NCBI RefSeq assembly: GCF_011682145.1
Contig: NZ_WHJH01000060.1
Location: forward strand, 1 to 40,578
From: Massilia mucilaginosa
GTDB taxonomy: Bacteria > Pseudomonadota > Gammaproteobacteria > Burkholderiales > Burkholderiaceae_D
Direction of reading: 5' to 3'
DNA: 40,578 nt
Under the pieces are notes generated by a model. The model saw nothing but the letters and a program-made list of their open reading frames with translations, searched no databases and had not been told where the DNA came from. Position numbers and translations under genes: made by a program. Each line of letters starts with the position of its first letter. The stretch's first letter is position 1. This document shows, one piece after another, positions 1 to 40,578 of this stretch.

Positions 1-127
1 CTTGCCAGCGGCGAAAATCGTGGATGACGTCGCGGCGCTGCTGCCGTGGAATATGAAGGATTTGCATACCCCCGATTTAACCAGCGGCGTGACTTCCTGA
101 ACAGTCTGGGGTTGATGGATCGCTTAC
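1..127 (+). mobile_element. Right end of a probable IS66-family insertion sequence (truncated by window edge)
   Basis: The window opens inside an element whose last reading frame ends at base 100. It is followed by a short non-coding tail ending in GATCGCTTAC at 118-127. IS66-family terminal repeats characteristically begin GTAAGC, so a right end reading ...GCTTAC fits. IS66 elements make 8-bp target duplications, so bases 128-135 would be the duplicated target. The left end lies outside the window, so neither the paired repeat nor the duplication can be confirmed. Confidence 0.5.
2..100 (+). CDS. C-terminal fragment of an IS66-type transposase (partial)
   Basis: An open frame enters from the left edge and gives 32 residues before the TGA at 98-100. 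It contains VAALLPWNMKD. The LLPW(N/R) signature close to the C-terminus is typical of the IS66 transposase tail (the IS66_C element). Only the end is visible, so intactness cannot be judged. The position directly before an IS66-like terminal repeat supports the call; the short length keeps it tentative. Confidence 0.45.
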   Translation: MPAAKIVDDVAALLPWNMKDLHTPDLTSGVTS

Positions 128-395
128 GTCACATTGCACGCTCAACTCATTTTGACACCTTAGTTGAAATTTAATTAAGAGTGTCATTTTACACCAAGAA
201 AAACATGAAAAGTATTGTGGATTTTGCATTTATTCGAACAGAAAGCCATTCTTGAAGACATCGCCTTACTGCCCGGTTACTCATCGCTGGCGAGTGTATT
301 GCCGTGCGCATCCAAAAGACCTTTTGAATTCGGACATTGCCAGAAGCCGATCGCGTTTGCAGCTTTCCCTTCTCCGCCTGACGGTATCACCTTGC
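128..395. other. Intergenic stretch without a supported gene
   Basis: This is the flank between the IS end and the convergent redoxin gene. It is more AT-rich than the rest of the window over 130-240. One 65-codon frame is open on the plus strand, but its codon use is not biased like the real genes and its product has no recognisable feature. I see no tRNA and no clear terminator for the redoxin operon. Confidence 0.5.
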
Positions 396-1019
396 TTATC
401 CAGCGTATTTGATGGAGCAGCCGTAGGGCCTGGTATTGGCCTTCTCGACCGGCTTGCCGGCGTTGATGGCGGCGAGGGCCGCGCTCACGTAGTTTTCGGC
501 TTTTGCCAGGTCATTCTTGTCGGCGGTCGGAATGCTGTCGATGCCACCCTTGTAGACCAGCTGGCCAGCCGCATTGACGATGAAGATGTGCGGCGTGGTT
601 TGCGCGCCGTACAGCTTGCCGATCTTGCCGTCCGCATCGAGCACGGTTGCGGCCGGTGCCGCCTTGCGCTCGCCATTGAGCTTGCGGGCGGTGGCGCCGT
701 CCACATGGCCCTGCTTGCCCGGCGCCGACGACACCACCTGCAGCCACACCACGCCCTTGCCGGCGGCGTCCTTCTGCAGGTTCGGGATGTTGCCGCTCTC
801 ATAGTGCTTGGCGACGAACGGGCATTCATGGTTGGTCCACTCCAGCACCACCGTCTTGCCCTTGTAGGCGTCGAGCTTGAGCGGCTTGCCATCGGCCCCG
901 ACCGCATCGAACGCCGGCGCCTGCTTGTTCAGTTCGGCATTTGCCATCGCTCCCGAGGCGGCGGCGAGCAAACCCACCGCGACTGCGGCCTTGATCAAAT
1001 GCTTGATTGTTACCGACAT
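396..1019 (-). CDS. Secreted thioredoxin-family (redoxin/AhpC-TSA-like) protein
   Basis: The product has 207 residues and a Sec signal peptide (residues 1 to about 26, ending SGAMANA). The rest is a thioredoxin fold: an NHECPFVAKHY active-site strand with Cys66, a thioredoxin-like segment TPHIFIVNAAGQLVY, and a terminal RPYGCSIKY motif with Cys201. There is no CxxC; Cys66 is the likely reactive cysteine and Cys201 its probable resolving partner. The ATG at 1019 has AGGAG seven bases upstream. It lies 44 bases downstream of the DsbD-like gene on the same strand, which suggests that the membrane reductase supplies its electrons in the periplasm. Peroxidase and thiol-reductase roles cannot be told apart from sequence. 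Confidence 0.85.
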   Translation of the reverse strand: MSVTIKHLIKAAVAVGLLAAASGAMANAELNKQAPAFDAVGADGKPLKLDAYKGKTVVLEWTNHECPFVAKHYESGNIPNLQKDAAGKGVVWLQVVSSAPGKQGHVDGATARKLNGERKAAPAATVLDADGKIGKLYGAQTTPHIFIVNAAGQLVYKGGIDSIPTADKNDLAKAENYVSAALAAINAGKPVEKANTRPYGCSIKYAG

Positions 1020-1063
1020 GGCGCTTCTCCTTGAATTCCAGTTGAACGAAAGATGAGCCGGCG

Positions 1064-3226
1064 CTATTTCGAACGCAACGCCAAGCTGACGATGTCATGC
1101 GTCAGGATCTGGGGCAGCACATGCGCCTCCGATCCCGTGCCTGAGGGATAAAACAGATACAGCGGCACGCCGCTGCGCCCGTATTGCTTGAGCAAGGCGC
1201 TGATCCGCGCATCCTGGTTGGTCCAGTCGCCTTTCAGGTACGTAATGCCTTCCTCCTGTAACAATTCCTTGAACGCCGGCTTGCTCAGCGCTACTTTCTC
1301 GTTGACCAGGCAAGTGATGCACCAGGCGGCGGTCAGGTTGATGAAGACCGGCCTGCCCTGCTGGCGCAGCTCAGCCAGCCGCGGCGGCGAATACGCTTCC
1401 CAGTCTTGCCGCGCGCCTGCCTGCGCCACTTGCGCGGGCGACCCGGCCAGCAGGCGCACTGCCTGGAAGCTTACGCCGAGCGTGGCCAGCGTTGCCACCA
1501 GCAGCACGCCATTGGCCGCCAGGCGCCGGGCGCCGCTGGTGTTGCGGGTGCTGTCGAACAGCCACGCGATCAGCGCCAGCATGATCATTCCGCCCAGCGC
1601 CAGCGGCACGGCATTGACCCCCGCCTGTTGCGCAAGGACCCACACCAGCCACACGGCCGCAGCGTACATCGGGAACGCCAGCGCCTGCTTGAGCCGCTCC
1701 ATCCACAGGCCGGACTTGGGCAGAACCCGGTGCAGCGCCGGCCAGGCGCTGACCAGCATGTAAGGCAAGGCCAGGCCGAGGCCGAGCGCGATGAAGACCA
1801 GCCACAGCACGAGCGAGGGCTGAGTCAGCGCGAAGCCAAGCGCCGCGCCCATGAAGGGGGCTGTGCACGGGGTGGCGACAATGGTGGCCAGTACGCCCGT
1901 GAAAAAACTGCCGCTGTAGCCGTTGCGACTGGCCAGGCCCGCGCCGAGGTTGGCCGGTCCTCCCAGCGCAAACACGCCGGACAGGCTGAGGCCGACGACA
2001 AAGATCAGGTAAGCCACCCCGAGCACGAAATAGGGCGACTGGAACTGGAAGCCCCAGCCGACCTGGGCGCCCAGGCTCTTGATGACGATCAGCGCCAGGG
2101 CCAGCAGGCTGAAGCTGACCAGCACGCCGGCCGTGTAGGCGACGCCCTGCATGCGTTTTTGCGCGCCGCTCAGGTCGGAGTGCTTGAGCAGGCCCAAAGC
2201 CTTGATCGACAGCACCGGAAATACGCAGGGCATCAGGTTGAGCACTACGCCGCCGGCAAAGGCCAGCAGCAGTGCGCGCCACAAGGTGATGTTGCCCTCG
2301 CTTGAGGCGGGTACCGGCGCCGCGCCTTTGCCGGGCCGGGGCGCCGCCGCTCCCGCACCCAGTTCGACCGCGTGGACAATGGCGCCATCGCCGCCGGACG
2401 AGGTCTTTTCGTGCGCCACCAGTACGCCGCGCACCTGGCTGCCGTGCGCTGGCGGCGTCTCGCCGGCGGCCAGCGCGATCGTGAGCTGCTGTCCGTCGAG
2501 ACTGAATGACTGGGCAGCGTTGTGGGCCACCGTTCCCCATTGCGCCGGATAAAAGCGCAAGGTATGCTGCCGGGCGAACGCCGCTGCGCCGGTGCCGCCG
2601 ACTTGCGCCGGCAAGGTCAGACGCGCCTGGAGTGTGTCGCCCTGGCGCAGGTAGACGGCCTGCCAGTCGACCGCCAGCGGGATCTGTTTCAGTGCGGCGT
2701 CGATGACCGGCTTGTGCTCGCTGTGGACGGACGCGGTTGCCGCCACCGCCAGCGTGGTCCTCAGCGTCGCTTCTTGCGGAAAGCAGCTTTCTGCGCAGAC
2801 CAGCCAGCTTGCCTTGGCTTGCACCGGGATCTCGCTACCGATCGCTTGCGAGCCTGGCACGGTCAGTTTGGTGAGCAGGACGACCCGGTCGGCGTAGCCG
2901 TAGTTGGTGATCGGACCGATGTCGAAGCGGCTTGGCGCCGGCCAGAGAATCGCGCCGGTTGTCACGCCCGCCGGGAGCGTCCACGCGATGCTGGTGCTGG
3001 TGCCGGAGTCACCTGGATTCTTCCAGTAGGTATGCCAGTGTGGAATGATCTTTTGTTCGAGGCCCAGGTACACCGTCTGCCCGGGAACCACCTTGACGTG
3101 GTCGCTGATCAGCCGTACCGCGACCTGCTCCGTGCGCGCCTGGTCGAGCGGCAACTGCGCTGCCGCGGCGAGGTGCGCGAGCGTCAATGCGGCGGCGCTA
3201 AGCCATCGAACCTTTACAAGGAACAT
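1064..3226 (-). CDS. DsbD/ScsB-family thiol:disulfide interchange protein
   Basis: This inner-membrane protein carries reducing power from cytoplasmic thioredoxin to periplasmic thiols. From the ATG at 3226 it has 720 residues: a signal peptide, a periplasmic beta domain of about 280 residues (with HWHTYWKNPGDSG), and a multi-span DsbD/CcdA core with the paired cysteines in LNLMPCVFPVLS and IVATPCTAPFMG. A C-terminal thioredoxin domain has WCITC (cysteines near 636 and 639). An upstream GTG/ATG-frame start at 3253 is possible, but 3226 has GGAG seven bases before it and gives a cleaner signal peptide. The large N-terminal domain is closer to ScsB-type proteins than to classical DsbD. It is followed by a secreted redoxin, its likely client. 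Confidence 0.88.
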   Translation of the reverse strand: MFLVKVRWLSAAALTLAHLAAAAQLPLDQARTEQVAVRLISDHVKVVPGQTVYLGLEQKIIPHWHTYWKNPGDSGTSTSIAWTLPAGVTTGAILWPAPSRFDIGPITNYGYADRVVLLTKLTVPGSQAIGSEIPVQAKASWLVCAESCFPQEATLRTTLAVAATASVHSEHKPVIDAALKQIPLAVDWQAVYLRQGDTLQARLTLPAQVGGTGAAAFARQHTLRFYPAQWGTVAHNAAQSFSLDGQQLTIALAAGETPPAHGSQVRGVLVAHEKTSSGGDGAIVHAVELGAGAAAPRPGKGAAPVPASSEGNITLWRALLLAFAGGVVLNLMPCVFPVLSIKALGLLKHSDLSGAQKRMQGVAYTAGVLVSFSLLALALIVIKSLGAQVGWGFQFQSPYFVLGVAYLIFVVGLSLSGVFALGGPANLGAGLASRNGYSGSFFTGVLATIVATPCTAPFMGAALGFALTQPSLVLWLVFIALGLGLALPYMLVSAWPALHRVLPKSGLWMERLKQALAFPMYAAAVWLVWVLAQQAGVNAVPLALGGMIMLALIAWLFDSTRNTSGARRLAANGVLLVATLATLGVSFQAVRLLAGSPAQVAQAGARQDWEAYSPPRLAELRQQGRPVFINLTAAWCITCLVNEKVALSKPAFKELLQEEGITYLKGDWTNQDARISALLKQYGRSGVPLYLFYPSGTGSEAHVLPQILTHDIVSLALRSK

Positions 3227-3346
3227 GAAGACACTCCAGAGCGGCGTAAACACGCGGGCGGCACCGCTGAAAATTGATCGATCCAGCCATACTAATCAAA
3301 GTCGCGACCCGACGCAACGCAGGGGCGCCGCGCCGCGCCACATGGC

Positions 3347-3377
3347 AAAAACCCGCCGGCGTCGGACGCGGGCGGGT
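3347..3377 (-). terminator. Intrinsic terminator of pstS
   Basis: Read on the minus strand, the arms ACCCGCC and GGCGGGT enclose a second perfect stem (GCGTC/GACGC) and are followed by five Ts. It starts 27 bases after the pstS stop. The strength and position fit a Rho-independent terminator that separates pstS from the DsbD/redoxin pair. Confidence 0.8.
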
Positions 3378-3403
3378 GGTTTGCTGCCAAAAACGACGAT
3401 GGA

Positions 3404-4468
3404 TTAACGCAGGTTGAGCGCCTCGGACAGCGACCATTTCAGTGGCTGTCCGCTGGCATCGGTAATCGTGGTCAGATCGCCGAAGATGCGGCCCTGCATG
3501 GCGTCCGGCAGGCGCACGAAATTGGCGTTGCCGACAATCGAATCACCGTGGGCGAAGCCCCAGGCGAAGAATTTCAGCGTGGCGATGGTCTTTTCCGGAT
3601 TGTTGCTCGCTTGCGAGGCAACAATGAAGGTGCCCGACGTGATCGGCCAGGTGCCCGGGCCGGCGCGGTCGGTCAGCATGTCTTCGTACTTGGCCTGGGT
3701 GACCCAGGTGCTGTTCAGCAGCGCGGCCGTGAAGCCTTCCGCGCCTGGCGCCACGACCTTGCCGTCGCGGTTTTTCAGGCGCGTGAACGCCAGTTTGTCT
3801 TGCACGACGTACTGATAATCGACGTAGGCAATCGCCCCCGACGTCTGCTTGAGCGCGCTCACGGCGCCGCTACTGCCGTTGACCTGGGTGACGCCATTGG
3901 CCCAGGCAACCGTAAAGTTGCGGCCGTACGCCTGTTTCCATGCCGGGCTGACCTTGCTCAGGTAATCGCTGAAGTTGTAGGTCGTGCCCGAACCATCCTG
4001 GCGCGCGATGACGGTGATGCCCAGGTCCGGCAGTGCCACGCCCGGATTGGCCGCGGTCAGCTTCGGATCGTTCCATTTGGTGATCTTGCGCGAGAAGATG
4101 TCGGCCAGCAGTTCGCCGCTCAGCTGCACGTCACCGCGCTTGAGGCCCGGCAGGTTGACCACAGGTACCACGCCCGACACGGCGCTCGGGAAGCAAATCA
4201 TCTTGCCGGCCTTGAGGTCGGCTTGCGATGGCGCGATGTCGGTCGCGCCGAACTCGACGGTTTTGGCTTTGACCTGCTTGATGCCTTCGCTCGATCCGTT
4301 GGCCTGGTAGTTCAGCTTGAGGTTTTGCGATTTGCCATATACATCGGCAAGTTTGACGTACAGCGGCTGCGCTGCGGACGAACCGGCGCCGCTGATATCG
4401 ATGGCGTGCGCCGCGAACGAGGAAAGAAACAATGACAGAGTGATCGTAGTTTTTACAGCAGAGAACAT
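3404..4468 (-). CDS. pstS: Phosphate ABC transporter periplasmic binding protein PstS
   Basis: It binds phosphate in the periplasm. The 354 residues match the family's usual length. After a signal peptide (MFSAVKTTIT... to FAAHA) the mature protein starts ISGAGSSAAQPLYVKL. It also has the family's NGSSEGIKQV, ATDIAPSQADL, KITKWNDP, ARQDGSGTTYNFSDYL and NGSSGAVSALKQTSGAIAYVDYQY segments, which line the phosphate cleft. An in-frame start at 4567 would add 33 non-signal residues, so the ATG at 4468 is preferred. No pstC, pstA, pstB or phoU lies next to it; it has its own promoter-like site and terminator. It is probably a second PstS serving a transporter encoded elsewhere. Confidence 0.92.
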   Translation of the reverse strand: MFSAVKTTITLSLFLSSFAAHAIDISGAGSSAAQPLYVKLADVYGKSQNLKLNYQANGSSEGIKQVKAKTVEFGATDIAPSQADLKAGKMICFPSAVSGVVPVVNLPGLKRGDVQLSGELLADIFSRKITKWNDPKLTAANPGVALPDLGITVIARQDGSGTTYNFSDYLSKVSPAWKQAYGRNFTVAWANGVTQVNGSSGAVSALKQTSGAIAYVDYQYVVQDKLAFTRLKNRDGKVVAPGAEGFTAALLNSTWVTQAKYEDMLTDRAGPGTWPITSGTFIVASQASNNPEKTIATLKFFAWGFAHGDSIVGNANFVRLPDAMQGRIFGDLTTITDASGQPLKWSLSEALNLR

Positions 4469-4538
4469 AAATTCCAGGAGTCTTGAAGTAATCGGAAACG
4501 CGCCGGCTGCTGGGCAGCCAGGAAACGAGCAACCGAAG

Positions 4539-4567
4539 ATAATAACAGATGTACAACACCGCCACAA
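4539..4567 (-). promoter_or_regulatory. Candidate sigma-70 promoter of pstS
   Basis: Read on the minus strand, TTGTGG (4567-4562) is followed after exactly 17 bases by TATTAT (4544-4539), about 70 bases before the pstS start. The -10 is a good match and the -35 fair. A CTGTTAT half-site overlaps the -10, but no convincing paired Pho box was found. Confidence 0.45.
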
Positions 4568-4698
4568 TCCGTGTAAATACTTAGTTTTGGTAAAAACCAG
4601 GGAAAATCGTCAAGTAAACAGCCACTTATGAGCGTTGCATAAAATATATTCCCGGTGCATGGCCGGCGATCATGGGCCGAGCGGACCGGCGCCGCTGC

Positions 4699-4707
4699 TG
4701 TTACAAT
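4699..4707 (+). promoter_or_regulatory. Extended -10 element directly before czcI
   Basis: TGTTACAAT (TGn plus TACAAT) ends seven bases before the czcI ATG at 4714. A transcript from it would begin at or next to the start codon. No -35 match is seen 17 bases upstream. It suggests a leaderless czcI message or a metal-activator-dependent promoter. Confidence 0.4.
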
Positions 4708-4713
4708 CGCCCC

Positions 4714-5052
4714 ATGCGACGTTTGTTCATTATTTTCATGCTGCTGATCTTCCCGCTCCAGGTGAGCTGGGCGGTTGCGAGCGCGTATTGCGCGCATGAA
4801 CCTTCGTCGACCATATCGCATCCCGGACATCACGAGCACGCCGGCGACGATCACGCCAGCCACGACAACTCCCCGTTCGGCATCGACCAGGATTGCGGCG
4901 ACTGCCACTTCACCAGCGTCGGCATCACCACCTCCACCAGCGGCAGCATCGCGCCGCCGCCGACGGCGTACGCCCACGCAGCGGACGCCGCACGCCAGGG
5001 AACCTTGCGTCCCACCCGTCCTGAACGTCCCAAATGGCAAGGCCCTGCCTGA
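4714..5052 (+). CDS. czcI: CzcI-like small periplasmic metal-resistance protein
   Basis: The product has 112 residues. A signal peptide (MRRLFIIFMLLIFPLQVSWA) is followed by AYCAHE, a His/Asp-rich stretch (HPGHHEHAGDDHASHD) and a DCGDCHF motif. This layout matches CzcI, the small protein encoded just before czcC in Cupriavidus-type clusters and thought to modulate the efflux system. The His and Cys residues could bind Zn, Co or Cd. A start at 4672 is in frame but would put charged residues before the signal peptide, so 4714 is chosen. The C-terminal part after about residue 75 is Ala/Pro/Arg-rich and less conserved-looking. It lies 121 bases before czcC. Confidence 0.75.
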   Translation: MRRLFIIFMLLIFPLQVSWAVASAYCAHEPSSTISHPGHHEHAGDDHASHDNSPFGIDQDCGDCHFTSVGITTSTSGSIAPPPTAYAHAADAARQGTLRPTRPERPKWQGPA

Positions 5053-5173
5053 TCCGGCTGCCGCTGCCGCACTTCTGATACCAGCCCAAGGCTGGACGTC
5101 ACTGCCGTAATCGACACCTGCACCGCTGGCGCGCCCGGCCGGATTCCCTTGTCTGTTTAACCAGGAGAATTCG

Positions 5174-6529
5174 ATGTACAAACTCGTCTTGCCGTTAGCG
5201 ATTGCTGCGGCATTGGCCTGCCATGCGCAGGCTCAAACAACACCCTTTGCCATTGCGGCACCCGGCCCGATGAAGACCGCAACGCCCGGCATGCCTTTAC
5301 GGGCGCCAACGATGACGTCCGGCCAGCCGTCCTCTACGGCAATCATTCAGGCGTCCCCTGCCGGGGCACCGCTATTGCTGGCCGGCGCCCTGGCGCGCGT
5401 GCTGCAAGCCAATCCCGACCTGCGCGCAGGCGCGCATGAAATCGACGCCCAGGCCGGCGCCGTCATGCAGGCTGGCGTGGCCCCCAATCCGGAACTGGCC
5501 ACGCTGGTCGAAGACGCGCGCGCATCGGCCCGGACCACCACCGTCCAGCTCAACGTACCGATCGAACTGGGCGGCAAGCGCATGGCGCGCGTGAACGCCG
5601 CGCAACTTGGGCAGGATGCCGCCGGCGCCGAACTGGCCGTCAAGCGCAATGCCGTGCTGGCCTCGGCACGCGCCGCCTTTTACGATCTGCTCGCCGCCCA
5701 GCAGCGCCTGCACATCGCCAACGAATCGCTGGCCCTGGCCGATGGCGCGCTCGCCGCGGCGTCCAAGCGCGTCCTGGCCGGCAAGAATTCGCCGGTCGAC
5801 GAGACGCGCGCGCGCATCGCCGCCGCCAGCGTCAAGCTCGACCTGGCGCAAGCCGGCGGCGAACTGGCGGGCGCCAGGCAGCGCCTCGCTGCGCTGTGGG
5901 GCGGCAGCGGGCGCGATATCGGCCATGTGCAGGGACGGCTCGACCGTCTGCCGGCGCAGCCGACCCTGCCCCACCTGATGGCGCAATTGGACGCCGCCCC
6001 CGCGCTACGGCTGGCGCAGACCGAACTGGCGCGCCGGCAAGCGCTGGCGCAAGTCGAACGCGCCGGCCGCCTGCCCGACCTGACCGTCAGCATCGGCGCC
6101 AAGCGCGACCAGCAGGCGGGCCGCAACCAGGCGGTGTTTGGCCTGGCGATTCCCCTGCCCCTGTTCGACCGCAACCAGGGCAAGCTGCACGAAGCGTTGC
6201 AACGCGGCGAAAAGGCCCGCGTCGAGCTCGACGGCGCCCGCGCGCGTCTGACCAGCGAGCTGGCTCAGGCGTACGAAGCGCTGGCCGTCGCCCGTGAACA
6301 GGCCCGGCTGCTGAACGACGACATCCTGCCCGGTGCGCAAAGCGCCTACGAGGCCGCCCGTACCGGCTTCGAGTACGGCAAGTTCGCTTTGATCGATGTG
6401 ATCGACGCCCAGCGCACCTTGCTGCAAGCGCGCCTCCAGCACCTGCGCGCCCTGGCGGACGCCCATCGCGCTTGCGCCGACATCGACAGTATCCTCGGCG
6501 CCCATGGCGCCACCCAGACAGTGGAGTAA
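5174..6529 (+). CDS. czcC: Outer-membrane efflux protein, TolC family (CzcC-like)
   Basis: It forms the outer-membrane and periplasmic exit duct of the tripartite metal pump. The 451 residues begin with a signal peptide (cleaved near ACHAQAQ), then a linker rich in Pro, Ala and Thr. Two OEP-type alpha-hairpin repeats follow, with long Ala/Leu/Arg helices and beta segments such as TTTVQLNVPIELGGKR and VFGLAIPLPLFDRNQGK, which are typical of CzcC. The ATG at 5174 has AGGAG six bases upstream. The czcB start lies four bases beyond the stop codon, so translation is probably coupled. Confidence 0.9.
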   Translation: MYKLVLPLAIAAALACHAQAQTTPFAIAAPGPMKTATPGMPLRAPTMTSGQPSSTAIIQASPAGAPLLLAGALARVLQANPDLRAGAHEIDAQAGAVMQAGVAPNPELATLVEDARASARTTTVQLNVPIELGGKRMARVNAAQLGQDAAGAELAVKRNAVLASARAAFYDLLAAQQRLHIANESLALADGALAAASKRVLAGKNSPVDETRARIAAASVKLDLAQAGGELAGARQRLAALWGGSGRDIGHVQGRLDRLPAQPTLPHLMAQLDAAPALRLAQTELARRQALAQVERAGRLPDLTVSIGAKRDQQAGRNQAVFGLAIPLPLFDRNQGKLHEALQRGEKARVELDGARARLTSELAQAYEALAVAREQARLLNDDILPGAQSAYEAARTGFEYGKFALIDVIDAQRTLLQARLQHLRALADAHRACADIDSILGAHGATQTVE

Positions 6530-6532
6530 TGC

Positions 6533-11217
<4,685 letters not shown>

Positions 11218-11316
11218 TGGCATTCTGTGGGATTCCGGCACACCCATTAGTGCCGAGCTTGCTTGCGCTCCGCGCCTGCGTTAGCATGATTGCATCTCGG
11301 ACTCCCGGACCGCGCC

Positions 11317-12009
11317 ATGGAAACGTCATCGATTGTCAGTGCAGTCAAGATCGACCAGTGGCAGCGCAAGCGCCAGCAGGGCTTCAAGTCGGTCCCTGAC
11401 GAGGGTCGCACCGTTACCTACCTCGGCAAGGCCTTTCACGTCTATCCCGACACCTTCTGGCCCTTCCTCGACAGCCAGCCGCTGGTGCGCAAGCTGCGCA
11501 TCGGCGCCGGCCAGAGCGTGCTCGACGTCGGCACCGGCTCCGGCGTGATCGCCGTCTTCGCCAGCCTCGGCGGGGCCGGCCGCGTGCTGGCGGTCGATAT
11601 CAATCCGGCCGCCATTCGCAGCGCGCGCCGCAATGCGCGCGCGCATGGCGTCGACGGCGTGATGGAAGTGCGCCGCTCCGACCTGTTCGAGCAGGTCGGC
11701 GACGAACGCTTCGATGTCATCACCGCCAATCTGCCGTTTCGCAACAAGCCGGCGCCCGATGTGGTGGCGCAATCCCAATGGGACACCGGCTTCCGCACGA
11801 ATACCCTGTTTTTCGAGCAGGTCGGCGCCCATCTCAAGCCGGGCGGGCGCATCTATTTTGCGCATGCCAATTTCGGCGAGGTGGACGAAGTCCGGCGCCT
11901 GGCCAGGCAAGCCGGCATGCGCGTGCGCCGCCTCGCCAGCAGCGTTCCGGGCGAGGGCGAAGAACGCCAGTTCCATGTCTTCCTGATCAAGCCCGCGGCG
12001 TCGGCGTAG
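11317..12009 (+). CDS. SAM-dependent methyltransferase (PrmC/HemK-like fold)
   Basis: The product has 230 residues. Motif I is VLDVGTGSGVIAVF (about residues 68-81), the acidic SAM-ribose residue is in VLAVDINPAAI (Asp94), and motif IV is NLPF (138-141), a variant of the N-P-P-Y/F motif of enzymes that methylate amide or amino nitrogens. The N-terminal 60 residues (with FHVYPDTFWPFLDS) would form the substrate-side lid. The ATG at 11317 is chosen over an in-frame TTG at 11290; neither has a strong ribosome-binding site. The GTG of the sulfotransferase follows five bases after the stop, so the enzyme probably acts in one pathway with the two downstream genes. The substrate cannot be inferred. 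Confidence 0.8.
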   Translation: METSSIVSAVKIDQWQRKRQQGFKSVPDEGRTVTYLGKAFHVYPDTFWPFLDSQPLVRKLRIGAGQSVLDVGTGSGVIAVFASLGGAGRVLAVDINPAAIRSARRNARAHGVDGVMEVRRSDLFEQVGDERFDVITANLPFRNKPAPDVVAQSQWDTGFRTNTLFFEQVGAHLKPGGRIYFAHANFGEVDEVRRLARQAGMRVRRLASSVPGEGEERQFHVFLIKPAASA

Positions 12010-12014
12010 CGCCG

Positions 12015-13262
12015 GTGGAGCGCTTGCTGGCAAGCGTCAATGCCTTGCGCGCGGTGCCGTGCGCGCCCTGGCGCCTGCGGGTACGGCGCGTGCTCGTGAT
12101 TCTGACCAGCTCGCGCTCCGGTTCGAGCGTGTTCAAGGACACCCTGAGCCGCCATCCCGCGTTCGCCGCGCTGGACGGCGAAATGGAGCCACTGCTGGCC
12201 CTGAGCGGCAACGGCTTCGGGCACGACCGCGCCTGCGCCAGCGATGCGCTGGCCGGACTGCACAACCCCGATGCGCTGGCCGACAATATTTTCGATGGTT
12301 TGACGGTGGCCTCGGCGCAGTGGGCGCCGCGCGCCGAGCTCGAGGCGCGCTGGTGCAAGCGCATGCTGCTGCAGTTCCCCTCCCTGTTCGCGGCGCCCGG
12401 GCCGTGCGCGCAGCTGCGGCGCACGCTCGCCGAGGCGCTGGCCGAGGCTTGCGATGGCGCGCTGCGGCCCACGCCGCGCCAGGCCGCACAGACCGTGCTC
12501 GAGCGCGTGTTCCGGCACAGCAGCTGGCGCATCGACTACTACGACGGCGCGGCCGGGCCGGGCCAGCGCCGTCCCTTTGCCGAAGCGGCCAAGCTCGAGG
12601 AGCCGCCCTTCGTGCAGCCCGACCCGTGCCGGCGCCGCTTTACCGAAGACGATGCCGGCGCCAGGGTATTGCTGTTCAAGACGCCGTCGGACGCCTACCG
12701 GCCCGGCCTGCACCAGCGCCTGTTTCCCCAGGCCGAAGTGCGCTACCTGCACCTGACCCGTGGCTTTGCCCAGAGCGTCAACGGCCTGATGGACGGCTGG
12801 TTGTCGCCGACCGGATTTTTTGCCCACGACATGGCGCGCGCCGCGGTACGCCTCGACATCGGCGGCTATTCGGAACAGTGTGCCTTCGGGCGGCGCTGGT
12901 GGAAGTTCGACCTGCCGCCCAACTGGCGCGACTTTACCGGCGCACGCCTGGAAGAGGTATGCCTGAACCAGTGGCTCTCTTGCCACCGTTCCATCCTCGA
13001 CAGCGGCGTGCGCGCGCGCCGGCTCGCGTTCGAAGACTTCCTGGCCGACCCCGCCGGCAGCGTCGACGCGCTGGCCCGCTGGCTGGACCTGGATCCGGCG
13101 CCCGCGCTGGGCGCGCTGCCGCTGAGCATGGTCACCGAGGCGCCGGCGCCGGGCCGCTGGCGCAAGCGCGCCGCCCTGCTGCTGCCGATGGCGCGGCGCA
13201 CCGCGGTAGCGCGCACCATGGACGAGCTGGGATACCGGCCGGACCCGGAAAGCTGGCCGTGA
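12015..13262 (+). CDS. Sulfotransferase-family protein
   Basis: It is likely to transfer sulfate from PAPS to an unknown acceptor. The product has 415 residues from the GTG at 12015. It opens with VLVILTSSRSGSSVF (P-loop-like PAPS 5'-phosphosulfate loop, about residues 27-40). A middle segment, AEVRYLHLTRGFAQSVNGLM, fits the 3'-phosphate-binding strand and helix of sulfotransferases. The frame is open upstream into the methyltransferase, but conservation-like sequence starts only at the GTG, five bases past the previous stop. Its TGA overlaps the GTG of the next gene (GTGA), which indicates translational coupling. Whether the acceptor is a small molecule, a glycan or a lipid is not visible. 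Confidence 0.75.
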   Translation: MERLLASVNALRAVPCAPWRLRVRRVLVILTSSRSGSSVFKDTLSRHPAFAALDGEMEPLLALSGNGFGHDRACASDALAGLHNPDALADNIFDGLTVASAQWAPRAELEARWCKRMLLQFPSLFAAPGPCAQLRRTLAEALAEACDGALRPTPRQAAQTVLERVFRHSSWRIDYYDGAAGPGQRRPFAEAAKLEEPPFVQPDPCRRRFTEDDAGARVLLFKTPSDAYRPGLHQRLFPQAEVRYLHLTRGFAQSVNGLMDGWLSPTGFFAHDMARAAVRLDIGGYSEQCAFGRRWWKFDLPPNWRDFTGARLEEVCLNQWLSCHRSILDSGVRARRLAFEDFLADPAGSVDALARWLDLDPAPALGALPLSMVTEAPAPGRWRKRAALLLPMARRTAVARTMDELGYRPDPESWP

Positions 13263-14080
13263 TCAAGCCCCTGCTGGTTCCCTACCTGATGGGCCAGCGG
13301 CGCGACGGCTTGCTGCGCGTCGGCCCGCTACGCGGCCAGGCATGGCAGGTGGTGGCCGCGCCGCTCCCGACGCCCGAGCGCATCGCCAGCAAGGAGCAGC
13401 AGATGCGCAGCATGGAAACGATCTATGCGCGCCTCGCGGACCAGGTCGGGTCGGCCCTGCTGGAGGGGGATTTTCCGTGCAGCCTGGCGGGCGATTGCGT
13501 CTCGGCCATGGGCATGCTGGCCGGGCTGGAGCGGGCCGGACGCCTGCCGCAGCGCATCCTGTGGCTCGACGCGCACGGCGATTTCCACACCTGGGGCACC
13601 ACCGAGACCCAGTATCTGGGCGGCATGCCGCTGGCGATGCTGGTCGGGCGCCCGGACCGGCGCCAGGAACAGCGCGACGCCAGCGCCTCCCTGCGCGCGG
13701 CGCTCGGCGTGCATCCCTTTCCGGAGCAGCGCGTGGTGCTCTCCGATGCGCGCGACCTGGACGCGGGCGAGTACCAGGCCCTGCGCCATTCCGCGATCGT
13801 GCATTGCCCGCTGGACGCGGTGCTGTCCCATCTGCACCCGCGCGAGAGCCTGTACGTTCATTTCGATACCGACGTGCTCGATGAGCCGCAGCGCATGCCG
13901 GCCCTGAAATACCACGTCCCCGGCGGGCCGCGCCTGGAACAGATGGCGGCGCTGTTCGAGCGCCTGCGCGCTTACCGGCTGGTGGCGCTGTCGGTCTCTG
14001 CATGGCATGCCGAGCAGGACGCCGATGGCAGCGCCGCGCACGCCTGCCTGGCCCTGATCGAGCGCCTGCTGCCCGCCTGA
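13259..14080 (+). CDS. Arginase-fold (ureohydrolase superfamily) protein
   Basis: The product has 273 residues from a GTG that overlaps the sulfotransferase stop. The metal motifs are in the right order: AGDC (77-80), LDAHGDFHT with Asp104, His106 and Asp108, and HFDTDVLDE with Asp203 and Asp205. In classical arginases the first motif is GGDH; here His is replaced by Cys, a variant also found in other members of the family. The fold therefore probably keeps a two-metal site that hydrolyses a guanidino, amidino or amide bond. The specificity loop of true arginases is not recognisable. It is the last gene of the methyltransferase-sulfotransferase unit and may act on the same product. Confidence 0.78.
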   Translation: MIKPLLVPYLMGQRRDGLLRVGPLRGQAWQVVAAPLPTPERIASKEQQMRSMETIYARLADQVGSALLEGDFPCSLAGDCVSAMGMLAGLERAGRLPQRILWLDAHGDFHTWGTTETQYLGGMPLAMLVGRPDRRQEQRDASASLRAALGVHPFPEQRVVLSDARDLDAGEYQALRHSAIVHCPLDAVLSHLHPRESLYVHFDTDVLDEPQRMPALKYHVPGGPRLEQMAALFERLRAYRLVALSVSAWHAEQDADGSAAHACLALIERLLPA

Positions 14081-14119
14081 GCAAGTGTGCGGACATGACA
14101 GGAATGCATGCGCACTTGC

Positions 14120-14120
<1 letters not shown>
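14080..14120. terminator. Shared hairpin between convergent operons
   Basis: AGCAAGTGTGCG (14080-14091) pairs with TGCGCACTTGCT (14109-14120) over 12 positions with two G-T wobbles. The arms touch the stop codons of both converging genes. No long T tract follows on either strand, so it may stop transcription only partly or protect 3' ends. Confidence 0.55.
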
Positions 14121-15749
<1,629 letters not shown>

Positions 15750-15766
<17 letters not shown>

Positions 15767-18275
15767 GATCCGTGTCTCCGTCGGGTACGCACGCGGCCAG
15801 CGCCTCGCGCAATTCGTGCAGCTTGGGTGGCTTGCTCAGCACCAGGTTGACATCGGCCGGCAAGTCGTCTTCGGTGGCGATGCGCTGGCCCCATCCGGTG
15901 AGCAGGATCACCGGGGTCAGCGGCGCCATGGTCTTGACCGCGGCGGCCACGCGGCGCCCGTCCACATGGGGCATGCCGAGGTCGGTGATGACCAGTGCGT
16001 ACGGCACCCCGCCATGCAGGGCGGCGCGGAACTGCTCGATGCCGGCCTGGCCGCCGTCGGCCGCCGACACCTGGTGGCCATCGCTTTCGAGCACCGTGCG
16101 CAGCGCTTTTTGCACCAGCGGATCGTCGTCCACGGTCAGGATACGCAGCGGCGCCGACCGCCGCGCCGGCGCCTGCGGCGGCGCGGCCCCGGCCACTTCG
16201 GCGGGCAGCGGAAAGGCCAGCCGCATGGTGGTGCCGCGCGCGCGCGCCGATTCGATGTCGATGCGCGCGCCGTGGCGCTCGACCATGCCGTACACCATCG
16301 CCAGGCCGAGCCCGGTGCCGCGCTCGCCCTTGGTCGTGAAAAACGGCTCCAGGCAGCGGCGCCGGGTATCCTCGTCCATGCCGACCCCGCTGTCGCCGAC
16401 TTCCAGCCAGACTTCCGCCGCCACGGCGCCGCTGGCGGGCATGCTGCGCGTGCCCAGGGTCAGGGTGCCGCCCTCGGGCATGGCGTCGACCGCGTTGAAG
16501 ACCAGGTTGGTCAGCGCTTCGCGGATTTCGCTCTCGATGCCTTGCAAGGGCGGCAACCGGGCCTCGAAGTTGCAGCGCAGCGCGATCACGATGCCGCGCT
16601 GCTGCGGCATGTCGCTCCAGCGGGCGCGCGTCAGATCGGCCACCTCCTGCATCAGGCGGTTGGCATCGACCCGCGCCAGATGCACCTGCGGTTCGCGCTG
16701 GCGGTAGAATTCGCGCATGCGCGCCACCGTCGCCGCCACATCGTCGATCGCGCGCTTGATCACTTCCAGGCAGGCCCGCGCCTTGCCGCTGAGCCCGGGC
16801 TCGGTTTCGAGCAGCGATTCGGTGTACAGGGCGACCGGCGAAATGGCGTTGTTGATGTCGTGCGCGATGCCGCTGGCCATTTGCCCGAGTGCGCGCAGGC
16901 GCTCCTGCTGCACCGCTGTCTTCTGGCTCTGGCGCAGGTCTTCGTAGGCGCGCTGGAGTGCGCCGTAGAGCTCGGTCTGGTTGGCGGCCAGCGCCACGTG
17001 CTCGCTCAGCTGGCGCAGGAATTCGCATTCGCCGCTGCTGAAGCTCGACGGCGCCAGGCGCGCCGTCACCAGCACGCCGAACACGGTCGACTCGACCAGC
17101 AGCGGCGCCATCACCAGCGCGCGCAGGCCGCCGCCGGCCAGCCGCTGCGGAAACGGAAACGGCACGTCGACGACGTCCGGCTCATACACCAGTTCGCCGG
17201 CCACGCAGCGCGACAAGCCGTTCTGGCCGACCTCGATCCGGGCGTGTTCGCGCATCGCGAATTCCTCGGCCAAAGCGGCGCTGCGCAAGCCCACGCAACT
17301 GACCTCGAGCGCCGCGCTGCCCTTGCGGTACAGGCAGATGCAGCAAAAATCGACCGGCAGCTGCTCTTCCAGGCTGCGGATGACGACCTGGAAGATGCTG
17401 CGCATGTCCTGGCGCTCGCCCACCGAACGGGTGATTTGCTGCAGCAGGGACAGGCGCGCAAGCTGGGAGCGGACCTTCCTTTCAGCCAGCTCGCGTTCGG
17501 CGATTTCGGCCTGCAAGGCCTGGTTGGCGGCGCTCAGATCGAGCCGCGAGACCGTGCTTTGCTTGAGCGCGTCCGTCATGCTGTCGAATGCGCTGGCCAG
17601 CTCGCCCAGCTCGTCGCGCCCGTGCCAGCCGAGCTTGAAGTCGAGGTCGCCCGCGCCGACCTTCCTGGTGCCTTCGTGCAAGCGTTCGAGCGGGCGTACC
17701 AGGCTGCGCAAGGTCAGCAAGCTGCCGGCCACGATGGTCGCCAGCACGATCGCGCCGAACGCCGCCACCGCGCCGATCTCGCGCTGCTGCGACGCCAGCA
17801 CGCCCTGGCGGCTGCGTTCCGACAAGTGCATGGCGTCGGCGATCATGGTCTGGGTCTTGCCCGAAATCTGCCCGGTCAGGCGCGAGGCGAGCTCGTCGCG
17901 GACCTCGTCGGCGGGCTGCGCGCGGGTCGCCACCAAGAGGGAAAACAGGCGCCCGACGCTGGCGAAGCTGTCGCGCAGCGAGGCGATGCGGGCCGCATCG
18001 TCGGCGCCGCTGAAGGTGCTGTCGGACGCCAGCAGCACGGCCAGCGAAGCGCTGCGCAGGCGCCATTGGGCAAACACCCGCTGTTCGCTGCGCAGGCCGT
18101 ATTCGAGCGACAGGTAGCGCAGGGCGGTGACCGCGTTGAGGATCTCGTCGGCGCTCTGGTTCTTGTTCAACTCGCGCCGCACCTGGGTCGTGGTCGACAG
18201 CAGGATGGCCCCGACCAGCGCGACCACGACGGCGCACAGCAGGCTACCCAGTTTGAGGCGGGTCGCAATCTTCAT
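15750..18275 (-). CDS. Membrane hybrid sensor histidine kinase (TM-HAMP-GAF-HisKA-HATPase-REC)
   Basis: The product has 841 residues. TM1 (about 10-28) and TM2 (about 167-190) flank a helical periplasmic sensor of about 140 residues. HAMP (about 190-240) and a coiled coil follow, then GAF (about 275-435). The dimerisation helix has GIAHDINNAISP, phospho-acceptor His472, the NtrB-like H-D-x-N-N form. The ATPase has N594 (LVFNAVDAMP), GDSGVGMD and GTGLGLAM. A C-terminal receiver has Asp765 in LVITDLGMP. The ATG at 18275 has AGGAG five bases upstream. It starts nine bases after the binding-protein gene, so the signal is plausibly a ligand handed over by that protein. Confidence 0.92.
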
Positions 18276-18284
18276 CCAGTCTCC

Positions 18285-19316
18285 TCAGCGAATCACGGTG
18301 ACCGCCGCCGGGGCCACATGCACCAGGGCGTCGAGATACATATTGTCGAGGAAATTGGGCGTTTCCCCGGGCGCGGCCAGGCCGTTTGCGACCGCCCAGC
18401 GCGATTCATCCTCCAGCGCCAGGATCAAGCCCTGGTCGAGCGTCATTCCGAATTGCAGGCGCTGCCAGCGCGTGGCCCACGCGTCCGTGTCGGCGCGCAG
18501 GACGGCGTTCATCACGGCGCGCGCGTGAGCGGGCCGGTCGCGGCAGTCGCGCACCCCTCGCGCCAGTGCGCGCAGCACGCGCCGCATCAGCTCCGGGTTG
18601 GCGGCGACGAAATCGCGGCTGCCGGCCAGGCTGTACGGAATCTCGTAGATATCTTCGGCATAAAACAGCGCGCCATTCCTGCCCAGCGCGCCCTGGAGCT
18701 CGTCCAGAAAAGGTTCCCAGGTTGCAATCGCGTCAACCCGGCCGGCAGCGAGCGCGGCGCCGAACTGTTCCGGCTTCAGGTCGACCACGTCGACCTCGCC
18801 GCGCGCCAGGTGCTGGCGGCTGAGAAAGCCGTCGAGCACGAAATGGGCCGAGGTGCCCAGGCTGACGCCGATCCGCTTGCCTTTCAGGTCGGCCAGGGTC
18901 GCAATACCGCGGTCGCGCCGGGCCACGATGCCATGATCGTGTTCGGTTTTGAAGAAGGTCGCCACCACCGATACAGGCACTTTTTGCATGGCCGCGAACA
19001 TGATCGGAATATCGGCCGTGGTAGCCAGGCCGGCCCTGCCGGAAAGTGCCGCCGCCAGCGCCGCCTTGCCGGTCAGGTGGGTCTGGAGACTGGCGGCGAC
19101 GCCCTCCCCCTCGAAATAGCCGCTGCCGACCGCCACGGTGACCGGGCAGGTACCGACGTATGCCGAGTTCGAGGCGATGGTCAGCGTATAGGCAGCGGGC
19201 GGGCTGAGCGCCGGCCGAAACGGACGCAGCCACTGAACCAGCACGCCTGCCAGGGCAAGCGCGAACAGGACTGCCAGCGCGTACCGCTTGCGACTGTTCG
19301 GTAGCGTTTCTCCCAT
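18285..19316 (-). CDS. NitT/TauT-type (NMT1/SsuA-like) substrate-binding protein
   Basis: The product has 343 residues. One N-terminal hydrophobic segment (about 12-28) is followed by a type-II periplasmic binding fold with TIASNSAYVGTCPVTVA, LATTADIPIMFAAMQ, DLKGKRIGVSLGTSAHFVL and AAGRVDAIATWEPF, all characteristic of nitrate, sulfonate and thiamine-precursor binding proteins. The hydrophobic segment lacks a clear cleavage site, so the protein may stay anchored in the membrane. No permease or ATPase gene is adjacent; the next two genes are sensor kinases. It therefore looks like a ligand-presenting sensor component rather than a transporter part. The ligand is unknown. AGGAG precedes the ATG at 19316. 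Confidence 0.85.
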   Translation of the reverse strand: MGETLPNSRKRYALAVLFALALAGVLVQWLRPFRPALSPPAAYTLTIASNSAYVGTCPVTVAVGSGYFEGEGVAASLQTHLTGKAALAAALSGRAGLATTADIPIMFAAMQKVPVSVVATFFKTEHDHGIVARRDRGIATLADLKGKRIGVSLGTSAHFVLDGFLSRQHLARGEVDVVDLKPEQFGAALAAGRVDAIATWEPFLDELQGALGRNGALFYAEDIYEIPYSLAGSRDFVAANPELMRRVLRALARGVRDCRDRPAHARAVMNAVLRADTDAWATRWQRLQFGMTLDQGLILALEDESRWAVANGLAAPGETPNFLDNMYLDALVHVAPAAVTVIR

Positions 19317-19392
19317 CTGGCTCTCTCCTCGCGGATAACCCGCGCAGCAAGATCAGCGTGACATAAATACGCGGGGAAATTCTATCCAATTA

Positions 19393-19430
19393 TCGCAATT
19401 TTGAAAATTATTGCAATTTCGCTATTGCGA
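19393..19430. repeat. AT-rich palindrome and GCAATTT-like repeats (possible operator)
   Basis: AATTTTGAAAATT at 19397-19409 is a perfect palindrome around one central base. It sits among repeated short words: TCGCAATTTT (19393), TTGCAATTTC (19411) and ATTGCGA (19424). The palindrome overlaps the weak -35 of the minus-strand promoter candidate, so it could be a repressor or activator site of the sensor operon. Confidence 0.4.
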
Positions 19431-19500
19431 ACTGCGCCATGACTGCGCTGCCGCGCCGATTGCAGGGCGACGCCGCTAGAAATGTGTTGCTAAGAGTGAT

Positions 19501-19530
19501 GTATTTGAGTACGACAAATTGCTCAAATAC
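19501..19530. repeat. Perfect 9-bp inverted repeat upstream of hscC
   Basis: GTATTTGAG (19501-19509) and CTCAAATAC (19522-19530) are exact reverse complements separated by 12 bases. The repeat lies 22 bases before the TATTAT -10 candidate, where a regulator would contact the promoter. It does not match the CIRCE element of HrcA (TTAGCACTC type). Confidence 0.5.
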
Positions 19531-19616
19531 CAATTTCCCACCCAATTTCGGCTATTATTGCTACATTGAAAGTCCGCGCGCAACGCGCACCGGCACCGTT
19601 ACTCAATGGAAGCAAG

Positions 19617-21341
19617 ATGATCGTAGGAATCGACCTCGGCACCACCAACAGCCTGATTTCCGTCTGGGAAAATGGCGCAGCCCGCCTCATCCCGAACAGC
19701 CTGGGCGAGGTCCTTACCCCCTCCTGCATCAGCATTGACGAAGATGGCAGCATCCTGGTCGGCCGCGCCGCGCGCGAGCGCCTGCAAACCCATCCGGACC
19801 GCAGCGCCGCCGCCTTCAAGCGCCACATGGGCAGCGACAAGCAAATCACCCTCGGCAAGCGCGCTTTCCGCGCCGAGGAACTGTCGGCCCTGATCCTGCG
19901 CGCCCTCAAGGAAGACGCCGAAGCCGCCCTCGGCCAGCCGGTCACCGAAGCTATCATCACCGTCCCCGCCTACTTTTCCGACGCCCAGCGCAAGGCCACG
20001 CGCGCCGCCGGCCAGCTTGCCGGCCTGAAAGTCGAGCGCCTGCTCAACGAACCCACCGCCGCCGCCCTCGCCTACGGCATCCATCTGCGCGACAGCGAAA
20101 GCAAGTTCCTCGTGTTCGACCTGGGCGGCGGCACCTTCGACGTCTCCGTCCTCGATCTGTTCGAGAACGTGATGGAAGTGCGCGCCTCGGCCGGCGACAA
20201 CTTTCTCGGTGGCGAGGATTTTGTCAACTCCCTGGTCGACCAGTTCTTTGAACACAACAAGCTGGACAAGCGCTACCGCGACAACGCCCACTTCATGCAG
20301 CGCCTGACTGCCCAGGCCGAGGCAGCCAAGCGCGAACTGAGCACGGCGCCTCGGGCGCTGATCCTGCTCACCGAAGGCGCACACAACTTGTCGATGGAAC
20401 TCGACGAAGCCAGCTTCGAGTCGCTGTGCGCACCGCTGCTGGCGCGCCTGCGCCAGCCGGTCGAGCGCGCCTTGCGCGACGCCAACCTGGCCGGCGCCCA
20501 GCTCGACAATATCGTACTGGCCGGCGGCGCCACCCGCATGCCGCTGGTGCGCCGCATGGTGGCGCGCATGTTCGGCCGCTTCCCGGCCTGCGACATCAAT
20601 CCGGACGACGTCGTCGCCCTCGGCGCGGCGGTCCAGGCCGGCCTGAAAAGCAAGGACGCCGCCCTCGACGAAGTCGTCATGACCGACGTCTCGCCCTATT
20701 CCCTGGGCGTTGAAGTGTCGATGCAGTACGACTCGGGCGGCCATTCGCTCGGCCATTTCGACCCGGTGATCGAGCGCAACACAGTGGTGCCGGTCAGCCG
20801 CGTCAAGGTCTATTACCCCGTGCAGGATCAGCAGACGATACTGGAAATCAATGTATTCCAGGGCGAGGCGCGCATGGTGTCCGACAACATCAAGCTCGGC
20901 ACCCTGAACGTGCAGTTACCGCCCGGCACGCGCGAGGACAAAGCCGTCAACGTGCGTTTCACCTACGACGTCAACGGTTTGCTGCAGGTCGACGTCACGC
21001 CGCTCAAGGGCGGCGAGAGCACGCTGCTGGTCATCGAAGGCAACCCGGGCATGATGTCGCAGCAAGAAATCGCCGAGTGCCTCGCTTCGCTGTCGCAACT
21101 CAAGATCCACCCGCGCGACCGCATCGACATGCGCACGCTGGTCGCGCGCGGCGAGCGCCTGTACCAGCAGTTGCGCGGCAGCGTACGCGACCGGCTGTCG
21201 CTGGAAATCACGCGTTTCGAAGGTGGCCTCAATACCCAGGACAAGCGCATCATCGACGCAGCCGCCAGACATTTCCTGGAAGTGCTCGATGACGTCGAAC
21301 ACCAGCACGCCGGCAACCCGTTCGGCGACGCCGACCTGTAA
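19617..21341 (+). CDS. hscC: Hsp70-family chaperone HscC
   Basis: The product has 574 residues. The ATPase domain opens MIVGIDLGTTNSLISVWENG and has the phosphate-2 motif FDLGGGTFDVSVLDLF (about 167-182), the NEPTAAALAYG connector and the adenosine motif LAGGATRMPLVRRM. The substrate-binding beta domain (from about 360) has TDVSPYSLGVEV and VIERNTVVPVSR. Length and phrases such as NSLISVWENGAARLIPN fit the shorter HscC branch, not DnaK: the helical lid is short and the EEVD-like tail is missing. The ATG at 19617 follows GGAAG. The J-like partner gene begins four bases after the stop, as expected for a dedicated Hsp70/J pair. Its clients are unknown. Confidence 0.9.
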   Translation: MIVGIDLGTTNSLISVWENGAARLIPNSLGEVLTPSCISIDEDGSILVGRAARERLQTHPDRSAAAFKRHMGSDKQITLGKRAFRAEELSALILRALKEDAEAALGQPVTEAIITVPAYFSDAQRKATRAAGQLAGLKVERLLNEPTAAALAYGIHLRDSESKFLVFDLGGGTFDVSVLDLFENVMEVRASAGDNFLGGEDFVNSLVDQFFEHNKLDKRYRDNAHFMQRLTAQAEAAKRELSTAPRALILLTEGAHNLSMELDEASFESLCAPLLARLRQPVERALRDANLAGAQLDNIVLAGGATRMPLVRRMVARMFGRFPACDINPDDVVALGAAVQAGLKSKDAALDEVVMTDVSPYSLGVEVSMQYDSGGHSLGHFDPVIERNTVVPVSRVKVYYPVQDQQTILEINVFQGEARMVSDNIKLGTLNVQLPPGTREDKAVNVRFTYDVNGLLQVDVTPLKGGESTLLVIEGNPGMMSQQEIAECLASLSQLKIHPRDRIDMRTLVARGERLYQQLRGSVRDRLSLEITRFEGGLNTQDKRIIDAAARHFLEVLDDVEHQHAGNPFGDADL

Positions 21342-21344
21342 GGC

Positions 21345-22808
21345 ATGCCCCGCACACCCGCTTTCCTTGTCCGTCTGGGCCTCGACACGACCGCCGACGA
21401 ACGGGCGATCCGGCGCGCCTATGCGCGCTTGCTCAAACAGATCGACCAGGAAACCGAACCGGCCCGTTTCCAGGCCCTGCGCGAGGACTACGAACAGGCC
21501 ATCGCGTGGCTCTCCCGGCGCGAGGCGGACGACCATGCTGACGAGGACGAGAACATCGTGCATGAAGATGCCGCTGGCGCCAGCGCAGCCCCGGCGCCGG
21601 TCCGGTCCAGCGATCTTTTTGAACGGATCGATCCCGACGCCCTCGCCGACGAGGTATATCAGGAATTTCTTGCCGCCCTGCCGGAACTGCGCAGCGGCCC
21701 CATGCAAGCCGACGTCATTGCGTGGAGTAACGCGCTACGGCGCTGCCTGGACCACCAGCGCCTGCTCAATATCGCTGCCGGCGCGGCCTTCGAGGCACGC
21801 ATCGCCGCTTTGCTCGCCGGCCCGCGCCAGCCGGGGCATGAGACCCTGTTCAGCGCCGCCATCGAGGTATTCGGCTGGGTGTCGGGACGTCACCGGCTGC
21901 GACAGTTCCACCGTGCCGGCGCGCTGCTTGACCGCGCCATCGATGAGCGCGATATGTTCAATGCGCAAGAATCCCGCGAGCGGCTGGCCCAGCAACAGGC
22001 CCTGGCGATGCTCGCTTTGCCGGACCTGCCGCATGCCGATACGCTACGCCGCCTGGCGCCGCACGTCGAGATGATGATGGCGCGCTTCCCCGTACTCATG
22101 CGCATCGTTGCCGATCAGGACAGCCTGGACCGCTGGCGCGCTGGCGCGGCGGCCCTGTCGGCCGAACGCGTGCGCCTGACGGCCATCGTGTCCGCACGTG
22201 CGCAGCTGCCAGCCGACGCGGCCCGCCATGGCCATGCATCGACCGTGTCCGATCGCGCCAGGGCTTACCTGAAAGACAAAATGGCAGGGCCTTTGCCAGC
22301 CATCCTGGCCGGCCTGCTGATTATCTTCGCTGCCCTCTGGTGGCACAGCGCGCAATCCGTTGCACCAACGCACTACACACCGCCAGCGGACCATGCTGCG
22401 CCGCTCAATCCGTCCGGCCAACAGGGCAATGCCTCCTCGCGCATCCGAATGGCCTGGCCCGACTTCTTCATGGCAATGCCGGCCTCACGTCCGCAGAGCA
22501 AGTTAATGACGCGAAAGCAGCTCGATGCGATCGGCGCGCATTTCAACTACACGGTCGAGAAGCATACCCCGCTCGGCCGGCGCTCCATCGACCTGGACAT
22601 CCATCTCGATCAGGACAGCAAGATCAAATCGATGACCATCGCGCGCTCATCGGGCTACCGGGACTTCGACGATGCCGTCGAAAAGGCGCTGCGTGATGCG
22701 CAGCCATTCCCGGCGTCGGCGGCGCGCTCGTTCAAAATGATCTACATCACCAACGTCACGCAGCAGCATCTTCCGAAAGAGCCGGTCGGCCCGCTCCCGC
22801 AGTCCTGA
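21345..22808 (+). CDS. HscC-associated membrane protein: degenerate J domain plus TonB-like C-terminal domain
   Basis: The product has 487 residues. Residues 8-57 align with helices I to IV of a J domain (AIRRAYARLLKQ... ARFQALREDYEQA), but the HPD that normally stimulates Hsp70 ATPase is replaced by IDQ. An acidic linker and a helical middle (about 90-300) follow. One transmembrane segment (about 315-333) leads to a Pro-rich spacer. Residues 395-475 read as a TonB/TolA-type C-terminal domain (SIDLDIHLDQDSKIKSM, SSGYRDFDDAVEKALR, AQPFP). Predicted topology is an N-terminal J-like part in the cytoplasm and a TonB-like part in the periplasm. It is four bases downstream of hscC and surely co-expressed. 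Confidence 0.7.
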   Translation: MPRTPAFLVRLGLDTTADERAIRRAYARLLKQIDQETEPARFQALREDYEQAIAWLSRREADDHADEDENIVHEDAAGASAAPAPVRSSDLFERIDPDALADEVYQEFLAALPELRSGPMQADVIAWSNALRRCLDHQRLLNIAAGAAFEARIAALLAGPRQPGHETLFSAAIEVFGWVSGRHRLRQFHRAGALLDRAIDERDMFNAQESRERLAQQQALAMLALPDLPHADTLRRLAPHVEMMMARFPVLMRIVADQDSLDRWRAGAAALSAERVRLTAIVSARAQLPADAARHGHASTVSDRARAYLKDKMAGPLPAILAGLLIIFAALWWHSAQSVAPTHYTPPADHAAPLNPSGQQGNASSRIRMAWPDFFMAMPASRPQSKLMTRKQLDAIGAHFNYTVEKHTPLGRRSIDLDIHLDQDSKIKSMTIARSSGYRDFDDAVEKALRDAQPFPASAARSFKMIYITNVTQQHLPKEPVGPLPQS

Positions 22809-22968
22809 TCTTAGGTAAGATGTGCTCCCGATAACTCACGCCCGACGTGTAAAAACATCCAAAATGTCGCAAATCAAAGCCGTTCCGCACCTGCCTTTGA
22901 CGCCGCGCAAAGTCGGTGCACTTGATGCAGGGTGCGTGAAGGGTGATGCCTATACTTCAGACAAAATG

Positions 22969-22995
22969 CGGCCTCAGCATTAACGCTGGAGGCCG
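22969..22995 (+). promoter_or_regulatory. First leader hairpin upstream of the CPAC peptide gene
   Basis: CGGCCTCAGC (22969-22978) pairs with GCTGGAGGCCG (22985-22995) with one bulged G and a six-base loop. It has no T tract and lies 72 bases before the peptide start. It may be an RNA control element or a regulator-binding inverted repeat. Confidence 0.45.
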
Positions 22996-22999
22996 TACT

Positions 23000-23027
23000 C
23001 TCGGGGAAATGCGCCGCATTTTCCGAG
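23000..23027 (+). promoter_or_regulatory. Second leader hairpin upstream of the CPAC peptide gene
   Basis: CTCGGGGAAATG (23000-23011) pairs with CATTTTCCGAG (23017-23027), using two G-T wobbles and one bulge. It begins five bases after the first hairpin and ends 25 bases before the AGGAG ribosome-binding site (23053-23057). Confidence 0.4.
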
Positions 23028-23066
23028 GGAACACACCAATCACCCACATCACAGGAGCGTCACGTT

Positions 23067-23327
23067 ATGGATACCAACGCCGTCGATCTGCGTACCACCC
23101 TGGCCGCACAAGCCGCCAACCGTAGCGTCAGCGTGTCGGTGCCGAGCCAGGAGTATTTCGACCTGGACCAGTTCCAGCGCGTCCAGAAAGCGTTGCTTGG
23201 CCAACTCGGCTGCCCGGCCTGCACCTCCGGCTTCGATATCCGCTACGGTATCCAGCGCCGTTTCATCGTCGACGCCAATCTGGGGGTGCAGGCAACCGGG
23301 CTGGCGCAAGACCAGTTCTCGCCCTGA
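23067..23327 (+). CDS. Small CPAC-containing peptide, candidate RiPP precursor
   Basis: The product has 86 residues with no signal peptide or membrane segment. A possible leader (about 1-45, polar, with FDLDQFQRVQKALLGQ) is followed by LGCPACTSGFDIRYG, with the only two cysteines at 49 and 52. A C-terminal part, RRFIVDANLGVQATG, ends QFSP. AGGAG lies nine bases before the ATG. The stop is one base before the ATG of a DUF692 enzyme, a family that modifies Cys, Asp or Asn residues of ribosomally made peptides in methanobactin, TglA, bufferin and similar pathways. I infer that this is the substrate, with Cys49/Cys52 or nearby residues modified. I do not recognise the peptide family, and a small accessory protein is the alternative. 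Confidence 0.6.
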   Translation: MDTNAVDLRTTLAAQAANRSVSVSVPSQEYFDLDQFQRVQKALLGQLGCPACTSGFDIRYGIQRRFIVDANLGVQATGLAQDQFSP

Positions 23328-23328
23328 C

Positions 23329-24759
23329 ATGCGCGACCTGCCCGAAGTGGGCGTCGGCATGGTGTGCCTGCCCGGTCTCGAAGCCTTCATCGAGGCCGCG
23401 CACGACCTGATCGACGTCATCGAAATCGAACCCCAGCCGCTATGGTTCAAGTCGGCGGCGGCCGGGGTGCCGTATGCGATCAATGCCGCCGCCCTGGTGC
23501 AGCTGTGCGCCGATCCGCATCCGAAGCTGGTGCATGGCGTCGGTTTTCCGGTCGGCGGCAGCGTGGCGCCCGAGCCGGACCAGGTGGCGCTGTTTGTCGA
23601 GGTGATCAGGGCGCTCGACGCTTGCTGGGCCAGCGAGCACCTGAGTTTTTCGCGGGTCGACGGCGCCAGCGGCGTATTCCATACCGGCTTCTTGCTCCCT
23701 CCCCTGCAAAGCGCGCAAAGCGTGGCGCTGGCCGCGTCCAACATCCGCGCCTTGGGCGCGCAATTGCCGGTGCCGTTCGCTGTAGAAACCGGCGTCAACT
23801 ATCTGCGCCCGCTCCCCGGCGAAATGTCGGACGGCGCCTTCTTCGGCGCCATTGCCGAAGAAGCCGATTGCGCCATCCTGCTCGACCTGCATAACCTGTG
23901 GTGCAACGAGCGCAATGGCCGCCAGGGCGTGCTGGAGGCGCTCGATGAGATGCCGCTGGAGCGCGTGTGCGAAGTCCATCTGGCCGGCGGCGACCATCTG
24001 GCCGGCTATTATCTCGACGCCCACTCCGGCCTGGTGCCGCCGGAGCTGATGCAACTGGCGCACACGGTGCTGCCACGGCTGCCCAATCTGAAAGCGCTCA
24101 TATTCGAGATCGTGCCCGCCTATATGCCGGCGCGCCCCATCGGCCAGGGCGAGCTGAAGGCGCAGCTGCTCGACCTGCGCCAGTTGTGGAACGAGCGCAG
24201 CAAGCGGCTTCAGGTCGCAAGCGGCACGCCGCGCGCGATCCCCCGGTCCATCACGGCCGCCGATAGCGCCTTGCCGTCGCCCACCGCATGGGAGCGCGCA
24301 CTGGCCGGCCGCGTGCTCGAATCCGAACCGGACGCGCCGTTCGCGCAGGTGCTCGATGCCGACAATGGCGTGGCCGTCTTGCGCCAGCTGGTGGCGGCGG
24401 TGCGCAGCGGGACCATTGTCGATTCGATGACGCTCAGTTACCGCCTCATCGTTCTCAGTCTCGGCGAGCCGGCATTCTTATCGCTGCTGCGGGCCTTCTG
24501 GAAAACCCGCCCGCCGGAACCGTTTGCGACCGAAGAAGCGCTCAATTTCGCCGAATTCCTGCGCACCCAGGCGCTCGCCATTCCGCATCTGGACGAGGTG
24601 CTGGCGTTCGAACTGGCATCGCACCAGGTGCGCATGTACGCCCAGCATAAAACCGTGCGCTTTACCTGTTCGCCGCTGCCGCTGCTGATGGCCTTGCGCC
24701 AGGCACGCATGCCCGACTTTGCCGATCATGGCGATTTTGCGCTGACGATCGAGCCATAG
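23329..24759 (+). CDS. DUF692 multinuclear non-heme iron oxidase (MNIO) fused to a DUF2063-like partner domain
   Basis: The product has 476 residues. Residues 5-290 form a DUF692 TIM barrel with the likely iron ligands in family positions: His69 (HGVGFPVGG), His104 (EHLSFS), Glu153 (VETGVNY), Asp186 (LLDLHNLWCN), His217 (EVHLAGGDH), Asp230 and His232 (YLDAHSGLV), and Glu260 (LIFEIVP). After a linker, about 320-476 resembles DUF2063 partner proteins (SLGEPAFLSLLRAFW, FAEFLRTQALAIPHLDEVLAFELAS), normally a separate gene that binds the leader peptide. A complete modifying unit may thus be in one chain. The ATG at 23329 has no ribosome-binding site and lies one base after the peptide stop, so it is translationally coupled. 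Confidence 0.82.
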   Translation: MRDLPEVGVGMVCLPGLEAFIEAAHDLIDVIEIEPQPLWFKSAAAGVPYAINAAALVQLCADPHPKLVHGVGFPVGGSVAPEPDQVALFVEVIRALDACWASEHLSFSRVDGASGVFHTGFLLPPLQSAQSVALAASNIRALGAQLPVPFAVETGVNYLRPLPGEMSDGAFFGAIAEEADCAILLDLHNLWCNERNGRQGVLEALDEMPLERVCEVHLAGGDHLAGYYLDAHSGLVPPELMQLAHTVLPRLPNLKALIFEIVPAYMPARPIGQGELKAQLLDLRQLWNERSKRLQVASGTPRAIPRSITAADSALPSPTAWERALAGRVLESEPDAPFAQVLDADNGVAVLRQLVAAVRSGTIVDSMTLSYRLIVLSLGEPAFLSLLRAFWKTRPPEPFATEEALNFAEFLRTQALAIPHLDEVLAFELASHQVRMYAQHKTVRFTCSPLPLLMALRQARMPDFADHGDFALTIEP

Positions 24760-24856
24760 ATCGCGCCATAGCCTGCCTGCGATGATCAAAACAATGCTTG
24801 AACCTCTATTCGGGATACCTTACGATGCCAGGAGTTTCGATTAACTAAAGGTGCCA

Positions 24857-26008
24857 ATGCAATCCTCGCGCGTGCCGGCGTCCAGGCGACGGTTCTTATC
24901 GGTGCCGCATCCCTCTGTCTTGCTGCTAGCGGTCTTCCTGGCGGGGTGTGCCTCGTCCAATCGCCCTGACCTGGGCTCGCGCAACCTGCACGATACATTA
25001 ACGGTTCTCGCTGAACGGCATCATGTTTGCGCTGTGGCGGTCGCCGTCATCAAGAACCGGCAGCTTGCGTCGATCGACACGGCGACCGCTTGCCTGCCGG
25101 CGGCCACGCTCGCTCCGGACAGTGTATTTCAGGCCGCATCGCTCAGTAAGCCGGTGTTCGCCTACGCGGTACTGAAATTGGTAGCGCAAGGCAAACTGGA
25201 TCTCGACGCACCGGTCATGACGTATTTACCGCAAGGTTATCGGCACCAGCGCGACCTGTTAAGGGCGGAGCCGTCCGATCCGGTAAGCGACCCGCGACTG
25301 GCGGCCATTACCGTCCGCATGGTGCTGAACCACACTTCGGGGTTGCCGAATTGGACCTCCGGAACGCTGCGTGTCGGCACGGTTCCCGGCACGACTTGGG
25401 ACTATTCGGGCGAAGGCTACGTGCTGTTGCAGCGCGCGGTGGAAGCAGTCACCGGACTGCCGCTGGATCAATTCATGAGCGCACAAGTATTCCAGCCTTT
25501 GGCCATGAACCACAGCGACTATGCATGGAATGAACGCGTCGCCAAACATCTGCTGCCGGGAACCAAAGCGAATGGCGCACCGAGGGAGGCGATGACGCTG
25601 ACCAACCCGAACGCCGCCTTCTCGCTCCTCACCAGCGCCGCCGATTACGGAAAATTCATGGTCGCGCTGCTGGCCGACGACGCTCTGCTGAAACAGGTGA
25701 CCGCGTTACCTGTCGCTGTCGATCCGGCGCTCGGGCTCAGCTGGGGATTAGGCTGGGGAATCGAGCGCGGACAGGACGATTCCGCTATTTGGCAGTGGGG
25801 CAACAACACCGGTTACCGCGCCTTCGCGATTGCTTCGGTCCGCAGCGGCGACGGCTTTGTGATGTTGACCAACAGCGAAAATGGCCTGGAACTGGCGCAA
25901 CCATTGGCAGAAAAAATCCTGCCGGGCCAGCACACCCTTTTCCAGTCGCCGATTCTGGGGACCGACGTGCTCAATATTCTCTGCAACCGGCTGCATATCT
26001 GCCTTTAA
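24857..26008 (+). CDS. Beta-lactamase-family (class C-like) serine hydrolase lipoprotein
   Basis: The product has 383 residues. A lipoprotein signal ends VFLAGC with Cys31 as the lipidated residue. The hydrolase has the SxxK motif SLSK (95-98, nucleophile Ser95), VLNHTSGLP, the tyrosine motif YSGEGYVLL (Tyr183, YSG instead of YSN) and GNNTGYR in place of the KTG/HTG box. Members of this fold include D-Ala carboxypeptidases, esterases and beta-lactamases; the lipid anchor and loose motifs fit an esterase or peptidase more than antibiotic resistance. The ATG at 24857 has AAAGG five bases upstream, better than the GTG at 24851. TTA codons and lower third-position GC set it apart from its neighbours, which suggests a separate origin. 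Confidence 0.82.
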   Translation: MQSSRVPASRRRFLSVPHPSVLLLAVFLAGCASSNRPDLGSRNLHDTLTVLAERHHVCAVAVAVIKNRQLASIDTATACLPAATLAPDSVFQAASLSKPVFAYAVLKLVAQGKLDLDAPVMTYLPQGYRHQRDLLRAEPSDPVSDPRLAAITVRMVLNHTSGLPNWTSGTLRVGTVPGTTWDYSGEGYVLLQRAVEAVTGLPLDQFMSAQVFQPLAMNHSDYAWNERVAKHLLPGTKANGAPREAMTLTNPNAAFSLLTSAADYGKFMVALLADDALLKQVTALPVAVDPALGLSWGLGWGIERGQDDSAIWQWGNNTGYRAFAIASVRSGDGFVMLTNSENGLELAQPLAEKILPGQHTLFQSPILGTDVLNILCNRLHICL

Positions 26009-26012
26009 CGGA

Positions 26013-26228
26013 TGACGACGCCACCGAAACCCGCGTTTTCGATCTCGACGGGTATTTTTGCAGGCTGGCTGGCGCGGACGAGCTCGGCGCATCGGCGCCG
26101 ACGGCGTCCTGATCGTCGATGCGGTCGATGGCGTGCTGCGCGGTGCCGGCGAGTGGGACCCGCCCGGCGGCTGGCGCGATTTCACCCTGGCGCTCGATAC
26201 CGGCGAACGTTTGTCCGGCGCTCGATGA
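26013..26228 (+). pseudogene. Possible degraded coding remnant
   Basis: Between the lipoprotein and the convergent cyclase, two adjacent frames carry GC3-rich, protein-like sequence: first ETRVFDLDGYFCRLAGADELG, then after a one-base frame change GADGVLIVDAVDGVLRGAG and WRDFTLALDTGERL, ending at a TGA (26226-26228). Neither has a start codon with a ribosome-binding site. It looks like the tail of a decayed gene, but I do not recognise a family, and chance GC bias is possible. Confidence 0.25.
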
Positions 26229-26231
26229 CCC

Positions 26232-27005
26232 TCAGCGCGGCTGGCGCCGTACCAGTTCGATTTCGAACAGCTTCGGCCACAGTTTGCCGGTGACGAACAG
26301 GCGCTTCTTCTTGCTGTCGTAAGCGATGCCGTTCAGGACATCGACCGCCCCGCTGGCGCGGCTCTTTTCATCAAGCAGGCCGGCCAGGTCGATCCAGCCG
26401 ACCACCTTGCCGCTGGCCGGGTTGATGCGCGCGATCACGTCCGAACCCCACACATTGGCATACAGTTCGCCGTCGACCCACTCCATTTCGTTGAGGCGGT
26501 CGATCGGTTTGCCGTCGGCCGTCACCTGGATGCGTCGCACTTCGGCCAGCGTCTTGGGGCTGAGCACCCGAATCACGGCGGTGCCGTCGCTCATGAAGAC
26601 CTCGGTGCCGTTATTGGCCAGGCCCCAGCCTTCGCCGGGATACGAAAAGGTCTGCTTCATCTTCAGCGTGGCCTTGTCGAACACAAAGCCGACGTGCGAG
26701 GTCCAGGTCAGTCCGACGATGGTGTTGCCGACATCGGTGATGCCTTCGCCGAAGTAGTCGGGAGCAATGTCGGTCTTCATCAGCACCTTGCCCGTTTTCA
26801 GGTCGGTCTTGCGGACCGAGGACTTGCCGTTCAGACCCGTGCTCTCGTACAAAACGCCATCGGTATAGAACAGGCCCTGGGTGAACGCGTCCGGATCGTG
26901 CGGGTAAGTATTTTTGACAAGGAAGCCGTACACGGGAATGGCAGCCTGCGCCGCACCGGCGCCCGCCAGCAGCAAACTGGCCGCCAATATGATCAATCTC
27001 TTCAA
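26232..27005 (-). CDS. Glutaminyl-peptide cyclotransferase (glutamine cyclotransferase, beta-propeller type)
   Basis: It converts N-terminal Gln of peptides to pyroglutamate, probably in the periplasm. The product has 257 residues, a signal peptide (to about residue 21, GAAQA) and a five-bladed propeller of the plant/bacterial QC type. Family segments include TYPHDPDAFTQGLFYTDGVLYESTGLNGKS, here listed by its ends only (TYPHDPDAFTQGL and YESTGLNGKS), YFGEGI, GEGWGLANNG, LNEMEWVDGELYANVW and LNGIAYD. The start codon is TTG (plus strand CAA at 27003-27005) with GAGGTG just upstream; no ATG lies in frame nearby. It is convergent with the lipoprotein gene and divergent from the acetyltransferase. 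Confidence 0.87.
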   Translation of the reverse strand: MKRLIILAASLLLAGAGAAQAAIPVYGFLVKNTYPHDPDAFTQGLFYTDGVLYESTGLNGKSSVRKTDLKTGKVLMKTDIAPDYFGEGITDVGNTIVGLTWTSHVGFVFDKATLKMKQTFSYPGEGWGLANNGTEVFMSDGTAVIRVLSPKTLAEVRRIQVTADGKPIDRLNEMEWVDGELYANVWGSDVIARINPASGKVVGWIDLAGLLDEKSRASGAVDVLNGIAYDSKKKRLFVTGKLWPKLFEIELVRRQPR

Positions 27006-27141
27006 ATAACACCTCGGGTCGGAGCGATGAAACAGTCGTCATACCGTTTCTCAAGGCATGAATACTAATACAATTGGACGGGAACAGCGTCGCGAGCACC
27101 GGCGCTGCCGAAAAAACGATCACTCACCATGGGAGCCATGC

Positions 27142-27639
27142 TTGAACATTCGCAATGCCGAGGCCGGCGATGCTGGCGCAATTGTCTCGATCTATAATCA
27201 CTACATTCTTACCACCACCATTTCATTCGAAGAAGAAAGCGTCAGCGAGCAGGCCATGGCCAGCCGCATTGCCGACATCCAGGCCGGCGCGCTGCCCTTC
27301 CTGGTGCTGACCGATGGCGACACCATCGCCGGCTACGCCTACGCCACCAAATGGCGCGTGCGTCACGCCTATCGCTTCGCGGTCGAGAGTTCGATCTACC
27401 TGCTGCCCGGCCACGGCGGCAAAGGCCATGGGGCGGCGCTCTACACCGCCCTGCTGGCGCGCCTGGCCGAGGGCGGCTTTCACATGGTCATCGGCGGCAT
27501 TGCGCAGCCCAACCAGGCCAGCGTGGCGCTGCACGAAAAATTCGGCTTCAGGAAGGTCGCCCATTTCAGCGAAGTCGGTTTCAAGTTCGGACGCTGGATC
27601 GACGTCGGGTATTGGGAGCTGAAACTCGAGGGTGCGTAA
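27142..27639 (+). CDS. GNAT-family N-acetyltransferase (phosphinothricin acetyltransferase-like)
   Basis: It transfers acetyl from acetyl-CoA to an amino group. The product has 165 residues from a TTG start at 27142 with GGGAG six bases upstream; the frame is open earlier, but the family N-terminus (NIRNAEAGDAGAIVSIYNHYI) begins here. The CoA-binding loop is LPGHGGKGHGAALYTALL. The later NQASVALHEKFGFRKVAHFSEVG with the final WIDVGYWEL is typical of the PAT/MnaT branch, which includes methionine sulfone/sulfoximine and phosphinothricin acetylases. Substrate cannot be fixed from sequence. It is probably a single-gene unit, 82 bases before the DUF2339 gene. Confidence 0.85.
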   Translation: MNIRNAEAGDAGAIVSIYNHYILTTTISFEEESVSEQAMASRIADIQAGALPFLVLTDGDTIAGYAYATKWRVRHAYRFAVESSIYLLPGHGGKGHGAALYTALLARLAEGGFHMVIGGIAQPNQASVALHEKFGFRKVAHFSEVGFKFGRWIDVGYWELKLEGA

Positions 27640-27724
27640 CAAGCAACCAAAAATTGACCAGTAGCGGTTTCCCTTGGGAATGATAGTATGCAAAATTGCC
27701 TAGTTTGCAACCCAAGGAAAATTG

Positions 27725-30700
27725 ATGGAAGTATTTTTGTTATTGCTGGTGGTGGCGTCCTACGCCCACTTCCTCAGTGCGAGCAGGGATGCCCGACGGC
27801 GTACCGACGAGCTCGAAAAATCGCTGACGAAGCTGAAAGGCGAAGTTGTCAGGCTCAGGGACGAAGCGAGCCGGCGCACGGGCGCCGCCTCCGCCTCCAC
27901 CGCCGCCGCCGCCGCCGTCTCAGCGGCCACGACTTCAACGCCGGTAAGGGACACGCTGGCGCGTAACGCGGCGGCCAGAACGGCCAGGGCGGCGCGCATG
28001 GCGCAGGACGGCGCCGCCGAAGCGGTAGTACCCGCGCGGCAGGCAGCTCCACCGCAGCCGCTTGCGCCCCGGCCTGCGGAGCCCGCTACTGTCGCGCCGG
28101 CTCCCGCCGCACCCGCTGCTCCTGTCGCACCGGCTCCTGTCGCTCCCGCGCCTATGCCGCCAGCGCCCGCAGCGCCTGCGCCGGCACGCCCCGAAGCGCA
28201 TCCGGATCGCAGCGATACCGCCCCGGAGTGGATCGTGGCGGCAAAAAAATGGATGTTCAGCGGCAACCTCGTCGCCAAGCTCGGCTTGCTCATCCTGTTT
28301 ATCGGCGTCAGCTTCCTGCTCAAATACGCGGTCGAACGCAATATCGTGCCGATCGAACTGCGCCTGGCCGGCATCGTGCTCGCCGATATCGCCCTGCTGG
28401 TCTGGGGCTGGCGCATCCGCGACAGCCGGCGCGGCATCGGCCTGCCGGTGCAGGGGGCGGCACTGGGCATCCTGATGCTGGTCACCTTCGGCGCCTTCCG
28501 CATGTACCAGCTGATTCCAGGCGGCCTGGCATTCGGCCTGCTGTTCGCACTGACCTTCTTTACGTGCCTGCTGGCGGTGCTGCAAAATGCCTTCTGGCTG
28601 GCCGTGTTCGGCATCACCGGCGGCTTCCTGGCGCCGATCATGACCTCCACCGGCCAGGGCAGCCACATCGGACTGTTCTCGTACTACACCTTGTTAAACG
28701 CCGGCATCCTCGGCATCGCGCTCAAGCGCGCGTGGCGCTCGCTCAACCTGATCGGCTTTGCCTTCACCTTCGTCATCGGCACCGCGTGGGGCGTGCTGCG
28801 CTATACCCCCGAAAACTACCTGTCGACCCAGCTGTTCCTGATCGTCTTTGTGCTGTTCTACGTCGCCATCGCGATTGCCTACGCCGCGCGCCAGGCGCCC
28901 GCGCTGAAAAACTATGTCGACGCCACCCTGGTGTTCGGCGTGCCGCTGGTCGCCTTCGGCCTGCAGTACGGCATGGTCAAGGACACCCGCTTCGGCGTGG
29001 CCTTCTCGGCGCTCGGCCTGGGCCTGTTCTACACCACGGTCGCGCTGCTCATGTGGCGGCGCGGCGCGCAGAATTTCAGGCTGCTGGTCGAATCCTTCCT
29101 GTCCATGGGCCTGGTGTTCGGCACCCTGGCCCTGCCGTTTGCGCTCGATGGACGCTGGACCTCGGCCGCCTGGGCGCTGGAAGGCGCCGGCGTGGTCTGG
29201 GTCGGCCTGCGCCAGCGCCAGGCGCTCACCTGCGCGTTCGGACTGCTGGTGCAAGCCGGCGCGTGGATCTCCTTCCTCATGGCGATCGCCGGCATCGGCG
29301 GCGGTGCCGACGCGGCCGATGCCAACCTGTGGCTCGGCTTCCTGCTGTTGACCGGCACCGCCTTCCTGATGGCCGCCAACTTCCGCTCGCGCGAAGCCGA
29401 CCTTCCGACGCCGCTGCCGCGCGGGCTGGCCGGCGCCTTCCTGATCGTGGCGGCGATCTGGCTGGTGGCGGGCGCCTGGACCGAAGCCGTGCTGCGCACC
29501 AGCGGCGGCGCCCAGACAACGCTGATGGCCGCGAGCGCCCTGGTGGCATCGATGATCCTGGCGTTGATCGCCAAACGCATGCAGTGGCCGCTGGCGCGCG
29601 CGCTCGCGCTGGTCGTGCAGGCGGTGGCCGGCGCGGTCCTCGCGCTGCTGATCTGCGTCATGCTGCTGTTCGCGTTCGACCCCGACGCGAACCTGTTCCG
29701 GACCCCGTTCCTGGCGGCGCTGCTGATCTTCGCCGGCGCCATGTTCAGCAGCTGGGCCATGCAGCGCGGGCCGCAGCCGCAACAGCCGACACTCTCGCGC
29801 ATCATGCTGGCCTGGTCGGCAGCATGGTGGTTCGTGCCGGTCCTGGTGCTGTTCTGCGTCTGGCTGACCCGCAACTACCAGTTGATCGGCGGCGGCTACT
29901 CGCGCGACACAGCGATGTTGTACGCCTATGGCGTGGCGCTGTCGCTGTCGGCGCTGGCGTTCGCGGCGGCGGCAAAGCGCCTGGCCTGGCCGGCGCTGCG
30001 CTGGTTCAGCGCCGCCGCCTGGGCCGGCCTGGCCGTGGCCACGGTCTGGATCCTGGCGGTGCTGTACGGTGGCGACACGGTGGCGTTCGAGGCCGGCGTG
30101 GCGCTGGCCTGCCTGTGGCTGACCTCGGAATACATGCTCAAGCGCTGGCCCGCCAGCGGCTGGGATATCGCCGCGCCATGGTTGCAGGTGCTGCACACCG
30201 TGCGCACCGCCGGCCCGTGGCTGATGATCTGGCCGGCCGCCTCGATCGCGGTATCGCGCTGGCTGTTCGAGCTCGACAACGCCGATGGCCTCACGCTGGT
30301 CAATGCCGACTGGGAAATCAGCGGCAGCTGGGCGCGCTTCATCCCGGCCTGGCTGATGATGCTGGTCATCGTCTGGCTGATCGCCCGCGCCCGCGCCGAC
30401 AAGTGGCCGGCCGCCCCGGTCGCCAGCTGGCACCGCGCCACCCTGCTGCCGCTGGCGACCGGCTGGTCGCTGATGCTGGCCGCCGTCTGGAACCTGACCC
30501 AGAATGGCGCCATGGCGCCCCTGCCCTATCTGCCGGTGCTCAATCCGCTCGACCTGACCAGCGGCTTTGCGATGGCACTGGCGCTGGCGTGCTACCGCAT
30601 GCGCCTGCATGACGCGCGCACCGACGACGACCGTGCGCTGCTGGCGCGCGTGCCCGCAGTGCTGGCCTGGGCCGGCTACGCCTGGTTCAACCTGATGCTG

Positions 30701-31036
30701 CTGCGCACGGCGGCGCATTATCTGCACATCCGATACAACTTCGACCAGATGTTCGCGTCGCAGTTCATCCAGGCCATGCTGTCGCTGGTATGGAGCATTT
30801 CGGCGCTGGTGCTGATGTGGCGCGCGGCCAGGCGCGCATCGCGCAGGCAGTGGGTGATCGGCGCGGTACTGCTTGGCGTTGTTGTCGGCAAGCTGTTCCT
30901 GATCGACCTGTCGAACGTGGGCGGTGTGGCGCGCATCGTCAGCTTTGTCGGGGTCGGCTTGCTGATGGTCGTGATCGGCTATATCGCACCGTTCCCAACC
31001 CAACAAGAAACCGCGCCGGAAGCACCGGCGCAATGA
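27725..31036 (+). CDS. DUF2339 polytopic membrane protein
   Basis: The product has 1103 residues. A first short hydrophobic segment (MEVFLLLLVVASYAHFL) leads to a coiled coil (about 24-50), then an Ala/Pro linker of about 110 residues. From about residue 170 (WMFSGNLVAKLGLLILFIGVSFLLKYA) there are more than 20 closely packed transmembrane helices. This layout is typical of DUF2339, whose function is unknown; the N-terminal coiled coil suggests oligomerisation or partner binding. The ATG at 27725 has AAGGA about six bases upstream. Its TGA overlaps an ATG of the following DUF3999 frame, and the two families often occur as a pair. It is the largest protein in the window. Confidence 0.88.
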   Translation: MEVFLLLLVVASYAHFLSASRDARRRTDELEKSLTKLKGEVVRLRDEASRRTGAASASTAAAAAVSAATTSTPVRDTLARNAAARTARAARMAQDGAAEAVVPARQAAPPQPLAPRPAEPATVAPAPAAPAAPVAPAPVAPAPMPPAPAAPAPARPEAHPDRSDTAPEWIVAAKKWMFSGNLVAKLGLLILFIGVSFLLKYAVERNIVPIELRLAGIVLADIALLVWGWRIRDSRRGIGLPVQGAALGILMLVTFGAFRMYQLIPGGLAFGLLFALTFFTCLLAVLQNAFWLAVFGITGGFLAPIMTSTGQGSHIGLFSYYTLLNAGILGIALKRAWRSLNLIGFAFTFVIGTAWGVLRYTPENYLSTQLFLIVFVLFYVAIAIAYAARQAPALKNYVDATLVFGVPLVAFGLQYGMVKDTRFGVAFSALGLGLFYTTVALLMWRRGAQNFRLLVESFLSMGLVFGTLALPFALDGRWTSAAWALEGAGVVWVGLRQRQALTCAFGLLVQAGAWISFLMAIAGIGGGADAADANLWLGFLLLTGTAFLMAANFRSREADLPTPLPRGLAGAFLIVAAIWLVAGAWTEAVLRTSGGAQTTLMAASALVASMILALIAKRMQWPLARALALVVQAVAGAVLALLICVMLLFAFDPDANLFRTPFLAALLIFAGAMFSSWAMQRGPQPQQPTLSRIMLAWSAAWWFVPVLVLFCVWLTRNYQLIGGGYSRDTAMLYAYGVALSLSALAFAAAAKRLAWPALRWFSAAAWAGLAVATVWILAVLYGGDTVAFEAGVALACLWLTSEYMLKRWPASGWDIAAPWLQVLHTVRTAGPWLMIWPAASIAVSRWLFELDNADGLTLVNADWEISGSWARFIPAWLMMLVIVWLIARARADKWPAAPVASWHRATLLPLATGWSLMLAAVWNLTQNGAMAPLPYLPVLNPLDLTSGFAMALALACYRMRLHDARTDDDRALLARVPAVLAWAGYAWFNLMLLRTAAHYLHIRYNFDQMFASQFIQAMLSLVWSISALVLMWRAARRASRRQWVIGAVLLGVVVGKLFLIDLSNVGGVARIVSFVGVGLLMVVIGYIAPFPTQQETAPEAPAQ

Positions 31037-31053
31037 ACCAAGGATCCATTTTG

Positions 31054-32478
31054 ATGTCGAACCTACCTCTGGCCTCGCTTTGCCTGGCGGCGCTGGCCGC
31101 GGCAAGCTCTCCCGTGGCGCTGGCGGACGCCCCGGCCAGCGACTTGCCGGGCGATTACCGCCACGCCCTGCCGCTGACCGTCAGCGGCAAGGAATCGGTG
31201 GTCCAGCTACGCCTGCCCAAGGACGTGTACCTGCACGCCCGCACGGCCGACTTGCGCGACCTGCGCCTGTTCGATGCGCAGGGTAACAAGCTGGCGTTCA
31301 GCTTGCAGGAACCGCTGCCGCGCGCCGAGCGCTCGCGGCGCGACCTGCCGGTGCGCCTGTTCGGGGTGCAAACGGCGCGCCCGGCCGGGTCCCTCGCCGA
31401 CACCGACATCGACGTGCAGCGCTCCGGCGACGGCACGGTGCTGTCGGTGCGCGCGCGCTCGCGGCCGGCCGCGGCCGCCGCCGATGGCGGCATCGACACG
31501 CTGGTGCTCGACCTCGGCGCGAGCGCCGCGGCCGCCACCATCGATGCGCTGCGGTTTACCCTGCCTGCCGGCACGAGCAGCTACAACGCGCGCGTGGTGC
31601 TGGAAGTGAGCGACGATCTCAAGCATTGGGATACGGTCGGCGAGACCGACCTGTCCTGGCTGGTCAACGAGCGTACCGAGACCCTGGCCAGCGACCGCAT
31701 GGAATTCGAAGCGCGCGCTTTCCGCTATGCGCGCCTGAGCTGGCGCCAGGGCAAGCCGCTGCAGTTCGCCGGCATCACCGCCGAGTCGCCCCTGAATACG
31801 GCGCTGGCGCCGCATGTGGAGCGCCTGCTGATCCAGCCCAAGCCGGGGCGCTTTGCCACGGACCATGTGTATCCGGCCTCGGTGGCGATTCCCGTGCAGC
31901 GCATCGGCGTCGATCTGGGCGAGCAGAACGTGGTGATGCCTGCCCAGCTCGGCCGTTACGTGGAATTGCCCGACCGCCAGGGCGGCAAGACCACCACCTG
32001 GCAGTTCGAAGCGCTGACCGCCGCCACGTTCTATCAGCTGACCCAGGGCGGCAAGCGGCGCGCTTCGGGCGATATCGGCATCACGCCGGCGCACCAGGCC
32101 GAGTGGGTGCTGCGCACGGAAGTTGCCGGTGCGGCGGCGCCCAGCCTGCGCCTGTCCTGGACGCCGTCCACGGTGGTGTTCCTGGCCAACGGCAAGCCGC
32201 CCTACCGGCTGGCCTTCGGACGCGCCGACGCCAAGCCGGCCGCCAGTGCGCTGGCGCAGGTGGCGCCCGGTTTCAGTCCCGCCGAAATTGCCGCCCTCGA
32301 AAACACGCTGGCCGGACCGCTGCAAACCTCCACGGCAGCTGTTGCCGAGGGGGCCAGCGCAGCCGACAAGGCGAGCGCGGCCGCGCGCACCCGGATGTTC
32401 GTCCTGTGGGGCGCGCTGCTGGCGGGCGTGGGCGTGCTGGGCTTCATGGCGTGGCGCCTGGTCAAGCAGATGAAATAG
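31054..32478 (+). CDS. DUF3999 family envelope protein
   Basis: The product has 474 residues: a signal peptide (MSNLPLASLC... to PVALADA), a large beta-rich periplasmic region with DYRHALPLTVSGKESVVQL, LRDLRLFDAQGN and WDTVGETDLSWL, and one C-terminal membrane anchor (about 448-468) before KQMK. The ATG at 31054 has AGGA about nine bases upstream and gives a clean signal peptide; an ATG at 31033 overlapping the DUF2339 stop (ATGA) could be a second start and shows the genes are coupled. No catalytic motif is visible. It is likely an envelope partner of the DUF2339 protein. It converges with the DUF445 gene, 21 bases away. Confidence 0.85.
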   Translation: MSNLPLASLCLAALAAASSPVALADAPASDLPGDYRHALPLTVSGKESVVQLRLPKDVYLHARTADLRDLRLFDAQGNKLAFSLQEPLPRAERSRRDLPVRLFGVQTARPAGSLADTDIDVQRSGDGTVLSVRARSRPAAAAADGGIDTLVLDLGASAAAATIDALRFTLPAGTSSYNARVVLEVSDDLKHWDTVGETDLSWLVNERTETLASDRMEFEARAFRYARLSWRQGKPLQFAGITAESPLNTALAPHVERLLIQPKPGRFATDHVYPASVAIPVQRIGVDLGEQNVVMPAQLGRYVELPDRQGGKTTTWQFEALTAATFYQLTQGGKRRASGDIGITPAHQAEWVLRTEVAGAAAPSLRLSWTPSTVVFLANGKPPYRLAFGRADAKPAASALAQVAPGFSPAEIAALENTLAGPLQTSTAAVAEGASAADKASAAARTRMFVLWGALLAGVGVLGFMAWRLVKQMK

Positions 32479-32499
32479 CCAGGCCGCTAACGGCGGGCT

Positions 32500-33735
32500 T
32501 CAGGTGAACAACAGGGAAACGCAATGCAGGGTCAGCCCCACCAGCCCGCCGACGATGGTGCCGTTGATGCGGATGTATTGCAGGTCGCGCCCCACGTGCA
32601 GTTCGAATTTGCGGGCGATGGTCTCGGCATCCCAGCTGCGGATCACGCGCCGCACCAGGGCGATGATCAGTTCGCGCTTGGACACGATGGTCTCGGCCGC
32701 AAAGGTGCGCAGCCAGTCGTTGATGCGCTGCTGGATCGCCGGATTGCGCTCCAGGGCGCGGCTGAATGCCTGCAAGGCCGTTTGCAGGTGCGCCGACAGC
32801 TGCGAATTGTCCGATTCGGCATCGGCCAGCAAGCGGTCGCGCACGTCTTCCCACACCTGGCCCACATAGGTGCGGAACAGCGGATGGTTCAGGCTGGTCT
32901 CTAACAGGCTGCGCAGCTTTTCTTCGTATTCGGGCGAGTGCGCCAGGTTCTCGATCAGCTCTTCGGTGGCGGCCTGGAAGCGCACGCGCCATTCGCTGTC
33001 TTCGCCCTGGATCTCGTCCAGCGTATTTTGCACCCCTTCCATCAAGCGCTCGTAGAATTTTTCGTCAATCGCGCGCGGCAACCAGCGCGGACTGTGCTCG
33101 TGCACCTTCTGGCGGATATACGGCCGGTGCGCTTCCAGCGCACTTGCAATGAGTCCCAACAGGCGTTCCAGCAGCACATGATGCTGACCCCCCGCCGCCA
33201 GCACCGACAAGACCTGCGACAGGATCGGCGCCAGCTTGACGTCCTGCAGCGCGCCGGACAGCGCTTCGCGCAGGAAACCGGCGGCATCCTTGTCGTCGAT
33301 CATGCGCAGCAGCACGGGCACCGCACTGACGGCCTGGTCGGCCACGGCGCGGCTGTTGGCCGGTTGCGCCAGCCAGTGCGCGGCCGAGCCGGCGAAGTCG
33401 ATGCGCACCAGTTCGGCGTGCACCACATCGTAGCTCATGAAGTTTGTTTCGAGAAAATTGCCGAGATTCTCGCCGATCTTTTCCTTATTGGTCGGAATGA
33501 TGGCGGTGTGCGGGATCGGCAAGCCCAGCGGATGGCGGAACAAGGCGGTCACGGCGAACCAGTCGGCGATCGCGCCGACCATGGCCGCTTCCGCGAAGGC
33601 GGCAACGAAGGCAAACGCCGCGTGACGCGGTTCGAGCATGCGCGCGGCCACGAACAGCAGCGCCATCGCCACCAGCAAGCCGGTGGCGATCAGACGCATG
33701 CGCGTCAGCCCAGCCTGCTGTTCGCTTTCGCGCAC
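32500..33735 (-). CDS. DUF445 family inner-membrane protein
   Basis: The product has 411 residues from a GTG at 33735. An N-terminal pair of hydrophobic stretches is followed by the hallmark AAMVGAIADWFAVTALFRHPLGLPIPHTAIIP and related NKEKIGENLGNFLE, here quoted by parts: AIADWFAVTALFRHPLG and IPTNKEKIGENLG. A long helical middle follows, and a C-terminal hydrophobic hairpin, TIVGGLVGLTLHCVSLLF. The family (YjiN/DUF445) has no settled function. An ATG at 33699 is an alternative start; neither has a good ribosome-binding site. It starts 14 bases after the PPOX-fold gene, so the two form an operon. Confidence 0.86.
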   Translation of the reverse strand: MRESEQQAGLTRMRLIATGLLVAMALLFVAARMLEPRHAAFAFVAAFAEAAMVGAIADWFAVTALFRHPLGLPIPHTAIIPTNKEKIGENLGNFLETNFMSYDVVHAELVRIDFAGSAAHWLAQPANSRAVADQAVSAVPVLLRMIDDKDAAGFLREALSGALQDVKLAPILSQVLSVLAAGGQHHVLLERLLGLIASALEAHRPYIRQKVHEHSPRWLPRAIDEKFYERLMEGVQNTLDEIQGEDSEWRVRFQAATEELIENLAHSPEYEEKLRSLLETSLNHPLFRTYVGQVWEDVRDRLLADAESDNSQLSAHLQTALQAFSRALERNPAIQQRINDWLRTFAAETIVSKRELIIALVRRVIRSWDAETIARKFELHVGRDLQYIRINGTIVGGLVGLTLHCVSLLFT

Positions 33736-33749
33736 GGAGCGAGGGGCAA

Positions 33750-34253
33750 TCAGAGCTTGATCGTGCCGTGTTCGCCCGGATCGACGTCGGGCGTGGTGCT
33801 GGTCAGGACGGCCTTGGCCATGTCGAACAGGCTGACCAACTTGCCGCCGGTCGAATCCCAGTACTCGGCGCTGCTCGAGACCACGCGCACCAGCACGACA
33901 TGCGGATCATCCGGGCCGTGCGGATACCAGGCCTGGACCGCGGGGTTCCACATGGCCTTGATTTTGGCGCGATCGACGATGCGCTCGGCGCGCCCGCTGA
34001 CCGACACATAGGTGTGGTCTTCCGGCTCGGCGAAGCTGACGTTGACTTCGGGGCGGGACACGATGTCTTCCCACAATTCGGTATCGGTCGAGGTGTAAAA
34101 CCACAGGTTGCCATCGTTGTCGGTTTCCTGGTTGGTCATGGGACGGCTCACGAGGCGGGCCTGCGCGTTAACGGTGGTGAACATGGCGAAGCGAATCGAC
34201 TTGATCTTGGACTTCAACTCAGCCACTTGATCGGAATGGTTATATGCTGACAT
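33750..34253 (-). CDS. Pyridoxamine 5'-phosphate oxidase-fold general stress protein
   Basis: The product has 167 residues with a split-barrel flavin-binding fold: FAMFTTVNAQARLVSRPM, LWFYTSTDTELWEDI, VNVSFAEPEDHTYVSVSGRAE and the final AEYWDSTGGKLVSLF are typical of the general stress protein 26 branch. It probably binds FMN, FAD or F420-like flavin; the reaction is unknown. The ATG at 34253 has AGGA eight bases upstream, preferred to a GTG at 34268. It is the first gene of a unit with DUF445 and is divergent from prkA. Confidence 0.86.
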   Translation of the reverse strand: MSAYNHSDQVAELKSKIKSIRFAMFTTVNAQARLVSRPMTNQETDNDGNLWFYTSTDTELWEDIVSRPEVNVSFAEPEDHTYVSVSGRAERIVDRAKIKAMWNPAVQAWYPHGPDDPHVVLVRVVSSSAEYWDSTGGKLVSLFDMAKAVLTSTTPDVDPGEHGTIKL

Positions 34254-34422
34254 GGGCTTTTCCTTCACGCAGTTCTAGGTTATTAAGAAACTATATCGTA
34301 ATCGCAATACTCCTGCACTTCTGTGCGCAAGCGAACTTATTGCGCAGCATGGCCCGAGGCGGAGTTCACACGCTTCTCACCACATCAGCTCGAAAAACTC
34401 CCCATTGGTTCAACTGCGCACA

Positions 34423-34436
34423 TTGATGTGTATCAA
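34423..34436 (+). promoter_or_regulatory. FNR/ANR-type box upstream of prkA
   Basis: TTGATGTGTATCAA is a perfect match to the FNR consensus TTGAT-N4-ATCAA. Its centre (34429.5) lies 41.5 bases before the start site predicted from the GATACT -10 at 34458-34463, which is the standard class II activator position. It suggests induction of prkA-yeaH-spoVR when oxygen is low. Confidence 0.7.
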
Positions 34437-34457
34437 TTTGCGTATTGAGCGTGCGCT

Positions 34458-34463
34458 GATACT
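34458..34463 (+). promoter_or_regulatory. -10 element of the prkA promoter
   Basis: GATACT matches TATAAT at four of six positions and predicts a transcription start near 34470-34471, about 18 bases before the prkA start codon. No -35 hexamer is evident, as expected for an activator-dependent promoter. Confidence 0.5.
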
Positions 34464-34488
34464 GAAAGGAGACCAACAAGGAGACAAC

Positions 34489-36453
34489 GTGAGTATTCCC
34501 GGCGACGAGCAAGCGACCACCCTGCAGGACCCGCACGCCTCTTTCATCGAGAGCCTGGGGGTGTTCACGCGCCAGCACCGGGCCGGGCACTGGTCGGGCA
34601 CCTTCGCCCAGTTCATGCAACAGGTGCTGCCGCGCATGCCGCAGCAGGTCGCGCGCACCTCGCACCAATATATATGGGACATGATCCGCGCCACCTGCAC
34701 CGACGATGGCGACGGCCACTTCCGCTGCCGCCTGTTCGGGGAGGACCTGTTCGGCATCGACGACGCCATCGACCGCGTGGTCGACTACTTCAAGGCGGCC
34801 GCCGCCGGGTCCGAAGTCGGGCGCCGCCTGCTGCTGCTGCTCGGGCCGCCGTCGGGCGGCAAGTCGACCCTGGTCATCCTGCTCAAGCGCGGCCTGGAAG
34901 AATACAGCTACACCGACGAGGGCGCGCTGTATGCCATCGCCGGCTGTCCGGTGCACGAGTCGCCCCTGCACCTGATTCCGCACACCATGCGCGCCGGCTG
35001 CCGCAACACCTACGGCATCGATATCAGCGGCGAAGTCTGTCCGCACTGCCGCGCCCGCCTGGAAGACCAGTACGCCGGCGACTTCCTGCAGATGCCGGTC
35101 GAACGCTTCTTCGTTTCCGAATCGGGGCGCAGCGGCATCGGCACCTACGCCCCGCACGACCCCACCACCGCCGACCTGGCCGACCTGGTCGGCTCGGTCG
35201 ACCTGTCCAAGGTGGCGCAGTACGGCGACGAGGGCGATCCGCGCGCCTGGTCATGGTCGGGGGCGGTGTACGCAGCCAGCCGAGGCGTGCTGGAGATGAT
35301 CGAAATTCTCAAGGTCAAGCGCGAGTTCCTGTACCTGCTGCTCACGCTGACGCAAGAAAAGAACGTCAAGGTATCGCGCTTTCCCCTCATCTACCTCGAC
35401 GAAACGATTCTGGCGCACACCAACCTGGCCGAGTTCCGCCGCTTCCTGCAAGAGAGCGAGAACGAAGCGCTACTCGACCGCATGGTGATCATCCAGGTGC
35501 CCTACACGCTCAACTACAAGGAGGAGGCGCGCATCTACAAAAAGCTCATTTCATCGGCCGCGCCGGCGTTTCGCGACGTACACCTCGACCCGCACGTGCT
35601 GCACGCGGCCGCCGTGTTCGCCATCCTGAGCCGCATCCAGGATGGCGACGAGAAAGAGGTGGAACTGGTCAAGAAGGTGCGCATCCACGCGAATGAAGAA
35701 GTCGACGGCGTGAACCGCGCCGACGTGCGGCGGGTCAAAGAGAAAGACAAGACGCCCGACGAAGGCCTGGCCGGCGTGTCGCCACGGTTCGTGATCAACG
35801 CGCTGTCGAACGCGATCATCCAGTCCAACCGCAACAGCCTGTCGACCATGGACGTGCTGCTCGCGCTCAAGGACGGCATCGAGAGCGACGCCCGCATCGA
35901 CCCCAAGAAAAAGCGCAAATGGGTCGATTACCTGGTGCTGACGCGCAAGGATTTTTACAACCGCTGGGTCAAGGAAGACGTGCACAAGGCGCTGTTCGTG
36001 TCCTTCGAACAGGAAGCCCAGGACTTGCTCAACAAATACCTGGACGAGGTGGAAGCCATGCTCGACAACCGCCAGATCAAGGACCCCATCACCAACGAAG
36101 AGCGGCGGCCCGACGAACGCTTCTTGCGCGCAGTGGAAGAAAAAATCCATATTTCGGAGTCGGGCAAGCAGTCGTTCCGCCAGGAAGTGGTGCGCAAGGC
36201 GATGGGCGCGTACAAGCGCGGCGCCAAGTTCGGCCTCGACAGCCATCTCCAGCTCAACGACGCGGTCCAGCAGTACCTGTTCGAGCAGCGGCGCGATGTG
36301 CTGCGCCTGGTCAGCTCGGCCAAACGGCCGGACGACGAGATCCGCACCAAGATTTCCGCCGTCGAGAAACGGCTGGTCGACGAGTACGGCTACGACAGCC
36401 ACAGCGCGCGCGAAGCGCTGAACTATGTAACGACCTTGCTGGCGCAAGAATAG
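34489..36453 (+). CDS. prkA: PrkA family serine protein kinase / AAA+ protein
   Basis: The product has 654 residues. The N-terminal AAA+ domain has Walker A GPPSGGKST (119-127) and segments characteristic of PrkA: DMIRATCTDDGDG, FFGIDDAI-like LFGIDDAIDRVVDYF, HESPLHLIP, VCPHCRARL and IYLDETILAHTN. The C-terminal part has the kinase-like PrkA region (HISESGKQSFRQEV). The start is a GTG at 34489 with a perfect AAGGAG five bases upstream; earlier in-frame codons have no ribosome-binding site. It lies first in a prkA-yeaH-spoVR operon. In enterobacteria this set is linked to starvation and stress; here an FNR-type box suggests oxygen control. It acts in the cytoplasm. Confidence 0.93.
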   Translation: MSIPGDEQATTLQDPHASFIESLGVFTRQHRAGHWSGTFAQFMQQVLPRMPQQVARTSHQYIWDMIRATCTDDGDGHFRCRLFGEDLFGIDDAIDRVVDYFKAAAAGSEVGRRLLLLLGPPSGGKSTLVILLKRGLEEYSYTDEGALYAIAGCPVHESPLHLIPHTMRAGCRNTYGIDISGEVCPHCRARLEDQYAGDFLQMPVERFFVSESGRSGIGTYAPHDPTTADLADLVGSVDLSKVAQYGDEGDPRAWSWSGAVYAASRGVLEMIEILKVKREFLYLLLTLTQEKNVKVSRFPLIYLDETILAHTNLAEFRRFLQESENEALLDRMVIIQVPYTLNYKEEARIYKKLISSAAPAFRDVHLDPHVLHAAAVFAILSRIQDGDEKEVELVKKVRIHANEEVDGVNRADVRRVKEKDKTPDEGLAGVSPRFVINALSNAIIQSNRNSLSTMDVLLALKDGIESDARIDPKKKRKWVDYLVLTRKDFYNRWVKEDVHKALFVSFEQEAQDLLNKYLDEVEAMLDNRQIKDPITNEERRPDERFLRAVEEKIHISESGKQSFRQEVVRKAMGAYKRGAKFGLDSHLQLNDAVQQYLFEQRRDVLRLVSSAKRPDDEIRTKISAVEKRLVDEYGYDSHSAREALNYVTTLLAQE

Positions 36454-36466
36454 CGGGAGACATGGC

Positions 36467-37636
36467 GTGAGCGCGACCATCAACACGGCCTGGTACGACC
36501 TGTTCTCGCGCGGGGCGCGCGACTGGCTGCGCCACAACGACAAGGTGCGCGAGGCCGTGCACCAGCACCTGCCCGAGCTCATTGCCGGCCCCGACCTGAT
36601 CACCGGCCCGCGAGAACGCACGGTGCAGGTGCCCGTGCGCATGCTTGAACATGCCCGCTTTCGCCTGGCAGACGCCCGCACCGAGACTGGCGCCGGCCAG
36701 GGCGCGGGCAAGCCGGGCGACGTGCTGCAACCGGGCACGCCGGCGCACAGCGGCGGCGCCGATGGCCAGGACGGTGGCGGCAACGATGATGGCGACGTGC
36801 GCCTGCTGCTCGAACTGTCGATCGACGAGATCATGGACTGGGTGTGGGAAGAACTCAAGCTGCCCGAACTCAAGCCCCGCAACAGCGCCCGCATTGAAGA
36901 CGTGGAACTGGTGCGCGAAGGCTGGGACAAGCGCGGCGCGCGCTCGCGCCTGGACCGGCGCCGCACTGTCAAAGAGGCGATCAAGCGGCGCGCCGTGCAG
37001 GCCGATGCCGTGCCTTTCACCAGCGACGACCTGCGCTTCCGGCAACTGGCGTCGCGCCTGCGCCCGAGCACCAGCGCGACCATGTTGTTCGTGATCGACG
37101 TGTCGGCAAGCATGACCGAGATCGAACGCAAGCTCGCCAAGTCCTTCTTTTTCTTCGCGCTGCAAGGCATCCGGCGCCAGTATGCCAGGGTCGAGACGCG
37201 CTTTATCGCCCATACCACCCACGCCTGGGAATTCTCGGAACGCGAGTTCTTCCAGGTGGCGGGCATGGGCGGCACCATTGCGTCGAGCGCGTTCCGGCTG
37301 GTGCTGGACCTGATTCGCACCGAGCTCGACCCGGCGCAAAACAATCTGTACATGTTTTACGCCTCGGACGGCGAAAACTTCACCGAAGACCGCGCCGCCG
37401 CCAGCGCGGCGCTGACCGAACTGGGCAAACTGTTGAATTACGCCGGCTATATCGAAACCCTGCCCGGCGTGCCGCGCGCGCTGGAAACCGACATGCGGCG
37501 CCTGTGCAATGAGCTGGAGCGGCGCGGCGTGCACATCGGCAGCACCGTGCTGCGCACCCCGGACGATGTCTGGGGCGCGCTGCGCAAGTTCTTTGCCAGC
37601 GAAAGCGAGCAAGGGTCGGCGGAGGCGGCCCGATGA
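36467..37636 (+). CDS. yeaH: YeaH/YhbH family protein (DUF444, von Willebrand A-like)
   Basis: The product has 389 residues. The N-terminal half has a Gly/Asp-rich low-complexity linker (about 75-110) and the conserved LSIDEIMDWVWEELKLP. The C-terminal half is a vWA-like domain with the metal-site motif VIDVSASMTE (about 209-218) and YMFYASDGENFTED. The start is a GTG at 36467 with GGGAG seven bases upstream; the ATG six bases earlier runs into a stop after one codon. The gene starts 13 bases after prkA and its TGA overlaps the spoVR ATG, so the three proteins are made together. Its function with PrkA is unknown. Confidence 0.92.
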   Translation: MSATINTAWYDLFSRGARDWLRHNDKVREAVHQHLPELIAGPDLITGPRERTVQVPVRMLEHARFRLADARTETGAGQGAGKPGDVLQPGTPAHSGGADGQDGGGNDDGDVRLLLELSIDEIMDWVWEELKLPELKPRNSARIEDVELVREGWDKRGARSRLDRRRTVKEAIKRRAVQADAVPFTSDDLRFRQLASRLRPSTSATMLFVIDVSASMTEIERKLAKSFFFFALQGIRRQYARVETRFIAHTTHAWEFSEREFFQVAGMGGTIASSAFRLVLDLIRTELDPAQNNLYMFYASDGENFTEDRAAASAALTELGKLLNYAGYIETLPGVPRALETDMRRLCNELERRGVHIGSTVLRTPDDVWGALRKFFASESEQGSAEAAR

Positions 37637-39012
37637 ACGCATCCAGCGCCGTCCTGGCCGACTATACCGCTCGCCTGGAAGCGCTGGCGCTCGAACTGGG
37701 CATGGATTTCTACCCGGTCAACTTCGACCTCGTCCCAGACAATTTCATGGTCGAGATCGCGGTGTACGGCTTGCCGGTGCGCATGCAGCACTGGTCCTTC
37801 GGCGTGCGCTACATCCACCAGCTGGTGCGCCAGCACATGGGCCATTCAAAGATTTTCGAAGTCATGTTCCCGGGCGACCCGTGCCACGCCTTCATGCTTG
37901 AGCAAAATTCGCTGGCGGAAAACACCCTGGTCACCGCCCATGTGCTCGGTCACGCCGATTTTGCCAAGAACAATCAACTGTTTGCACGCTTCATGGCCAT
38001 GGCCGGCAGCCACATCCTCGAACAAAGCGCCGCCCGCGCGCACCGCCTGCAACGCGCGCTCGAAGCGCACGGGCAGGCGCGGGTAGAAGCGGTGCTCGAT
38101 GCCGCGCTGGCGCTCGAAACCCATATCGACATCAACCAGCCGCTGCACCGGCCGCGCTATCCCGAGTTTGTGGCACCGCGCGCGCGTCCTGCGGTCAGTC
38201 ACTTCCACGACCGTTTCGCACGCCTTCCCGGCGAGCACGTCGAACCGGCAAGCAACGATGCGCCGCAACGCGCACCCCTGCCACCCCAGCCCGAGTCCGA
38301 CCTGCTGTGGTTCATCGCACAGTACGCGCCCGACATGGACGATTGGGAGCGCGATATTTTCCTTGCCGTGCGCGAAGAAGCTTACTATTTCCACCCGATC
38401 CACGCGTGCCAGATCATGAACGAAGGCTGGGCGTCTTACTGGCACGCGCGCCTGCTGCGCGAAGCCACGTTCCTGCCGCACGACCTGTATGTCTCGGCGA
38501 TCAAATCGCATTCCGACGTGGTGCGCCCGTTTGCCAGCGGCCAGCAGCTGGCCTTGTCGCTCAACCCCTACCACCTCGGCTTTTCGCTGTGGGAGCACAT
38601 CATCGACAAACACGGGCTGGAACGGGCACGCCAGATCTGCCGCGAAGAAGACGATTTCGGTTTCGTGCGCAACTACCTGGACCAGGAACTGGCGGACCAG
38701 CTCGACCTGTTTGTATACGAAGCGCGCCAGGATGGCGACACCAAAATCGCCAGTCGCGACATCCACCAGATCCGCGAAGCGATCCTGGCGCCAAAGTTCA
38801 ATTACGGCGCCCCCTGCATCGCCGCCGGACAGGTCGGTGCCGACGGCGCGCTCGCGCTGCACCACGATTACCTGCGCGACGGCCGCGGGCTCGACTTGCC
38901 GCAGGCCGAAAAAGTGATGGATTACGTGGGACGGGTGTGGCGCCGCCCGGTGACCTTGCACACCGTCGACTTTCGCGGCATCGTGCGCGTCCTGCCGGCA
39001 CGCAAATTGTGA
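37633..39012 (+). CDS. SpoVR family protein (YcgB-like)
   Basis: The product has 459 residues with the family hallmarks: DFYPVNFDLVPD, SFGVRYIHQL, HVLGHADFAKNN, DDWERDIFLAVREEAYYFHP, MNEGWASYWHARLL, SLNPYHLGFSLWEHI and REEDDFGFVRNYL. SpoVR proteins are cytoplasmic, with His/Glu-rich segments that may bind metal; the biochemical role is not established. The ATG at 37633 overlaps the yeaH TGA (ATGA), so translation is coupled. The prkA-yeaH-spoVR order is the common proteobacterial arrangement, which supports joint function in a stress or dormancy response. It converges with the epimerase gene 76 bases away; no strong terminator is visible between them. Confidence 0.92.
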   Translation: MNASSAVLADYTARLEALALELGMDFYPVNFDLVPDNFMVEIAVYGLPVRMQHWSFGVRYIHQLVRQHMGHSKIFEVMFPGDPCHAFMLEQNSLAENTLVTAHVLGHADFAKNNQLFARFMAMAGSHILEQSAARAHRLQRALEAHGQARVEAVLDAALALETHIDINQPLHRPRYPEFVAPRARPAVSHFHDRFARLPGEHVEPASNDAPQRAPLPPQPESDLLWFIAQYAPDMDDWERDIFLAVREEAYYFHPIHACQIMNEGWASYWHARLLREATFLPHDLYVSAIKSHSDVVRPFASGQQLALSLNPYHLGFSLWEHIIDKHGLERARQICREEDDFGFVRNYLDQELADQLDLFVYEARQDGDTKIASRDIHQIREAILAPKFNYGAPCIAAGQVGADGALALHHDYLRDGRGLDLPQAEKVMDYVGRVWRRPVTLHTVDFRGIVRVLPARKL

Positions 39013-39088
39013 CAATGAACGCGGCACGCTCGCTTGTCGGGTTGGAAAACGTGCCACCCCCGCCATGCCTGGCAGTTTGCGCAACTAC

Positions 39089-40144
39089 TTACGAGCGCTT
39101 ACCCAGATGCGCCACATACCAGTCCAGCGCTTCCTGCAAACCCTGTTCGAGGCGGTGCGTGGGCTGGTAGCCGAGCAGGCGCGCCGCTTTGGAAATATCG
39201 GCCTGCGAATGCCGCACATCGCCCACCCGGAACGCGCCATACTCCGGCTGGTAAGCTTCCAGGTGGGCAAAGCGGCCGACCAGCAGCGCATGCATCATCG
39301 CGTACAGTTGGTTCAGGCTGGTGCGCGCGTTCACCGCCACGTTGTAGACCTGGTTGACCGCCGCCGGATCATCAACCAGGCTCGCCAGCAGATTGGCCTG
39401 CACCACGTTATCGACAAAGCAGAAGTCGCGGCTGCTGTCGCCATCACCATTGATGCGCAGCGGATGGTTGTGGATCATCGCGTAAAACCACTGCGGAATC
39501 ACGGCCGCGTACTCGCCGCGCGGGTCCTGGCGCGGCCCGAATACATTAAAGTAGCGCAGTCCGATGGCATCGAGCGCGTAGCAGCGTGCAAACATCTCGG
39601 CATACACTTCATTGACGTGCTTGGTGAGCGCGTACGGCGAGAGCGGTCGCCCGATATGCTCTTCCACCTTGGGCAAGTCGGGATGGTCGCCGTAGGTTGC
39701 ACTCGAGGCTGCATACACGACGCGCCGCACCCTGGCGTCGCGCGCCGCCACCAGCACGTTCAGGAAACCGATCAGGTTGACGTCGCTGGTCAGGATCGGA
39801 TCGGCGATCGAGCGTCCGACCGAACCCAGCGCAGCCTGGTGGAGCACGACATCGACGCCCTGGCAGGCGCGCCGGCAACTGTCCAGGCAGCGGATATCGC
39901 CCTCGATAAAGTCGAAATTCGCCCAGCCCGAAGCTGGCACCACGGCGCGCACTTGCGCCAGGTTGGCGCGATAGCCGGTCATCAGATTGTCCAGGCCGGT
40001 CACGCGCTGGCCGAGCTTGAGCAAGGTCTCCAGCAAATTCGACCCGACAAAGCCGGCCACGCCGGTGATGAGCCAGTGATGCCGGGTTTCGCGCAGGTCC
40101 GACAGAACCTGCTGGTAAGGACTATTTTCGGGGGTGCTCAGCAT
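39089..40144 (-). CDS. NAD-dependent UDP-sugar 4-epimerase (WbpP/TviC-like extended SDR)
   Basis: It most likely interconverts UDP-GlcNAc(A) and UDP-GalNAc(A) for surface polysaccharide. The product has 351 residues: the NAD-binding GVAGFVG (28-34) after a short N-terminal extension, [12 protein letters not shown], the Ser residues in AASSATYGD (about 146-154), the catalytic YALTK (Tyr171, Lys175) and [13 protein letters not shown]. The sequence [12 protein letters not shown] matches the UDP-GlcNAc 4-epimerase branch. The frame is open to 40222, but the ATG at 40144 has GGAG six bases upstream, while the ATG at 40150 is too close to it. No other sugar gene is in the window, so the pathway is not visible. 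Confidence 0.88.
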
Positions 40145-40578
40145 TAACATCTCCAGGCAGGGCAGACAGCACCAGCGGCGAACCTGCACGTACAACGGCA
40201 TCGGATCGGCCAGGGCCGACAAGGTGCCAATGATCGGGAAACCGGCGTCAACAGACCGGCAACGGCACTACCTTTCATCGCCGGGAAAGCCGACGCCCAA
40301 CCCGGCTGTACCACGATGGCGTCTCAGGAAATTCTACGGAGCACGGCTTGGAAACTTTTGATTTTGAGCAATTTCATGCCGATCAGATCGTCATTTGCAC
40401 AACCGCAAAACATTGACGCAACACAATGACTTGCCGCTCCGACTCTCTACCCTAGCCTGAATGTTTCATAAACTGCCACCGCAGTGCCGGTTCGGCGATA
40501 CATGAGCTCCTCAGTGACGATCACGATGTCGCGGGCAATAGCCCCCCTACCCGATTGAACGGGACATCGAATGGAGCA
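40145..40578. other. Region without a supported gene at the window edge
   Basis: The 434 bases upstream of the epimerase have no convincing reading frame on either strand; a 75-codon frame at 40134-40361 lacks family features. The stretch 40360-40480 is AT-richer and probably holds the epimerase promoter, but I found no hexamer pair good enough to list. The sequence after 40480 could be the start of another element cut by the window edge. Confidence 0.4.

Follow-up and report, generated by a model that had tools for sequence, protein, structure and literature searches.

The bufferin and oxazolin systems (BufABC and HvfABC) consist of a precursor, an MNIO enzyme acting on cysteines and a DUF2063 partner, and the conserved order of bufferin operons, as described in PMC12452194, places the precursor ahead of the MNIO. 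Their precursors carry a Sec signal peptide, the partner is a separate protein with a full recognition (RRE) domain, and DoxX is often present. Most MNIOs need a separate partner, and weak partner binding hampered work on HvfB. As described in PMC13419390, the partner in HvfB-HvfC is required for the Fe(II)/Fe(III) state, and an engineered HvfB-HvfC fusion showed more activity than HvfB and HvfC expressed together as separate proteins.

Cys precursors that lack a signal peptide and are encoded next to MNIOs with DUF2063-related partners have already been published (Antoine et al. 2025, PMC12452194). Within the adjamnio-1, -7 and -IV groups described there, a gene with a Cys motif (CxxC in -7, CxxCC in -IV) lies before the MNIO gene; adjamnio-1 and -7 have no signal peptide, and adjamnio-1, represented by a protein of Massilia sp. 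CF038, occurs with PME-type 2 partners. The partner is described there as a separate protein, and the descriptions of these loci mention no MNIO-DUF2063 fusion.

We analysed a window of 40,578 nucleotides, one contig (NZ_WHJH01000060.1) of the 7.7 Mb genome of Massilia mucilaginosa, where the gene of a small peptide with a Cys motif directly precedes that of an MNIO (Table 1). The arrangement is that of the adjamnio loci, likened by description only, but the partner is fused to the enzyme. The kind of unit, a signal-less Cys precursor with an MNIO and a DUF2063-related partner, is thus partly anticipated in print; what appears to be new is the one-chain enzyme, the two-Cys substrate candidate and a lineage-specific decay of the linked peptide. 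We found no description of a naturally occurring MNIO-DUF2063 fusion paired with a CxxC precursor in the accessible portion of the open-licence PMC literature. Our preferred reading, to which we give a probability of roughly 0.6, is a minimal two-gene RiPP-type unit of a cytosolic precursor and a fused maturase.

Table 1. Features of the candidate unit and its upstream region (positions in the window)
Feature	Position	Strand	Basis
CTTTG-N8-CAAAG dyad, possible operator or regulator site of the unit	22895..22912	.	conserved upstream stretch
TATACT, -10-like hexamer	22951..22956	+	read by eye; within invariant TGCCTATACTT run, 7 genomes
Weak near-palindrome, 5' untranslated region	23000..23028	+	folds as hairpin
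AGGAG, ribosome-binding site of the peptide gene	23053..23057	+	sequence
Candidate precursor peptide, 86 aa	23067..23327	+	ATG start, TGA stop; sequence
CPAC, residues 49-52, inside motif LGCxACxSGxDIR	23211..23222	+	likely modification site
Fused MNIO-partner enzyme, 476 aa	23329..24759	+	ATG start; PF05114 and DUF2063-like profile matches
MNIO (DUF692) catalytic domain, residues 1-290	23329..24198	+	PF05114; conserved ligand-type positions
Fast-evolving linker, residues 291-315	24199..24273	+	dN/dS
DUF2063-like partner domain, residues 316-476	24274..24756	+	profile comparison

The peptide gene and its coupling to the enzyme

An earlier note on this DNA had described an 86-residue peptide with two cysteines that ends one base before a DUF692 enzyme. 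Both reading frames were confirmed: C49 and C52, which spell CPAC, are the only cysteines, and a single base separates the peptide stop from the enzyme start (TGA-C-ATG), a spacing found in all four genomes inspected. No site comparable to the AGGAG of the peptide gene was seen ahead of the enzyme start in the window, which fits translational coupling; the enzyme probably relies for its own translation on that of the peptide.

When the upstream regions of seven genomes were aligned, both arms of the dyad and six of its eight middle positions were invariant, and the flanks nearly so; dyad and upstream signals are kept also in G148 and G181, whose peptides look decayed (see below). By eye, no -35 was seen at normal spacing to the TATACT hexamer. 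A regulatory RNA in the 5' region was discarded, as the fold was no more stable than shuffled sequences (z 0.56).

Alignment of seven peptides from six genomes, including both copies of the distant genome G425, gave 24 invariant columns, scattered over residues 8 to 72. C49, A51 and C52 are among them (P50 is T in G425), and S54, G55, D57, I58 and R59 show the same invariance as the Cys pair. The N-terminus has no hydrophobic stretch: with a Kyte-Doolittle proxy, the highest 15-residue mean was 1.1, at residue 66, whereas a bufferin-like control reached 2.0 at residue 8. This supports the claim that a signal sequence is missing, so that the peptide, with two Cys and no apparent signal peptide, contrasts with bufferins, which have a Sec signal peptide and 4, 6 or 12 Cys. 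Matches to YnfU (best E 0.013, five of seven members, under the cut-off) and to an HTH protein of solved structure (E 1.4) were too weak to be accepted as homology.

The fused enzyme and its relatives

The enzyme belongs to the MNIO/DUF692 family, matching PF05114 over residues 56-258 with 126.3 bits (cut-off 25). We take nine His, Asp, Glu and Asn positions, with partial support from papers, to be the MNIO iron ligands. The suggestion that all expected iron-ligand motifs are present held for eight of them: H69, H104, E153, D186, N189, H217, D230 and H232 match 63-66 of 66 other MNIOs column by column, whereas E260 is uncertain as the ninth, its column having E in just four of the 66 (the alignment lacks rows L047, L048, L049, L051 and L096, and the counts omit the window, L050 and L052). 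None of the NCBIfam MNIO equivalog models reached its cut-off, BufB giving 99.6 bits against 310 and ApyH, HvfB, ChrH and MbnB also falling below. The best solved relative by sequence is TglH (8hci, E 2e-15), followed by another DUF692 structure, 3bww (1e-14). TglH, of the TglH-TglI (3-thiaglutamate) system, shares DLHN and HLAGG with the window enzyme; compared with TglH-TglI and MovX, the Cys pair of the window peptide is internal, not C-terminal, and the fused domain is DUF2063-like.

A resemblance of the C-terminal region to DUF2063, also claimed in that note, remained under the Pfam cut-off (PF09836, 15.8 bits against 27.2, residues 322-411), yet stood well above the controls in hhalign. 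The profile of the region (A6, eight rows) scored 36.6 against ten bufferin-type DUF2063 partners (A7; probability 61%; reversed 16.9, top of 40 column shuffles 19.3) and 37.2 against two stand-alone partners of the split loci described below (A10; probability 70%; reversed 14.4, top of 60 shuffles 18.0). Against another long partner type (A8, three rows) it scored 17.3, no better than controls, and searches against solved structures gave no match up to E 10. At about 161 residues, compared with 260-271 in the ten bufferin-type partners, the region appears too short for a full RRE domain. It thus lacks both marks of PME-type 1, a Pfam DUF2063 match over the cut-off and a full RRE domain. Remote DUF2063 homology, no Pfam signature and a signal-less precursor agree at the sequence level with PME-type 2, for which the published criterion is structural.

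A 71-row MNIO tree, built without rows L048, L049 and L051, joined the fused enzymes in one clade (98/93), separate, at low resolution, from the enzymes found in Buf1 and Buf2 loci; the clade fell among divergent types (90/84) on long branches, its position poorly resolved. A different natural MNIO-linker-DUF2063 fusion, of 587 aa, was found in G510 (L030:1309-3072), directly after a precursor of the Buf2 type (named by eye). It groups with Buf2-type enzymes in the tree, suggesting a separate fusion event, and MNIO-DUF2063 fusions have probably arisen at least twice. This protein and the engineered HvfB-HvfC fusion described in PMC13419390 likewise hold MNIO and partner in one chain, but both are of bufferin/oxazolin type, unlike the window enzyme.

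Two further loci, in a genome of the same genus (G094) and one of the same family (G067), look like a split form of the plan seen in the window. Each has a signal-less peptide of 87-91 aa (L094:3142-3405 and L095:2876-3151, both on the minus strand), an unfused MNIO and then a short partner gene. The two cysteines of these peptides are likewise close together, with a TGFDL tail (GGCNCGLTGFDL versus LGCPACTSGFDI), and their partners are homologous to the fused C-terminal domain of the window; they differ in the separate partner gene and in having C-x-C instead of C-x-x-C. The peptides share a motif resemblance only, homology being rejected on a profile score (A1 against A9) of 15.1, against 14.9 when reversed and 16.2 for the top of 60 shuffles. 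In the class, the split-type peptide profile gave three matches, which sit in frames some 500 aa long and were taken as chance. The split loci may belong to the published adjamnio-1 family.

Co-occurrence, selection and peptide decay

The peptide was found in 7 of 294 genomes of the family, all seven in one genus; among near relatives at this locus, those with names are Massilia rubra, M. atriviolacea and M. aquatica. Seven of the 17 genomes of the genus have both the peptide and the full-length fused enzyme, and neither was found in the other ten, eight of which are at least 90% complete (the remaining two, 81% and 48%). In the class scan (369 genomes), the full-length enzyme appeared, among the matches listed, only in the window's genome and in G425, and in the phylum scan (398 genomes) only the window's own enzyme reached 1e-40. 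Both enzyme scans scored the best 4 first-look candidates per large genome, and the phylum peptide scan 13; with the matches of the class scan listed in part, absences here mean 'not found' and are not proof.

G425 is a distant gammaproteobacterium of another family, with the same gene order: two peptide genes in tandem (LGCTACCSGWDIRF), followed by a 494-aa fused enzyme, 41-42% identical. It is the only one of four genomes in its family with the fused unit, which follows a bufferin-type operon (MNIO 383 bits, DUF2063 78 bits; precursor without Pfam match, bufferin-like by eye) and precedes an FTR1 iron permease on the opposite strand. The metal context of the unit rests on this one genome. 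The stretch L046:7017-13407 of G425 comprises the bufferin-type operon, the two CxxCC peptides with the fused MNIO, and the FTR1 iron permease, which has cytochrome c domains, all adjacent to one another.

All nine confident peptide loci adjoin the fused enzyme (seven of the Massilia type, two of them decayed, and the two tandem copies in G425). Homologous peptides are therefore not commonly found without a DUF692 neighbour, as the pairing proposed earlier implies. The peptide thus shows the genetic association with a maturase expected of a RiPP precursor, both in the genus and in G425, though two of seven peptides look decayed. Purifying selection on the intact peptides and recurrence in a distant family indicate that the pairing is more than chance.

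Weak peptide matches outside the family (the phylum scan gave four, G017 one, and G148 and G159 together three, at E 0.25-0.84) were taken as chance; no MNIO was found in frames of at least 100 aa within 3-16 kb around them. The match in L059 is antisense to an RND gene (read by eye), and the rest are in unrelated frames, whether short or long. A 40-aa frame at L061:1501-1587 on the minus strand (CPNCCIGADVTFDL; CPNCCIGADVTFDLKRAF) resembles the peptide motif (E 0.006), with no MNIO in the surrounding 3 kb. A pattern search of viral contigs found nothing related to the profile of either the peptide or the enzyme. Among plasmids, the enzyme matched 299 records, none covering 80% of it, and neither one G425 peptide nor the L095 peptide had a match.

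Selection was estimated as Nei-Gojobori dN/dS for the 21 pairs formed by seven genomes. The enzyme gave 0.12-0.25 in all pairs, and its linker 0.30-1.49, compared with 0.03-0.29 in the flanking domains. For the peptide, the ten pairs of five genomes with an intact copy gave 0.22-0.45 (bootstrap upper limits 0.44-0.91 in the four pairs tested), and the 11 pairs including G148 or G181 gave 0.49-0.93. The two G425 peptides differ by 42.8 changes at 52.7 synonymous sites, which is saturated, so that their ratio of 0.09 rests on a capped dS; conservation is clear, its size is not.

The peptide gene looks decayed in these two of the seven genomes, while the adjacent enzyme is kept. The G148 copy (L011 / L014) has a four-base deletion near its start, causing a frameshift, and has lost its stop; it still spells CPAC, out of frame with the usual start, and was compared over residues 6-86 only. 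In G181 (L012 / L015), C52 is replaced by Trp. Peptide dN/dS was 0.85 for G148-G181 (bootstrap 95% interval 0.46-1.59), 0.71 for G192-G148 (0.40-1.43) and 0.93 for G192-G181 (0.50-1.75), near-neutral values but with wide intervals. By Fisher test, counts of changes differed between peptide and enzyme in each of these pairs (p 9e-8 to 7e-6) but not in the four intact pairs tested (p 0.2-0.79). A second peptide copy was not found, further matches being limited to two in G148 (E 0.25 and 0.84) and none in G181. The enzyme domains remain constrained between G148 and G181 (dN/dS 0.09 for the MNIO and 0.11 for the partner domain), with the ligand-type residues kept. This decay beside a selected enzyme speaks more strongly than any other result against a strict unit of one enzyme and one peptide, and in both genomes the enzyme presumably works on another substrate.

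Proposed mechanism and alternatives

For the binding and modification of the peptide, the residue and chemistry concerned, and the product and role of the unit, we infer the following scheme, whose step order and partner role follow HvfBC and MbnBC as described in PMC13419390. The peptide, either a small precursor in the cytosol or a small folded protein that serves as substrate, would be made first, and the ribosome finishing it would restart one base on, at the enzyme. The DUF2063-like domain would take the part of the separate partner, holding the peptide and helping to set the active iron state. The MNIO domain would bind one cysteine of CPAC at a mixed-valent di-iron centre, where Cys49 and/or Cys52 would be oxidised with O2, most likely to a metal-binding sulfur heterocycle. 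The product would probably be cytosolic and serve metal or redox balance. A naturally one-chain enzyme whose substrate has two Cys and no signal peptide would offer a compact system for studying the partner-set iron state and the choice of residue.

The decay in G148 and G181 bears on two other readings. The fusion may have outgrown its linked precursor and modify a second, unlinked and perhaps full-size cytosolic protein, the CPAC peptide being dispensable and decaying in one sub-lineage that fully retains the enzyme along with the domain that holds the substrate. We consider this unlikely; if true, the MNIO would be a protein-modifying enzyme of the cell and not a maturase of peptide natural products. 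Modification of other cellular proteins by MNIOs is raised as a possibility in PMC12452194, and G148 and G181 offer a handle on it. It is rather improbable, in turn, that the small protein is an accessory subunit (a thiol reductant, iron-delivery or stabilising factor) of an enzyme that modifies a protein encoded elsewhere. Strong selection on enzyme and partner domain despite a decayed-looking peptide would agree with this, as would the spread of invariant columns, which recalls a folded protein more than a leader plus core; but a required accessory would hardly be lost with the enzyme retained, and the tandem peptide genes of G425 and the position directly before the MNIO are precursor-like.

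Within the preferred precursor-maturase reading, the modified residue could lie outside the Cys pair, for instance at Asp57 or an aromatic residue near LGCxACxSGxDIR, with the cysteines serving metal binding or folding. The conserved Ser, Gly and Asp of the motif, as invariant as the Cys pair, could be targets, and MNIOs are stated in PMC13174530 to modify other residues too, among them Asp, Asn and Phe; Cys motifs, however, are held in PMC12452194 to be the likeliest MNIO targets in most groups, and we regard a non-Cys target as quite unlikely. That the upstream frame is a mere leader for coupled translation of the enzyme, as the frameshifted G148 frame still stopping just ahead of the enzyme start might suggest, is very improbable, given that the peptide is under purifying selection in five genomes and keeps an invariant motif in two families.

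Of the statement that neither an exporter nor a DoxX-type gene is nearby, the second half stood: DoxX had no match in the 26 window frames scanned, a subset of all that includes some antisense ones. The first half did not, as the window holds a tripartite RND efflux set at about 5174-11217; a link between it and the unit was rejected, since the genes ahead of the peptide differ among relatives. Three Oxalobacteraceae loci (L097, L098 and L099) have MNIO genes preceded by a membrane protein that resembles TIGR04222 by eye. Downstream of the unit, a convergent glutamine cyclotransferase gene (window 26232-27005, minus strand) is present in all six relatives with longer flanks and is probably merely a conserved neighbour.
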